Of a stretch of 64,000 nt of DNA, positions 1 to 64,000 are shown piece after piece. A program made the translations under genes and the position numbers. Position 1 is the first letter of the stretch. Every line of letters begins with the position of its first letter. The notes below the pieces were generated by a model. That model searched no databases, was not told the DNA's origin, and was given only the letters and a program-made list of their open reading frames with translations. Source of the stretch: Haloquadratum walsbyi J07HQW2 (GTDB lineage Archaea; Halobacteriota; Halobacteria; Halobacteriales; Haloferacaceae); assembly GCF_000415985.1 (NCBI RefSeq), contig NZ_KE356561.1:2973193-3037192 (forward strand), written 5' to 3'.

Positions 1-1541
1 GACTCTCCCATACTATCCAATCCATACCATACGGTTATAAACAAATACTTCGTCGCCTCTGATAATGACCCGAGCCAACCAATTCACCGTTCGCCCACGC
101 TCCGTCACAGAGCGTGAGGTGTTTGTTCAGTGGTTGGACGCTTCTGGGACTGTGACTGGGAGTCTCTGGAACGAGACAAACTACGCTCGACGCCACATCA
201 ACACTTCCTTGAAAATAAAAACGTCTGGGACGCCGACACAGGTAGTCTCGAAGGCAACTCCAAAGCCGTTCTCAGCAGTAGAGTAGTGTCGCCCAGCAAA
301 TCATTCGCAAGAACTCGAAAGCGTGGCGGTCTTTTTTCGCCAGTAATACAAAGTATCACGCTGGAAAACTCCAAGACAAACCATCACCGCCGGGATACTG
401 GACTGGGGCACCGAAGACGACGGACGAATGCAGTGCTTCGCACGTATGTCCGTACCGACCAGTACACCATTGAGTACGGGAATCGATCCCGTCTTGAAGT
501 TCCGATTGGACCCGAACTCAAAAACGAACTCGGGTTGAATCGGAATCAGCGCCTTCGTGTTGACATATCGGGATACCCGAAGTGGCGCGGCGAGCAGAGC
601 CAGCGCGAGATTGGACACGACAAAACCGCAGACATGTTCAGGGCTTTCCAACCAGTCACCAGTCACCAGTCACCATCGCCGATTCTCGACTGGACTCACC
701 GCTGGCACTGGCTTCTGAAGAAGCCGCTCTGGACGGTGGTGCGAACAACCTCATCGCTTGCACCATCTCAACCGGCACTCAATACCTCTACTCTCCGAAG
801 GACGCACCCTGTTCGAGAAATTCCGTGAAACCACCGAACGCACCGCATACTACCAGTCACTCTTCGAAAACCAGCGCGAGTCCAGCGAGCGCATCGACTG
901 CTTGTACCGCAAACGCACTATCCGACGCAATCACGCCCAAGACTGCCTTGTTCGTGACCTCGTGGAACGACTCTACGACACGACGAGGGAGTTGCGACAA
1001 TATACGGTGGTGACATCAAGTCTGTTCTCTCGACGCACTGGTCGCCCGTTGTGACCGAGAAAACACACGACTTCTGGGCGTTTCGTCGGTTCATCGACCG
1101 TCTCGAAGACGTATACGAAGAATACGGTATCACGGTCGAGAAAGAACCCGAAGCGTGGACGAGTCAAATGTGTCCCGACTGTGACTGTGACACACACGAA
1201 GAGACGATTCGTCACGAGGACTCGCTGGCGTTGGGTGCCCGTGCGGGTTTGAGGTGAGGGACATGCTGACTTGGGAGCGTCAGAGTCGTTCCTGAGACAG
1301 CAGAACACCACGGTTGGGTCGATGGCACGGTCCATGCCGTGTACCTCAACTGGGACAAACATAATTGGCGGGAAAACCATAGCCCGCCCTCGCTTATAGA
1401 GACAACGACCAACGAGGAATACACAACCCAGAATAGAGTCACGCTTCGAGCGGGAACGGGAATGTCGCTCTCGGAGTATCTCGGACCGACTGAGACTCCA
1501 ACGAGAGGAATCCCACGAGTTCAGTCGTGGGTGGATGTCAA
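1..1541 (+). mobile_element. IS1341-type (IS200/IS605) element A, decayed
   Basis: The left end lies outside the window. The body carries a ruined tnpB. The right end is a hairpin at 1512-1531 (cccacgagt / tcgtggg arms) followed by the terminal TCAA at 1538-1541. The same body and end recur in element D near 23.06-23.98 kb, which confirms that this is a repeated element. No tnpA is present, so movement would have needed a Y1 transposase in trans. The terminal TCA also forms the stop codon of the convergent regulator gene at 1538-2032. Confidence 0.85.
65..1470 (+). pseudogene. tnpB: tnpB (IS1341-type RNA-guided nuclease family), multiply frameshifted
   Basis: The N-terminus at 65 reads like a haloarchaeal TnpB (FTVRP..., then GSLWNETNYARR). 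The reading frame is then lost repeatedly. Later fragments in other frames include TYEEYGITV-like sequence and the first half of the zinc ribbon (CPDCDCDTH) near 1170-1200, and a TnpB-like C-terminal tail runs in another frame to about 1470. No single frame covers the RuvC core. TnpB proteins are guide-RNA-directed endonucleases that help IS200/IS605 elements persist; this copy cannot make one. The several antisense and overlapping open frames here are not genes. Confidence 0.85.
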
Positions 1542-2032
1542 TGCTCAGCGGTAACTTCTGTTTCGGCGTTTGGATCAGAGCCAGACTCAGATCCCTGATT
1601 CGGATCGGAATCGAATTCAGAGCCAGGTCCAGAATCCGGGGTCGATTGACTGCTCTTTGCTTCTGCATACTTTTCTTCAAATTCACGAATCAATTGCCCC
1701 ATCTGCGCATACCAGTCATTCAGCAACCGCTGCATTCCATTTGCGATTTCATCTGGGCTAGTTGCTGAATAAACGTGATAATATCCACCTTGGTCATAAT
1801 TGATCTGTTCTTTTTTAATGAAACCAGCTTGGAGAAGTCGCTGGATTGACCGATAGGCAGTAGACCGCTCTCGGTTTACGATTTCAGCAATTTCATCCAC
1901 AGTTAATGGCTCTTCAGCTTGAGTCAATATCCGAAAGCACTGCTTATCGAGCCGTTTGAGTCCGTGAAAACACTCCAACAGACTCTCACATTGCATATCC
2001 TGACGAAGTTGTTCCGACATCGGAGCGGGCAT
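1538..2032 (-). CDS. Winged-helix transcriptional regulator (TrmB/HTH type)
   Basis: A 164-residue protein. Residues about 30-80 form a winged helix of the MarR/TrmB style: DEIAEIVNRERSTAYRSIQRL is a clear recognition-helix segment, followed by a wing ending in GGYYHVY. Residues about 95-125 look helical and may dimerise. The last 35 residues are Ser/Asp/Pro-rich and probably disordered. Its target is unknown. The gene is transcribed towards element A, whose terminal TCAA supplies the TGA stop; the final His codon is also completed by element sequence. If the target was TTAC or TTAT the ancestral ending would have been Gln-stop, so the protein is essentially full length. Confidence 0.8.
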   Translation of the reverse strand: MPAPMSEQLRQDMQCESLLECFHGLKRLDKQCFRILTQAEEPLTVDEIAEIVNRERSTAYRSIQRLLQAGFIKKEQINYDQGGYYHVYSATSPDEIANGMQRLLNDWYAQMGQLIREFEEKYAEAKSSQSTPDSGPGSEFDSDPNQGSESGSDPNAETEVTAEH

Positions 2033-2307
2033 TCGTTATTTTTAATGTATCATTTGTGCTAATAAAAGACTTGTGCGAATGGCGCACAAACCGACCGTTA
2101 TCGGGCAGTATCAGTCGCTTAGGCGTTATTTGTGGCAACGACACAACTGTGTAATTACGACTATGTATGCTATACTCTATTCCAAGATCAATCAGACAAA
2201 CCCAACTGACTCGGAGAATTCGCTTGCGATAAATACATAAACAACTTGAGAAATGATAGTTATCATCACAGCGGACGACTTTTCCCCATGCCTATCAAAA
2301 ATATATT

Positions 2308-2592
2308 ATGAGTGAAGAATCAGGGCGTCGAAATCTCCGGATGCCGAGCGATGATGAGATGTTTGCGGTTGTCGTCGAACACAATGGCGGTAATCATGTC
2401 CGTGTTCGTTGTCAAGACGGCGAAAACCGTATGGGTCGGATCCCTGGACGAATGAAATACCGAACATGGATCAATGAGGGTGATGTCGTCCTTGTTGAAC
2501 CATGGGCATGGCAGGATGAAAAAGCAAATATTGAATGGCGTTACTCAGAACAGGATGCTGAACAGCTCCGGACTGAAGGTCATATCAACTAA
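2308..2592 (+). CDS. eif1a: Translation initiation factor aIF-1A
   Basis: A 94-residue S1-like OB-fold protein. It matches archaeal/eukaryotic IF1A over its length: an N-terminal basic/polar tail, then [36 protein letters not shown] and [13 protein letters not shown], the conserved strands and RNA-binding surface. It binds the decoding site of the 30S subunit and promotes mRNA scanning or positioning and start codon selection. It is a single gene, divergent from the regulator at 1538-2032. An AT-rich TATA-like stretch near 2231-2242 may drive it with a short leader. The start at 2308 gives the normal family length. Confidence 0.95.
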
Positions 2593-2735
2593 GTCGAATT
2601 ATCTGTGAATTGGATTAAATTGTCATGTGACATGATACAATAATATCAGATTAAACCTGAATCACGTATTTACCACTAACCGTATTACTTAATTACATCA
2701 AGTTCACTTATCTGAGAAAATAAATAGTGCACCAG

Positions 2736-4112
2736 TCACCGTGATATCATCTGCTCAACATGAGAGACGATGCTTTCATCAAATCGGTCGCGATTAAACC
2801 GGTCTCGTGGCAGCTGCGGACGCTCATCCGTCGTAATTGCTGTATCAATTTTATATACAGCATCTTCAAATGATTCAAATAACCGATTACTCTGTCCATC
2901 AAGCACATCGACTTGACCCCCACTAGCTGGGGCAAATGCAACCATTCCTGCAGCGACGTACTCAGCAACAGAGAGACCAAAGTGCTCTCGTGGCTTCAGA
3001 TTTAGTCCGTATTTATGTGTGCAAAGAAGTGTCTCTAATCGGCTTCGTGGAACATCTTCTTCAACGCTCACATACGATCGATTCGCTGCTTCCGTGGTAA
3101 TCGTCCTTGCATAATCACGATATGCATCAGGTGCAGTACCAACAATATGAAGATGTAAATCACGTCCATGAGCTCGGATCGCATCAACGATTGAAATCGC
3201 GTCTAACGGGCGTTTGTCCGGTGCTAATCGACCAACAACAACGACGCCATTCTCCCGTTCACCCCAAGAAGAGTCATTGTATATCGGATCCACCGGTGGA
3301 TGACAAACGACTGGGTTTATATTGTACCTGTTTGTAACGACGGAAGCCGTCCAGGTTGAATTTGTAAGAAAGGTCGTCGAAGCAGACTCTGTGGAATCCG
3401 AGACAGTTGCCTTATCATCAGGGGCAGCCAGTCGTGTCCATATCTGATTTAGATAGCCAGTATTACCAGCGTCGTCACTGTTGGGATTATCATATTCTAT
3501 ATCCTCGACGCAGTTATCCCGAATAACGTCTCCTTGTTCTCTCGTCTCGGTAAGTTGCGTTTGAGTCGTGTTCGCGATCTGATCTGCATTCTTTACTCTC
3601 AGCCCTGGAGATTCAGAGTGAGTGGATGATGATGCGATATCAACATGCTGTTGAGATTGTGAGTCAGACTCTGTTTGAATATAATCATCAACTACGGTTT
3701 TCGCATCCATGTTGGCACGAAATTGCGGATAGTGAATATACTGCACAGAGGGAAGTGGTAATGAAAATTCGTTTGCTGTGCTTACTGCAACATCATACTG
3801 ATCTGCAATCTGAAGAAAAAACTGTCTCAGTACGGCACTTCTGAACGGTAGTTGTGACCCAACAACTGGGGCAGCCCCTGCAAGTGCGCGAGCAAACAGT
3901 GTCCCTCCTGGCGGCGTCACAATATCCAACGCATCAGTGTCAAGATCAATATCGAATCGATCTGCAAGCGTTGCTGGACTCGTTACGGAGCATGTGATCA
4001 ACGAAACCGCATGAGATTCCTGTAACGCATCACAAACTGCTAGACAAACTGCATCTGCGCCGCCATGAAAGTCAAGCGTATTGTGGAGGACGGCAATCTC
4101 CGCCATACTCAT
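2736..4112 (-). CDS. Glycosyltransferase family 4 (GT-B fold) with long disordered insertion
   Basis: A 458-residue GT-B glycosyltransferase. The N-terminal domain begins AEIAVLHNTLDFHGGADAV, a typical Rossmann entry with a Gly-rich donor-side loop. The C-terminal domain starts near residue 285 with VVVVGRLAPDKRP and carries the EX7E motif in REHFGLSVAEYVAAG (about residues 390-404). Residues about 145-250 are Ser/Thr/Asp/Asn-rich and look like a disordered insert. Predicted role: transfer of a sugar from a nucleotide donor to a lipid, glycan or protein; the acceptor is unknown. Start is MSMAE at 4112 or MAE at 4106. It is divergent from the oxidoreductase fusion at 4462, with which it may form a polar-lipid or glycan module. 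Confidence 0.8.
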   Translation of the reverse strand: MSMAEIAVLHNTLDFHGGADAVCLAVCDALQESHAVSLITCSVTSPATLADRFDIDLDTDALDIVTPPGGTLFARALAGAAPVVGSQLPFRSAVLRQFFLQIADQYDVAVSTANEFSLPLPSVQYIHYPQFRANMDAKTVVDDYIQTESDSQSQQHVDIASSSTHSESPGLRVKNADQIANTTQTQLTETREQGDVIRDNCVEDIEYDNPNSDDAGNTGYLNQIWTRLAAPDDKATVSDSTESASTTFLTNSTWTASVVTNRYNINPVVCHPPVDPIYNDSSWGERENGVVVVGRLAPDKRPLDAISIVDAIRAHGRDLHLHIVGTAPDAYRDYARTITTEAANRSYVSVEEDVPRSRLETLLCTHKYGLNLKPREHFGLSVAEYVAAGMVAFAPASGGQVDVLDGQSNRLFESFEDAVYKIDTAITTDERPQLPRDRFNRDRFDESIVSHVEQMISR

Positions 4113-4461
4113 ATTTTATCCAGGATATGTATATCACTTGGTGATGCCGGATAAAAATGCATATCGCTATTTGAAGATTCACTCTCTCAATTATGTTTTT
4201 ATGTAATGATCAGATTGATACAAGAGTATAATCACAGCTCATATAATAGATAACAGATGCTTCAATTGTATTCATGAGATCAAGAAAGATATCCTATCAA
4301 AAGCACTCTCAGGCGGCTCATACTACACAAAACATCACTATATCAGCGATTATTGATAACACAGTTCTTCACATTTATGAAGATATGTCATAAATACATC
4401 TACAATTAAGAACAAATAACGTCCGCGCTCCTTTTTACCACCTCCGTCTAAATTATATTAA
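4113..4461. other. AT-rich divergent intergenic region
   Basis: This 349-base spacer lies between two divergent genes and must hold both promoters. It is strongly AT-rich with several TTTATA-like stretches; none can be chosen with confidence. No open frame, repeat or RNA fold stands out. Confidence 0.5.
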
Positions 4462-6474
4462 ATGCAGTGTGCGTTTATCGGTGCTGGTGCCGTCGTTGAG
4501 CACTATCTCGATACCCTTGATTCGACTTCTCTCGAGCTAACAGCAGTCTGTGATCACGACAGTGCCCGCGCAAGACACCTTGCAGAAGTAACTGATACGA
4601 CCGCATACACTGATGTTGAATCATTGTTGGCAGCCGAGTCAGCGCCGCTTATTGTGAATCTCACAAGTCATCAAGCACACGCAAGTATCACGCGTCAATG
4701 TCTGAACGCTAATCGACATGTATTTACTGAGAAACCACTCGCACTAGACGCTGACACTGCAGCAGCCCTTGTCGATTTAGCTAAACAACGCGGAGTTGGG
4801 CTTGATTGTGCCCCCGTCAATCATCACGGTCGTGCACAACGACATGTTGAATCACTCCTTTCTGATGATCAATTGAATCCAATCCGCGTTGTGTACGCTC
4901 ATGCCCACGTAGGTCGTGTTACAGAATGGCATGATGATCCAGGATCGTTTCTCGCCGTCGGTCCATTATATGACGGTGCTGTATATCCACTCACATTGCT
5001 TACCGCGTGGTTTGGTCCTATTGAGTCAGTTCGAGTTGCGGACACGGTCGATATCTATCCGTCACACGCCGAATCGGCACCTGAACGCCCTGCTCATATT
5101 GAGGCAACGTTGACACTTGCTGCTGGTCCAGTCATTAGACTCACAGCAAGTTTCTACACCCCACATCGGAGCCGTGAATTTAATTCGCTTGAATTGCACG
5201 GCGATGGTGGTTCAGTGTATCTCAGCGATTCCGGTGCACTGACAGCCACTCCACAAAGCGTCAGCGTCGGTGGTCACGGTCGATCATATGTTGCCTCACC
5301 ACCGGTCACATCATCACAGAATCATTCACATATTGCCGGACCAGCACGTTTTGCACAGGCAATCAAGCACGGAAATCGACCAGTGACAGGTGGTCAGCGT
5401 GGGGCACATATTGTTCGCGTTTGTAACGCAATCGAATACGCCGCTGCGAATGATGTATCTGTATCACTTTCCGTGCCAGAAACGAGACTTACCGACTCCG
5501 AGCATGATCATATCCGATCGTCACGAACACTTCAACAGGACACATACAGACCACATACTGGATCAAAACCCGCTAAACTAACCCCACAGCGACATCATAG
5601 TCACCGACTACCATCGGTTGGCTTTGGGTGCTCACGATACCGTGATGGAAATTATATCAACCGTATCGATTCTATTGCAACAGCACTTGATGCGGGTTAT
5701 CGGTTATTTGATATGGCAGAACTGTACGGTAATGAGCATCGCATTGGATCACTACTCGAGACGCCAGGGACACCCTCTCGTGAGCAACTCGTATTAATGA
5801 GTAAGGTCTGGAATACAAACCATGCACATATCGCAGAGGCTTGTGAAGGAACACTTTCAGAACTTGGTATTGACACGCTTGATTCATATCTTCTTCACTG
5901 GCCGGATGCTTGGGAGTATCAGGGACCGATATCAAAGCTCGCAACTCTACCACCAGAACAGCAAGAGCAAATAACGTTCCCGACTGACGCATCTGGTGAC
6001 CGCGCTCATGCTGATGTCTCAATTAAATCTGCATGGCAGCGGCTTGAAAAAGTCTGCAGCCGTGGACTCACACGCACAATTGGCATTTGTAATGTCTCCG
6101 CCGCACAGCTTCAGGAGATTCTTGATATTGCATCGATTCCCCCAGCAATTGTCCAAATTGAATCCCATCCTTATCGACCGCAAGCTGAACTTATTAACAA
6201 ATGCCATGACCATGGTATTCGGGTGATTGCTCACTCACCGCTATCCGCTCCCGGACTGCTCGCAGAACCGGTATTAGAAACTATTGGAGATGCGCATGAT
6301 GTCTCACCGGCGGCTATTGCAATATCATATCATGTCGATAGGGGTGTTATTCCGATTCCTGCAAGCACAACACCAGAACATATTACAGCAAATCTCGCAG
6401 CGGCGAATGTCCAACTCACCGATGAGGACCGAAATATGCTTCAGACACTTGCAGACACAGAGTTTGAGCGATGA
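4462..6474 (+). CDS. Gfo/Idh/MocA dehydrogenase fused to aldo/keto reductase
   Basis: A 670-residue two-enzyme fusion. Residues 1-340 are a Gfo/Idh/MocA NAD(P)-dependent sugar dehydrogenase: GAGAV dinucleotide loop at residue 8 and the catalytic-lysine motif TEKPLALD near residue 94. After a linker (about 345-382), residues 383-670 are an aldo/keto reductase TIM barrel starting LPSVGFGCS. Its catalytic tetrad is complete: Asp417 (FDMAELYGNE), Tyr422, Lys448 (MSKVW) and His479 (LLHWPD). Both halves act on sugar or polyol carbonyls, so one polypeptide may catalyse two redox steps on the same substrate. Its stop overlaps the start of the CDP-alcohol phosphatidyltransferase (ATGA), implying translational coupling. 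The actual substrate is unknown. Confidence 0.85.
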   Translation: MQCAFIGAGAVVEHYLDTLDSTSLELTAVCDHDSARARHLAEVTDTTAYTDVESLLAAESAPLIVNLTSHQAHASITRQCLNANRHVFTEKPLALDADTAAALVDLAKQRGVGLDCAPVNHHGRAQRHVESLLSDDQLNPIRVVYAHAHVGRVTEWHDDPGSFLAVGPLYDGAVYPLTLLTAWFGPIESVRVADTVDIYPSHAESAPERPAHIEATLTLAAGPVIRLTASFYTPHRSREFNSLELHGDGGSVYLSDSGALTATPQSVSVGGHGRSYVASPPVTSSQNHSHIAGPARFAQAIKHGNRPVTGGQRGAHIVRVCNAIEYAAANDVSVSLSVPETRLTDSEHDHIRSSRTLQQDTYRPHTGSKPAKLTPQRHHSHRLPSVGFGCSRYRDGNYINRIDSIATALDAGYRLFDMAELYGNEHRIGSLLETPGTPSREQLVLMSKVWNTNHAHIAEACEGTLSELGIDTLDSYLLHWPDAWEYQGPISKLATLPPEQQEQITFPTDASGDRAHADVSIKSAWQRLEKVCSRGLTRTIGICNVSAAQLQEILDIASIPPAIVQIESHPYRPQAELINKCHDHGIRVIAHSPLSAPGLLAEPVLETIGDAHDVSPAAIAISYHVDRGVIPIPASTTPEHITANLAAANVQLTDEDRNMLQTLADTEFER

Positions 6475-7358
6475 GAGATACGAATTTCCCTATCACTACG
6501 TCGGTTCTTTATTTAAGAAAGCCACGGGTTACCGCAACTGCTGTCGTAATTATCTCTGTTGGCGTCACGGCATGTTTTGTTGCTAGTGAACTGCAAGTCA
6601 ATCAGGTTCCAGACTCATTCGCAGCTGTATCATTAAGCTTAGATTTCGTTCGATGGATACTGCTTGCTGGAATCGTAGCTATAACTGAGCTATGGTACTG
6701 TTATCGGCATCTTGAGTCGAACCATCCGCCTACCAGTACCGGCGATAATACTCGCAACCCAGAGGCTACACATACAACAAATACTGAACATAATAACGGT
6801 GATAAGACGAGTGAAATCGAATCATATGAATTCCTTGGTCTGCCTAACGCGGTGACGGTCGCTCGGGGGGCACTTTTTGCTACATTAGCTGGGTTTGCTG
6901 GAGTTACACCTGCATACAGTATCGCGTGGCTTCCATCACTTCTGTACGGTGCAGGCAGTGCACTTGATTTTGTTGATGGATCACTTGCACGCACGGCAGA
7001 CAGGCAGACGGTTCTTGGCGCGAAACTTGACCTTGCATTCGATTCACTTGGATTTTTAATTGCGCCGGTTGTCGCCATTCTCTGGGGGCAACTCCCCGGA
7101 TGGTATTTATTACTACCAGTGACGCAGTATTTGTTTAAACTTGGTCAGAGCCATCGCCATCGTCGTGGACTCGATGTCCGACCACTTCCACCGAGTTCGG
7201 TCCGGCGGCCACTTGCCGGACTTCAAATGGCGTTCATTACGCTTGCGCTTTCCCCAGTTGTCAGTGCTCATCTCATTGAACTGCTCGCTGTTGCTGTGTT
7301 AGCACCCTCACTTATTATATTCATCCGAGATTATCTCGCTATTGCTGATTATATCTAG
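6471..7358 (+). CDS. CDP-alcohol phosphatidyltransferase family membrane protein
   Basis: A 295-residue membrane protein. The CDP-OH-P signature is exact: DFVDGSLAR, eight residues, G, three, D, three, D (about residues 165-190), which coordinates two metal ions and the CDP moiety. Hydrophobic segments occur at about 20-38, 55-75, 125-155, 195-220 and 245-285. A polar Thr/Asn-rich linker (about 80-120) separates the first two helices from the enzyme core. Family members join an alcohol phosphate, inositol, glycerol or serine to a CDP-activated lipid; in archaea the lipid is CDP-archaeol. It shares a 4-base overlap with the preceding oxidoreductase fusion, so the two probably build or attach an unusual polar-lipid headgroup. 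Confidence 0.85.
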   Translation: MRDTNFPITTSVLYLRKPRVTATAVVIISVGVTACFVASELQVNQVPDSFAAVSLSLDFVRWILLAGIVAITELWYCYRHLESNHPPTSTGDNTRNPEATHTTNTEHNNGDKTSEIESYEFLGLPNAVTVARGALFATLAGFAGVTPAYSIAWLPSLLYGAGSALDFVDGSLARTADRQTVLGAKLDLAFDSLGFLIAPVVAILWGQLPGWYLLLPVTQYLFKLGQSHRHRRGLDVRPLPPSSVRRPLAGLQMAFITLALSPVVSAHLIELLAVAVLAPSLIIFIRDYLAIADYI

Positions 7359-7586
7359 CTAACGATTAAAATAATCAACGTGTTATAATAAATCTATTTT
7401 TTGGGTCACTGAATTGCTTTATTTGAATATATCACCGCACGAACTACTAATATAGTTTTTTACAACGAGGGGTTAGTCTGTATTGATAGAACTTATGACA
7501 TACGTCGGAAATATATTGTATTCACAATCAGAAATTAGAAGAATGATAAAAAGATTGAACTAGAATAAATAATTGGAATTGCTTAG

Positions 7587-8756
7587 TTACTCTCGCCTGC
7601 GCAAATCGTATAATCGCTGAAACACATATGACGGAAACTGTGGCACAACGCGACTTGGCGGACGTCCCTTTTGTCGTTCGCCTTTTGTCTGGACGCGCTT
7701 TATGACGCCTGCTTCAGCCATCTCATAGAGAAATCGCTTGATTGTTGATTTAGATAAATCAAGTGTTGATAGCGCAGTTGTTGCCATATCCACTGACTCA
7801 CGTTCATCCGGACTGAGATTGACAAGATGTCGAAGCACCTGCTGTCGATTTGCTGGCAGTGAGAGCACAGCAGACAATGAGACGCAGGGTTCAGGTACTG
7901 ACTCGATTGCTGAGTCGATATCAGACTTACTGAGTCGGTCTTTTCCGGCAGCTGCAGCGCTGTCGACAGCAGAAAACAAAACTGCAAGCCCATTGTGTGC
8001 ATTTCCATCAGCCCAGCTCGCGACCTGTCTCGCAAGATCATGATTAAGACCTTGTCGCGCAAGCCCCACTGATGCCCGTTTCATCAAAATGTCAACAAGT
8101 ACCTGTCGCCGGTACCGACTGACACCAATTTCTGCTCCTGTGTATGCTGTCAACTGACTTTGATCAGGCGATTCTCGTCCAACAGCGAGCCAACTGACAT
8201 TACTCGGAAGGCTCGCTAAGAGGTCAATAAGAGTCAATTCATCAAGACTTCGTGACTCAGCGACATGGTCAATACAAATCGTAGCGCCAGGGGTTCCTTG
8301 CACCTGAGTGTGAACCTGATCGCGGAGACTATCTGTTCCAACGCCGTGCTTGGGCACTGACTGATCAATCAGACTGTTCAACACACTTCGATAAAACTCA
8401 AACGCGCTGGTCGCAGATCGAGCATCAACATAAACAAACGTTGGTGATGATGGCGTTTGCACGCGGGTACTCGTATGAATGATCTCTCGTGTTTCTGCTG
8501 GTAATTGTCTAAGATGAGATAGTAGCGCAGTAATGACAGCAGATTTTCCCGAGCCAACCGGTCCATGCAGATATCCATTCGGTGGAAGTCCGCCATCAAA
8601 GACCGGATCAAAATAATCAAGCAGTTGCTCCAATAGTTGTCCCCGACCGACCGGTTCATCAAGATGTGCGGCAGGCGAGAGTGCTTCATAACGCTGAATG
8701 AATTGTGGTTGTGCGTCATCATCTCGTCGTCGCCGAATTCTCGCTTTGATATCCAT
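7587..8756 (-). CDS. Orc1/Cdc6-like AAA+ ATPase with C-terminal winged helix
   Basis: A 389-residue protein counted from MDIKARIRRRRDD; the frame stays open 15 codons further upstream (8801), but that extension does not look like protein. Walker A is GPVGSGKS (about residues 65-72) and a Walker-B-like strand is ATICIDHVAES (about 158-167). The C-terminal 80 residues form a winged helix (STIKRFLYEMAEAGVIKRV). This is the layout of archaeal Orc1/Cdc6 proteins, but the Walker B strand ends in a single Asp-His and sequence conservation is modest, so it may be an Orc1-related ATPase rather than an origin initiator. No origin-like repeats flank it. Confidence 0.7.
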   Translation of the reverse strand: MDIKARIRRRRDDDAQPQFIQRYEALSPAAHLDEPVGRGQLLEQLLDYFDPVFDGGLPPNGYLHGPVGSGKSAVITALLSHLRQLPAETREIIHTSTRVQTPSSPTFVYVDARSATSAFEFYRSVLNSLIDQSVPKHGVGTDSLRDQVHTQVQGTPGATICIDHVAESRSLDELTLIDLLASLPSNVSWLAVGRESPDQSQLTAYTGAEIGVSRYRRQVLVDILMKRASVGLARQGLNHDLARQVASWADGNAHNGLAVLFSAVDSAAAAGKDRLSKSDIDSAIESVPEPCVSLSAVLSLPANRQQVLRHLVNLSPDERESVDMATTALSTLDLSKSTIKRFLYEMAEAGVIKRVQTKGERQKGRPPSRVVPQFPSYVFQRLYDLRRRE

Positions 8757-8825
8757 TGTATATTTAAGAAAGTACCACACCGACACAAGCTCAATCCGCA
8801 AATAAGAATGAAAGAAGTGGTCTTA

Positions 8826-9920
8826 CTACATTCCGAGCATCGGAACCCAACTTGAACTGTCGAAGATACCAATAATTGCAAGAATTACAACTGTCAGTGT
8901 AGCAACGACAATCGCAGCAGCTGGTGGATCAAAGTGTGTATCCGAGTGAGCGTAAAACACACGTTGGACGACCTCTCCGATCAGAGCGCCGTATACTCCG
9001 AAGAGACCACCGATAAGCAGTGCAATGATCTTGGTTGTCCCTGTTGGATCGGGGAACACCGCAAGCGCAGCAGTACTCGCCGGTAGTGTCATGTGATGAG
9101 TTACCGGAATCTTCTCAACACCTAGATTAAGGAATGTTAAACTAGCCGCTGAGATACCGAAACCAAGGAACGGGCTTCCTGTTTCAAGTGCTATGAATCC
9201 ACCCAACAATCCCGCAACAAGACCAATCATTCCAACGTTCGCCCACTTGTATTGATGCGGAAGCCACGGTTCAACAGCGAGTCGCTTGTACCCGCCGTCG
9301 GTTGCAACCTCTCCACCATCAGTGGCCGTGCGCATCTCTTCGTTCTCGAATGGAGACATATCAAGAAGACTACGATCGTCACCACCAATCAATGGATATC
9401 CAAATGCGATTCGGTGGAGCGCTGCTGATACAACAACCATGATTGCGATTGGATCCCACGGGAGTGCGAGTCCAGCCGATATGAGGGTTCCGACGGCACC
9501 AATAATACCAAATATCCCTCCAACAGCAAGGACATCTGGTCGCGTGCCAAGTGCATATGCGATATCTTTCGCCGGATGATAATCGCCATCACCCGGATCT
9601 GGCATTGCTCCGTCTTTCTTTGCTGCATATGCGGCTGCTGCCGCACCAGCAGCGAATGAAATGTGCGGACCGAAGACCGCACCAAACCCAACAGTCCCTG
9701 TCACTGATGCGTTGGTGATAGCAACGCTTGCCCCAGCACCCTCAACACCGACAAGATTCGCTGCTTCTCCCGCGATGACTGCGAATCCAGTGAAACAGAA
9801 TGCTGGCAGTGCACCAAGTGCCGCACCGAAGGCACCTCCTGCGAATGCTGCAATAAGCAAGAAAATGAGCCCCGGTGTGTCTACCCCGATAATTGGTAAT
9901 TGAAGGAGTGCTTCGTACAT
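8826..9920 (-). CDS. Multi-pass membrane protein co-transcribed with glycerol kinase (candidate glycerol carrier)
   Basis: A 364-residue, very hydrophobic protein with about nine to ten membrane segments, many rich in Gly and Ala (FAGGAFGAALGALPAF, VGFGAVFGPH). The start chosen is MYEALLQL at 9920, because the glpK stop codon lies only 5 bases upstream; the upstream part of the frame overlaps glpK. It is not an aquaporin-type GlpF: no NPA boxes are visible. The tight operon with glpK is the same arrangement I recall beside glpK in other haloarchaea, where this family is suspected to move glycerol. A loop at about residues 205-235 contains a TDGG repeat and is cytoplasmic-looking. The function is inferred from context only. 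Confidence 0.75.
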   Translation of the reverse strand: MYEALLQLPIIGVDTPGLIFLLIAAFAGGAFGAALGALPAFCFTGFAVIAGEAANLVGVEGAGASVAITNASVTGTVGFGAVFGPHISFAAGAAAAAYAAKKDGAMPDPGDGDYHPAKDIAYALGTRPDVLAVGGIFGIIGAVGTLISAGLALPWDPIAIMVVVSAALHRIAFGYPLIGGDDRSLLDMSPFENEEMRTATDGGEVATDGGYKRLAVEPWLPHQYKWANVGMIGLVAGLLGGFIALETGSPFLGFGISAASLTFLNLGVEKIPVTHHMTLPASTAALAVFPDPTGTTKIIALLIGGLFGVYGALIGEVVQRVFYAHSDTHFDPPAAAIVVATLTVVILAIIGIFDSSSWVPMLGM

Positions 9921-9925
9921 ATGCG

Positions 9926-11458
9926 TTATTCCTCCTGTGCCCAATCAAGGGACCGTTCAACCGCATCATCCCAGCGGTCATACATTTCGTCTGCATCAGC
10001 GCTATCCATTTCGGCTTCGAACTCGCGGTCGACTTGCCAGTTATCACGAAGTTGGTCGACGCTATCCCAATAACCAACAGCCAATCCAGCAGCGTATGCG
10101 GATCCAAGTGCTGTTGTTTCATCAACGACTGGTCGGGCAATATCAGTCTGGATAATGTCCGACTGAAGTTGGCAGAGGAAATTATTCTTCACTGCACCAC
10201 CATCGACCCGAAGTGATGTTGTTTCAATTCCTGAGTCTGCTTCCATCGCCTCAGCAACATCTCGGGTCTGATACCCAATTGATTCAAGTGTTGCTCGGAC
10301 AATATGTTCTTTTTCAGTTCCCCGGGTCATACCAACGAGCGTTCCGCGGGCACGCCCGTCCCAATGTGGGGCACCAAGACCCGTGAACGCAGGTACCATG
10401 TAAACACCGTCTGTTGAATCAACTGAACTCGCGAGTTCAGCCGTCTGTGCGGCATTATTAATCAAATCAACGTCCTCAAGGAACTCGATCGCTGCTCCAG
10501 TGACGAAAATCGATCCCTCGAGCGCGTACTGAACCGGCTCTCCAGACATCTGGAATCCAATGGTCGTCAAGAGTCCGTGATCGGATTTGACAGCATCAGT
10601 TCCTGTATTCATCAGGTAGAATGATCCAGTACCGTACGTGTTCTTGGCATCTCCCTCATCAAAGCACGTCTGTCCAAACATCGCTGCCTGCTGGTCACCA
10701 AGTGCGCCAGCAACAGGTACCTCAGCACCAAGGAATCCATCCGGGTCAGTGTATCCATAGTATTCGTCGTCTGAGGATGGACGAACTTCTGGTAACATTG
10801 ACCGTGGAACCCTGAACTCCTCAAGCAGTTCATCATCCCATTCAAGATCACGAATGTTATACAACATAGTCCGGGATGCATTCGTGACATCTGTAATGTG
10901 ATTGCCGGTGAGATTTTCAATAAGCCATGAGTCAATCGTTCCCATGAGTAACTCACCATCCTCAGCGCGGTCACGGACATCGCCACCGCGTGATGCCTGC
11001 ATCTTCAGCGGCTCAGCGTTGTCGAGAATCCACTCGGTCTTTGTCGCCGAGAAGTACGCATCACACTCTAATCCAGTCTTTTCACGGATCATCTCAACCT
11101 TACCAGCCTCTTGAATCTCTTCGACGCGATCTGTTGTTCGGCGATCCTGCCAGACAAGTGCATTATTAACCGGTTTACCTGACGCTTCATCCCAAACGAC
11201 CGTTGTCTCGCGCTGATTCGTTACCCCAAGTGCTTCGAGTTGTTCGGCGTCAAGACCAGCTTCTTCAAGTCCGCGGGTAACAACTTCTTTTGTGTTTTCC
11301 CATATCTCGATTGGGTCGTGCTCAACCCATCCTGGATTTGGGTAAATCTGTTCGTGCTTCTCATATGCGTTTGCGACCACCTGTCCGCTGTGGTCGAATA
11401 CCATAAACCGCGTTCCTGTCGTCCCTTGGTCGATTGAACCAACGTATGTGTCAGCCAT
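9926..11458 (-). CDS. glpK: Glycerol kinase
   Basis: A 510-residue FGGY-family kinase that phosphorylates glycerol to sn-glycerol 3-phosphate with ATP. The N-terminal ATPase signature SIDQGTTGTRFMVFD begins at residue 8. YPNPGWVEHDP and the NQRETTVVWD loop bind substrate, and the C-terminal FGGY region is present (AFTGLGAPHWDGRARG; later LRVDGGAVKNNFLCQ). Length and motifs are those of an active GlpK. Glycerol from Dunaliella is a main carbon source in salterns. The dehydrogenase genes glpABC are not in this window. A TATA-like stretch sits at 11496-11509 upstream, and a Shine-Dalgarno-like AAGGAGA lies about 12 bases before the start. Confidence 0.97.
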   Translation of the reverse strand: MADTYVGSIDQGTTGTRFMVFDHSGQVVANAYEKHEQIYPNPGWVEHDPIEIWENTKEVVTRGLEEAGLDAEQLEALGVTNQRETTVVWDEASGKPVNNALVWQDRRTTDRVEEIQEAGKVEMIREKTGLECDAYFSATKTEWILDNAEPLKMQASRGGDVRDRAEDGELLMGTIDSWLIENLTGNHITDVTNASRTMLYNIRDLEWDDELLEEFRVPRSMLPEVRPSSDDEYYGYTDPDGFLGAEVPVAGALGDQQAAMFGQTCFDEGDAKNTYGTGSFYLMNTGTDAVKSDHGLLTTIGFQMSGEPVQYALEGSIFVTGAAIEFLEDVDLINNAAQTAELASSVDSTDGVYMVPAFTGLGAPHWDGRARGTLVGMTRGTEKEHIVRATLESIGYQTRDVAEAMEADSGIETTSLRVDGGAVKNNFLCQLQSDIIQTDIARPVVDETTALGSAYAAGLAVGYWDSVDQLRDNWQVDREFEAEMDSADADEMYDRWDDAVERSLDWAQEE

Positions 11459-11495
11459 AGTAATCTATGATCTCCTTCTGTGAGGCACGGGCAGA

Positions 11496-11509
11496 TTATT
11501 TTATTTTCT
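11496..11509 (-). promoter_or_regulatory. Candidate TATA box of the glpK operon
   Basis: On the minus strand this reads agaaaataaaataa, an A/T-only block in a more mixed context. It is centred about 44 bases upstream of the glpK ATG, which would place the transcript start about 15-20 bases before the start codon. Confidence 0.35.
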
Positions 11510-11932
11510 ACCCCGCCTTGCGAGTAAACAATATGGTGAATCATTATAAACTTTACTACCTTATCGATAGTTATCTCCAAAAAAGAGGGATCAATCAAAT
11601 CACTTCTGAGAGTCTCACATCTATGTTGACCCGGACAAACATCGTAAAATAATACATAAATCTGTACTTTCGTCTTCATTATCACCTTCATGTCAGTAAG
11701 ATGCTCGATCAACTATGATGAGGTGAACGATTGTTGTGACAGATTTTCAAGCACATTTTGTGATTTAAAATACCGGGAATACATTCTAATTCCTGAGTAG
11801 GGAGTCTATTAATAAAACGCATATAACAAAAACAATAGTTTACTGACGACCTCGGAACGCCAGTGAAATAAAGTAGTTGCAAAATGAGCGTGAATATTAT
11901 CGAATGGCATCGAAACCATACATCGTCATTAC
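11510..11932. other. Non-coding gap upstream of glpK
   Basis: AT-rich spacer between the glpK promoter and element B. Short open frames on both strands lack codon bias and show no recognisable motif. It ends with TTAC (11929-11932), the insertion target of element B. Confidence 0.4.
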
Positions 11933-13294
11933 AGAATAACAAGGAGAATGCCTGACCGTTTAACCGTCAGGATGAATCCGACACCCATAATTGATCAGAC
12001 AAACACCAACGATAGCACGGCGGAGAGAGTGGCAACACGGCTCTCGTCTCTACCGTGACACCACACAATTCTGTATCGACGGATGGGAAAACGGCGACTT
12101 CGACAAATCCGTGACCGTGACCGCGACCGTGACCACATCCAGGATTGAGAATGCGCTTTACTCGGCTCTTCAGACCCACGCTATCTGAGAAGCGAAATCT
12201 GACCACAGCGAAGATGGGGAAGGTGAATACCGAGAGAGCCAGCCGTTCGCAGTCAATAACCAGAATTGGGGAATCGACACTACCGACAACGGAACAGTCG
12301 TCGTCGTCGGCTTCCCATGCGTCTCCCAGTGGTGGTATACACCAATTGAACTGTACGACGACATCACTGCTCCTGGAGACCGACTGCTTGAAGACGATGC
12401 TGACAAGACTCGTCTCCAGCTCTACCGCCGTGGAGACGACTGGTTCTGCACGGTCAATATCGAGTACGATACCGAAGCATCAGGTGAGACACCTATCGGT
12501 GTTGATATTGGCGAACGGCACATCCTCGGTGTGACTGCCTATGATGAAGGTGAGTCGATGCTGGTGTCCGGTGAGGTGGTGAGGCGAAATACGTTCGACG
12601 CAAATATCGGTCCTTACGCGATTCGCTTTCGAAAGCGGGTGCACTTCATGCACGCAACCGCGTGGGTAATAAAGAGACCCGTCGGATTCAGGACTTGAAC
12701 CACACACTCTCTCGTCGTCTTATCACGTTCGCGGAACAGTTCGAGGATCCTGTGATGAAAGTTGAAGACCTCGAAGATATCCGGGAGAATAGCTCATGGT
12801 CAGGTGTTCATTCGTGGCAGTTTGTCCAACTCCAACAGTTCATCATGTACAAAGCCGAACGTGCTGGTATTCGTGTCGAGAAAATTGATCCGTTCAATAC
12901 CAGCCAACAGTGTTCAGCATGTGGTTCGATGGGAACCCGTGATGGAGATCAGTTTTCATGTTCGGAGTGTGGGCGAGAACGCCATTCTGATTTGAATGCT
13001 TCAGAGAACATTGCACAACGAGAGGGAGAACCATGCACGGGCTAACGCTTCGGGCGAGTCGAACCGTGTACCTCGCTGGTTGAACAACCAGCCGTTTTTG
13101 ACGCCCGCTGTATGTGGGGTGGAAGGCTCCTGTGACAGAGCTACACGCGATGGAACGCACGTCCTTGGTCACAACTGGACGGTGACTGTTGAGGGGTCAC
13201 GCGAAAGCGTATCTGAACCCCAAGCCCGAGGAAACGCGCAACCTGAATATCCACTTCGTGGATTCCCGCGTCTTTAGGCGCGGGAGGATGTCAA
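11933..13294 (+). mobile_element. IS1341-type (IS200/IS605) element B
   Basis: The left end follows the target TTAC at 11929-11932 and starts agaataac, with a subterminal hairpin (cctgac / gtcagg) at 11951-11971. The right end has a strong hairpin (cccgcg / cgcggg) at 13265-13284 and finishes in TCAA at 13291-13294. It carries tnpB only. Both ends are intact, so it could still be mobilised by a Y1 transposase in trans. Confidence 0.85.
11991..13045 (+). pseudogene. tnpB: tnpB of element B, one nonsense and one frameshift
   Basis: The protein can be followed almost continuously from 11991 to 13045. It breaks at an in-frame TGA at 12186-12188 (HAI-stop-EAKSD, where relatives have Arg, so CGA to TGA) and at a frameshift near 12575 (after MLVSG; the correct frame resumes with [11 protein letters not shown]). 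The nuclease core is otherwise preserved: first Asp in GVDIGERH, Glu in KVEDLEDIR, zinc ribbon CSAC...CSEC, and last Asp in [11 protein letters not shown]. The first residues do not align well with a normal TnpB start, so the N-terminus may also be damaged. This looks like a recently inactivated gene. Confidence 0.85.
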
Positions 13295-13498
13295 TGACGG
13301 CGGTATTCGGTCTGCAACCGACGGTAGAGCATATTGGAGTTGTCGGCTTCACGTCCGGCAAAGGGCGGGACCCTTGTTTAAAAAAGATAGAATTTCCCTC
13401 AGCTACGCTCGTTCGATAGTCGCAGAGCTACTGAATTTATTTCATTATCTTTGAATCATAAGAATTCCAATGATCGACAATGAGATGGGCGACTCAAA

Positions 13499-14194
13499 TT
13501 AGTGTATCAATGATGAATCATTGTTTATCATCCATAGTGTACGCGCACTGATATTCACTGCATGGTCAGCAATCCGCTCAATATCTCTAATAGTCAATAA
13601 CAATCGCGTCACATCATCAAGGATTTGTTCGATATTCCATACATCAGTTTCACCGTCATTCTCTTCTTCTTTGTGCGCGTGCTCAACCAAGCTACGTGTC
13701 AACGCTTCACTAGCACGTAAACACAGCGTATCGATGTTGTCATCCTCAGCCACCACGGCTTGACACTTTTCTGCATCATCGTGTTCATACGCACGGAGAC
13801 TTTCATTTAACATCATTATCGCATCATGCCCGATTGATACCACGGTAATCTCTAAGTCGAATGACCGCCGGGCAGCAAGGCTGTATTCCGCTAAGTTCAC
13901 TGCCAAATCACCAATTCGTTCTAAATCACTAGCGATCTTAAATGAAGCCGCAATCAAACGCAGATCTCCCGCTAGTGGTTGCTGTAGTGCGAACAGATCA
14001 ATACAATCTTGTTCAATCTCAAGACATCGATTATTAACTTTATCATCAGCATCAATAACCGTTTGAGCTACCGTCTTATCACCTGTCTTAAGACAATCAA
14101 GGACTTTGGTGAGTTGATCGATAACCAACTCAGCCGTGTCTAAGACCGACGTACGGAGTTCTTCAATCGATTCGCGAAATGATTTACGAGTCAT
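13499..14194 (-). CDS. PhoU domain protein (phosphate transport regulator)
   Basis: A 231-residue protein of two tandem PhoU three-helix repeats. Each carries the metal-binding pattern of the family: DADDKVNNRCLEIEQDCIDLFA with ASDLERIGDLAVNLAEY in the first, and EDDNIDTLCLRASEALTRSL with IRDIERIADHAVNISAR in the second. PhoU proteins link the PstSCAB phosphate ABC transporter to regulation and keep phosphate uptake in check. No pst genes are adjacent, so this is a stand-alone copy. The length is normal for the family. Confidence 0.92.
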   Translation of the reverse strand: MTRKSFRESIEELRTSVLDTAELVIDQLTKVLDCLKTGDKTVAQTVIDADDKVNNRCLEIEQDCIDLFALQQPLAGDLRLIAASFKIASDLERIGDLAVNLAEYSLAARRSFDLEITVVSIGHDAIMMLNESLRAYEHDDAEKCQAVVAEDDNIDTLCLRASEALTRSLVEHAHKEEENDGETDVWNIEQILDDVTRLLLTIRDIERIADHAVNISARTLWMINNDSSLIH

Positions 14195-14705
14195 ATATTT
14201 ATTTCCCCTATTTGAATACTGTCATTAGCCGAACGTCTCTATAGTATACTTCTTGATGTATTGACTTTCTGTGTTTTCGCTCCAGAGCATTTATTTTAAT
14301 GTCAGAGTTAGTGGAAACACTGTAGAATTCTAGTCATATTAATTTCGGTTGCGAGAGTCTCAGATGCCGTGGCTGACCTCTCAACATCTGTTAATTTTTC
14401 ATCATTGATTCTGGGCTATCAAATCCACCAGCCTCATCACCGGAACCGCCCGGCGAGTGATTCGGTTCTTATTTTATTCGATTCTGTAATAGCATTCTAA
14501 CACTCAATAAATACATATGAATCTCGGCTAACATACATTATCACATAATAAATATCAGAATTGTAGTAAATCAATTTATATTATAAGTATACTCAGCTAT
14601 TGCTTGCAAGTTCCAATATAATATACTATATATATTTATGAGACGTATATATGTAAATATGGTATAGTTGAGTAGAATTATATTCTGTTATTACACTCTA
14701 CGTCA
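14195..14705. other. AT-rich non-coding gap
   Basis: This 511-base gap is very AT-rich, especially 14500-14660, and contains several TATA-like tracts upstream of the gene at 14706. A short GC-richer island at about 14395-14465 could encode the tail of a lost acidic protein on the minus strand (NHSPGGSGDEAGGFDSPES...), but there is no start codon and the frame stops at once upstream. Nothing else is recognisable. Confidence 0.4.
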
Positions 14706-15533
14706 ATGATTTCAATATTGATGGCGTCACCAACAATCTGTTTTGATCGATCATTCACTGAGGTGTTTGATGACATTATTGAGACACTTCTGAATGAGCG
14801 TGCCCGGACAGAGGCAGAGTATGACGCGTTTGTTGCGTTCGGTGAGCGTATATCAAATCAACGATCGGTAAGCTCATCACATCCACAAACAGGTACCCCG
14901 GGTGGTGTAATGAAAACACCTCAGGAGTATGCACAATCACAGACGACCACACGTCTGAATCTGATTCGGTCTGCATATGAAGATACGGTCATGAATCTCT
15001 CATTCTATACGGACGAATATGGCGATAGTTATATTGAAAGCATTTGTGAGGAGTTTGGCTCTGAGATTGCTACGGCACTCACAACGCCTGAATGCCTTGG
15101 ACCAACTGTTATGAAGGCACTACATGACCGCATTGAGACTGCCAAATCGGAACGGCAAAGCCATATTGAATCATGTGATCGTGAACGTGATTCAATTGAA
15201 ACTGCAGCCAATCAGTTAATCCCGATTGATGAAGAGGTATCTGCACTCACGAACGTCAGTTTTGATTCACAATCCTTTGGTGCGCTTGATGCGCATCATA
15301 ATCGCCTCTCAATTCTCGGTAATCACTGTGAATCAACGGCACAGACACGTCAGGAGACGATTCACCAACAGCGAGAGTTTTACAACGTATCGCAGGCAGA
15401 GACAGATGTTACTGCATACTTTTATCGAGAGTACGATATCACATATCCGATACTTGCGATGTGTAGTGATCTCACCGCCCGCATGACACAGTTTCGTGAA
15501 CGTATTGAAGACGTTATAACCGATGTTGAATAA
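14706..15533 (+). CDS. Haloarchaeal conserved hypothetical protein (DUF7260-like)
   Basis: A 275-residue acidic, mostly helical soluble protein. Near residue 31 it has an ERARTEAEYDAFVAFGERI segment, and it contains long polar helices (about 125-160, 200-235) but no catalytic motif, membrane segment or signal peptide. It resembles a family found widely in haloarchaea, often beside Bat-like sensors, which I associate with DUF7260; this is from memory. It lies 264 bases upstream of the giant HTH_10 sensor on the same strand, with separate promoters likely. The start could be 14706 or the Met six codons later. Confidence 0.65.
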   Translation: MISILMASPTICFDRSFTEVFDDIIETLLNERARTEAEYDAFVAFGERISNQRSVSSSHPQTGTPGGVMKTPQEYAQSQTTTRLNLIRSAYEDTVMNLSFYTDEYGDSYIESICEEFGSEIATALTTPECLGPTVMKALHDRIETAKSERQSHIESCDRERDSIETAANQLIPIDEEVSALTNVSFDSQSFGALDAHHNRLSILGNHCESTAQTRQETIHQQREFYNVSQAETDVTAYFYREYDITYPILAMCSDLTARMTQFRERIEDVITDVE

Positions 15534-15764
15534 AATTGAATACACTGAGATGTCAGGTTCCAGCGTCAACGACGGACTATAAACTGCTCTGGGGTCAAAT
15601 CCTAAGCCACTCGCTTTATGATCTGTAGAACCGCCCTACAATATTTAGAGGTCATTTGCAAACTGCATGTTTACAGGGATTATATGATAAATACCGAACT
15701 AATCTCACGACACAATATCAATGATACACCAGCATATAGGTTGCATATCCTGTCGATGAAATGA

Positions 15765-15774
15765 CTTTTATTCT
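15765..15774 (+). promoter_or_regulatory. TATA box of the Bat-like gene
   Basis: cttttattct lies about 30 bases before the ATG at 15798. That spacing places the transcript start at or a few bases before the ATG, as in leaderless haloarchaeal mRNAs. Confidence 0.5.
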
Positions 15775-15797
15775 CAGGAATATAGCCTCAAACATTC

Positions 15798-18700
15798 ATG
15801 GAACCGAGCTTTCAGTCGTTGCGTCTTGCGACTGTTGCAGATGAACACATTATAACCGCTCTACAGAATTCGATTGATACAACTGGACACCCAATCGAAA
15901 TAATCCCATTTCCAGTTAACCTACGGGAATACGGTATCAAATCTGGTGGTCATTCAGCCAACACAACCGAGGACAGCCCTAGCGATGACACAAAAGCAAC
16001 CGTCGACATAGACACAGATGCATCTGCATCTTCATCATCGACAGAAACGTCATTTCAGGTTTCATCTTCAGATCTGAATTCAGATACGTTGGATAGTGAT
16101 GCAATAACATATAATGATTCAACAACTACGGTTGATTGTTTGCTTATCGAGCGCGGATCACTCTGTACTGCGGATTATGATGCAGTTATTCAACTCCAGC
16201 GAGAGCGATATCCTGATCTCCCGATTGTTGCTCTTGCGGATGATTCGTCAACTGAGACGATGACGACAGCTCTTGATGCAGGTGCAACGACATTCTTCCC
16301 TCGAGAATTATGCCTCAATCGTCCGGAACTTGTCATCACGCGCATCTTAAACATAACCACTGACACTTCGACTCATATTGCACCACATACAGCTCCTGAG
16401 TCATCAAGTGCAGTTGAAATGACGGATACATCAGTTACATCTTCATCACAGACCACTCAGGATTCTGTCTTTGAGGACTCACATTCAATATCAGCCTCTC
16501 ATGCACGATCTACAGAAATATCAGCTATTGGGTTTCAGCATCTTTGTACGCCCGCTGCCATCATTGACGTAACGACCGGTACTATCGCTACACTCAATCA
16601 TGCGTTTGCTGAGCTACTTACGCATAATGATGATAGACAGGACACGGCTGGTTCCGAAAATAATTCAATCGACATCTCACAGTGTTCTGGTCGTGCTCTT
16701 CAGTCGGTGTGGGACACATCAGCTACTGATGATTTTAATTCGCTCGCGGAGACACTCACGACAGTCGCCGAGTCAAAAACGCAGCAAACTGGCGATCTCG
16801 CATTAACTCCGATTAGTGAAGATAATAGCACGCGATGGATTTCTGCGACCCTTTGCCCGATTCAACCCTCTGATCAGTTTATTATACTCACCGGCGAAGA
16901 AATAACTGACAGAAGACAGCAATACCCTGAGTCCGGACATGTCGTTGAAATATTCGACCAGCCAACCACCACACACGATCCAGAGACAGGTGCTGTTCGG
17001 AAGGTCAATGACGCTTTTGTTGATATACTTGGGTATCACTCTGAAACGAATGATAATGAATCACTCATATCAAAACTCGCGGTATCATCATCAACCACAG
17101 AGACTGATGTCAACGGTAATACCAACTTAGACAATATCAGCGGTGATAATTATACCCACACCAAGACACAAGAATCTCACTCTGATATCCAGTCTGCTAT
17201 CATTCAGGCTGGTAACGAATGGAATCCAAGTTATCATGAATGGCAAGTCGAGACTGCAAACGGAACAACACGATGGCTCTCAACAAACATCTGGCCTGGT
17301 AAAGATAATGATGGTCGGTGTGTATATACGGTATCACGAGACATCACCGCCCGAAAACGTCAGGAAATGGAGCTTGATAGAATAAAGCGACGATTCCAAT
17401 TAGTGACTGAGAATGTTGATGAGATTATCTATGTGGTAGATGCAGACTTTTCAGAGATTAAATATGTAAGTGATGCATATGAAGAGATCTGGGGTCGTAG
17501 TATTGAGTCCCTGTATGATGATACGACCGCGTTTATCGATGGAATCGATCCTCGCGATCGCGAAACGTTTCGAGAGGACTTTGAGGAAATGCGTCAAGAA
17601 ATCCGTGCGGGAAATCCTGCAGATAATTATGAGTTTGAATTTCGTATTCGTCGTCCAGACGGTGACATCAGATGGATTCTGGCGACCGGGTATCCGGTTG
17701 TAACTGATGTTGGTCCAGATCGGTATGTTGGTTTTGCCGAGGACATAACTGAACGCCGACAACTCAAAAACTCGTATCAGACGCTATTTGAAAGTATCTC
17801 AGACGGACTTGTCTTGCATGAACCACAAAAAGGCGACATTCTTCAGGTCAATCAGCAATTTTGTTCAATGTACGGCTATGATCGAGAGGAACTTGAGGAC
17901 AAACCATTTGATACTGTCCTTCCGGATGACCCTGAATTTGGCTATGATCAGGCATTAAACCGTATCAAAGAGGTTGATATCGGCGAGTCCAACCTATTTG
18001 AGTGGCGCGGACAACGATCAAATGGTGAAATATTCCCCGTTGAAGTCCATCTTAGAGCGATTGAAATCAGAGGATGTCGACGGATTCTTGCAAGCGTCCG
18101 TGACATCACTGACCGAAAAGAACGTAAAGAGCAGATTCGTGAGAGTGAGCAGACATACCGTGAAATATTCGATAAAGTAAGTGCAGGAATTAGTATTCAT
18201 GACCCCGAGACGAAGGATATAGTTGAGGTCAATGATACGATATGTTCAACGCTGGGATACGATCGCGAAACGCTCCTCAATACTGCTGAATGGATAACCT
18301 CTGATGATGACTCATACTCGATTAAGCGAGGGGCTGAAATCATTGACCAGGTCATGGATTCTGGAACGTCAAGAAAGTATGAGTGGGTAGTAGAGGATGC
18401 TGACGGCAACGAACGTGTGATGCTCATTAAAGGGTCTCCAGCGACAATCGATGGGGAGACCCGCTATCTTGCGACCTCACAGGAGATAACAGGACGTAAA
18501 CGCCGGGAAACATTGGTTAAGAATCTTCAATGTGCTATCGATGATATTCAAGATGCGGAATCAAAAGCTGCGATCCATGAGATTGTTGTCAAGACAGTTC
18601 GTGACGCTCTGAATCTTCCATTGACTACATGCTGGATTCATCCAACTTCTGAACGAGACTCAATAGTAGACAACACGGTTGGTGATGACCTGCCGATTGC

Positions 18701-21227
18701 TGAGGATATTTTACTATATGCGAGTGGTGATGCCCCTAAATACACTGTCGGTATCGAGAGTGAGGATAATCGTAATTTCACCGCTAAAGAGACAATCAAA
18801 TCCAACAGCGACACGGCATGTGAAATAGCAGACATATCCGGATTACAGATACTCCACACGGAATCAGATGAATACAGCATATTCAGCGAGGGTGAGACAA
18901 CAGCATACTCACCACCAAACCACCGCTCAGGCAATCCACTCACCGCCGCTATTGCCATCCCAATCGGGAGTCATGGACTATTGATTGCAGGTGATCATGA
19001 ACGTGATACATATGAATCATATCTTATCGATGCTGCACAGGTATTAGCTGGACATGCAGCAACCGCACTTGACCGCGTTGAGCGAGCTGCGCAGGTTCAT
19101 GAGCACGAGCGTCGATTGCAAGCTATCATTGATCGAATTGATGAGGCAATTTTCTTATCGACGCCAAGGAATCTGTTAACTGATGACTCAGAACGTGCAA
19201 TAATTAGTTCGGGGTATGCTGATATCTGGGGACGAACACTTTCAGAACTGCATGAAGTTCATGAAGAGGGTTTTTTCGAAACACTCCATCCAGATGACCG
19301 TACATCACATCGTCGCTGGGAAGAACAAATCGTCGATGAGATGGAAGCTGGTGACTATGCTGATCGATACAGCCGCGAGTATCGTATCATTCGTCCTGAT
19401 GGGTCAGTTCGCTGGATACACTCAGATTATTATCCAACAGAGTGGGACGATGATAGATTACGTCTTGTCGTCGTCGGTCGTGACATTACCGCCCAACGGC
19501 AGCGGCAGAAACGAATCGAGTCGTTCCATGATGCAACAGCAGAGTTGACCACTGCCGACACTGTTGATGATGCCGGTGAGATTGCCGTTGAGGCTGCTGC
19601 ATCAGTGCTTGATCTGCCTGCAACGGCTGTTTATCATTATAATGATGATACAGGAACACTTGATCCAATTGCCACTGGTCCTGCTACTTCTGTCCCGGCG
19701 GCTGATTCTCTACAGTCACTCACAGCCGCTGAATCGCCCGTATGGAAAACATTTGTCGATGAAACTGTCCAGCGTGTCGATCTTGAGACAACCCCATGTC
19801 TTGATATAGGCACATTCGAGACGGCTGCAGTCCTTCCTCTCGGGCGTAATGGCGTTCTAGTTGTGTGGCAGTCAGCAGATATCGATCTTGATATTGCAAG
19901 TATTCTTGCGGCGACACTTGAAGCAGCACTCAACAGACTTCGGGGTGAACAGCGACTTGAATCACAGCGGGCAGCACTGGATAAACAGACAGAACGAGCC
20001 CGCCGACTTGAGTCAATTACTAAACTGACACAGCGAGTTGAGGCGGCAATTACCACACAGTCATCGCGAACAGGTACATATGAGGCAGTGTGTAGCGAAC
20101 TTGTCGATGTTGACCCGTTCAGTGGTGCTTGGGTCTCGACAGCACCGGTCGGAACCGACCAACTTAGTGTCCAGACGGCAGCGGGGATTGAGACTGACAC
20201 AGTCGAGCGATACTTACATGTTGAAGAGGAGCTGTCAGACTCTGAAAGTGACAACAGTACTCAAAATAATATAATGACTGAGAATCACCCGACGATTGAA
20301 GCATGGCAGACAAACTCAGATGTAGCGGTCAGTGGACTCGTCGAGACCGGTCGACAGCAATCCTGGCGACGGGTCCTCCTTCGACAAGGTATCGGTGCAG
20401 TCTGTGCGGTTCCAATCTCATATGAGGGGATAACGTATGGCGTCCTCACAATTGTGGCTACCGGTGCTGATGCCTTCGATGACCGAACAGTCAATATTCT
20501 TTCACAACTCGGTACCTCAGCTGGGTATGCGATCACCGCACTTGAACGCCAGCGTGCGCTTGAATCTGATGAAACAATTGAATTAGAGTTTCGTGGACAT
20601 GAGATGAATCTCCCCTTTGCGCGCGTTGCTACACAAACTGATGGGCGCGTGCGTCACGATCGAACAGTGAGACGCCAAAATGGGTCTGTCAGTGTGTATT
20701 ATACGATATTCGATGATACTCCATCAACCCTCGTTGAGACCGCGGAGAATACATTCACCGGCAATATAGAGACCGTCACAAAACGAGACAATGCAGTTGT
20801 CATCGAGCGACAAGGTTCATCATGGTTTGGATCGCTGGTATCCGAGTGCGGTGGCATTCTTCGACAGTGCCGTGCTGAAGGAGCAGAGACAACACTCATT
20901 ATTGAACTTCCACAGGAAACGAACACACGAACGATTGTTGAACGCATATTAGAAGCATTCCCCGGACTTGAACTCACAGCACAACGCCAGCATCATGAAA
21001 CAGGCTCAACACCAGAGGAAATTCGAAGCCAACTTGAACAACGACTCACAGACAGACAACTTGAAGCAATCGAGACTGCCCACACAATGGGATACTTCGA
21101 CTGGCCTCGTGAGAGCAGTGGTGAAGAAGTCGCCGCGACACTTGGGATCACTCAGCCAACAGTAAATAAGCATATTCGCCTTGGTGAACACGGGATCTTC
21201 GAGTTGTTGTTCAAGAATCAGTCATGA
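15798..21227 (+). CDS. Giant PAS/GAF sensor with bacterioopsin-activator domain and HTH_10
   Basis: A 1809-residue one-component regulator. Order: receiver-like domain with a long Ser/Asp/Thr-rich insertion (1-200, phospho-acceptor Asp not evident); PAS at about 240-370, 380-525, 530-655, 658-780 and 785-905, several ending in the DITxRK/ER linker; GAF 910-1090; PAS 1103-1235; GAF 1240-1385; GAF 1400-1590; bacterioopsin-activator-type domain 1593-1740; HTH_10 DNA-binding domain 1744-1809 (LTDRQLEAIETAHTMGYFDWPR, then EEVAATLGITQPTVNKHIR). No histidine kinase module is present, so it probably senses redox, light or ligands and binds DNA itself. Bat in Halobacterium controls bop; the targets here are unknown. 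Confidence 0.88.
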   Translation: MEPSFQSLRLATVADEHIITALQNSIDTTGHPIEIIPFPVNLREYGIKSGGHSANTTEDSPSDDTKATVDIDTDASASSSSTETSFQVSSSDLNSDTLDSDAITYNDSTTTVDCLLIERGSLCTADYDAVIQLQRERYPDLPIVALADDSSTETMTTALDAGATTFFPRELCLNRPELVITRILNITTDTSTHIAPHTAPESSSAVEMTDTSVTSSSQTTQDSVFEDSHSISASHARSTEISAIGFQHLCTPAAIIDVTTGTIATLNHAFAELLTHNDDRQDTAGSENNSIDISQCSGRALQSVWDTSATDDFNSLAETLTTVAESKTQQTGDLALTPISEDNSTRWISATLCPIQPSDQFIILTGEEITDRRQQYPESGHVVEIFDQPTTTHDPETGAVRKVNDAFVDILGYHSETNDNESLISKLAVSSSTTETDVNGNTNLDNISGDNYTHTKTQESHSDIQSAIIQAGNEWNPSYHEWQVETANGTTRWLSTNIWPGKDNDGRCVYTVSRDITARKRQEMELDRIKRRFQLVTENVDEIIYVVDADFSEIKYVSDAYEEIWGRSIESLYDDTTAFIDGIDPRDRETFREDFEEMRQEIRAGNPADNYEFEFRIRRPDGDIRWILATGYPVVTDVGPDRYVGFAEDITERRQLKNSYQTLFESISDGLVLHEPQKGDILQVNQQFCSMYGYDREELEDKPFDTVLPDDPEFGYDQALNRIKEVDIGESNLFEWRGQRSNGEIFPVEVHLRAIEIRGCRRILASVRDITDRKERKEQIRESEQTYREIFDKVSAGISIHDPETKDIVEVNDTICSTLGYDRETLLNTAEWITSDDDSYSIKRGAEIIDQVMDSGTSRKYEWVVEDADGNERVMLIKGSPATIDGETRYLATSQEITGRKRRETLVKNLQCAIDDIQDAESKAAIHEIVVKTVRDALNLPLTTCWIHPTSERDSIVDNTVGDDLPIAEDILLYASGDAPKYTVGIESEDNRNFTAKETIKSNSDTACEIADISGLQILHTESDEYSIFSEGETTAYSPPNHRSGNPLTAAIAIPIGSHGLLIAGDHERDTYESYLIDAAQVLAGHAATALDRVERAAQVHEHERRLQAIIDRIDEAIFLSTPRNLLTDDSERAIISSGYADIWGRTLSELHEVHEEGFFETLHPDDRTSHRRWEEQIVDEMEAGDYADRYSREYRIIRPDGSVRWIHSDYYPTEWDDDRLRLVVVGRDITAQRQRQKRIESFHDATAELTTADTVDDAGEIAVEAAASVLDLPATAVYHYNDDTGTLDPIATGPATSVPAADSLQSLTAAESPVWKTFVDETVQRVDLETTPCLDIGTFETAAVLPLGRNGVLVVWQSADIDLDIASILAATLEAALNRLRGEQRLESQRAALDKQTERARRLESITKLTQRVEAAITTQSSRTGTYEAVCSELVDVDPFSGAWVSTAPVGTDQLSVQTAAGIETDTVERYLHVEEELSDSESDNSTQNNIMTENHPTIEAWQTNSDVAVSGLVETGRQQSWRRVLLRQGIGAVCAVPISYEGITYGVLTIVATGADAFDDRTVNILSQLGTSAGYAITALERQRALESDETIELEFRGHEMNLPFARVATQTDGRVRHDRTVRRQNGSVSVYYTIFDDTPSTLVETAENTFTGNIETVTKRDNAVVIERQGSSWFGSLVSECGGILRQCRAEGAETTLIIELPQETNTRTIVERILEAFPGLELTAQRQHHETGSTPEEIRSQLEQRLTDRQLEAIETAHTMGYFDWPRESSGEEVAATLGITQPTVNKHIRLGEHGIFELLFKNQS

Positions 21228-21248
21228 TTACGACGTTTTAACAATAAC

Positions 21249-22772
21249 GAGGCTAAGTCTCCTTCCTCAAGGAACGAACCGCGAAAGCGGTAAGTGAGTA
21301 GGGAGGGGATGGGATACAGCCGTCTACTGATTGTCCCAAAAATACAACTAACAGCAGTCCTTACGTCAAATCAGTGGTCGAAGAAGCGTTCAAATATCGA
21401 GCAGTGCCAGAGGACACCACTACTGCTGAGAGTGCTTGGAATGCTATTCAAACCTGCCGAGAGGTATATAACCATAACCACGCACTCACACAAGAGTATA
21501 GGCCCGCACCTGAGTATAACAAGCCATCGTACAACACGATGCAGAATATGCTTCCCAAATGGAAGCACAAATGGTCTGAGTGGAAAGGAGTGTGCTCGAA
21601 ATGCCTTCAAATGGCAGTTCGTCGTATCAAACATAGCGACAGTGTTCTCGACTCGCTCGAAGAACGTAGATTCGATGTTGGTCGTCTCAAGTCTCAACTG
21701 GAAAGCACCACGAGAGTATCGTAGCATAGCATCAACTATAACCAGTCTGGCTTTGACGTGGATACTAACACGGGTCAGTCTGGTCACGCTATTGGACACT
21801 TCTCACAGATTGGTGATTTCGACTTGGACTACCATCGACAGCTCCCAGATAACGCTGACATCACCGAAGTTATCCTCACAAAGCAGACAACAGGCGACAG
21901 GCGACTGGACGGTAAGTATTGTTGTCGAATACGACGCTGACTATCCAGACAAACCTGCCGCCGACAGTATTTGTGTAGAGGATACCGTTGGAATTGACCT
22001 CGGTGTTACCACGTTCATTCACGATTCAGATAATCGGGTTTTTGCTCGACTAGACGAGGTGAGGTGAGAGACCGTGAGCGAGTTGAGAAACGACACCGCT
22101 CACTTTCTCGCAAGCAGAGCAGTACGAATCCGAAAACTGGAACAAATCTCGACAGTCGCTAGCACGAGCAGATAAGCGATTGACAAATCGAAGAGACGAA
22201 GAGGATTATCGTGATCGTGACAAGCTTGCTCACTGGGACACCCAAGAATACGATGCCGTGTTTCTCGAAGATTTGGATGTGGCTGCGATGACTGAGCAGG
22301 ATAGAAATGCTCGGAATATCGCTGCAATGTCGTGGTATGCGACAATCCAAGCATTCGAGCGACACGGCAAAAAGAATGGGTGCCATCTCGTGAAAGTCCT
22401 ACCAGAAGGGACGACAAAGCGGTGTGCGAAGTGTGGTGTCGAGTCGGACAAGCCATTGTGGGTTCGAGAACATTCCTGTCCAAGCTGTGGACTTACAGTA
22501 GACAGGGAGTATAATGCGTCTTTGGAAGTTCAGCGACTCGGATTAGAGCGTTTGGGAGTGGAGTTTGAAGAGAAAGAGTGAGGACTGGGCTGGGACAGTC
22601 CGAACGAATGTCTGTGGAGACTGGTATCTCTGAGGGCGAGTATCACCGTGATGCACTGCTTTCAGATACTGCCGTAGAAGCAGACAGTCGAATGCGAGAG
22701 CACGGAAGCCCTACCCTCAAGGAACGAACTGATACAACCGTCTCAGTGAGTGAGTAGGGTAGGGTAGTTCAC
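21249..22772 (+). mobile_element. IS605-type element C (second subfamily), tnpB only
   Basis: Bounded by related ends: ggctaagtctccttcctcaa at about 21251 and gtagttcac ending at about 22772. Copies of the sequence cctcaaggaacgaac...gagtaggg lie inside each end (21261-21305 and 22710-22762). This differs from the TCAA-ended elements elsewhere in the window. The element begins about 20 bases after the stop of the giant sensor gene. A small relative with the same ends lies at 43941-44156. Confidence 0.75.
21374..22758 (+). pseudogene. tnpB: tnpB of element C, frameshifted
   Basis: The N-terminal fragment starts at 21374 (VEEAFKYRAVPEDTT, CREVYNHNHAL). A central fragment in another frame carries the first RuvC Asp (VGIDLGVTTFIHD, near 21993). 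A C-terminal fragment from 22180 has the second acidic residue (FLEDLDVAAM), the zinc ribbon (CAKC...CPSC) and the last Asp region (VDREYNASLE). The frame changes at least three to four times. The tail to 22758 (SPTLKERTD) is TnpB-like and overlaps the right-end repeats, the usual place of the guide-RNA scaffold. Confidence 0.82.
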
Positions 22773-23059
22773 TTAATTGGCGGAACTCAATGCTACTTGA
22801 TATACTAATAATGGAAACCAGCGGTAACTATCGGGATCCTACAGCGATCTACGTTATCCTCCACAAATCATGTGTATATCTGAAGAAAACATAGAGTATT
22901 GACTGAAGATGAACGTGACTCATCATACGGTTGGAATAACGACTTGACATACTGTAGAGTTGAGATTAATTGTGAGCGTCGTGAGTGCATAAGACAAACT
23001 AGTTCAACTCAAATTGTGCTAACTGCACGTATATGATCGGTCAGTATATACTGAGTTAC

Positions 23060-23977
23060 AGAAACTCACGGAGAAAGCCCACGAGTTTACTTGTGAGATA
23101 AATCAGACAACCCACTCCACAATCCACGTTCGATAGTAGGCCTGAGCCTCCAACGCTAATCCATACCATACGGTTAGAAACAAATACTGCGTAATCTATG
23201 ATAATGAAGCGAGCCAACCAGTTCACCGTTCGCCCACGCTCCGTCACAGAGCGTGAGGTGTTCGTTCAGTGGTTGGACGCTTCTGGGACTGTGACTGGGA
23301 GTCTCTAGAACGAGACAAACTACGCTCGACGCCACACCAACACTTCCTTGAAGACAAAAGCGTCTGGGACGCCGGCACAGGCAGTCTCGAAGGCAAGATC
23401 AAAGCCGTTCTCAGCAGTAGAGTAGTGTCGCCCAGCAAATCCTCCGCAAGAACTCGAAAGAGTGGCGGTCTTTCTTGTCCGATAATAAAAAGTACTACAC
23501 TGGAAAACTCCAAGACAAACCATCACCGCCGGGATACTGGACTGGGGCACCGAAGACGACGGACGAATGCAGTGCTTCGCACGTATGTCCGTAACGACCA
23601 GTACGTGTCCCGACTGTGACTGTGGCACATACGGAGAGGCGATTCATCACGAGGACTCGCTGGCGTTGGGTGCCCGTGCGGGTTTGAGGTGAGGGATATG
23701 TTGACTTGGGAGCGTCAAAGTCGGTCCTGAGACAGCAAAACACCACAGTTGGGTCGATGACACGGTCCGTGCCGTGTCCCTCAACTGGGACAACCATGAC
23801 TGGCGGGAAAATCATAGCCTGCCCTCCCTTGTGGAGACAACAACCACCGAGGAATACACAACCCAGAGTACCGCATCAAGCGGGAACGGGAGCGGGAGTG
23901 TAGCTCTTGGAGTGTATCAGATCGACTGAGACTCCCACAAGAGGAATCCCACGAGTTCAGTCGTGGGTGGAAATCAA
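23060..23977 (+). mobile_element. IS1341-type element D, internally deleted sister of A
   Basis: The left end follows TTAC (23056-23059) and starts agaaactc. The right end has the same hairpin as element A (23948-23967) and finishes in TCAA (23974-23977). It aligns with A along both ends but lacks about 0.7 kb of the tnpB centre: sequence matching A up to about 466 jumps, at a shared ccagtac, to sequence matching A from about 1170. It cannot encode TnpB. Its right end supplies the stop codon of the gene at 23974-24441. Confidence 0.85.
23204..23900 (+). pseudogene. tnpB: tnpB remnant of element D (large internal deletion)
   Basis: Starts MKRANQFTVRP as in element A, loses frame early, then jumps across the deleted centre to the zinc-ribbon region (CPDCDCGTYGE) and the C-terminal tail. 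The RuvC catalytic core is missing. Confidence 0.82.
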
Positions 23978-24441
23978 GTCTGTGGGTGTGCCCGAACAAC
24001 GACTGACCCATCGTCAATTGAGACCGTTAGTCGATGCCGAATAAGTTGAAATTCCTTACATTCGTGTCCGTCTGGTCCGGTTGTCTGCGTTGTTTTTACG
24101 AATCCAGCCGATTCAAGTCTATTCAGTCGACGATAAATGGTTGGTCGAGAGGCATCACAGACAGATGCTATTTCCCGTCCTCGTTTTGCACCATCACAGA
24201 GCGTTGTGATGATCGCACGAGCGAACTCATCGTCAACAAGTCGAAGCTGTGGGGGCGCACCGGTGTCCCCAGATTCCGTCGTTACCGTTGTCGTGATAAT
24301 ATCTGCTGTTTCACTGCATGGCTGTTGTTGTTCCTGTATATCCACCGAATCATCTCTACCGTCATGATCGGGTTGGGATTCAGATTCAGATTTGTCATTT
24401 GTTTGTTCGTCAGGCTGAGTCAAGGATGGTGTCGTTGACAT
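23974..24441 (-). CDS. Winged-helix regulator (ArsR-like), sibling of 27542-27907
   Basis: A 155-residue protein. The first 65 residues are polar and acidic, probably disordered. Residues about 70-125 form a winged helix: DDEFARAIITTLCDGAKRG, then ASRPTIYRRLNRLESAGFVK as recognition helix, then a wing reaching HECKEFQLI. The ending (VSIDDGSVVVRAHPQT) is a beta strand pair. It shares the SRPTxYRRLxRLxxAGxV core and the K-EF/EFW wing with the protein encoded at 27542-27907. The stop TGA comes from the terminal TCAA of element D; at the reconstructed empty site the protein would also end Thr-stop, so it is unaltered. Confidence 0.78.
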   Translation of the reverse strand: MSTTPSLTQPDEQTNDKSESESQPDHDGRDDSVDIQEQQQPCSETADIITTTVTTESGDTGAPPQLRLVDDEFARAIITTLCDGAKRGREIASVCDASRPTIYRRLNRLESAGFVKTTQTTGPDGHECKEFQLIRHRLTVSIDDGSVVVRAHPQT

Positions 24442-24770
24442 CTATCTATAATACTCTGATACACCCATGTAGTTGTGATGTCAACTGAGATTACCCTCTG
24501 ACCAACCGGAGGCTATCTATATTGACTCATACAAAAATACGAGGCAAAGCTCAGCATTTTGAATCGAGATTGAAACTCGAATAAGGGATTTAGCATAATT
24601 CATTTTAGTTCACTAGAGGTCTCCTGAGATGGTCAAAATTTGTCTATCAGGATTTCATGCGGTTAAGTCTACGAATTTCCTGTTGTGAACTAATTTACAG
24701 AACCACACGGCGAATCCCACAGGGCATGATCCCGAGGTAGTTCACATCTTATCCGTGTTGGTGTGAGTGA
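24442..24770. other. Non-coding gap with possible element-C-type end fragment
   Basis: 329 bases. Promoter of the minus-strand regulator must lie in the first part. At about 24732-24745 the sequence gaggtagttcac matches the right terminus of element C, which hints at an old solo end. No open frame is convincing. Confidence 0.35.
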
Positions 24771-26024
24771 TCAAACGATACTTGATTGGACTGACGCTGG
24801 GATTGAACACTCGAATACGTTTCCAAACGCAATCGTCCGACGTCCAGCGAGTCGGCGAATAAATGTTGAGCAATCTGTTGGCAGTCGGGACGGGGATGTT
24901 GGAACTGCATTGACAAGTTCTTTCATCCGCTGTCGTCGTCGCTGCTCATATCTTGATAGTGCCTGTTCAACCGCCTCAGGACCGTATGCAAGTTCATCTG
25001 CAAGAACCCATGCGTCTTCACACCCAAGCGTTGGGCATAATCGATCTCCTGGGACGCCTGATCGGGCACCGGCTCCAACGAGTGCAACACCGTCCATAGC
25101 GATTGATACCGGATGACTATCGCTCACTCGTCCATATTGAATATCATGCTGATTAAGCTCATCAAAGGGGTCTGTAACTGTATTGAATAGCTTCCCGAAT
25201 CGTGATTTAAACTTCGTCACTCCGATTGCTGCCTCCGCTGAGGTGTCATCTCGAGCCACAAGTCGGACCCACACGTCGGTCCCAGTTGGAATGATAAATG
25301 CAGCAGTCTGAGTATCCCATAGTTCAATTGGGTTCGCTGGAGCGGGTGTCGTTGCTGGCCAATTAAATGACCATGTATGTACATTGCCGTATGAGTTTTC
25401 AGCGTTTGTCTTCGTTGCAAGCACACCGGAATGTTCAGCCACAATCGCGTCGAATCGCTCGGTAATATCGTCAGTAAAACTCGCACACGCTGTGGAATCT
25501 GATGAGGTTTGACCTGCTCCATCGTCTGTTGTTCCTGTTATTGTACTCACGACTCTATCTGTTGTCTCGACACGTTCTCGGATGGACCACTCAAAGATAT
25601 CCTCAAGATCTGAGCGTGAAATCGCAACCAGCGATGGCTCCGTTGAGGTTGTCTTACTGAGTTCAGTCACTTTCTCTGTTGACTTTGTCGTGTCATGATA
25701 GACGAGTTCTCTCAACCCGTGCCCATGCCGCTCAATCGGGCGCCGAAGCCCAATCCGCTCAAGTAACTGCAATCCTGGCTTCCAAAAAACGACACTCCCC
25801 GTTCGGATAGGGTCCGCACCGACGCTTGCGAGCAGTGGGTTCAGACCGGCTTGTTTGATAAATCCAGCCGTCAGCGTCGCAGTAACACCATCGCCAGCAA
25901 TCAGAATTTGTCGGTCACGGTCACCACCCATTCTCGTCTCCGTCTCCGTCTCCGTCTTCGTCGGTGTCGTTGTCTCTGTTTTTTTCGCTGCATCCTTCTG
26001 TTTCTGAGATGATCCAATGTTCAT
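24771..26024 (-). CDS. FAD-dependent oxidoreductase (PHBH/UbiH-type monooxygenase fold), divergent
   Basis: A 417-residue protein, or 386 if translation starts at the Met at 25931 just before the Rossmann strand. The N-terminal FAD strand is ILIAGDGVTATLTAGFIKQAG, where GDGxTA replaces GxGxxG. The second FAD motif is recognisable as ALVGAGARSGVPGDRLCPTLGCEDAWVLADEL (about residues 322-352), equivalent to the GD-AH-P-GQG--ED block of aromatic hydroxylases. The middle is poorly conserved. Substrate unknown. The extreme N-terminus is a run of Thr-Glu repeats encoded by a gtctcc hexamer repeat at 25933-25962, which suggests a start near 25931 or a slippage-prone tail. Confidence 0.7.
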   Translation of the reverse strand: MNIGSSQKQKDAAKKTETTTPTKTETETETRMGGDRDRQILIAGDGVTATLTAGFIKQAGLNPLLASVGADPIRTGSVVFWKPGLQLLERIGLRRPIERHGHGLRELVYHDTTKSTEKVTELSKTTSTEPSLVAISRSDLEDIFEWSIRERVETTDRVVSTITGTTDDGAGQTSSDSTACASFTDDITERFDAIVAEHSGVLATKTNAENSYGNVHTWSFNWPATTPAPANPIELWDTQTAAFIIPTGTDVWVRLVARDDTSAEAAIGVTKFKSRFGKLFNTVTDPFDELNQHDIQYGRVSDSHPVSIAMDGVALVGAGARSGVPGDRLCPTLGCEDAWVLADELAYGPEAVEQALSRYEQRRRQRMKELVNAVPTSPSRLPTDCSTFIRRLAGRRTIAFGNVFECSIPASVQSSIV

Positions 26025-26325
26025 GGATATGCTGAGCTATTTTACCCGATGATCGTTGATTCTCGACTCGCTTCCCTGAATGGTCGTACAGGTGTGCGAT
26101 ACTGCATAATTACTCTTCCACCTGCTATTCGAGTGGATAGTAGTGGAGTATGAGTATCAGCATAGATATGATTAATCTCAATATAAGATCTCCATCTGAC
26201 CTGCTCAAACTGCGCGGTTGCAGGATGGCTTGTCACGCCTTCACATTATTTCTGCCTGGTCTAAATAATAATCATCTGTTTCTACCACAGAAACATTCAA
26301 TCTATGTGGTCTCAATCAACATTAT
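26025..26325. other. Non-coding gap
   Basis: 301 AT-rich bases upstream of the oxidoreductase. It ends in TTAT (26322-26325), the insertion target of element E. No gene is supported. Confidence 0.4.
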
Positions 26326-27323
26326 AGAAAACCAACGGCTTTGATCGTGGGATGAAGCCGACAATCTTAATTCAAAAAACGCCACTGTAGCACGCTGATT
26401 CCCCACCGGATAAGAACCAACCGTCATACATATAAAATATCAAACTGCAGCGCAGCGTACCTGTTGCGCTTGATGTGAATAGTACCGACGCCGCACTCTT
26501 CGAAGCCACCGTCAACACATTTCTCTGGTGCGCTCAGTACGTTATGGACCACGCGTTTGAAGATAAGTATGTTACTACCAACAAGACACAGTTGGACGAC
26601 GAAACCTATGACGGTGTACGAGAAAAAACAAACAGGTTCAATGGTGGGCTGGTGCAGGCCGCGCGGAACAAGACAGTAAAAGCCTGCAAAAACGTTGTAG
26701 AACACTGGAAAGAAGTCAAGGCAAGAAAGCGTCAGCGTCCAAACCACGGTTCACAGCCCTCACGTCGTCTACTCTACGACCACCGAACCGCCACGTTCTA
26801 TGACGATTACGTGAGCCTCGCCACCACAGACGGTCGCATTGAAGCCGACTATATCTTGCCCGAGAAGAATAGTGAGACACCGCAATCGGAGTATCTGTTT
26901 TCAGACGAATACGAAACCACAGGTGCGGAACTGCATTATCGAGACTGTGACTGGATGTCTCATATCCACTGCAAAACGAAAGTAGAGTCCGACAGGTTGG
27001 AACAGGCGACTACCGAGAGCGGAACGGTTCTCGAGTCGGGGTTGCCCTCGGCGTAAACAACCTCGCAGTCACCAGCACAGGCACGTTCTGGACGGGCGAC
27101 GAGTTTGACCACTGGCGACGCGAATAAAAAACGGCGTGGTGAGCTTCAGCAGTGCGGCACGCGCTGGGCACACCAGAATATCCAGTCTATAGGGCGCAAA
27201 GAGGAGGGGCGGTTCAAACTGATCCTACACCACCTCAGCAACGAGTTGGTCGCGGAAGCTCGTGAGAGCAACTGCCCTGTGATTGCGTTCGAGGACTTGA
27301 CCGATATTCGTGAAGGTGAGTAG
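26326..27323 (+). mobile_element. IS1341-type element E, right end lost
   Basis: The left end follows TTAT and starts agaaaacc, with a subterminal imperfect hairpin and the gatgaagccgac block seen in the sister elements. The element stops within tnpB: no zinc ribbon, hairpin or TCAA terminus follows, so the right end has been deleted and it is immobile. Confidence 0.75.
26440..27323 (+). pseudogene. tnpB: tnpB of element E, truncated and with dead catalytic site
   Basis: The reading frame opens with KLQRSVPVALDVNSTDAALF near 26440, but the expected ATG is ATC. It runs well to about 27030 (FLWCAQYVMDHAFEDKY, ARNKTVKACKNVVEHWK), shifts frame, continues as [17 protein letters not shown], shifts again near 27125, and ends after [14 protein letters not shown] at 27323. 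The first RuvC Asp is replaced (VALGVNN where relatives have VDLGVNN). The second acidic motif is intact. The zinc ribbon and C-terminus are absent. Confidence 0.82.
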
Positions 27324-27541
27324 CTCAGATGAATGGTAATATTACTGAACTATGACCGCAATAGTCGCTTGATGATGCTCTAATGCTATGTAACAACTGA
27401 TCCGTCATTTAATATAAATATGTGACACCCCCTCAGATGACCCAATAACTTGGATAATCAATACTGATAGCTGTGACAACAGTTCACAAACAGTCAGTAT
27501 TTCCATCAGCATTTGGATGGAGTATATCTATTATGTGTGTG

Positions 27542-27907
27542 ATGACGACAAATGCATATCCAACTGGTTCGCTTGATGAATCGGGTGGTCTCCAGACCAC
27601 TAATAAAAAAACATCCGTACCAAGTGGAGAATTAATCGATCTCCTTGCAGATGAGTACGTTTGTGCGCTGTTATGTGCACTTAATTCGGATCCACAGCCG
27701 GTCGATACCCTTGTCGAGGCGTGTTCAATGTCTCGACCGACCGCATACCGACGGCTTGACCGTCTCACTGACGCAGGCATCGTTGATGCTCGGATCAATC
27801 CTATGTCTGATGGTCATCACAAACGAGAATTCTGGATTGTGCATGATTCATTTGAAATTCAGATTGATACCGATGGTGTTGATGGGTCACTCACACACGA
27901 TATGTGA
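27542..27907 (+). CDS. Winged-helix regulator (ArsR-like)
   Basis: A 121-residue protein from MTTNAYPTGSLDES; the frame extends upstream to 27473 without protein character. Residues about 28-90 form the winged helix: SGELIDLLADEYVCALLCALNS, then CSMSRPTAYRRLDRLTDAGIV, then a wing HKREFWIV. The C-terminus (FEIQIDTDGVDGSLTHDM) parallels the FQLIRHRLTVSIDDGSVV end of the protein at 23974-24441, so the two are paralogues lying on either side of the FAD oxidoreductase and element E. Ligand and targets are unknown. Confidence 0.75.
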   Translation: MTTNAYPTGSLDESGGLQTTNKKTSVPSGELIDLLADEYVCALLCALNSDPQPVDTLVEACSMSRPTAYRRLDRLTDAGIVDARINPMSDGHHKREFWIVHDSFEIQIDTDGVDGSLTHDM

Positions 27908-28557
27908 ACTACTTCACAATTGGCATATGAAGTTGGTATTTCATCTCCTAAACCTCAAAATTACGAACTATCCCTACCCAATGCCATTCAGATAAACCCA
28001 ATTAATAATTAGATAGACAGACAATCTTTGTCGAATCTCATCCTCTGTTTCCAGTTGAGAGAACCATCTGGTGAATTATTAAACCTACATACAGATATAA
28101 TAAATGGCGGTGCAGTACCCGCTATGAACTGTGAGTACAATTCCCGCTGTACGCCCTCACCGCTGCTCTCCGCGCCTTTGTGGGAGCAGTCACCATCCCC
28201 TCCTCGCAGCGACATGCGCTGTCAGTCTTGATCTTCGGTAGTGGTTTTTGAATTGCGCTTCCCATAAGTTGACAACACTGGTAGAGACTTATCATATTGA
28301 TCACAAGCATGTTTAGATACCTCTTCGCATGTACCATACAATATATTTATTCACTTGATAAGTCATCCTGATAGCTCACTAGCGACCAATACAAGTTAGA
28401 TTTCAAAGTTAATCCTCAGAATATCTAACTGGGGTGACTACCTGCCACAGAGAAATCATTGCAGTATGTACAAATATGAGTAAAAGATAAACTCACAATC
28501 AAGTAGTCGTCAGAAATTTATGCCAATATAGGCGCATTTCGATTACGAACCCAACTC
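27908..28557. other. 650-base gap with a GC-rich island
   Basis: The ends are AT-rich. A sharply GC-richer stretch lies at about 28115-28235 (accgctgctctccgcgcc and neighbours). A 68-codon minus-strand frame crosses it (28009-28215) but has no family resemblance. It may be a relic of a mobile element or a small RNA gene; I cannot decide. A TATA-like aaatttat at about 28515 may serve the polyphosphate kinase gene. Confidence 0.4.
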
Positions 28558-30774
28558 ATGAGCTCTATTGATATTACAGACGAGAAGTACTTTTTAAACC
28601 GGGAGTTATCAGAACTTGCATTCCAACAACGTGTGCTGTCTGAGGGATTAGACTCGCGCAATCCACTACTCGAGCGTGCGCGCTTTCTCGCATTCTTTAC
28701 AAAGAACACAGACGAATTTTTCATGAAACGAGTTGGTGGGTTGAAACAACAAATCGAGGCAGGGGTAACGGAGACAACACCAGATGGTCAGACCCCCCGC
28801 GAACAATGGATTGATATCCTCGATACAGCGCGACCACTGTTTCGTGAACAGGCTGCCTGCTGGGAAAATGAACTCAAACCGCAGCTTGCGGACGAAGGTA
28901 TTCATATTCAAACACACGACGAACTCACTGAATCACAGCAAACACGACTTCGAGATTACTTCGAAGAATCTGTGCTACCAACATTAACTCCGCTTGCATT
29001 TGATCCTGCCCACCCTTTCCCATTTATTTCGAATCTTTCGCTATCACTCGCTGTTCTCTCACGTGAAACAAGTGATGAAGAACTCACATTCACCCGAATC
29101 AAAATCCCGCAGAATCAACCACGATTCGTTGACATTCCTGATACGGAGCATGACTATATTCTTATCGAGGACTTGATTGAGGCAAATCTTGACCTTCTCC
29201 TGCCAAATCTTGATATCGTTGATGTTTCGAAGTTCAAAGTCACTCGTAACGCGGAGGTTCGACGCGACGAGGAAGTCGCTGAGGATCTCATCAATATGAT
29301 TGAGGAGGTACTTGAACAACGACGATTCGCAACAGTCGTTCGAGTTGAAGTTGCAGCTGATATGCCGAAGCAATCAGTATCCGTACTGAAAGAACAACTC
29401 GATGTGAACGATGCGGAGATATTCTATCGTCAGGGTCCGATTGATTTCCGCTCGTTATTCGAGCTCACTGAGATCAATCGTCCAGATCTCAAAACCCCAT
29501 CATGGACGCCACAACCCCACCCCCGAATTATGCGTGGACCAGGCGTTGACCCTCGTGATGAACCCACAGATATCTTTACTGAAATTAAACAAGATGATAT
29601 CCTTGTTCATCACCCATATCACTCATTTGATGGCACCGTCCATCATTTTCTGGAGGCTGCTGCGCATGACCCCAACGTGCTCGCAGTGAAGGCTGCTATC
29701 TATCGAACAGCAAGTGATTCAAAAATCATCCAGAGTCTAATCGACGCTGCTGATAATGGCAAGCAAGTCGCCGTCATGGTTGAACTTAAAGCCCGGTTCG
29801 ATGAGCAAAATAATCTCGAATGGGTACGCCGACTCGAAGAGGAAGGGATTCACGTTGCTTATGGTACTGTTGGACTGAAAACTCATACAAAAACTGCGTT
29901 AGTCGTTCGAGAAGAAGAGGATGGTGTACAGCTATACTCACACGTTGGAACCGGAAACTACCACTCTGAGACTGCAAAGGGATACGTTGATGTTGGCGTG
30001 TTGACCTCTAATCACGATGTGGGACAGGATCTTACGAAGGTATTTAATTCTTTTACCGGTCCAACACTCAGTGATCAATTCAGGAAATTATTGATTGCCC
30101 CTGTGACAATGCGTGAACGGTTTGTCCGGTGTATTCGCCGCGAGGCAGAACATGCACGTGCTGGGCGCCCTGCCCGTATCGTGGTGAAAATAAATGGACT
30201 TGAAGATCCTGACATTGTTGCCGAACTGTATCAGGCATCAATGGCTGGTGTCGACATTGACCTGATTGTTCGAGACATCTGTCGCCTTCGACCAGGGATT
30301 GAAGATGTGAGTAATAATATTACAGTTCATTCCGTCGTTGGTCGATTTCTTGAGCACTCACGAATATTCTACTTTGAAAATGGTGGTGACCCAACATGGT
30401 ATACTGGGTCTGCAGACTGGATGACACGTAATCTTGATAATCGTGTTGAGGCAGTCACTCCGGTGGATGCCCCACACATCCGCCGACAACTTCGATATAT
30501 CCTTGCGGTGACACTCACCGATAATCGACGACGATGGGTGATGAACAGCGACGGCACATATGACCAGATTACACCTAGCCCAGAAGAAGCGGTCCGTGAT
30601 GCACAAACTATCTTAATGAATGCAACGAAAGACGGTGTTGAATCAGGCAGTGAGCTAGGCATGTCCATTGAGGAGGACATCCTTGATCGCACTCTCTTGA
30701 TTGAGCCTCAAGATAATGTATCATATCCAGAACAGACAGCGAGCGAACAGGTGAACGCTGCTGAGCAGGACTGA
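28558..30774 (+). CDS. ppk: Polyphosphate kinase (PPK1)
   Basis: A 738-residue enzyme that reversibly polymerises the terminal phosphate of ATP into polyphosphate. The N domain opens with YFLNRELSELAFQQRVL; the head domain, then two phospholipase-D-like catalytic domains follow. The phosphorylated histidine is His462 in SHVGTGNYHSETAKGY and the second conserved His is His600 in FLEHSRIFYFENGG. The loop YTGSADWMTRNLDNRVE is also typical. The C-terminal 50 residues are an acidic extra tail. The length fits the family (about 690-740). PPK1 is uncommon in archaea, so an old bacterial transfer is plausible. It is transcribed alone. Confidence 0.95.
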   Translation: MSSIDITDEKYFLNRELSELAFQQRVLSEGLDSRNPLLERARFLAFFTKNTDEFFMKRVGGLKQQIEAGVTETTPDGQTPREQWIDILDTARPLFREQAACWENELKPQLADEGIHIQTHDELTESQQTRLRDYFEESVLPTLTPLAFDPAHPFPFISNLSLSLAVLSRETSDEELTFTRIKIPQNQPRFVDIPDTEHDYILIEDLIEANLDLLLPNLDIVDVSKFKVTRNAEVRRDEEVAEDLINMIEEVLEQRRFATVVRVEVAADMPKQSVSVLKEQLDVNDAEIFYRQGPIDFRSLFELTEINRPDLKTPSWTPQPHPRIMRGPGVDPRDEPTDIFTEIKQDDILVHHPYHSFDGTVHHFLEAAAHDPNVLAVKAAIYRTASDSKIIQSLIDAADNGKQVAVMVELKARFDEQNNLEWVRRLEEEGIHVAYGTVGLKTHTKTALVVREEEDGVQLYSHVGTGNYHSETAKGYVDVGVLTSNHDVGQDLTKVFNSFTGPTLSDQFRKLLIAPVTMRERFVRCIRREAEHARAGRPARIVVKINGLEDPDIVAELYQASMAGVDIDLIVRDICRLRPGIEDVSNNITVHSVVGRFLEHSRIFYFENGGDPTWYTGSADWMTRNLDNRVEAVTPVDAPHIRRQLRYILAVTLTDNRRRWVMNSDGTYDQITPSPEEAVRDAQTILMNATKDGVESGSELGMSIEEDILDRTLLIEPQDNVSYPEQTASEQVNAAEQD

Positions 30775-30904
30775 AACTGAAACTGGATACTAGATACTAG
30801 AGAGCAATATTTCTTATACCTGCCTACGCTCTCACTGGCTGTTGAGAGAGGCTACTTATGTTAATGCTGTCAGACCCCGCTCGACAGCTCTCAGAGATCA
30901 TCTT

Positions 30905-30923
30905 ACGGTCCAGGCTGGACCGT
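30905..30923. repeat. Perfect hairpin downstream of ppk
   Basis: acggtcc aggct ggaccgt: a 7-base perfect stem with a 5-base loop, 131 bases after the ppk stop and next to the left end of element F. It may belong to the element end or act as a 3' transcript structure. Confidence 0.4.
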
Positions 30924-31331
30924 ACAAAGAGAAAGCCCGTGCTTTAGCGCGAGGATGAATCGACAGTAGAGACTCCAACAACGGGTTTTATGATAGCTAA
31001 TAGCATACCGCATCGCAAGCACGTCAGACAAAAACTGGAGTTGAGTTGGGTTAGGATCTGGTCCCCATCATCACATCAAACAGTAACCCTGCGTCGGATG
31101 GCTACTCAACCCCAGTGGCAGTGGTTGAGTCGGGTCGATGGCACGGTCTGTGAGGTGCAAGCGGATACTCAAACACATCGCGCCTCAAACGAGGTCCGAC
31201 GCACGACTCACAACCCACGGTTGAGACCCCCGTGACCGTGTGGTCTTGGTCAGGGTGCCTCCAGGGTCGGGGACACACGGCGTGCTGTCCCGCGAAGGAA
31301 TACTCGCGCTTCAGCGCGGGGAGGATGTCAA
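30923..31331 (+). mobile_element. Short IS1341-derived element F (MITE-like)
   Basis: A left-end-like block (agagaaagcccgtgctttag, then gaggatgaat) opens at about 30925, and a right-end hairpin (cgcgcttcagcgcg) is followed by gaggatgtcaa ending at 31331. The roughly 0.4 kb interior matches only the C-terminal tail region of tnpB elements (gggtcgatggcacggtc, shared with A and D). There is no coding capacity. The left junction does not show the TTAY-AGAAA pattern at the expected spacing, so the very end may be lost. Confidence 0.65.
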
Positions 31332-31610
31332 GAGTGTGTCCCGTATCCATAATATCACAAATTTAGACTGATCTAAATGAAAACCAAAGCTCATGACTTT
31401 AGAAATCACAATTAGAGCTCCAATATATTACAATTATGAGACGAACCTGAAGCGGTTATTCACAGAGAAACCAGACAGACTGTCTCAGTGATTGACCTCA
31501 GAGCAGTTCAGTAATGATCCATCTGAGCAAACCGATATTCTACTCATACTTGATTATTGACTGAGATGATGGGGAGAAACAAGAAGTACCATGGAATAGA
31601 AGAACCATCT

Positions 31611-31997
31611 ATGGACTGCCCGCGTTGTGGAACAGAGCTCACAAGCATCTCCATCGACGGTGGGTCAACAGCTGTGTACTGTGACCACTGTGGATTTGCA
31701 GATATCGAGACATCGCCAGTATCAGCCGAGCCAGAGTCGGAAACGTGGGATGATGCACTTGACCGCTTCCACGATGCCGCTTCTGACACTAACCCAGAAG
31801 ATACAAATGGGTCTATTGATGCCGATGATGACCCAGATGTCAATACAGACACTGAGTCTCGTTCTGATGTAGGCTCAGATACAAGTCCCGAGGATACAGA
31901 CGATGACGATGAGGATGAGGATGCCGATGATCATGACGATGACGATGACGATGAGAGTGACACAACTCAATGCGCTGACTCCGAATCCGATAGTTAA
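31611..31997 (+). CDS. Small zinc-ribbon protein with acidic tail
   Basis: A 128-residue protein from MDCPRCGTEL; two Mets lie 14-15 codons upstream but the zinc ribbon is normally N-terminal in such proteins. The ribbon is CPRC...YCDHC (residues 3-26), fit to bind one zinc ion. A central segment (WDDALDRFHDAA) is helical. The last 60 residues are nearly all Asp, Glu, Ser and Thr, with a gatgac-type triplet repeat encoding poly-Asp. Proteins of this shape are common and mostly uncharacterised in haloarchaea; a nucleic-acid or protein adaptor role is possible. It is a stand-alone gene. Confidence 0.7.
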   Translation: MDCPRCGTELTSISIDGGSTAVYCDHCGFADIETSPVSAEPESETWDDALDRFHDAASDTNPEDTNGSIDADDDPDVNTDTESRSDVGSDTSPEDTDDDDEDEDADDHDDDDDDESDTTQCADSESDS

Positions 31998-32305
31998 TCA
32001 TAGAACGTATACATCAGTATTATATTTCGTCTATAAAACTAGCAGTCGCTGGACAGTCCGAGATTCTGCGAATATTAACACTGACTGAATGGCATATACG
32101 AACCTGGTATGCTATTATTATCTCAAAATAAATTTCAAATCGACCATATCAGAAATCTACATTATCTATATCAAAGTTGAGCAGAATGTCCTCATCCACA
32201 TATCCTGGTGATGAGGCGGCAAGCACATACTCTGTTGAGTCAGCTAATCCCGGAATCGCATCATATCTGCGGTATTGAATTCAGACCAATGTTATTATGT
32301 TCCAA
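31998..32305. other. Non-coding gap between convergent genes
   Basis: 308 bases. AT-rich, with a short GC-richer stretch at about 32195-32275. No feature is recognisable. Confidence 0.35.
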
Positions 32306-33328
32306 TCACTCAGAAGAAGGCGATGGCTGACTGACAGTTGAACTATCAGATTCCTCTTCAGATCTAGCAGCGACAAGCGCTCCGCGAGCAACACTATATA
32401 GTGGGTCATCAGGACTTTGTACATCGCTGATAGAGAACGGAATTGAAACGTCACGGAGATGCTTGTCGAATAACTCTTCAAATCCGTCTGGATTTGAAGT
32501 CCCTCCCGTTACAACAACGGGTACGTCAAGATTCTCTTCGACATCTTCCTCATCAACTTCTTCGGCAATCCTATTGATAACATAGTTGAGCATATTCTCA
32601 TAATAAATTGAGAGCGCTCCTTCAACACCACCAACATCAGTCGTGAAATCAAGCGTGAAGTCGTCTTCTTTTATTGATGTTATCTTATCAACTGGTGTCC
32701 CGGTTGCTTGTGCAGCCTGTTGGTCAACCCAGTCCCCACCGCGGGCAACGGAGAATTTCATGACGGGTACCGCATAGTATGACAAGCAAATATTCGTCAT
32801 ACCGGCACCAAATGAAACCCCAAGTCCCGTAAAGTTGTTATCTGCAAGTTCACTGTAAATAACAGCCATCCCTTCATTGATCGGCTCTGGATCGTATCCC
32901 ATGTCCGAAATCATCGATTCGAGCGTCTTCTGATGATATAATGTTGATACATCTGAATCGATTGGATCCGCCGGTGAGGAGAAGAATAGCTTCTCGTCTG
33001 GGGCTGATGGGTTTCCGGTTACCTGTTCCGTAATCAGTTTGATCATCGGAATTGCTGATGACTCATCACTTGAGAGGATCCCAACCTCCATTGGTCTGCG
33101 TGTTTCCTTATTGAATATGTTCGCGAAATTGAGGGCGTCGTCGCCGACGACGTACACCTTATCCTCCTTACGGATATGGAGTACTTGACTTCGCGACAGC
33201 ATCTGTTCTGCCATGTCGCTGTATTCGATCTCAACAAACGAGTTGCGCTGCTGAACAAATTTCGTTCCGTCGTCCTCAGGCTCAGCAGACAGAATGTTCA
33301 TTGTACCGACATCTAGGCCTTTGGCCAT
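32306..33328 (-). CDS. Actin-like ATPase (haloarchaeal salactin/volactin-type candidate)
   Basis: A 340-residue actin-fold protein. Phosphate-1 loop: GLDVGTMNI at residues 4-12. Phosphate-2 loop: [12 protein letters not shown] near residues 167-178. Adenosine motif: [17 protein letters not shown] near 270-286. Inserted segments such as [14 protein letters not shown] are acidic, as in halophiles, and the C-terminal 20 residues are a Ser-rich tail. Actin-fold ATPases polymerise into filaments that organise shape or segregation; haloarchaeal homologues called salactin and volactin behave that way. Which of these it matches cannot be judged by eye. It is the last gene of the same-strand MoxR/vWA block, 170 bases after the membrane protein gene. 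Confidence 0.82.
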
Positions 33329-33498
33329 ATCACTTACTCAGAATGAATGGATAAAAACCTTCACCGTTTATTCTCATATCAAGACCCGTTAAGATAGATT
33401 CACCCAAGCAGTATTGTTATTTGGCGACGCTCAGACAAGCTCAGGATATACTGAGAGTGAAGATGATACTAAAATACAGTCACACCGTCAGTAAATGC

Positions 33499-34473
33499 TT
33501 ATCGGATGAGTGACTGGATGAACCGTCGAATCCGCTGGATTGGACCTTGATTTGCCGGTTTGAGTGGTGATGGCTTGATTGGTCCATCATAATCTGTGTC
33601 CGACCGCGGTTCATTTTCACCGACTTTATCTGCCGACTCATCGAGGTTCGCTCTGAGATCTGACAATGCTGTTGCCTGCTCAGAGGTGTCTGATCCGCTC
33701 TCGGTCTCACGTTTATCGCCTCGAAGACCCTGTAATCCCTCAACAGCATCGTCGACACTTCCGCCGCGTGACTCTTTTACCCCTGCTTCTGTGACGTTGC
33801 GCGCATCATATTCGTCCTCGTTGGTTGTGAACTGGAGTGTTTGACCATCATCACGCTCAACGCCGCCCCAATTGAGTTCGGCGGCTGCCATCGCGTTCTC
33901 AATCTGTCGTTCGACGCGCTCATCTGAAATCTCATCTTCGTTGTTATCGGACTCACTCGTTGCTTCGCTGTCGCTCGTTTCTGATTTCTGTGTGGCTGTT
34001 GCATTTGCGACCATCTCAATGCGATACCCGGAGAGAGCCGTTCCGGCAGCTGTTAATACAATGACAGCACCGACTGCATAGACGCTTACAATAAAACTAC
34101 TACTTTGATTCCACGCTGTAGCTCGTGGATATACTGCAACAAACCGCGTGGTTGCGAATAAACACGTAATAACACCTCCCGTCCCAATAATGTCGACGCG
34201 CCGCGAAACCGGCAATAACACGGCGGTCGAAAGTAAGATAACGGGGATTCCACTTGCACCAGCTGTCACGGCAATCTCTCGAAAAACGTATTTAACTGGA
34301 TCAGCACTCGGGTATGTCGTGCTCCACAGGAACGCGACAATCGACACGAGGACCAATCCGACACCAATAAAGAACAGACCAAATCCGAGATATACCTCAC
34401 GTCGATCCTCAATCGGACCGATAAGCTGACGATATATCTCACGGAAGATTGCGCCTGGATCCTCTCGCTGCAT
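33499..34473 (-). CDS. Four-helix membrane protein with long acidic cytoplasmic tail
   Basis: A 324-residue protein. Four membrane segments lie at about residues 28-50, 70-92, 96-116 and 126-148, followed by about 175 polar residues rich in Glu, Asp and Ser. That tail has a conserved-looking piece (RVERQIENAMAAAELNWGGVER) and ends in a basic amphipathic helix (IQRIRRFIQSLIR). It resembles a haloarchaeal family sometimes annotated permease-like (DUF7139-like, from memory). Its place between DUF58 and actin-like genes suggests a membrane anchor for one of them; this is inference. Confidence 0.7.
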   Translation of the reverse strand: MQREDPGAIFREIYRQLIGPIEDRREVYLGFGLFFIGVGLVLVSIVAFLWSTTYPSADPVKYVFREIAVTAGASGIPVILLSTAVLLPVSRRVDIIGTGGVITCLFATTRFVAVYPRATAWNQSSSFIVSVYAVGAVIVLTAAGTALSGYRIEMVANATATQKSETSDSEATSESDNNEDEISDERVERQIENAMAAAELNWGGVERDDGQTLQFTTNEDEYDARNVTEAGVKESRGGSVDDAVEGLQGLRGDKRETESGSDTSEQATALSDLRANLDESADKVGENEPRSDTDYDGPIKPSPLKPANQGPIQRIRRFIQSLIR

Positions 34474-34789
34474 ATCTACATCGACCGCGACAAAAGCTAA
34501 ATATCTTCGCCTCGAAATGTGCCACTCTTGTGTGTGTTATCTGCCATTGTCTGACTTGCGTCTGACGTACCCTGCCATCTGACCGTTGTGAAAGCGCTCG
34601 CGCGCAGGCAGTTGCACTGCTGTATCACTCCTGATAGTCTCTGAGATGATAGATAGTGATCATTGCCTTTCTGAGTGAACGGTGTCAGTATGACTAATAT
34701 AATTGTATCAACTGAAAATAACATCGCGTACAATTTTCGATATCTTGATTCAATATTTTATCATTGTGTCTATATTCAAAAATCACGAC
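34474..34789. other. Non-coding gap inside the MoxR/vWA/actin block
   Basis: 316 bases between same-strand genes, long enough to hold a separate promoter for the two downstream genes. Small open frames on the plus strand lack codon bias. Confidence 0.4.
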
Positions 34790-35653
34790 CTATCCGATCC
34801 ACGTTGTTGCAAATGCATCAAAAAAGTCCTGATCTGTCGGCACAAATGCGTGCGTTATCCGCAGTCGCTGTGTCCGAGCCTCTACATCATCAATGAATGC
34901 ATCAATACGATCACGATAGCGCTCAAGAAGACGTCCACCAAAATACGTCCGCTGGCTCACATCAGACTCCATCCCTTCAAAAATTGTATCACCAGCCGGG
35001 TCAGGATCAACCTCTCCTGGTGCAAGTAACTGAATGAGAATAACATTATTTTGTGAGACAGATCCGAGTCCATCTTCAAGTGCATCGAGGTCACCCAGAC
35101 AGTCTGTAATGATAACGACGAGTGATCGTGAGTTGATTAATCCGACGTATGATTCCAATGCCGTGGCAAAGTCAGTCTCTCCTCTTGGAGTTGTTTCATT
35201 GATCCGATCGATTAATCCAAGCACCTCTCCGCGCGTTGATGTCCCAGCGTCAATCCGTTCAGGTCTATCTCTAAATAGTGAGAATTTAAAATCATCATGC
35301 GCTTCGGCAGTGAGATATGCATATCCTAATCCAAGTTTCGCTCCGAATTCAAATTTATGTGTATTTATATCCTTATCGCCATAATCCATCGATGCACTCG
35401 CGTCGATAAGTATATGAACCGTTAAGCTTCGTTCTTCTTCAAATTGCTTAATATAGTACTCTCCTGTTCGTCCATAAAGTCGCCAGTCGATGAGTCGTGT
35501 ATCATCACCTGGCGAATATCGCCGATAATCACTAAACGTAAGTCCCTCACCAACATCCGGTGATTCCTGTTCTCCACGTTGAATCCCCGTTGCTTCCTGT
35601 TCGAGACTCGCATCAAATCGGTCAACCTCCGAGAGAAATGTTGGGTCAATCAC
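34790..35653 (-). CDS. DUF58 / von Willebrand factor A-like protein
   Basis: A 287-residue protein. The DUF58 signature is RRYSPGDDTRLIDWRLYGRTG (residues 45-64), followed by a vWA-like fold with the metal-site motif DASAS (Asp84, Ser86, Ser88). Proteins of this type are encoded next to MoxR ATPases almost everywhere, where MoxR is thought to remodel or load them, often to mature a metal-binding or secreted partner. Its start overlaps the stop of the MoxR gene by 4 bases. There is no membrane segment, so it is cytoplasmic. Confidence 0.88.
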   Translation of the reverse strand: MIDPTFLSEVDRFDASLEQEATGIQRGEQESPDVGEGLTFSDYRRYSPGDDTRLIDWRLYGRTGEYYIKQFEEERSLTVHILIDASASMDYGDKDINTHKFEFGAKLGLGYAYLTAEAHDDFKFSLFRDRPERIDAGTSTRGEVLGLIDRINETTPRGETDFATALESYVGLINSRSLVVIITDCLGDLDALEDGLGSVSQNNVILIQLLAPGEVDPDPAGDTIFEGMESDVSQRTYFGGRLLERYRDRIDAFIDDVEARTQRLRITHAFVPTDQDFFDAFATTWIG

Positions 35654-36615
35654 GTATATTCTATTAGTAGATCATCAATCACATCATCACTCGACATGCC
35701 TTCACGCTCAGCACGGAAATCGAGCAAAATCCGATGTCGCAACACCGGACGTGCCATTGTCGCCACATCATCCCATGAAACATAGTTACGACCCTGAAGG
35801 AATGCCCGCGCCTTTGCAGTTTGAATAAGTCCCATGCTTGCACGTGGGCTGGCACCGAAATCAACCGCATTTGCGGTTCGTGTGGATCTGACAAGCTCGA
35901 TTGCCTGATCACGAATGTCATCCGCAACAGGTACCTCCCGAACAAGTGACTGTATCGTCGAAAGTTCATCACGCGTCAGCACGCGGTCAACAGGTGGAAC
36001 CGATTCACCTTCTGCATATAGTGTGACGATATCACGCTCTTCGCCTGCCGACGGATAATCTAAAACAAGTTTCAACAAAAATCGATCCGTCTGTGCCTCT
36101 GGAAGTGGATACGTCCCTTCTTGATCAACTGGGTTTTGGGTTGCAAGAACAAAAAATGGACGAGGGAGGTCATATGTCTCACCGGCTGCTGTTACCTGTT
36201 TTTCTTGCATTGCTTCAAGTAATGCTGCCTGTGTTTTCGGCGTTGCCCGATTAATTTCGTCTGCAAGAACGACGTTCGCAAAGATTGGTCCTTGTTCAAA
36301 GACAAACTCGCGTTCGCCACCTGCTTCACGGATTATCTCGGTCCCGGTGATATCTGATGGCATCAAATCCGGCGTGTTTTGTACGCGTGAAAAATCTAAG
36401 TCGGTCACGTCAGCAACTGTCCGGATCATTGTTGTCTTCCCGAGACCAGGGTTGCTCTCAAGAAGCGCATTCCCATCTGCGAGAATGCATACTAAAAGTT
36501 GCTCAACAATTGACTTTTGTCCAATAATCCGCTTACTGACTTCTTCACGAACGCGAGCAAGACGATCCTGTAATCCGTCGATGTCGACATCGACGTCGAT
36601 ATTAGTCTCACTCAT
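35650..36615 (-). CDS. MoxR-family AAA+ ATPase
   Basis: A 321-residue chaperone-like ATPase. Walker A is NPGLGKTT (residues 55-62), Walker B VVLADEINRA (about 116-125), sensor 1 ATQNP, arginine-bearing region TDRFLLK, and a C-terminal lid with RASMGLIQTAKARAFLQGR. MoxR proteins act with vWA partners to assemble or activate complexes. Here the next gene is DUF58/vWA (4-base overlap) and two further vWA membrane proteins lie upstream on the same strand. The expected promoter is in the 421-base gap upstream. Confidence 0.93.
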   Translation of the reverse strand: MSETNIDVDVDIDGLQDRLARVREEVSKRIIGQKSIVEQLLVCILADGNALLESNPGLGKTTMIRTVADVTDLDFSRVQNTPDLMPSDITGTEIIREAGGEREFVFEQGPIFANVVLADEINRATPKTQAALLEAMQEKQVTAAGETYDLPRPFFVLATQNPVDQEGTYPLPEAQTDRFLLKLVLDYPSAGEERDIVTLYAEGESVPPVDRVLTRDELSTIQSLVREVPVADDIRDQAIELVRSTRTANAVDFGASPRASMGLIQTAKARAFLQGRNYVSWDDVATMARPVLRHRILLDFRAEREGMSSDDVIDDLLIEYT

Positions 36616-37036
36616 CGGTTTGACTGTTTCAGTGTTTCTGTCACGCTTACTGATATTATCGATGTTGGTTTTAATTCTGATTCAGGCATTACAAGTGGCT
36701 ATAATTCAATTCTGGCTAATATACTATCGTGGATATCTTATTATACTCAAAAACCGGGCAAATGACAATCGTAAATATATAGTATAGATATATAATCTAA
36801 TCGGAGCGTAACATATCTATCATGCAAATGACCACAGTAGGGATCCCTGAACCTTCATCTAATTATCTGAAGCTCACGAACAAGTGAGTCAGTATGTCAG
36901 ATTCATTACGCGTAATCGATATTGCTCATCTGAGTAGCTCAACATAATAAAATCATTTGCTCACTCAATTTCTAAAGATTTCAGCGAGAGTTCCACGGGT
37001 CACCTGACCCGTGATCGGTTAGATGATGTCGTCGTA
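36616..37036. other. Non-coding gap between membrane-protein gene and moxR
   Basis: 421 bases, mostly AT-rich. It holds the perfect palindrome at 36994-37013 near the stop of the upstream gene and presumably the moxR promoter (TATA-like ttttaattc near 36670 on the plus strand). Confidence 0.4.
36994..37013. repeat. 20-base perfect inverted repeat
   Basis: cacgggtca cc tgacccgtg: a 9-base perfect stem with a 2-base centre, located 24 bases after the stop of the gene at 37037-38209. It could be a 3' transcript end structure or a dimeric regulator site. No T-run follows on the minus strand, so a classical terminator is not clear. Confidence 0.5.
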
Positions 37037-38209
37037 TCACCTATCAGCTCTATCATTGTTTTGCCGAATTTCGAGATTGTATTCCCTGATAAGTGCTGCA
37101 TTTTGAACTGCCTCCTCGCCTTCAAAAGCAGCTTGTTGAGTCTGGACATCCTCGGCACTAAACCCACTGTTTGCGTACGCGGTAGGTGAATCACGATTTC
37201 TATCTTCTCCACCATCAGATCCACTCGTCGAGATAGTTGCATTTTGTGTCTGTTGTCCCTCGCGAACACTTGTTTCCTCACCAAGAATTGAAGACCCATT
37301 CTGCAATCCAGAATATTCAGTTCTTTCACGATCACCAGCAATAGTTACCGTTGAGTCTGCTCCAAATTCATCAAGTGATAAATCAACAACTGCTAACTGC
37401 ACTGTTGCTCCGCTGAGAATCACAAGAATAACCACAGCCGTTGCAACCCGTCGCAGGTCGATTAGCCCAAGACTTGAGGCTTGATTAAGTCCAGTGAGCA
37501 CATTATCATATAATCGTTTGACAATTGTTGATTGCCGATTGGCTTCAGTTGCATCACGAGCGGTCCGCAAGGACTCCTGCAGTGATGGATTCGCGGCTGC
37601 AAACTGATCGACCAAGGGACGTCGGACTCGAATTCCAACCTCAATAGGAATAATGATTAATCCGACACCAACTCCAAGTACTGCTCCAGTCGCGATACTT
37701 GGTTCTGTAACTGCGATTCCAGCGATATCTTGAAGCACTGTCACGATTCCTGATGGTATCGGAACGCGAGCTGGGATCCCTGACGGAATCCCCACAAACA
37801 GTGAAATGGCATTTACAAGAAGTGTTGCAATAGCAGCGTCGACAACTGCATAAATAACTGCGATTTTGAGCCCTTCCTTGCGAATCTCACTGAGTGCGCG
37901 CTTGATCTGTTGTTGCTGGGTCTCTATGCCATCGCCAGGACGATTGTCGGGTGCCACATCAGTGGTCTCTGTATCTAAATTGTTACTCACCCCACCAGTG
38001 AGCGCATTAGTGTCTGTATTTACAGTTTTATCGGTCCTTTCATTACCAGTCGCTTGCGCTGAGTTTTCTGTGTCGACACCATCATCAGGATTCTCATCGA
38101 TTCCGAACGGATCGGAGTCGAAGTGCGCTGACTCAGGATCACCATTGTGATTCTCATTTCCATCTGTATGTTGATCCTGATCAACAGGTGGGTCGTTGTC
38201 GTCTGTCAT
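37037..38209 (-). CDS. Membrane protein of the vWA/MoxR block (DUF7502-like)
   Basis: A 390-residue protein. Residues 1-105 are Asp/Asn/Thr-rich and disordered. A helix QQIKRALSEIRKEGLKIAVIYAVVDA leads into membrane segments at about 117-137, 155-175, 183-203 and 258-280; the last 110 residues are polar and possibly extracellular, with repeated NAT/NGS sequons that could be N-glycosylated. The family has no known function; I associate it with DUF7502 from memory. It follows the coiled-coil gene by 58 bases on the same strand. Confidence 0.7.
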   Translation of the reverse strand: MTDDNDPPVDQDQHTDGNENHNGDPESAHFDSDPFGIDENPDDGVDTENSAQATGNERTDKTVNTDTNALTGGVSNNLDTETTDVAPDNRPGDGIETQQQQIKRALSEIRKEGLKIAVIYAVVDAAIATLLVNAISLFVGIPSGIPARVPIPSGIVTVLQDIAGIAVTEPSIATGAVLGVGVGLIIIPIEVGIRVRRPLVDQFAAANPSLQESLRTARDATEANRQSTIVKRLYDNVLTGLNQASSLGLIDLRRVATAVVILVILSGATVQLAVVDLSLDEFGADSTVTIAGDRERTEYSGLQNGSSILGEETSVREGQQTQNATISTSGSDGGEDRNRDSPTAYANSGFSAEDVQTQQAAFEGEEAVQNAALIREYNLEIRQNNDRADR

Positions 38210-38267
38210 GTAGTCAATAAATTCGTGTTAGATGGTTCGTGTAATGTAGTAGTCATACTATCTGATA

Positions 38268-38882
38268 TCACCGACATGCAGGTGGCTTATCACCCTCAAT
38301 AGCACGACAGGCATCATTAAGCCGCTCTCTGAGGAGCTGATTTTGATTCTCAAGCTCATCATTTCTACTTTCGAGACTTGAAACCTCACTTTGGAGATCT
38401 GAGACCTGCCCGTCAAGATCTGACACTTCATTTCGTAGATTTTCAGCCTCTGATTGGAGGTCATCAACCTCGCCTCGGAGGTTTTGATTAGTTGACTGGA
38501 GGTTTTGGACCCTTGATTCGAGCGAATTAGCCCGACGCTCTGCAGCTTGAAGATCTTGTTTTGCATTCGCGAGTTCAGTCTGTGTCTCTGACAGTTGCTG
38601 TTCGGTTTGTTGGAGATTTCCAGACACCTGTGACACGTCACCACGCGCTGTCTCTAATGATTCATTCAGCTCTTGTACTCTTTGTCTCGTTTCCTGTAGA
38701 TCCGTTCGAGCTTCTGATAGATCACTTCGAAGTTGTTCGTTTTGTGATTGAAGCTGACTGTTCTTTGTGTCAAGCCCCTCGACTGATTCTTGATAAAACA
38801 ACGTTGCTCCGGCAGTACCAGCAATAGTCAGACACAGTATCAGCACCAATCCAATATTAATTGATCGCCCAATTATACTCAT
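38268..38882 (-). CDS. Membrane-anchored coiled-coil protein
   Basis: A 204-residue protein. An N-terminal hydrophobic segment (residues 10-28) is an uncleaved anchor or signal. Residues about 36-190 are one long coiled coil of Gln/Glu/Leu heptads (repeated LQSxxxxLRxxxSDL patterns). It ends with a short Cys-containing tail (ACR). The rod would reach roughly 20 nm. Its start overlaps the stop of the 799-residue vWA gene by 4 bases, indicating translational coupling, so it probably works in the same envelope complex, as a spacer or tether. Confidence 0.82.
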   Translation of the reverse strand: MSIIGRSINIGLVLILCLTIAGTAGATLFYQESVEGLDTKNSQLQSQNEQLRSDLSEARTDLQETRQRVQELNESLETARGDVSQVSGNLQQTEQQLSETQTELANAKQDLQAAERRANSLESRVQNLQSTNQNLRGEVDDLQSEAENLRNEVSDLDGQVSDLQSEVSSLESRNDELENQNQLLRERLNDACRAIEGDKPPACR

Positions 38883-41278
38883 GTGAGTCCACTCTCCTGT
38901 CGCGTACGACCCTGGTATATTTGAACCCGCCGAATTACAACCTCAGTGACAAATACAATGAGTCCAAGGGTCACAAATACCCATCCCCATTGCTGTTCAA
39001 CATCACGAACTCGCGTTGATTGTTGACGTGCAAACTCTGCAATCTCAGCGGTATCACTCGGTTCAAATTGACGACCATCGGTTGATCTAACTGCGTCGCG
39101 CAGGGCTGGCGCCGTTCCAAACCCGGCATACTCAGCAGCATAATTTGCAGCATATGTCGCTCCACTGGCTTGTTTGAATCCCTGTGTCTCAGGGGTGACA
39201 CTTGCCCGATAAACGCCATCACGAACTGCGCGGAATGAGATTGATGCATCTGCTGGCGGAGCATCCCCACGATATGTAATTGTAGCTGGTGAGCCAACGC
39301 GAGTGTCCTCAGCGCCGGTTATCCCCGTTGTCTTTCGTTCTGGATTTCCGATTGCATAATTGACGGACTTCGTAACAAGCAATGAATCTGGTTCGTTGAG
39401 AAGTCCACCAAGACCGCCGCCCGACTGATATGTTGTGATGGTCGCAACACGTCCAAGTCCGTACCGCCATGCGGCGACTGCTGGATCCCCATTTGAGCCA
39501 GCAACAAGGAATGTTCCTCCAGGGCGAACAGATACATCATTTACTTGATCAGGGGTCGCTGTCACTTCAGTACCACTCGTGATGAAATGTCCTGAATCAA
39601 CGATTGTCAACCCTTCCCCGTCAAATTGCCGACCACTTCCGCCGAATAAAATCCGAAGACGGTCGGTCTCATTCGCCTGGAAGTATGTCCCGCCAGAAAT
39701 ATCGGCAATTTGTTGCAGTAGCGGCTCATTTACACGCTGTCCTGCGCCGACAGTAATCACGCGCACTCCTTGTCTTCCAAGTGACTCCGCAACAACCGTT
39801 GCCCGACTTTGAGCGTCAACACCATCACTGATGAGTATGACTGTCCCGCGCTGTCCATTGAGCATCTCCTCTGCACCACGGAGCCCATTCGCGATATTTG
39901 TCCCCCCACCGGCGCGAAGCTGTCGAATACGTTGACGTGTTGCATCGCGATTTTCAGTGAGCTGCTTGAGCTCAGATACCGCATATGCTTGTCGTCTGAA
40001 CCCAACGACTCCAACACCTGTTGAGTCACCTAACTGATCAAGTGCGCTGAGTGCGACTGCTTTTTGAATTTGCATTCCACTTCCAGTACTTCCGGACGCA
40101 TCGATTGCGAGTACAACACGTGCGCTCCCTGGCGTTCCCTCACCAACTTGGACTGGAAGTATCGTCCCAATTGATGATGAATCATATCCACCACCCTCGA
40201 AGCCATTTGGACCTCCAACCATGAGGAGACCATTTCCATCGATAACGAATCGTTGGAGTCGCTCCACATTCCCAAGATCATCTGCTGCCGTATCCTGAAC
40301 GACAACCGCATAGTAAGGATCCAATGTTTCAGGGACTTCATTAGCCGTTTCAACGGTATACAACTGCTGGAGATATGATTGTAGTGGGTAGTCTTGTTGT
40401 GAAACGTACAATATTGTTGGTTTTTCAACAACACGGACTGTTGAGCGAGCGATGTTATTTTCCGAGTATGTGTCATCGCTTTCGATTGTCGCAGTAATCT
40501 CGTGTGCGCCAACCGACTCAAATGTATGCCTGACAGGAACGCGTCCAGTTCCGTTATCAAGCGTTTCCTCTGTAACCTGCTCACCATCGATACTGACTGT
40601 CACTGTCACTGGATCAGTCGCTTCGACACCACGAACTCTGGTTAGAATCTGAGTTTCAACACCAACACTCGTTTTCGATGGACCTGTGAGTGTGATATAT
40701 CGCTCAGTCTCTGTTGACTCGAATGTTACGCTACTGATGGTGGCATCGACTGACCGTGCGAATTCTGCGGTCGCTGATAATGATTGCCCATCGGTTGTCT
40801 GCCCATCGGAAACAACGACCACCGACCCATTCTCCTGAAGATTAGCAGCAACCCCATCACCAATCGGTGAGCGCTCTCCACGGGCAATCGTCGAAACAGT
40901 CGCTGGTATTCCTTCATCTTCAATTCCTTCAACTAATTCTTCCGTTTGATTTGGACCAACAGCAGTGCTATTTGAACGATCGACAAGTAATGACACAGAT
41001 GGATCACCCGTCGTTTCCATCGTGATCACAGTGAACGGACCAGCAGCTGCAAGTATGAGTAATGCAATAACAATGATTCGCGATACAGCAAGGAGTCGCC
41101 GACTTCGAGCTGAGGCAGTCCCAGACGCACGGTACCGAATCAGTCCAATAATAACTACAACTGCAACCGGCAGGGCAATGAGCGCAAGCGGTCGATTAAG
41201 CCCAACACCGATATCACCGAACGACGTTCGAACAGCAAGCGGGGAAATATGAGTCAGTGTGCTGGTATATATCATCAT
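38879..41278 (-). CDS. Large vWA membrane protein with GATase-1-like domain
   Basis: A 799-residue protein. Membrane segments at about 30-47 and 65-85 and again near 765-785. Between them are beta-rich domains (about 190-285, Ig-like), a glutamine-amidotransferase-like fold (about 290-370: TILYVSQQDYPLQSYLQQL ... LLMVGGPNGFEGGGY), a vWA domain with intact metal site DASGSTGSG (about residue 391), and another beta domain. This layout matches large BatA/vWA partners of MoxR. The bulk is likely outside the cell. It overlaps the BatA-like gene upstream and the coiled-coil gene downstream by 4 bases each. Confidence 0.87.
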   Translation of the reverse strand: MMIYTSTLTHISPLAVRTSFGDIGVGLNRPLALIALPVAVVVIIGLIRYRASGTASARSRRLLAVSRIIVIALLILAAAGPFTVITMETTGDPSVSLLVDRSNSTAVGPNQTEELVEGIEDEGIPATVSTIARGERSPIGDGVAANLQENGSVVVVSDGQTTDGQSLSATAEFARSVDATISSVTFESTETERYITLTGPSKTSVGVETQILTRVRGVEATDPVTVTVSIDGEQVTEETLDNGTGRVPVRHTFESVGAHEITATIESDDTYSENNIARSTVRVVEKPTILYVSQQDYPLQSYLQQLYTVETANEVPETLDPYYAVVVQDTAADDLGNVERLQRFVIDGNGLLMVGGPNGFEGGGYDSSSIGTILPVQVGEGTPGSARVVLAIDASGSTGSGMQIQKAVALSALDQLGDSTGVGVVGFRRQAYAVSELKQLTENRDATRQRIRQLRAGGGTNIANGLRGAEEMLNGQRGTVILISDGVDAQSRATVVAESLGRQGVRVITVGAGQRVNEPLLQQIADISGGTYFQANETDRLRILFGGSGRQFDGEGLTIVDSGHFITSGTEVTATPDQVNDVSVRPGGTFLVAGSNGDPAVAAWRYGLGRVATITTYQSGGGLGGLLNEPDSLLVTKSVNYAIGNPERKTTGITGAEDTRVGSPATITYRGDAPPADASISFRAVRDGVYRASVTPETQGFKQASGATYAANYAAEYAGFGTAPALRDAVRSTDGRQFEPSDTAEIAEFARQQSTRVRDVEQQWGWVFVTLGLIVFVTEVVIRRVQIYQGRTRQESGLT

Positions 41279-43083
41279 AAATCACCTCGTCGCCGAAGTA
41301 GCACAACCTCTCCAATGACGACAGTGATTCCGCCAAGAATAATCATCCACCCAAGCGGACGAGGGACCTGTGACTCCTGCTCACGCGTCTGCGCGTCGAC
41401 ATCAGAGGATTGCTCATCAAGTGATTCAACTGTCACTGCTGACTCGGTTGCACTGTATAGCGATGCACCACGCTGAGACCCGCCAACAGAGTAAAATCCG
41501 GTCTGTTTGAGCGGGATAACTTGTCCCTCGATAGAATCACCATCTGGCGTCTCAACCGTGGTCACGTTCTCAAACTGTAACTGCGCACCTGTATTTTGAT
41601 TGATTGCTGATAACGGCTCACGCCCGGCAAGATAGAATATAGCACGTTTCCAGAAGACTGGATATTGGTAATTAAATCGAAACGGATCATTATCGACAAC
41701 GCTTCCATAATACAGTACTCGCCCGTTTGCTCGCCTTTCTGTCGCAAGGATCGGTGTTCCATCTGTCGTTTTCAAAAGCGATTGCCCTCCGGTTAATGAC
41801 CCAGATAAGTATGTCTCTGGTGGCGTGAATGCAATCCCTCGTGTAAGTTCACTTTGCTGTGATTGATCAAGGGTTGGATTTGATCCTGTCCCTCGTGGAT
41901 CAATTAATAGAAGATCACGATATGCCGCCGGTGGCGACTGTTGTGCGATAACGCCAACACCTCCACCATCGGCGAGAACATCACGCCCTGCTTCGACATT
42001 CCCCTCAAGAAGGCGTTCTGATTCAAGATCGCTATAAAGAATCACATCATAGTTTCTTTCAACCGCTGTCGGTGGCTGTGCAACCGTTAGTGATACTTCC
42101 TCAATAACAGACAATGCCGTCGTCAAGTAGTTATTCGGATCATTACTTAACAACAATACATCCACACGCTGGTCTGATGGCGCCGCAATATACGCGACAT
42201 CATCAATCGAAAAATCATCCCTTGGTGTCAGTTGAGCACGACCGCCACCAGCGGGGACTGGAAGCGTCACTCGCTGTACACCGCCAGGGGAAAATCTCAT
42301 CGATGTCTGAGTTGATCCAAGTGTGATAGTACGTGTGACTTCGCTGTCAGCAAAGTTCTGCACGGTTAGTGTTACATTTGATCGGCTGAATGACCGCGCG
42401 GTGATACCGACGTTTGACCCTCCACCATCAAATTGCTGAAGTGATACTTGTACACCACGTGCTTGCGCTGACTGCACAGCCTGACGCCAACGGTCACCTG
42501 CGAAGTCACTGAATACCGCAACCCGTGCGTTCTCCCCAGCAATAGCAGTGGCCCGTGAGATTGCTGCATTGAGATTTCCAGGCGCATCAGTCGGGCGTAA
42601 CTCTGCCAGTGTTGTCTGTACCTCTGATGCGCCGCCAGATCGAAGGACAACCGATGGTGTTGGTCCAGCAAAAATGACGGAATTAGTGCTGCTCGTGGTT
42701 CCTCTTGCAGCGGCTATCGCGGCTGCAAATCGCGTTCCATCGTCGGTATCAACTTGCATGCTTGCACTACCGTCGATTACAACTATTGTTTCAGACACAG
42801 TCTGTGACTCTGCAACAGAGATATATGGTCCAGCGACTGATACTGCAAGCAAGACAACGACAAGAATCTGCAGCAGCAATAACAGATTCCGCTTGAGTCG
42901 GTCAAACAGTGGTCGCGAGGCGTCTTGTTGTGTATCTTCAAATAACAGCTCAACCGTCGGCAGCTCAACACGACGTGGATCCGGCTGAATGAAATAGACA
43001 ATGAGAATTGGTATGAGTGCTGCAAGCGCCAGGAGCCCTATTGGCGCAAGAAAAACATCCGGAAGTACCATATTGCGATTCAT
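41275..43083 (-). CDS. BatA-like vWA membrane protein
   Basis: A 602-residue protein, first gene of the same-strand block. The N-terminal BatA signature is visible: a helix, then IQPDPRRVELPTVELLFED, then a second helix near residues 66-86. A vWA domain with DGSAS (Asp104, Ser106, Ser108) follows, then beta domains and a C-terminal membrane helix with an RRRGDL end. The start may be Met1 or Met5 (MVLPDVFLAPIG). The metal site should bind Mg and a ligand. It overlaps the 799-residue vWA gene by 4 bases. A TATA-like caaaatatg lies about 55 bases upstream. Confidence 0.87.
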   Translation of the reverse strand: MNRNMVLPDVFLAPIGLLALAALIPILIVYFIQPDPRRVELPTVELLFEDTQQDASRPLFDRLKRNLLLLLQILVVVLLAVSVAGPYISVAESQTVSETIVVIDGSASMQVDTDDGTRFAAAIAAARGTTSSTNSVIFAGPTPSVVLRSGGASEVQTTLAELRPTDAPGNLNAAISRATAIAGENARVAVFSDFAGDRWRQAVQSAQARGVQVSLQQFDGGGSNVGITARSFSRSNVTLTVQNFADSEVTRTITLGSTQTSMRFSPGGVQRVTLPVPAGGGRAQLTPRDDFSIDDVAYIAAPSDQRVDVLLLSNDPNNYLTTALSVIEEVSLTVAQPPTAVERNYDVILYSDLESERLLEGNVEAGRDVLADGGGVGVIAQQSPPAAYRDLLLIDPRGTGSNPTLDQSQQSELTRGIAFTPPETYLSGSLTGGQSLLKTTDGTPILATERRANGRVLYYGSVVDNDPFRFNYQYPVFWKRAIFYLAGREPLSAINQNTGAQLQFENVTTVETPDGDSIEGQVIPLKQTGFYSVGGSQRGASLYSATESAVTVESLDEQSSDVDAQTREQESQVPRPLGWMIILGGITVVIGEVVLLRRRGDL

Positions 43084-43197
43084 GCAATCTGACGGTATTC
43101 ATCTTTCGTCACCAACATGCTATGACTGCTCTATCATATTTTGTTCTGGTGTAGTAATGCAGCTAATCGATGAATCAATGAAACTCAGTATACATAT

Positions 43198-43890
43198 TCA
43201 GACACCGAGAGCATCACACATCTTGGTGAGGGTCTCGACTGTCAGATGCGGGTCAGGACCGAACGGCTCAGATGGTCTCTCTTTCCGGTCAACCCAAACT
43301 GCCTGTGCACCGGCATGTACAGCGCCAACAACGTCAAACCATCCTGCAGTGGCATGCACGATTGCATCAATCGGCGTGCCAGTCCGAGCTGCGCCATGTT
43401 GATACAATTCCGCAGCAGGCTTGAATGTCGATACCTCTGCAGCACTGATTGTCCCGGATATACTATCCCCAATTCCGGTGTGTTCGACCATTGTAGATAA
43501 CATCTCGGGGTTCCCATTTGATAGAACATAACAGCTATACCCGGCTGCATCAAGTCGACTGATACTATCACGCACGTCATCAAAAACATCAAGCTCATGA
43601 TATACAGCAAGGATTTCATCGCGCTCACTTGATGATAGCGCAACATCGTGCGCATCAAGTGCATATTGAAGTGCGTCTCGATTCACTTCATAAAATGGCT
43701 GATATGCGTCAATCTGATTTGCAACAAAGGTGTATGCAAGTGAGCGCGATCGCCATAATTGTGAGATTGGTCTTGGATTTTCAACGCGCTCTTTGAGCGC
43801 TTGCTCAGCCGCCTCAACATCGACCAGTGTGCTATACGAATCAAATGTTACCGTCTGAATACGGTCAGGATCAAACTCTGTTGACATCAT
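43198..43890 (-). CDS. HAD superfamily, (S)-2-haloacid dehalogenase-like hydrolase
   Basis: A 230-residue HAD protein. The nucleophile is Asp17 in TFDSYSTLVD, with Ser where most relatives have Gly. Motif II is VLSNGNPEML, motif III Lys is in TFKPAAELYQ, and the final block ATAGWFDVVGAVHAGAQAVWVDR matches the haloacid dehalogenase subgroup. These enzymes hydrolyse 2-haloalkanoates; many so annotated have other small substrates. It is a stand-alone gene. Confidence 0.85.
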   Translation of the reverse strand: MMSTEFDPDRIQTVTFDSYSTLVDVEAAEQALKERVENPRPISQLWRSRSLAYTFVANQIDAYQPFYEVNRDALQYALDAHDVALSSSERDEILAVYHELDVFDDVRDSISRLDAAGYSCYVLSNGNPEMLSTMVEHTGIGDSISGTISAAEVSTFKPAAELYQHGAARTGTPIDAIVHATAGWFDVVGAVHAGAQAVWVDRKERPSEPFGPDPHLTVETLTKMCDALGV

Positions 43891-43940
43891 CTATATACTA
43901 ACAGCCATATCGAAAGAGCCTGGTGGCACTGTTTAAGCCC

Positions 43941-44156
43941 TGTAGGCTAAGTCCCATTCCTCAAGAAGCGATCTGAGATAGCGGTGGGCTATTGTTTAGA
44001 GATAACTACGCTAAAGATTGCACTGCCCGCAGAGGTAACTACTAATTAAATATACTATCCACAAATTACTGATAAGAGCAAGATTATCTAAATTCAAGAG
44101 TAAAATGCCTTTCTCAAGGAGCGAACGAAGTGAGCGAGTAAGTCGGGGTAGTTCAC
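43941..44156 (+). mobile_element. MITE-like derivative of element C
   Basis: The left end taggctaagtcccattcctc and the right end ctcaaggagcgaac...gtagttcac repeat both ends of element C around only about 130 bases of AT-rich, non-coding sequence. It has no genes and could only move in trans. Confidence 0.65.
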
Positions 44157-44207
44157 ATTGATACAAGGACAGTTTCGTGGCTATTTTGTCACTATATTAT
44201 TCTGATT

Positions 44208-45089
44208 CTAGCTAAGTCGGGTCTGTCGCCATGATTCAAGATCAGGCGTTTGATTGAACGTATAGATGTGGACACCACGGATGTTATAATACTCATCTTC
44301 GACATACGGGGAAAGTCCATCAATGAGGTCATTCGGTTTATATACTCCTCGTGAGCCGACGAGCTGTCGAACAAACTCGAAAATACCAGTTGTCTTTCGA
44401 AGGAACTTGATTGAATCGCCAACTCCGACCTTCTGTGAGATCTGGAGGAGTTTTTGATAGTTCATCACACCAGGAATACCAATCTCAATCGGGAGATCAA
44501 CCCCACGTTCACGGGTAGATTCAACCCACTCGAGAATTGTCTCTGGATCATAACACAACTGTGTCACGACATATGTCGCATGTGGCGCCTTCCGATCCAT
44601 CGCCGTCGCAAGTTCTTCTTCTCCGATAAAATCATGTCCTTCGGGATAACCTGTAATTCCAATCTCTTCAAATGAGTGTGGAAGCTCATCAAGTGCCTCT
44701 AATAGGTCGTATGCAGACGTGAACTCGCCAGCGGGCTCTTCCCTGTCTCCACCTGGAATAAACACGTCGCTAACGCCGGCATCGCTGAGCCGTTCTGCGA
44801 TTGACGCAAGCTGTGTCTTATCTTCGACATACCGTGCAGCAATATGTGGGACGACTTCATATCCTTGAACTGCTGCCTCCTCCGCACGCTCAACGGTCTG
44901 TTCAATGCCTAACTGCTGTGATGTTGTGATCGCGATGCTCGATCCGGCTGGCAGTGATTCCAGCTCGTCACCGAAGCTATCGAATGGCATCAACTCAAAC
45001 CGTGCCCCTCGCAGGAGATTGCTTACGCCATCTTGATCAACGGCGCTTTGCGCTCCAAGTGCCATGTTTGATACGTCATACATACTCAT
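44208..45089 (-). CDS. Methylenetetrahydrofolate reductase-like protein
   Basis: A 293-residue TIM-barrel flavoprotein of the MetF family. Supporting blocks: SSIAITTSQQLGIEQTVERAE, GYEVVPHIAARYVED, DVFIPGGDREEPAGEF, EIGITGYPEGHDFI, TYVVTQLCYDPE, IEIGIPGVMNYQKLLQIS. It would interconvert 5,10-methylene- and 5-methyl-tetrahydrofolate. That fits the nearby dimethylglycine/sarcosine-type demethylases, whose GcvT domains feed methylene groups to folate. Start may be 45089, 45083 or 45065 (MALGAQSAVD); I recall relatives beginning at MALG. A TATA-like box lies at 45121-45130. Confidence 0.85.
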   Translation of the reverse strand: MSMYDVSNMALGAQSAVDQDGVSNLLRGARFELMPFDSFGDELESLPAGSSIAITTSQQLGIEQTVERAEEAAVQGYEVVPHIAARYVEDKTQLASIAERLSDAGVSDVFIPGGDREEPAGEFTSAYDLLEALDELPHSFEEIGITGYPEGHDFIGEEELATAMDRKAPHATYVVTQLCYDPETILEWVESTRERGVDLPIEIGIPGVMNYQKLLQISQKVGVGDSIKFLRKTTGIFEFVRQLVGSRGVYKPNDLIDGLSPYVEDEYYNIRGVHIYTFNQTPDLESWRQTRLS

Positions 45090-45120
45090 ACTTCGCTTTA
45101 TGTGTGAGTTTACAAACCCA

Positions 45121-45130
45121 TTTATAAATA
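45121..45130 (-). promoter_or_regulatory. TATA box of the metF-like gene, straddling an IS junction
   Basis: tttataaata, about 36 bases before the ATG at 45089. The first half (tttat) is host sequence including the TTAT target; the second half (aaata) is the first bases of element H. The box is therefore partly made by the insertion. Confidence 0.5.
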
Positions 45131-45762
45131 CTAAGACGAATACCTGGCGTCGTCAGGCGCGGAATAAATCCGACAACCCACTCCACAATCCATCATCAAT
45201 CATCAATAGTAGGCTTGGATATGCTACCGTTCTCAGCCAGAACGGTCATTTAAAGCACAACTATCGTTTATTAGAGCGTTCTAGATGCTGGAAGTCCACC
45301 GCACCCACCGAGCGAACATTCTCAACCACTCACAGTCGCAGGTAGAGGAGATGCTCGACCAGCACGGGCACGGGTGGAGTGCCAGCAAGCTTTGGAATGT
45401 CGCTAAATACCACTCCCGCGAAGTGTGGAATCAAGCAGGTGAAATCCCCGATCCCGATCCCGATCACGGAGACCTCAAAGACGAGTTGAAGACCCACAAC
45501 GAGTACAACAGACTGCACAGTAAGTCCAGTCAGCGTGTTCTGGAGGAGCTCGCTGAAGCCTTCAACTCGTGGGACGGCTCCGACGACGATCGAGACAATC
45601 TGCCCGGCTACCGCAAACGCAATTACAGCGGTATCGAGGCGAAAGCCCACCCGGTTACGCGTGTGGATGAACCCGACAGCTGGGAATCTATCCACGCTCG
45701 TAGCCACGTCTGAGGTTAGATGTTTGTGTAACATTTAGCTGAGAGAATTCTAGATACTGACG

Positions 45763-46416
45763 ATGCCTCGTGGATTCGACCGGGAATGTACCAACGTCCA
45801 CAAACTCCAGTACCACTTCATCTGGTGTCCAAAGTACCGCAAGTCAGTACTCGGAGGCGAGGTACGCGGCCGTCTCGAAGAACTCATCGAGGAGAAACCC
45901 GACGAACTCGGATTGGAGACACTGGAGTTGGCGATTTGTCCCGACCACGTACATCTGTTCATCACGGGCGACCCGACACTTGCCCCGAACAAAATCATGC
46001 AACAGGTCAAAGCCTACTCATCACGTCAGCTTCGGGACGAGTTCGACTTTGGCTTGCCGTCGCTGTGGACGCGCTCGTACTTTGTCTCAGGTGCTGGCGA
46101 TGTATCCAGCGAAGTCATTGAGGAGTCCATCGACGCTCAAGCAAAACAGGTGAATAACCATGCAACAGACAGTCCAAACCACGGTGCGAGTCAAACTCCA
46201 CTCCACTCCACTCGCTCACCAACAGGAAATCTAACCTGCTCACCCGTGAATATGAGACGTTCCAGACGGCGGTCCACGGCGGAGACGGAGACGCCAACCT
46301 GTACTCGGCAACCGACCAGCAGGCGTCGAAGGTACAACAGCAGAAAGACCCCAATCCCGGTCCGGGACGGAACAACCCGTCGTCCTCCGAAACGACGTGT
46401 TCGATGTGTCTCATGA
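45763..46416 (+). CDS. tnpA: IS200/IS605 Y1 transposase TnpA, with read-through tail
   Basis: Residues 1-130 are a full Y1 HUH transposase: it opens near HKLQYHFIWCPKYRKSVL, has the metal-binding HUH motif in CPDHVHLF, and the nucleophilic tyrosine in MQQVKAYSSRQLRDEF. These enzymes cut and rejoin single-stranded element ends at hairpins. The frame then runs on for about 85 residues of Arg/Pro/Thr-rich sequence, which is out-of-frame tnpB; the normal stop, expected near 46155, is missed. The enzyme core looks intact, so it may mobilise other elements of the window in trans. Preferred biological end is near 46155. Confidence 0.85.
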   Translation: MPRGFDRECTNVHKLQYHFIWCPKYRKSVLGGEVRGRLEELIEEKPDELGLETLELAICPDHVHLFITGDPTLAPNKIMQQVKAYSSRQLRDEFDFGLPSLWTRSYFVSGAGDVSSEVIEESIDAQAKQVNNHATDSPNHGASQTPLHSTRSPTGNLTCSPVNMRRSRRRSTAETETPTCTRQPTSRRRRYNSRKTPIPVRDGTTRRPPKRRVRCVS

Positions 46417-47364
46417 CGAAGACACCGTTCTCTCGTCGTGGTGCATGAAAGTCCCGGTCTACGACCCCGACAAAGGACAGGGCAACTCCATCTGGTGTCC
46501 GGCCCACGTTCCGCGGAAGGACGAACAACTCGTCCGTAACGGGAACCTTCGAGACCGAGACAGCGAACTGGTGTGTTGTGACGGTGATTGGGACGTCCAT
46601 CTCGTCGTCAAACGGTCTGTGACCGTCCAAGACGAGTCCGACGACGTACTGGCTATCGACATGGGCCACGGTGGGTCGCTACCTGCTACCTGCTACCTGC
46701 TACCTGCTACCTGCGCGTTCCTCTCCGACCGCAAAACGACGTTTTACGGCGAAGAAGTCCGTTGCATCCGCGAACACTACAAGCAACTCCGCAAATCGGA
46801 AAAGCAAAACCTCGACAGGGCCAGCAGGTGGTCGAACGTATCGGAGACGCCGAAGCACGGAAAGTAGACGACCATCTCCACAAGATTGCTCGCCACATCG
46901 TGGAAGATGCCGACGAACGGAACGCTGTTATCGTGGTGGGCGATCTCGGTGGGATTCGCAGAGACAACGACAAAGGGCGGTACGTCACCGACAAAACCCA
47001 CAAGATGCCGTTCGCCTGCCTGCTTGACTACATCGAGTACAAAGCCCACAACGCAGGCATCGACGTACAGTTGGTCGAAGAATACGACACGTCGAAGACG
47101 TGCAACCGCTGTGCCTGTGAAGATGTCCGAGCAACGCAGGGACGCTTCGAGTGTCCCGAATGTGGACTGGACGACAACGCGGACAAGAACGGTGCGCTGA
47201 ATATCGGGAAACGAGCTTTGGGCAAGTTCTCGAAACCGCTGTCCAAAGCGGGGGCTGGACTGGCACAGCCCGACACGCAGGTCATCGTCCCACGTGACGA
47301 CGAACCTGCGAGCCTCTCGCTATTCGTGGACTCAACCCCCAGTGGGAGAACCCCACGGCTTTAG
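46161..47364 (+). pseudogene. tnpB: tnpB of element G, frameshifted
   Basis: The start MQQTVQTTVRVKLHSTPLAHQQEI at 46161 hits a stop near 46233 through a small deletion. Sequence continues in other frames: CSMCLMTKTPF near 46400; VLAIDMGHGG near 46650 with the first RuvC Asp; a further shift near 46795 leads to RQGQQVVERIGDAEARKV and onward to the C-terminus, with IVVGDLGGIRRDN (Gly-Asp at the second acidic position), a full zinc ribbon (CNRC...CPEC) and NADKNGALNIG (last Asp). A tandem repeat at 46679-46713 lies just after the first Asp. Confidence 0.85.
46679..46713 (+). repeat. Five tandem copies of a 7-base unit (ctacctg)
   Basis: Perfect head-to-tail copies inside tnpB of element G. A 7-base unit changes the reading frame with each gain or loss, and three copies add one unit of Leu-Pro-Ala-Thr-Cys-Tyr-Leu. 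Strand slippage during copying is the obvious origin. Confidence 0.9.
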
Positions 47365-48442
47365 CCGTGTGGAGGATGTCAGTACAACGATCACGGCCGC
47401 CGCACGAAGAGCACCCCCGCTCCACCGTGACGTGGAAGCAAAATGGTATCAAACACGACATCATGAACAACCGTGTTCGACTCTCGAAAGGCGCGAATCA
47501 CAAGGAACATTCCAAAGTGTGGGAGTACATCATTGTCGAATACGAGACACGCCCCGGCGTCACCGTCGAGAACCTACAACAAGTTCGTGCTGTCTACGAC
47601 AGTACAAAACAGCGCTGGGAACTCCACCTTGTCTGTAAAGACGAGATCAAGACACCCACCGCTCCCGGAAACGAGACAACAGGCATCGACCTCGGCATCA
47701 GCAACTTCGCCGCCGTCGTCTACAGCACTGAGGATGCTGACCTTTACCCCGGGAACCGGTTGAAACAGGACCGGTGCTACTTCCCGCAAGAAATCGCCAA
47801 CTGCGACGACAGCGGTGGTGACAGGGTCAGTCGTCTACATCACAAGTGGGCGGAACGCCGCACCCACTTGTCCCACTCCTTGGCGAAACACACTGTCCGA
47901 CGACGTGTCGAGAAGGAAGTAGGACGCATCAATGTCGGAGACCTGGAAGGCGTCCGTGAAGATGAGAACAGCAGCTCGAAGAACTGGGGCAAGCACGAAA
48001 ATCTTGATCTTCACGGGTGGGCGTTCGACCGCTTCAAGAAGAGTCTCACCTACAAGGCGAAAGTCGAAGGCATCGAGATCGTCGAAGTATCTGAGCGCGA
48101 TGCGAGCAAGACGTGTTGCGTGTGTGGGAGGGAAGACAAGAGTCAACGCGTTGAGCGCGGTCTGTTCTGTACGTCTGTGATAACTGCGATGCAGCATTCA
48201 ACGCCGACGTGAGTGGGGCGGGGGGCGGAGAACATCCGTCTCGACATTACTGACGAAAGTAACTCCGAGTCTGCACCTGATTTGGGTGGAGAGAGGAGTA
48301 CCAGCTCGGCTCGGCTGGTTGGCACAGCCCGGAGTCTATCTTCACGACCTCTCTCGAGGATTCCAACCTCGGGCAGAGGTGGTGGACTGCAAATTTTAAT
48401 ATCCAATCCAGCGAAGTGCAGCGCAGCGGTGCCGTGGGATTC

Positions 48443-49813
48443 TCAAGTTTGTGTGTATTGTTCAATCCGTGTCGCGATTGCCTCATAGCTCACACCACAA
48501 TCAGGGTCAGGTCCGCCTGATACCCGTCTAAGAACAAGGTCAAGAATATCTAACTGATCAAGTAAATCTCGTGTTTGTCTGTACTCAATCCCGAGTCGTC
48601 GTTGTACCTCATACACTGTTCGTGCACCAACGACTGCATCAATCAAATCATCAACCTCGAGTTCACTCGGTAAACCTGCCCCATCCGTTACAAGCTGCTC
48701 ATCTGGGATTGATAATGTCTCTGTCCCGGTAATGTTGTCTACTGCATCTGGACGTGGTGTATGTCTTTGCTCATTATGATCAGTGCCAACACTCATCTGA
48801 TCAGCTGAATCAGCGCTCACATCAGTCGACGGACTACTATCAGCATTTGTACAGTTATCTTTAATGTGCACACTGTCAGTTGATGTTGAGCCATCCGCTT
48901 CAGTCTCTTCATCGTTGGATTCCGTCTCTGGGCTTTCAGCATCACCGTCTACAGTATCATTATACCGTGTTGGTGAGTGGACATCGGCCTCAATCATATA
49001 CCGTCGAACGGTCTCACCTGCAACATCAAGTTCGATCTTGTCACTCATCTCAGAAAATGTATCACATGTCTCATACAACCGTTGAAGATACGTCTCATCT
49101 TCATACGGAGGGATTGAATCGTTACGAACCTGCGATAACTCATCATCGACTGTAATACCGCTGTCATCCACCCGCCCTTCGACGGTATCAGTAGCAGTCA
49201 TTAAGCCATCGGTTGCATTCTTCTTCATTTCTGAATTCGTTATCGACCCACCGAATACGCCCTCAGCTGACGGGGGGGACCACGCTGAATCTGATGATTT
49301 GTGACTCTTATATCTCATTCGTGAGTTCTCAGTGTCAGATTCATCGCCGTGATCACGATTATCTAACCGAGACTCAGCTGTAGTAGACTCATCAGATGTA
49401 GGGTTGCTATTCGCATAACGTTCACCAATGTCTACTTCAATGCGAAGGATAATTTCATCACCTGATACTTCTGCGTCGACTGACTGTATTTTTACTGAGA
49501 TATCAATCTCCGGTGGTCGTAACGATGGAAGCATGTATGAGATACATACACGTCCATCTGTCATTTCAGCTGTAATTCGGGTGGAATCAACTTCAGAGTC
49601 AGAGTCGACATCCGTACTCTCATCATTAGTCCCTAGTGGCTGCAATTGTGATGACAGTGGTGTGTATATCGTTGCAGTCAACGGCTGAGCCCCTGTTTCT
49701 GATTTTGTTGTCGGTGTCGCCGCTTCAACTCGTCGCACGGCGTTACCGTCAGACTCGAACTGTTCGATCACACGTGAGAGAGCGTTGAACGATGACTGCA
49801 AGCTTATCGACAT
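48443..49813 (-). CDS. Acidic protein with two HTH-like modules, function unknown
   Basis: A 456-residue protein. The N-terminal 115 residues hold an alpha helix and a beta-rich domain (GRVCISYMLPSLRPPEIDISVKI...). Two HTH-like modules follow: YETCDTFSEMSDKIELDVAGETVRRYMIE (about 250-285) and ARTVYEVQRRLGIEYRQTRDLLDQLDILD (about 395-425). The linkers between them are long and Asp/Glu/Ser/Thr-rich. I do not recognise the family with certainty; a DNA-binding regulator is likely. It ends exactly at the right end of element H (Thr then TGA). Before that insertion its stop would have been about 36 bases from the metF-like ATG on the same strand. Confidence 0.65.
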   Translation of the reverse strand: MSISLQSSFNALSRVIEQFESDGNAVRRVEAATPTTKSETGAQPLTATIYTPLSSQLQPLGTNDESTDVDSDSEVDSTRITAEMTDGRVCISYMLPSLRPPEIDISVKIQSVDAEVSGDEIILRIEVDIGERYANSNPTSDESTTAESRLDNRDHGDESDTENSRMRYKSHKSSDSAWSPPSAEGVFGGSITNSEMKKNATDGLMTATDTVEGRVDDSGITVDDELSQVRNDSIPPYEDETYLQRLYETCDTFSEMSDKIELDVAGETVRRYMIEADVHSPTRYNDTVDGDAESPETESNDEETEADGSTSTDSVHIKDNCTNADSSPSTDVSADSADQMSVGTDHNEQRHTPRPDAVDNITGTETLSIPDEQLVTDGAGLPSELEVDDLIDAVVGARTVYEVQRRLGIEYRQTRDLLDQLDILDLVLRRVSGGPDPDCGVSYEAIATRIEQYTQT

Positions 49814-49872
49814 GTACAGTCTATGTCATACTGTGTGATCCCCTAACACTATGTGATAAACTATGAAGGCAT

Positions 49873-50967
49873 TCAAGTATCTATACTTGTAGTGCTCTCT
49901 ACAGGGGTTGCGACACTTGCGACACGTTCACCAGCAAAGACTGTCCCGCCGTGAGATAATGAGTAGATGACACCTGATTCAGGTGCGGTAATCGTTGCTT
50001 GTTCTTTGAATGTCGTTGGGTCATAAACCACACCAAGTCTTTGCCCATCAGTAACTTCGGATCCGACAGTACAGTTGGCTGCCGGTTCGAACAAACCGGA
50101 TGCCGGCGTCACAGAGACCGGAATATCATCATTGAGCTGACGTTGTGTTGGTGGTTCTGGGAGCTGATCAGCTAACACACCCGACGCAGTGAGCATTCCA
50201 CGGTGTTCTAGTACCCGACAGACGCCGATAGCTCCGCGTTCGGCGACAGAACGATCAATAGTGCGGCTATTTCCAAGTTCAACGGTAATCGTTGGAACAT
50301 TAGCACGTGTCATTGCAACTCGAAATGTTTCTACAGACTGTGGATATCCACCGCTTTCTCCATTTTGTGTCGTGTGTATATTATCATCAGCGTCTGAGGT
50401 ATTATCTTCATTCGCCAGCTTAGGTGACCCCTCTCCAGTGGACTCATTACTTATTGGTCCGTCGCCGATGAGCCGATAGTTCGTCCCAAAAGCGGTTGCT
50501 AATGCGGTTGCTTCATCATCATTCTCTACAACGCGAACATGTTCGAGCATCGAGGGAGTTCCTGTGTGTAGATCAATTGCAGCGTCGGCATCAACTGCTA
50601 ATGGCCATAATTCAGCTACAATCCGTTGTTGAAAACTTCCATCGTCGGCTCCTGGCCACACTCGATTTACATTTGGATACTGTGAATCATATTCATCTGG
50701 TGTTGCATATGATCGAGTATCAAACGCTAATGGGTTCATGACTGGAACAACAATCACCGTCCCTGCCAGCTTCATATCGCATAATCGATCATGTAGTCGA
50801 CGAAGGGCTGCAGGACCGTTGAGTTCGATTCCATGCTGTGCGGCTTGGACGTAGACTGTGGGACCATCGCCGCCGCAATAGCGATGGACTGTTACTGAGA
50901 CATCCCTTGCTGGCGTTTGACCAAGTTGACGCGTCGTAACTTTGTGTCGCGCCGGTTCGACTCCCAT
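49873..50967 (-). CDS. Succinylglutamate desuccinylase/aspartoacylase family zinc hydrolase
   Basis: A 364-residue AstE/AspA-type M14 metalloprotein. Zinc ligands His45 and Glu48 (QAAQHGIELNGP) and His134 (AIDLHTGTP); substrate Asn-Arg pair NVNRVWPG at 101-108; a catalytic-type Glu in PTITVELGNSR near 235. A Ser/Asp-rich insertion occupies about 170-205. The C-terminal 75 residues look like a lipoyl-type beta barrel (VTPASGLFEPAANCTVGSEVTDGQRLG), as in many family members. It hydrolyses an N-acyl amino acid or similar amide. It is divergent from the creatininase gene at 51125. Confidence 0.87.
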   Translation of the reverse strand: MGVEPARHKVTTRQLGQTPARDVSVTVHRYCGGDGPTVYVQAAQHGIELNGPAALRRLHDRLCDMKLAGTVIVVPVMNPLAFDTRSYATPDEYDSQYPNVNRVWPGADDGSFQQRIVAELWPLAVDADAAIDLHTGTPSMLEHVRVVENDDEATALATAFGTNYRLIGDGPISNESTGEGSPKLANEDNTSDADDNIHTTQNGESGGYPQSVETFRVAMTRANVPTITVELGNSRTIDRSVAERGAIGVCRVLEHRGMLTASGVLADQLPEPPTQRQLNDDIPVSVTPASGLFEPAANCTVGSEVTDGQRLGVVYDPTTFKEQATITAPESGVIYSLSHGGTVFAGERVASVATPVESTTSIDT

Positions 50968-51124
50968 ATTAACTTCAACACCGTGGGCGACAAAAACTTC
51001 TGGACGGTCATCAGTCCGTGATCATGATATTAATATAATAATTAATCTCACTTGATATATCATAACCGCCATAGCATGCTCGCAACTTCCCAGAGTAATT
51101 AACTCCTGCATCCGCAGTATCACT

Positions 51125-51856
51125 ATGCATATTGAGGATGAGACATGGACCGATCTTGAGACAATCGATACAAATCTTGGGTTAGTTCCAATTGGAAGCA
51201 CCGAACAACATGGTCCCCATGCCCCCCTTGGAACCGATATGTTTGATGCTGAATCTATCGCAAGCAATGCCGCTGAGGAATATTCTGACTCGGTCATGGT
51301 CGCCCCATCAATCCCTGTCGGCATTGCTGAAGAGCATCGTAACTTCACCGGGACACTCTGGACAGATGAAATGACTTTTCGTCAGTATGTCCGGGACATT
51401 GTGAATAGTCTTGCCAGTCATGGGTGGAATCATGTCGTAATCGTCAATGGACATGGCGGCAATATACCTGCACTCAAAGCTGTCACCGCACAGATCATTC
51501 GTCATGACAATGCATATGCGGTCCCGTTTACTTGGTTTGAGGCTATTGGAGATCACACTTCTTCGATGGGACATGCAGGACCAATTGAGACGTCACTACT
51601 AGAGCACACTCGTCCGGAGTCTGTACATACTGACCGTCTTACGGAAGCAGCAACAGATGCAACTGATGGATGGGGTGATTGGCAGGGCAAAGTCAACCTT
51701 GCTGTTGATTCAAATGAGTTTACCGATAATGGCGTTGTTGGAGACCCCCGTGAAGCGAGTGCTGAATTAGGAGCAGAATTACTCGATAAAGCAACTGATG
51801 AGTTGTGCGCATTGCTTGATGCTGTTCGTGATCATGATGTCACTCCACGTGAGTAG
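51125..51856 (+). CDS. Creatininase family amidohydrolase
   Basis: A 243-residue enzyme. Metal-binding motif GSTEQHGPHAPLGTD (Glu27, His29, His32, Asp38), then EEHRNFTGTLW, VNGHGGN and GHAGPIETS with the second-metal ligands. The family hydrolyses cyclic amides such as creatinine to creatine, or formamide bonds in cofactor synthesis (ArfB/MftE relatives). Here, next to dimethylglycine/sarcosine dehydrogenase-like genes, a creatinine-type role is attractive but not proven. Start by length and by the divergent upstream gene. Confidence 0.85.
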   Translation: MHIEDETWTDLETIDTNLGLVPIGSTEQHGPHAPLGTDMFDAESIASNAAEEYSDSVMVAPSIPVGIAEEHRNFTGTLWTDEMTFRQYVRDIVNSLASHGWNHVVIVNGHGGNIPALKAVTAQIIRHDNAYAVPFTWFEAIGDHTSSMGHAGPIETSLLEHTRPESVHTDRLTEAATDATDGWGDWQGKVNLAVDSNEFTDNGVVGDPREASAELGAELLDKATDELCALLDAVRDHDVTPRE

Positions 51857-52110
51857 GTTTCAGTGTGTCAATCGTGTGTTTAAATGAAGCATACAATATC
51901 TATAAGATACTATCTTTGAAGAATGAAGATATTAGATGCTCTGGTGAGAATAGTAATCGGCACTCACGCACCTATTGTATGAGTTGGTACTCCAATCACA
52001 GGTAGAATAATAAAATTTATTCTATTTATCATAACAGATACTTGTTATTTTGTGTAAGAGCGATATATTTGCAACATCTATTTGTGCGCTGCACCGTCAC
52101 ATTTCGATAT

Positions 52111-54720
52111 ATGGATCCGAGTGATAGTATTCCCGAATCAGCTGGTACAGTCATCGTTGGTGCCGGTATTGTTGGCTGCAATATTGCTTACCAACTCACA
52201 AAACTTGGTCGTGATGACGTTGTTGTAGTAGACCAAGGTCCGATGCCGACAACAGGTGGGTCCTCCACGCACGCACCAGGTATCATGTTCCAGACTGCGG
52301 AGTCAAAAGAACTCTCACAATTTGCTAATTACAGTCGGAGCCTCTACTCAGATCTTGAGGGCGCCGACGGGCAACAAGCGTACAATGAAACCGGTGGGAT
52401 CGAAGTCGCACGTAGTGAAGAACGAATGGCGTTTCTTCAGCGGCGTGTCGAACACGCAAAGGCATGGGGGATTCCAGATCCACAAATCCTCTCGCCTGAG
52501 GAGGTAACAGAACGGCTACCACTTGTCGATCAAAACCAGATTCTTGGTGGTTATTACTCACCAACCGATGGGCAGGTATCTGGTGTCATTGCATGTGATG
52601 CGCTGGCTCGTGAGGCAATCGACCGCGGTGCAGAGTTTGTCCCGCACACTCGGACAGAAGATGTCGAAATCACAGACAATTCAATCACAGCAGTTGAGAC
52701 CGAAAACGGTCGGATTGAGTGTGATGAGGTCGTTGTTGCGACTAATATCTGGGCTCGTCAACTTGGTGAGAAACTTGATGTTCATATTCCAGTCACACCA
52801 GTCGAACATCAATACACGATGACAGAGTCGCTCGATGAACTGTCGAATAATGATGTCGATATCACTGATCACCCGCTTTTCGATAACTATAAGAACGTTT
52901 CCGGTGAGAAAGCAAAACGTTTGTTAGTTGGTCCTGACCGACCGATTCTACGCGATCAAGATAATGCAATGTACTACCGGACGCACGGTGATTCATACGG
53001 CATTGGGTCGTATAATCATGACCCAATCGTCCCTGACCCACAGGAGTTAGGCACAAACGATCCTGACGGCGAGCAAGGGTCAATTCATGACTTTACCGAA
53101 GAGCACATGAACACTGCCACGCATCCAGACCGACCACACAAGGCTCCTCGACAGGCAAGCGATGAGCTACTGCCGGCGACCGACGGCTCAGAGTTAGAAT
53201 TCAAATACAATGGTATGTTTGCCGAGTCGCCGAATGGGCTTCCTGTGATGGGCCCTGTCGAACAGTATGAAGGTCTCTGGACTGCTGCTGCAATCTGGGT
53301 GACCCACGCTGGTGGTGCTGGAAAGGCGCTTGCAGAGTGGATGGAAAACGGTGTTCCCCGGCTTGATGATGGTCCAATGGACGTCTCTCATTGTGATGTC
53401 AACCGATTCGATGAACATGAGGGTAGCTGGGACTTTGCCCGCGATATTGGTGCTGAGGAATACCGCGTTGTCTACAATGTGATGCATCCAAAATGGGTAT
53501 GGACTGACATGCAGCGTGATATCCGTCGGACACCAATGTATCACTCACATAAGGAGCTTGATGCCGAACTGTGGGCTGAAGCTGGGTGGGAAGAACCACA
53601 ATGGTTTGAGTCCAATGCTGATCTTGTTGACCGGTATGCGGATGAAATCCCAGAACGAAACGGCTGGGAAGGTAGATACTGGTCGCCAATTGAGGGTGCA
53701 GAGGCTCTGAATGTTCGTGAAAACGTCGGACTGCATGATATGACTTCATTCAACAAAATGGAGGTTGCAGGATCCGGTGCCGGCGCGTTCATCCAGCGAC
53801 TCTGTACGAATGATATGAGTCTCGATATTGGTGAGGTGAAATACACGCTAATGTGCAACAAAGGCGGTGGTGTGCGTGCTGACATTACTGTAACTCGAAC
53901 TGATAGAAATCGCTATTTAATCCTTACAACGGGTCGTGAAGTCGGAAATAACCATGTCTCGTGGGTTCGTAACCACGCTCCAGAGGGTGTCATTGTCAAC
54001 GATGCAACCTCAAGCCTCGCAGCGATGGTTTGCACTGGACCAAACGCACGAAAAGTCCTTTCAGAGGTTACAGACGTGGACCTTTCAGATGATGCCTTCC
54101 CGTTCTTCACCAGTCAGCAGTTCTATGTAAAGAATGTTCCAGTGACCGCATTACGGGTATCATATGCTGGCGAACTTGGCTGGGAATTATACACCCCATC
54201 GGAGTATGGCGAACAGCTCTGGGAAATATTACTTAATGCGGGCGATCAGTACGGGATCCGCCCATATGGTAATGGTGCTCTTGATGCACTCCGTATTGAG
54301 AAAGGCTTCCGCCTGTGGGGCGAGGATCTCCACACGGAACACACACCGTATCAGTCAAATCTTGGATGGGCTGTTGATCTTGACACGGACTTTATTGGTA
54401 AGGATTCAATCAAGCCTCAACAACGACAGCAACAGAACCAGCCAGCCACTGCAGCTGATGGGGGCACGCGTGCAAAACAAGTTGCTTGTATGACTCTTGA
54501 TGACTCAGATGCATCCATCCTTGATAATCGACCAGTATTCGGTGTCGATGACGATGAGACGCTTGGATATGTCCACAGTGCTGAGTACGGATACACCGTT
54601 GGTGCCTGCGTGGCTTACAGTTATCTTCCGCCAGAGTATGCCGAGCCAGGAACTGACGTTGAAATCCTATTTGAGGGCGACCGGTATGCTGCGACAGTCC
54701 GCGAAGAACCACTCGTGTGA
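52111..54720 (+). CDS. Dimethylglycine/sarcosine dehydrogenase-like flavoprotein (FAD domain + GcvT domain), copy 1
   Basis: An 869-residue protein from MDPSDSIPESAG; the open frame upstream to 52042 begins with TTG and lacks protein character. N-terminal FAD-binding fold: VIVGAGIVGCNIAYQLTKLG. A GGSSTHAPGIMFQ loop follows, in the position where this family carries the covalent-FAD or active-site His. The second half (about residue 430 on) is a GcvT-type folate-binding domain: FNKMEVAG, RVSYAGELGWELYTP, GALDALRIEKGFRLWGEDL, TDFIGKDS. Such enzymes oxidise N-methyl groups and pass the carbon to tetrahydrofolate. Copy 2 lies 757 bases downstream with a remnant element between. Confidence 0.88.
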   Translation: MDPSDSIPESAGTVIVGAGIVGCNIAYQLTKLGRDDVVVVDQGPMPTTGGSSTHAPGIMFQTAESKELSQFANYSRSLYSDLEGADGQQAYNETGGIEVARSEERMAFLQRRVEHAKAWGIPDPQILSPEEVTERLPLVDQNQILGGYYSPTDGQVSGVIACDALAREAIDRGAEFVPHTRTEDVEITDNSITAVETENGRIECDEVVVATNIWARQLGEKLDVHIPVTPVEHQYTMTESLDELSNNDVDITDHPLFDNYKNVSGEKAKRLLVGPDRPILRDQDNAMYYRTHGDSYGIGSYNHDPIVPDPQELGTNDPDGEQGSIHDFTEEHMNTATHPDRPHKAPRQASDELLPATDGSELEFKYNGMFAESPNGLPVMGPVEQYEGLWTAAAIWVTHAGGAGKALAEWMENGVPRLDDGPMDVSHCDVNRFDEHEGSWDFARDIGAEEYRVVYNVMHPKWVWTDMQRDIRRTPMYHSHKELDAELWAEAGWEEPQWFESNADLVDRYADEIPERNGWEGRYWSPIEGAEALNVRENVGLHDMTSFNKMEVAGSGAGAFIQRLCTNDMSLDIGEVKYTLMCNKGGGVRADITVTRTDRNRYLILTTGREVGNNHVSWVRNHAPEGVIVNDATSSLAAMVCTGPNARKVLSEVTDVDLSDDAFPFFTSQQFYVKNVPVTALRVSYAGELGWELYTPSEYGEQLWEILLNAGDQYGIRPYGNGALDALRIEKGFRLWGEDLHTEHTPYQSNLGWAVDLDTDFIGKDSIKPQQRQQQNQPATAADGGTRAKQVACMTLDDSDASILDNRPVFGVDDDETLGYVHSAEYGYTVGACVAYSYLPPEYAEPGTDVEILFEGDRYAATVREEPLV

Positions 54721-54849
54721 ACTGTCTCGGAGTAAGCTATCTGACGGTCGTCGTGACCGCTGGTAAACTATCTTAAATCACCTTTATCAGTTGTTTAGAT
54801 CACTGCTTGAAAATTGGGAAGTAGTGCGTCTGGATATCTAACATTTGCA

Positions 54850-55375
54850 TTGACATCCTCCTCGCCTGTTGGCGAGGATTCCCGACAGCTGGAGTATTAC
54901 GATTCGCAACCACCTGTTCCCTCAGGTGGAACGACCCAGAGGCAGAGGTTTGATTGAATGGGAAGGGTACTAACCGTGCCAACCCAACCGACCGTTAGTT
55001 ATATTCTCCGTCGGAGTCGGGGGCGGAGGATTCTGGGTCATCTATCTGCGAATATTCACCGCTCCTGCTCCTGCCCCATTCACGTCCGCGTCCGCGTTCA
55101 TCGCCGCTCCACACAATTTGCCTTACGCTTCCGCCCACAACACGACACGAACACGTCTTTGAGGTGTCTCGCTCACTTTGCGGTCAACGAGAATGCCGTG
55201 TTCTTCAGCTTTGTATTCGAGCAATATAATAAAGCGGTCGAACTCCCACCCGTGGAGCTTCTTGTCCCTGTTCTTGTTTCCACGCTTACCCCAGTTTCGA
55301 GACTCACCGTTGCCGTTCTCGTCTTCTCGAATCTCGCTCAATCCACCGATAGCGATGTGACCGACTCATCGTCTT
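54850..55375 (-). mobile_element. IS1341-type element I, remnant on the minus strand
   Basis: Minus-strand right end at 54850: reverse complement finishes gaggaggatgtcaa, with a perfect 7-base-stem hairpin at 54860-54877 (cctcgcc tgtt ggcgagg). A TnpB C-terminal fragment is readable at 55123-55370 (SEIREDENGNGESRNWGKRG, KLHGWEFDRFIILLEYKAEEHGI), then frame is lost. The 5' half and left end are gone. It separates two paralogous flavoprotein genes. Confidence 0.78.
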
Positions 55376-55477
55376 ACCAAACTGTCACCCCGAGTTTTAA
55401 TGATCATAGCTCAATCGGTAAATTCGGTATCATCGTTGTCTTTATACTTCTGACAGAATCATCGACAGACGAAATAA

Positions 55478-58036
55478 ATGAACACGTCAGATTCAATTCT
55501 TCCTAGCCGGTCACAGACCGTTATTATCGGGGCTGGTGCTGTTGGATGTAGCGTTGCGTATCATCTGAGTGAACTTGGTGCCGAGGATGTCACTGTTGTT
55601 GACCAGGGACCATTACCGGTCACTGGTGGGTCCTCGGTGCATGCACCAGGAATTATGTTTCAGACGTCACCGTCAAAATTGCAAACAAAGACGGCACATT
55701 ATACAAGTCGACTCCTTTCAGATGCTGGTGTTTATGATGAGGTCGGTGGGATCGAAGTCGCTCGTAGTGAGGACCGGATGGATTTCCTCCGTCGTCGGGT
55801 CGAGTGGGCAACATCATACGGACTCCCAGAGCCGCAGTTACTCTCACCACAAGAAGTCACTGAATATCTCCCATTAATAAATGAAGATGAGATTCTTGGC
55901 GGCTACTACTCACCGACTGATGGTCGAGTTGATGGAATCGCAGCCTTACAGTGGTACATTGAACAATCGGAAGCTGACTTCTACGGTGATACCGAAGTCA
56001 TTGACCTCACTGTGACAGATGGACGGATTACAGCTGTCGAAACTGATAGAGGTCGGATTCAGTGTGACCGCTGTGTGATTGCAACAAACAACTGGGGATA
56101 TCAAACCGCACAATTAGCAGACGTTGATCTCCCGATCGCTCCAGTTGAACATCAATATGTCGTTACTGAGCCAATGGCTGAACTCGCAACGACAGAGTCG
56201 AATATCGGTGCAAACACTGAGGGACTTGAGATTCCAGGAAACCGTGATATTCAGGAGCACATGAGTGAAGGTCCGAATCGTCCTGTTGGTCGCGATCAGG
56301 ACAATTCACTTTATTTCCGCACCCACGGGGATGCAATTGGATTAGGATCGTATAATCACGAAACACTCTCGGTTAATCCTCAGTCTATGGGAACGAATAC
56401 CGAAGACTCGCAGGCATCAGTCCGTGGCTTTACTCGCGAACACTGGGAGGAGCCAACACATCCTAACCGTGAAAAATCAGCCAAACAAGCATTTGATGAA
56501 CTCCTTCCGGCAACAGCAGATGCAGAGTATGCAGCAACAGAGAACGGAATCTTTGTGTTCACTCCCGATGGAATGCCCGCAGTCGGACCAACAGCTGAGG
56601 TTGACGGTCTTTGGAGTGCACTTGCAATTTGGTGGACACACTCCGGTGGATATGGTCGTATTGTTGCTGAATGGATGGAAAACGGTGTGCCTCGACTAGA
56701 TGATACTCTTGTTGACACGAGTGGTATTCATGTCCGACGATTTGCCCCACACGTCGGCGAACCCGAGTACTTCGTTGATAAAGGAGCAAAGCGCTATCAA
56801 CAAGTCTATAGTATCGTTGAACCGCGATGGCAGCCAAGCGAACACCGTGGTCTCCGGACAAGCCCATTCTCACATAAGCAAGCAGAATTAGGTGCAGAAT
56901 TCTATCAATCAGGCGGGTGGGAGACCTCGCAGTGGTATGACTCTAACACTGATCTCGTTGCTGAGTATGATGAGGCAATTCCAGAGCAGGACGGCTGGGA
57001 AAGCATCAATCGATCCCCGATTACAGGAGCCGAACATCTACATACCCGCAATGCAGTTTCAATGTTTGATATGACCTCCTTCAGCAGCATCATGGTAGAG
57101 GGTGTTGATGCTGAGTCATATCTCCAACGAATGTGTAGCAATGATGTTGCTGTTGACCCAGGCGATGTTCGATACTCATTATTATTGAACGAAGGTGGGG
57201 GTATCCTTGCGGATATCACCGTCGTTGGTCTTGATGATGAACAGTATATGGTAACTACCGGCGGTGGCAGTTCACCTGGTGTGCATGGAACGTGGCTTCG
57301 GGAACACGCACCTGAAACTGTTTCAGTTCACGTTGAGGAGGGTGCTAAAAGCACGATTGGTCTATGGGGTCCACAGTCTCGATTATTATTACAGCGAGTT
57401 ACGGACGCGGATGTCTCAAATGACGGATTCCCGTATTTCAGCGCAAAGCAGATGTATGTCGGTGAGGTACCGGTTACAGCACTGCGTGTATCATACGTTG
57501 GTGAACTTGGCTGGGAATTATGGGCTCCTGTCGAGTATGGCGAACGACTTTGGGAAACACTGTGGGAAGCGGGACAAGATCTTGACGTTCGACCGATGGG
57601 TGCCGGGGCACTAGAGTCGATGCGTCTTGAGAAGGGCTACGCGCTGTGGGGCACTGATATTGATACCGGAGCAACGCCGGATGCAGCGGGGCTCTCATTT
57701 GCTGTAGATCTTGAAACTGATTTCATCGGTAAAGAGGGTGTTCAGGCTGACCGTCGCGAAGGAATCGATAGTATCCTAACACCAATAACTCTCGATAATT
57801 CAACGGACATCCTTTCGAGTGGTCGCCCGATTCATGGTGGTGGTGACGCGATTGGATATGTACAAGCTGCTGACTTTGGATATTCGATTGGTGAATCAAT
57901 TGTATATGCATACCTCCCGACAGCGTACGCCGACGCCGGCACCAATGTCCAAATACAGTGTGAAGGTGAAAGCTACGAAGCCACAGTGCGTGATGAACCA
58001 CTGTTTGATCAAGAACGAGAGAAGATTATCCGATAA
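55478..58036 (+). CDS. Dimethylglycine/sarcosine dehydrogenase-like flavoprotein, copy 2
   Basis: An 852-residue paralogue of the gene at 52111, alike along the whole length: VIIGAGAVGCSVAYHLSELG, GGSSVHAPGIMFQ, GGIEVARSEDRM, GGYYSPTDGRVDG, then the GcvT domain with FSSIMVEG, RVSYVGELGWELWAP, GALESMRLEKGYALWGTDI. Internal deletions relative to copy 1 lie around residues 75 and 260. The two copies could act on different methylation states (betaine-derived dimethylglycine and sarcosine) or form a hetero-complex. The next gene starts 32 bases downstream, so they are likely co-transcribed. Confidence 0.88.
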   Translation: MNTSDSILPSRSQTVIIGAGAVGCSVAYHLSELGAEDVTVVDQGPLPVTGGSSVHAPGIMFQTSPSKLQTKTAHYTSRLLSDAGVYDEVGGIEVARSEDRMDFLRRRVEWATSYGLPEPQLLSPQEVTEYLPLINEDEILGGYYSPTDGRVDGIAALQWYIEQSEADFYGDTEVIDLTVTDGRITAVETDRGRIQCDRCVIATNNWGYQTAQLADVDLPIAPVEHQYVVTEPMAELATTESNIGANTEGLEIPGNRDIQEHMSEGPNRPVGRDQDNSLYFRTHGDAIGLGSYNHETLSVNPQSMGTNTEDSQASVRGFTREHWEEPTHPNREKSAKQAFDELLPATADAEYAATENGIFVFTPDGMPAVGPTAEVDGLWSALAIWWTHSGGYGRIVAEWMENGVPRLDDTLVDTSGIHVRRFAPHVGEPEYFVDKGAKRYQQVYSIVEPRWQPSEHRGLRTSPFSHKQAELGAEFYQSGGWETSQWYDSNTDLVAEYDEAIPEQDGWESINRSPITGAEHLHTRNAVSMFDMTSFSSIMVEGVDAESYLQRMCSNDVAVDPGDVRYSLLLNEGGGILADITVVGLDDEQYMVTTGGGSSPGVHGTWLREHAPETVSVHVEEGAKSTIGLWGPQSRLLLQRVTDADVSNDGFPYFSAKQMYVGEVPVTALRVSYVGELGWELWAPVEYGERLWETLWEAGQDLDVRPMGAGALESMRLEKGYALWGTDIDTGATPDAAGLSFAVDLETDFIGKEGVQADRREGIDSILTPITLDNSTDILSSGRPIHGGGDAIGYVQAADFGYSIGESIVYAYLPTAYADAGTNVQIQCEGESYEATVRDEPLFDQEREKIIR

Positions 58037-58068
58037 CCAGCGATCATAATTACCCCCAAAATACACAG

Positions 58069-59352
58069 ATGACATCGGCACCACCGGGCACAGGCGATAA
58101 TCGCAGTGGCGATAGCACAGAAAAGTCGCTTCCAATCACCTATTCTGACATTGAGCAGGCACGCGAACGACTTGATGATGAAACAGTTGTTAAATCTACA
58201 CCCGTTGAAGTGAGCACTTCACTGGGTGACCTTGTTGATGCGGAGGTGTATCTTAAGATGGAACATCTCCAGTGGACGGGATCATTCAAAACCCGTGGAG
58301 CATATAACAAGATTACTCAGGCTGTCAAAACAGGTGCTGATTCATTTGTTGCTGCGAGTGCCGGAAATCACGCACAGGGTGTTGCGCTCGCAGCAACAAA
58401 GTGTGGTGCAGATGCGACAATTTATATGCCAGAAAGTGCCCCGCAGGCGAAAGTGGATGCAACACGGTCCTACGGTGCAATTGTTGAACTCATCGGCACG
58501 GATTTCCAGGAGACAATGGCTCATGCAAAAGCTGCCGTTGAGGAAAGTAATGCAGAATTCGTGCACGCGTATGACGATACCGATATTATAGCCGGTCAGG
58601 GGACACTTGGAATTGAGATGTATCACGACAAACCCGACGCTGACACGGTAATTGTCCCCATTGGTGGTGGAGGACTCATTAGCGGCGTTTCAACGGCGAT
58701 CAAACATCTTTCACCATCAACACGGATTATTGGTGTGCAAGCAACCGGTGCAGAAACAGTACATGAAAGCCTGGATAAGGGAATTCCAGTGACGCTTGAT
58801 GAAGTCGACACTATCGCTGATGGGATTGCTACCGGCGGAATTTCAGATCGGACTCTTCAACTGATTGAAACAAACGTTGATGAAGTTGTGACCGTGTCTG
58901 ATACCGAAATTGCTCGGGCAATCCTCTTGTTGATGAAGCGTGCAAAGCAGGTCGTTGAAGGCGCTGGTGCGGCTTCTGTTGCAGCAATGTTGAGTGATCA
59001 TATTGATGTACGCGATGAGACTGTAGTGCCACTTCTCTGCGGCGGGAATCTAGATATGACAGGTCTCCAAACGGTCCTGGTCCATGCATTGACACAGCGT
59101 CGTCAACGGATCCGCCTTCGGGTACGGATTAATGACCATCCTGGTAAGATGGCTGATATCTCAGGTATCATTGCTGACCAGCAAGCGAATATTCATAATG
59201 TCCGTCATGATCGATCTGTTTCTGATCTTGCTGTCGGTGAGGCATATCTTGTCTTCACCGTTGAGGCAAGTGGTGCTGAGCATGCAGCCACAATCGTTGA
59301 TGCGATCGAATCTGCTGGATATCCGGTGCAAGATGTCACACGCAACTGTTGA
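58069..59352 (+). CDS. ilvA: Threonine/serine ammonia-lyase (PLP, with C-terminal ACT-like domain)
   Basis: A 427-residue fold-type II PLP enzyme. The PLP lysine is Lys74 in GSFKTRGAYN. Other motifs are SAGNHAQGVA, the Gly loop PIGGGGLISG and LLCGGNLDM. The C-terminal 80 residues (RIRLRVRINDHPGKMADISGII) form an ACT-like regulatory domain. It deaminates threonine to 2-oxobutyrate or serine to pyruvate. Lying 32 bases after the second flavoprotein, it may drain serine made from glycine plus methylene-folate. The catabolic form (TdcB-like length) is more likely than the two-ACT biosynthetic form. Confidence 0.9.
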   Translation: MTSAPPGTGDNRSGDSTEKSLPITYSDIEQARERLDDETVVKSTPVEVSTSLGDLVDAEVYLKMEHLQWTGSFKTRGAYNKITQAVKTGADSFVAASAGNHAQGVALAATKCGADATIYMPESAPQAKVDATRSYGAIVELIGTDFQETMAHAKAAVEESNAEFVHAYDDTDIIAGQGTLGIEMYHDKPDADTVIVPIGGGGLISGVSTAIKHLSPSTRIIGVQATGAETVHESLDKGIPVTLDEVDTIADGIATGGISDRTLQLIETNVDEVVTVSDTEIARAILLLMKRAKQVVEGAGAASVAAMLSDHIDVRDETVVPLLCGGNLDMTGLQTVLVHALTQRRQRIRLRVRINDHPGKMADISGIIADQQANIHNVRHDRSVSDLAVGEAYLVFTVEASGAEHAATIVDAIESAGYPVQDVTRNC

Positions 59353-59513
59353 GTGACAATCTAACATGCACACTGAGTGCTCGGGAGTTTCAACGATACG
59401 ATCTGAAAGGCAAATCTGATATTCGTTTTCATCGCCCCTGTGTTTGAGAGTGAACAAATTGATTTGATCAAAATTATTTATTTTCTGGGGTACCTGCGGA
59501 AGGTTATTATTGA

Positions 59514-59987
59514 ATGCGCCATATCGGTATGATTGAATCGAAAATGTATGATACCATTTTAATTCCATATGATGGGAGTGATGAAGCTAAAAAAGGAGCG
59601 ACAAACGGAATTGAACTAGCTGCCGCTGTTGATGCTCAGGTTCATGCGTTGTACGTCATTGATCTGCCTGGTGTTCCGCGTGCGCTGTCAATCCGTGATA
59701 ACGAAGAGGAAGTTCGAAAAGAATACGGTGAGTATGCCGAGAAAGTACTTGAAGAAGCCTGCGAGTTAGCAGCGGCTCATGATGTTACCTGTCAAGAAGT
59801 GACACGGACTGGATCTCCAAGCGAGGAAATCACTGATTACGCCGAGATGGCAGATATCGACGTTATTGCAATGGGGTCAGCATATCGTGGAAAGGTTGGG
59901 TCACTTATTGGTGGAACCGCAGAGAAAGTTTTCCGATCATCAACGACGCCTGTGATTACTCACCGAATGAGCGCAGATAATATCTGA
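59514..59987 (+). CDS. Universal stress protein (UspA)
   Basis: A 157-residue protein, or 147 from MYDTILIPYDG at 59544, which is where most relatives begin. The fold is typical: ILIPYDGSDEAKKGATNGIELA, HALYVIDLPG, ADIDVIAMGSAYRGKVGSLIGGTAEKVFRSSTTPVITHR; the Gly-rich loop would bind ATP or AMP. UspA proteins are often encoded beside transporters in haloarchaea; here the BCCT gene follows about 0.8 kb later. A TATA-like ttatttattttc near 59474-59485 would place the transcript start close to 59510, favouring the upstream ATG. Confidence 0.9.
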   Translation: MRHIGMIESKMYDTILIPYDGSDEAKKGATNGIELAAAVDAQVHALYVIDLPGVPRALSIRDNEEEVRKEYGEYAEKVLEEACELAAAHDVTCQEVTRTGSPSEEITDYAEMADIDVIAMGSAYRGKVGSLIGGTAEKVFRSSTTPVITHRMSADNI

Positions 59988-60164
59988 ATAGTACTATAAT
60001 CAATGTGTTGATCTTCATACTGATGTATATCTTAAAACATGAGAAGATTCAGGCATGTTTCGACTGAACTCTCATAGACCCGCTAGCTCCAGTGCTCTTA
60101 TGATAGAAATGCTTGCTCGGATGCGTAATCAAAGAGTAACCAGTGATCAGCTCATATGAACTGG

Positions 60165-60335
60165 TTAGCCACCTGTATCATCAATCAACCGAGTTTCTCT
60201 AAAATAGATTACAATACTGGCGCTGAGAAACGTGACACCGGCTACAGCAAAATCACCACCTGATAAAGCAATTAACCCAACACCAAACAAAATAACAACA
60301 GCTCCTGCAGCAAGTGTCGCAAACAACTCTACCAT
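60165..60335 (-). CDS. Small two-helix membrane protein
   Basis: A 56-residue protein from MVELFATLAAGAVVILFGVGL; the frame extends upstream but that part is not protein-like. Two hydrophobic helices (about 5-22 and 27-45) are joined by GGDFAVAG, followed by a polar tail RETRLIDDTGG. This simple layout is frequent in haloarchaea and has no known function. Confidence 0.6.
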   Translation of the reverse strand: MVELFATLAAGAVVILFGVGLIALSGGDFAVAGVTFLSASIVIYFRETRLIDDTGG

Positions 60336-60812
60336 GTCGATGCAGTGACTGACGTAATAATAAAAGTGTGAGGGTTGGTGAAAATGGATTATTGTCGCAG
60401 TTTTTAATCTGCTACTGTGACAATTAATGACAGATATTAACAATGATATGGAATGAACTGTATGTTGATATTGTTTTGATATAACCAATATAAACTACAC
60501 CTGCACTATATGAGATATCATACTAATCATATAGTATCGAACAGCGAGAATGTCGAAATCAACTAATTCAGACGCTAAAAAGCCAAAGTTTTATCAAAGA
60601 TAAACAGTTGCCTAATAGTGAGCTTGTATAACATATGGCTTGATGGCTTGGTGTGAGATGTGATCTGGTGATTGTCAGTACAATACTCTCAGCAACAATC
60701 GTTGGGAGAAGTGATGTCACACTATCATTTAGATCACACCTGTAGATGTTCCAACACACTCGAACGATGATACCAAATCAACAATACGGACGAATAATTT
60801 TGGAGGTACAGT
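60336..60812. other. Non-coding gap before the BCCT transporter gene
   Basis: 477 bases, AT-rich in the first half. It must hold the promoters of the small membrane protein (minus) and of the transporter (plus). No repeat or RNA fold is evident. Confidence 0.4.
60802..60807 (+). promoter_or_regulatory. Strong Shine-Dalgarno site of the BCCT gene
   Basis: ggaggt, 5 bases before the ATG at 60813. It matches the 16S rRNA tail. Most genes in this window lack such a site, so this one is probably led by a true 5' leader and well translated. Confidence 0.75.
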
Positions 60813-62585
60813 ATGGCAAGTAAAGATGACGAGATGTCCGATGGGTTGCAGGTTGAACTCTTTCATCCTGACTCCGACCGTGAGCCAGGCGACACCAATA
60901 TCCAACGCCTTGGATTTGATATTCACCCAATTGTCTTTCCTATTTCACTTGTGGTGATTATTACATTTGTTGCAGCAACAATCGCGCTTGGCGATCAGGC
61001 AGCGAGCGTTTATAATAATATTTTCAATTTCGTCAATGGCAATTTCGGATGGTTCTATATCACTTCAGTGAACCTGTTCATCATCACTGTTATATATTTC
61101 GCTGCAAGTAAATACGGAAATATTCGAATCGGTGGTGTTGAGGCTGAAAAAGAGTTTAGTGACTTCTCTTGGATGGCGATGTTATTCAGTGCCGGAATGG
61201 GAATCGGACTGATGTTCTTCAGTGTTGCAGAACCAATGTGGCATTTCGGTAGCTCCGCATCGGATTTCATGGTCGTTCCACCTGCGTTTGATGTTGCTGG
61301 AGGAACGGCCGCGGCCGCAACTGCCTCAATGGCGACAACGTTCTTTCACTGGGGACTTCATCCATGGGCTATTTATGCGCTTGTCGGACTTGGTCTTGCG
61401 TTCTTCTCATTTAATCGCGGACTTCCGCTGACTTTCAGATCAATCTTCTGGCCGCTCCTTGGCGAGCGTATTTATGGATGGCCTGGTCACGTAATTGACC
61501 TTGTAACAGTTTTCGCAACGCTATTTGGTCTGTCAACGTCGCTTGGACTTGGTGTATCGCAGGTTAATACTGGTCTTTCATATGTTCTTGGCGATACACT
61601 TGGATTGGCTAGTATTCCAACTGGGACAGTTCCACAGGTATTACTTATTGCTGGAATCACACTCATTGCAACCGCTTCTGTGGCTGCAGGACTTGATGAT
61701 GGGGTTCGGCGCTTAAGCACGCTGAATTTGTATCTGATGTTTGGACTTCTTGGATTCCTCATCATCGCCGGACCTACAGTGTACATCTTTGGCACATTCG
61801 CTGATGGATTTGGTGCATATCTTGGAAACATTCTTGATATGAGCTACTTCACCGGCACAATTGGCGGTGCAGCCGCATTAGGTGGATACACAGTGAAAGG
61901 CTGGATGGGTAGTTGGACCATCTTCTATTGGGGTTGGTGGATTGCATGGTCGCCATTTGTTGGCATGTTTATTGCTCGAATCTCGAAAGGACGGACTGTT
62001 CGTGAGTTCGTGATGGGTGTGCTCGTTCTTCCGTCATTGTTCTCATTCATGTGGCTTTCGACATTCGGCGGATCCGCTCTCTGGGTTGAGCTTCGAAGTG
62101 CTGGCGGTATTGCTTCTGCAGTGGCGAATCAGGGACAAACAGTTGCGATGTTTGCGATGCTCAATCAGTTCCCACTTGGCGCAGCTTCAGGATTGATCGC
62201 AACAACGCTTGTGATCACATTCTTTGTCACTTCCTCAGACTCTGGGTCACTCGTTATTGATCATCTCACGTCTGGTGGTAAACACGATGTTCCAAAGACA
62301 CAACGAATCTTCTGGGCAGTTACGGAGGGGACCGTGGCGGCGACGTTGCTCGTCGGTGGAGGTCTGAGCGCACTGCAGACCGCATCAATCACAACTGGAC
62401 TTCCTTTCGCGGTGATTCTGGTGCTAATGTGTTATACGGTGTATCTTGGACTTGATAATGAATATGAGATACTCTCCTCAGAGCAGTTCGCTGAGCGTGC
62501 ACAAGACGCAGATGATGTTGAAGTTGTTTCTGGCGTTGATCCACAGGACGTCGGCGGAGGTGCAGACGTCGAAAGTAGCGACTGA
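60813..62585 (+). CDS. BCCT family transporter (betaine/choline/carnitine)
   Basis: A 590-residue, 12-helix secondary carrier. Family marks: FSAGMGIGLMFFSVAEPMWHFGS (Gly-rich first helix of the core), VATLFGLSTSLGLGVSQVNTGL, and the substrate-site helix WTIFYWGWWIAWSPFVGMFIARISKGR with its Trp cluster, then SSDSGSLVIDHL. It should take up betaine-like osmolytes or N-methyl amines with Na or H. The acidic 40-residue N-terminus and C-terminal tail (VSGVDPQDVGGGADVE) are cytoplasmic. It is the natural uptake partner of the upstream demethylase genes. Confidence 0.95.
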   Translation: MASKDDEMSDGLQVELFHPDSDREPGDTNIQRLGFDIHPIVFPISLVVIITFVAATIALGDQAASVYNNIFNFVNGNFGWFYITSVNLFIITVIYFAASKYGNIRIGGVEAEKEFSDFSWMAMLFSAGMGIGLMFFSVAEPMWHFGSSASDFMVVPPAFDVAGGTAAAATASMATTFFHWGLHPWAIYALVGLGLAFFSFNRGLPLTFRSIFWPLLGERIYGWPGHVIDLVTVFATLFGLSTSLGLGVSQVNTGLSYVLGDTLGLASIPTGTVPQVLLIAGITLIATASVAAGLDDGVRRLSTLNLYLMFGLLGFLIIAGPTVYIFGTFADGFGAYLGNILDMSYFTGTIGGAAALGGYTVKGWMGSWTIFYWGWWIAWSPFVGMFIARISKGRTVREFVMGVLVLPSLFSFMWLSTFGGSALWVELRSAGGIASAVANQGQTVAMFAMLNQFPLGAASGLIATTLVITFFVTSSDSGSLVIDHLTSGGKHDVPKTQRIFWAVTEGTVAATLLVGGGLSALQTASITTGLPFAVILVLMCYTVYLGLDNEYEILSSEQFAERAQDADDVEVVSGVDPQDVGGGADVESSD

Positions 62586-62835
62586 GCAGATTGGCGACCT
62601 CACAATAGCATAGAGTTATCACAAATAATACCCTATTTTATATATCCCATCTACATTGTGCTGGATGAGTAACAATCTAATATCATATAATTTGATTTAT
62701 CTAAATATTCTGTTATTTTGTCTGAAAAAAGTAAAACGAAATCTGAACTCAAATAGATCGCTCTGGAATTGACATATCAGGATCTCATAAATATTGTTTC
62801 ACCGAATAGTACCAGAAGCTATCTTGCATAGTTAT

Positions 62836-63481
62836 AGAGAATCAAGGAGAATACCTGCGTCTTGAGCCGCAGGACAGGACAGGATAGGATGAATCCGACA
62901 CCCGAGTAACAGTCCACGGTGTGAGAGCCAGCCCGAGATTTCACCATCCATCGTTTCAAGCGGCAGGCAATCATCTGAAAGAGACGAATCAAGCCAGAAT
63001 AGAGTGATTCTGCTGAATCCTCCGATGGCGGCCTGCCCGCCCTGCCCCGCCCCGCCCCGCCCCAAAGCCAAGCAACCAAGCAATAATCGAATCGGACCCA
63101 GTCGATAACCAGCGTATTCTCACAGAATACTCGACTGGAGTTGACTGACTGGAGTTGACTGCTGGAAGCACAACTCACAGGAACTCCGAGTCCGTGTCGG
63201 TGTCCGTGTCCGTCGTTGAGGTCTGCTGGAGTTCCCGAGGCAAACCCAACTCTGGGAGTCCGCTATGACGGAGGATAGGAGTGGAGTCCCGGGGACCGGG
63301 GCTTGGCACTCCCATCGCCAGCAGTCCTGTCCCACTACACTCTACTCGCCACAGTCCACGAGCATCCCTTCAGATTCTTCCTGTCTGGATGCTCGGTGGG
63401 ACTGCAACCCTAAAATTGAAATCTCCAACACTCACACTCACGCTCAGGATTCCTCCGCCTAAAAGCTGAGGAGGATGTCAA
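62836..63481 (+). mobile_element. MITE-like IS1341 derivative J
   Basis: The left end follows TTAT (62832-62835) and starts agagaatc, then aaggagaatacctgcg as in element B. The right end has a hairpin near cctccgcc...gaggagg and finishes gaggatgtcaa at 63481. The interior is GC-rich with low-complexity ccccg repeats (about 63035-63064) and a gactggagtt direct repeat (about 63132-63160); it has no TnpB-like core. Open frames on both strands are artefacts of its composition. Confidence 0.7.
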
Positions 63482-63577
63482 ACACTATCGTGTTTATCTA
63501 CTATGAACCTAGAATATCGTACTGAACTTCCGGGACGCTATCTCATAGGTACTTGATTGCTCAAAGGCACTGATAGC

Positions 63578-63961
63578 TCACTGATTTGGTCCATGGATCC
63601 ATACTCGGACAGAGCCACCAATTCCAACCGCTGCAGGTATCCCCCACACAGCAGCAGCAAGTAAGGCAGGAAGTATAGTCCACCCAACAGCAGCAACGCC
63701 CGTAATAACTCCGAGTGAGATCCACGGATCGGTCATTTCAATCGTCTCAGTCAACCCAGTCCCAAGCACAGCGAACCCGCCTCCAGTGAGTGTTCCAAGG
63801 CTAATAATGAGTGCGGCAATACCACCGGCTGCTAGTATATTTGTGATACTTCCAATTCCAGTGCTGAGTTGGGCGAGTTGTGTGTACGCGTACACGATAG
63901 CTAAACTGACCAAACCAAATGCAATGAATCCATATATACTCGCAATAAGTGGCTGTGTCAT
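63578..63961 (-). CDS. Four-helix membrane protein, 5' end possibly outside the window
   Basis: A 127-residue hydrophobic protein with membrane segments at about 7-28, 38-60, 78-98 and 100-118, Gly- and Ala-rich. No catalytic motif. The same frame stays open upstream to the window edge (YGPRLEIALDRS precedes the Met), so the true start may lie further up. Function unknown. Confidence 0.55.
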   Translation of the reverse strand: MTQPLIASIYGFIAFGLVSLAIVYAYTQLAQLSTGIGSITNILAAGGIAALIISLGTLTGGGFAVLGTGLTETIEMTDPWISLGVITGVAAVGWTILPALLAAAVWGIPAAVGIGGSVRVWIHGPNQ

Positions 63962-64000
63962 AGATCGGTCAAGCGCAATCTCAAGTCGCGGCCCATACTG

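Follow-up and report, generated by a model that had tools for sequence, protein, structure and literature searches.

A dehydrogenase-reductase fusion and an accompanying CDP-alcohol transferase of Haloquadratum as a possible haloarchaeal layer of a biosynthetic system shared with Bacteria

In Haloquadratum walsbyi J07HQW2, the gene for a Gfo/Idh/MocA dehydrogenase fused to an aldo/keto reductase (AKR) overlaps the gene for a membrane CDP-alcohol phosphatidyltransferase. This pair is real and well conserved, and the pathway around it is larger than first proposed and common to Bacteria. The reading preferred here, to which we assign a probability of about 0.5, is that fusion and transferase are the outermost, haloarchaeal part of a biosynthetic system that spans both domains and has a GTP-derived branch, because bacterial plasmids share the gene set and their transferases score at the level of the same subfamily. 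The product is probably an unusual membrane-attached compound and not a simple sugar lipid. Each enzyme comes from a known superfamily, but archaea and bacteria share a conserved combination of a GTP cyclohydrolase, a 6-pyruvoyltetrahydropterin synthase (PTPS) homologue, a dehydrogenase, a glycosyltransferase, a methyltransferase and a membrane CDP-alcohol transferase, which apparently constitutes an uncharacterised pathway. It raises the testable question of which compound is anchored in the membranes of such organisms, and why an extra CDP-alcohol transferase persists in ~60% of the haloarchaeal genomes that were searched.

The window, i.e., the whole stretch of DNA analysed, comprises 64,000 nucleotides (G000:C1:2973193-3037192) of a 3.59 Mb genome assembled as a single contig. 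The two open reading frames and their stop-start overlap (Table 1) are as the first-pass annotation described them, and the divergent glycosyltransferase that it placed next to the fusion is indeed there, outside the quoted span of 4462-7358. This glycosyltransferase contains a Glycos_transf_1 domain (E 1.4e-9, Pfam) and gave no match as a query against PDB sequences. Its GT4 homologues are found in haloarchaea either divergently beside the fusion or within an operon with dehydrogenase, PTPS and methyltransferase genes, and also occur in bacteria. The intergenic region presumably carries the promoters of both divergent genes.

Table 1. Features of the fusion-transferase locus in window coordinates, and the core operon of the same genome
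Feature	Position	Strand	Size and basis
GT4-family glycosyltransferase, divergent	2736..4112	-	458 aa; PF00534/PF13692
Intergenic region, GT4 to fusion	4113..4461	.	349 bp; position only
Gfo/Idh/MocA dehydrogenase + aldo/keto reductase fusion	4462..6474	+	670 aa; Pfam
Domains of the fusion	Gfo half, residues 1 to ~335; linker, ~340-380; AKR half, ~381-665		
ATGA stop-start overlap (fusion TGA / transferase ATG)	6471..6474	+	direct sequence
CDP-alcohol phosphatidyltransferase, fusion-associated 'DxAxDT/S' variant	6471..7358	+	295 aa; PF01066, complete motif
Operon of GTP cyclohydrolase III, zinc dehydrogenase, PTPS homologue and methyltransferase	L102:6316-10260 = G000:C1 ~890.3-894.3 kb		

Both halves of the fusion retain the hallmarks of their superfamilies. 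The N-terminal half matches GFO_IDH_MocA (PF01408) at residues 2-112 (E 5.8e-22), with the C-terminal Gfo domains (PF22725, PF02894) reaching to ~335, and has the Rossmann GxG, the (E/Q)KP lysine and the C-terminal acid/base pair, while the other half matches Aldo_ket_red at residues 387-663 (E 2.3e-47) and joins the barrel to the Asp-Tyr-Lys-His tetrad. Residues G7, G9, K91, P92, D171 and Y175 of the Gfo half and the tetrad D417/Y422/K448/H479 of the AKR half are invariant in an alignment of 55 fusions, which bears out the earlier statement that the catalytic residues of both are intact. A structure search with the AlphaFold model, which is of moderate confidence (pLDDT 69.6) and of low confidence in the linker, matched the AKR half to aldehyde reductase (E 2.1e-24) and mannose-6-phosphate reductase. 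The Lys-Asp-Tyr set is likewise kept in aldose-aldose and glucose-fructose oxidoreductases and the tetrad in aldose-6-phosphate reductases of the AKR type, but here both activities reside in one chain, an architecture confined to haloarchaea in the collections searched. No full fusion was seen outside the order to which these haloarchaea belong in a phylum sample of 247 genomes, and a plasmid search returned it from haloarchaeal plasmids only. Since full-length open homologues exist in ~100 genomes, down to ~45-50% identity, a frame artefact is ruled out as its source. The closest named relative found is that of H. walsbyi J07HQW1 (81% identical). Shortened fusions with a reduced AKR half and a retained transferase occur in Haloarcula pelagica (~450 aa, L091:9396-10745) and H. 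halophila (~580 aa, L101:5055-6794), and a broken remnant precedes an intact transferase in one further genome (G110, L079, ~7637-8032).

The transferase belongs to the CDP-alcohol phosphatidyltransferase family: a CDP-OH_P_transf domain spans residues 124-274 (E 3.5e-12, Pfam), and the motif DxxDGxxARx8GxxxDxxxD is complete at residues 166-191 within a helical membrane domain, its positions being conserved in 76-77 of 78 aligned proteins. The helical AlphaFold model (pLDDT 73.1) finds its best structural match in PgsA (7drj/7drk, probability 1.00), and with this predicted PgsA-like fold, headgroup transfer by the enzyme is plausible. Motif and fold are common to PgsA and the archaeal AisA/AssA, but the transferase is of a different subfamily, falls below the curated cut-offs and is an additional gene. 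It was found in 224 of 391 Halobacteria genomes and went undetected in ~40%, whereas the synthase of archaetidylglycerophosphate (AGP) for the common lipid PGP-Me is expected in essentially all haloarchaea. Among 69 genomes compared, all 43 with the transferase have three to four CDP-alcohol transferases, and 24 of the 26 without it have exactly two. The transferase is an extra copy on top of a near-universal pair, and, being undetected in so many genomes, cannot be what a lipid universal in haloarchaea depends on.

The coupling between fusion and transferase is one-sided. The fusion is present in 108 of the 391 Halobacteria genomes, 107 of which also have the transferase; in the sole exception (G241) only the AKR half is matched, and weakly. 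The first-pass annotation had asked whether the two always co-occur and would have been contradicted by fusions found mostly without the transferase. That pattern is absent, yet the reverse dependence fails, with 117 genomes containing the transferase and no fusion. The transferase gene follows the fusion gene, in the same orientation, in most of the loci sampled; the two overlap or lie ~0.5-0.6 kb apart, and in several loci the gap holds a gene for a small DUF7475-type membrane protein.

A residue switch accompanies this partnership. Of the 23 fusion-less sequences in a tree of the transferase, 18 group into a single clade (support 0.999), and the remaining five, from loci with a lost or broken fusion, fall inside the fusion clade. 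Next to the last two catalytic aspartates, all 57 members of the fusion clade read D-x-[AGT]-x-D-[TS]; members of the fusion-less clade mostly carry E and A/G at these positions, and all six bacterial transferases have E and A ('DMExDA' or 'DMESDA'). Because the fusion-associated variant carries an altered residue pair next to its catalytic aspartates, the fusion probably tailors the substrate of this transferase. The switch is what would be expected if the fusion alters the substrate and is the best support for the coupling originally suggested, but could also mark the lineage without any functional effect.

The partnership is embedded in a larger gene set. In ~50 haloarchaeal loci, mapped by tblastn with the core proteins (mechanical picking of open reading frames had given the antisense artefact clusters c8, c12, c14 and c16), the neighbours that recur are genes for a zinc dehydrogenase (BchC-like), a homologue of PTPS/QueD, a glycosyltransferase of family GT4 and a protein resembling SAM methyltransferases, often with GTP cyclohydrolase III. 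In 19 loci the genes for fusion and transferase stand together with those for dehydrogenase, PTPS, GT4 and methyltransferase, a grouping that annotated Haloarcula plasmids display clearly. Across 382 genomes (taken as G000-G381, with 12 weak, paralogue-level dehydrogenase matches excluded), transferase and dehydrogenase co-occur with a phi of 0.90 (both, 213; transferase alone, 7; dehydrogenase alone, 12; neither, 150); phi and counts are quoted here because Fisher p-values ignore shared ancestry. The PTPS partner reaches 45.8 bits against QueD (cut-off 89.25) and 27 bits against 6PTHBS (cut-off 125.5), and is classed from these scores as a homologue only, not as a 6-pyruvoyl- or 6-carboxytetrahydropterin synthase. 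The claim of a closed path, in which two redox steps are followed by transfer to CDP-archaeol, is not borne out in that form, as the transferase follows a larger dehydrogenase/PTPS/GT4/methyltransferase operon with GTP cyclohydrolase. What holds of the proposed lipid-headgroup path is the tie between fusion and transferase and the PgsA-like fold; most of the pathway genes had been omitted from it.

Three layers can be distinguished in this system. The dehydrogenase, PTPS homologue, GT4 and methyltransferase-like protein are the core; a common neighbour of it is GTP cyclohydrolase III in haloarchaea, and in bacteria GTP cyclohydrolase II and/or a reductase of the RibD type. As a second layer comes the membrane transferase, which co-occurs with the core, and the haloarchaea-specific fusion, essentially never present without the transferase, is the third. 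The dependence thus looks nested, with the fusion within the transferase and the transferase within the core.

The same set occurs in bacteria. With an Arthrobacter homologue as bait, plasmids combining the dehydrogenase-PTPS-GT4-methyltransferase genes with a CDP-alcohol transferase were located in Streptomyces, Microbacterium, Peteryoungia, Thiodictyon, Rhizobium and Agrobacterium, and these clusters carry GTP cyclohydrolase II and/or a RibD-type reductase. The bacterial proteins are picked up by profiles made from their haloarchaeal counterparts; the transferase profile gives 73-107 bits for bacterial cluster members, compared to 27.0 and 11.9 bits for two CDP-alcohol paralogues of the Haloquadratum genome (the score of the third is unreported). 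By the joint presence of this transferase subfamily and the core in one genome, the H. walsbyi transferase is a member of the cluster, its own core operon being listed in Table 1. The Streptomyces plasmid cluster has the same dehydrogenase-PTPS-GT4-methyltransferase order as the haloarchaeal set, together with a related transferase, a creatininase and GTP cyclohydrolase II. Unlike in haloarchaea, the bacterial clusters with a transferase contain GTP cyclohydrolase II/RibD and no Gfo/AKR fusion. A Nonomuraea match was rejected as a cluster, consisting of dehydrogenase paralogues only. The best solved relative of the PTPS partner is SCO6650 of Streptomyces coelicolor (3d7j). The related chromosomal cluster of S. 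coelicolor includes SCO6655, which we take to be a cyclohydrolase that stops at the formylaminopyrimidine, presumably the same product as that of archaeal cyclohydrolase III; if this is true, two unrelated enzymes feed one compound into the same gene set.

Several bacterial clusters have further neighbours. Cytochrome b561 lies beside the RibD-type reductase in four of them (L120:10219-11582, L121:10528-12142, L123:10189-11565 and L125:10165-11544) and adjoins the transferase in Dinoroseobacter (L126) and Alloyangia (L127), which hints at a redox role. In Alphaproteobacteria, sulfatase/LTA-synthase-like proteins and lysylphosphatidylglycerol-synthase transmembrane (flippase-like) proteins are encoded near the transferase (L126:8821-12097, L127:8998-12304, L120:1472-4122), in Rhodobacterales along with an ABC transporter.

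Part of the set recalls the archaeal riboflavin route. ArfA of that route is GTP cyclohydrolase III, which is often inside the haloarchaeal operon, and a creatininase-family gene is found beside the operon in Haloarcula marismortui and Streptomyces; GTP cyclohydrolase III yields a formylaminopyrimidine that is deformylated by ArfB or, in Sinorhizobium, by the creatininase-like BrbF (PMC9478397). Riboflavin synthesis, however, involves neither PTPS nor GT4, methyltransferase or CDP-alcohol transferase. In the mechanism that we propose, GTP would be opened to a ribosyl- or ribitylamino-pyrimidine, which would then be processed by the PTPS homologue and the dehydrogenase, glycosylated and methylated. 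The fusion would oxidise and then reduce a sugar or polyol, using Lys-Asp-Tyr in the Gfo half and Asp-Tyr-Lys-His in the AKR half, perhaps with the cofactor recycled inside the protein. The transferase would displace CMP from CDP-archaeol and couple an alcohol or alcohol phosphate, which could come from either branch, to the membrane lipid, and the PAP2-type and sulfatase-like proteins encoded in some loci could afterwards strip a phosphate, as in PG synthesis.

A GTP-derived branch also meets objections. As Haloferax requires cyclohydrolase III for riboflavin anyway (PMC8305020), its presence in the operon may be a mere shared supply. Some haloarchaea and bacteria have the core and lack the transferase (core genes with no transferase nearby occur in Methylosinus, Palleronia and a strain of Rhodobacteraceae), so that the transferase does not necessarily act on the product of the core. 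Against the preferred reading also stands the division of the system over separate loci in Haloquadratum and Halobellus; in the genome studied here, the core operon is ~2.1 Mb from the fusion and the glycosyltransferase has remained beside the fusion. The open literature searched contained no functional study of the cluster, of SCO6650/SCO6655 or of HVO_1281-1284, no biochemical work on these proteins and no paper assigning a product to the cluster. A bolder and rather unlikely extension is that haloarchaea and bacteria make a widespread and undescribed type of cofactor or headgroup, derived from GTP (ribitylaminopyrimidine- or pterin-like), bearing sugar and methyl groups and anchored in the membrane, of which fusion-bearing haloarchaea would produce a variant with a different sugar or polyol; such compounds are possibly redox-active, since bacterial clusters contain cytochrome b561.

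The path proposed by the first-pass annotation, in which the transferase places a novel polyol or sugar phosphate from the fusion on CDP-archaeol, is possible but unlikely when taken as independent of the GTP-linked genes. It draws on the near-absolute dependence of the fusion on the transferase, the overlapping genes, the complete active sites and the variant residues of the fusion clade; the AKR half, moreover, resembles mannose-6-phosphate and aldose-6-phosphate reductases, and alcohol phosphates are known acceptors for the PgsA fold. These points are offset by the many transferase genomes devoid of a fusion, by the tight link of the transferase to the dehydrogenase/PTPS operon, by the five sampled fusion-clade loci that kept the transferase when the fusion was lost or broken, and by the fusion-less bacterial homologues.

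A general role of the transferase in archaeal phospholipid synthesis, as an archaetidylglycerophosphate or archaetidylinositol phosphate synthase with incidental neighbours, is improbable. Its best NCBIfam matches are to these families but are weak, at 26.7 bits for the archaetidylinositol phosphate synthase equivalog NF040950 (cut-off 180) and 22.3 bits for the pgsA/AGP synthase equivalog TIGR00560 (cut-off 109.1), and the patchy distribution of this extra copy argues against such a role in spite of PgsA being the closest fold. By counting alone, the transferase may be the counterpart of Haloferax HVO_1136 (pgsA1), which has merely distant partial matches to characterised proteins and a function that was left open (Pfeiffer and Dyall-Smith, PMC8305020); if so, the finding may bear on that function. 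Less probable again is a fusion acting in sugar catabolism or detoxification by aldose-aldose dismutation and merely co-transcribed with the transferase. The Gfo half does weakly match aldose-aldose oxidoreductase and sugar dehydrogenases, and the AKR half general aldehyde reductases, but a transferase accompanies the fusion in every genome apart from G241, and the mapped loci have no conserved sugar transporter or kinase beside the fusion.

Downstream of the transferase, the window encodes an Orc1/Cdc6-like AAA ATPase (7587-8801, minus strand), and H. walsbyi J07HQW1 retains the same downstream trio of this ATPase, a 372-aa membrane protein and a 510-aa protein. Further along, an open reading frame at 12662-13045 (plus strand) ends in a CxxC...CxxC zinc finger like the C-terminus of a TnpB/OrfB transposase and is apparently a fragment.
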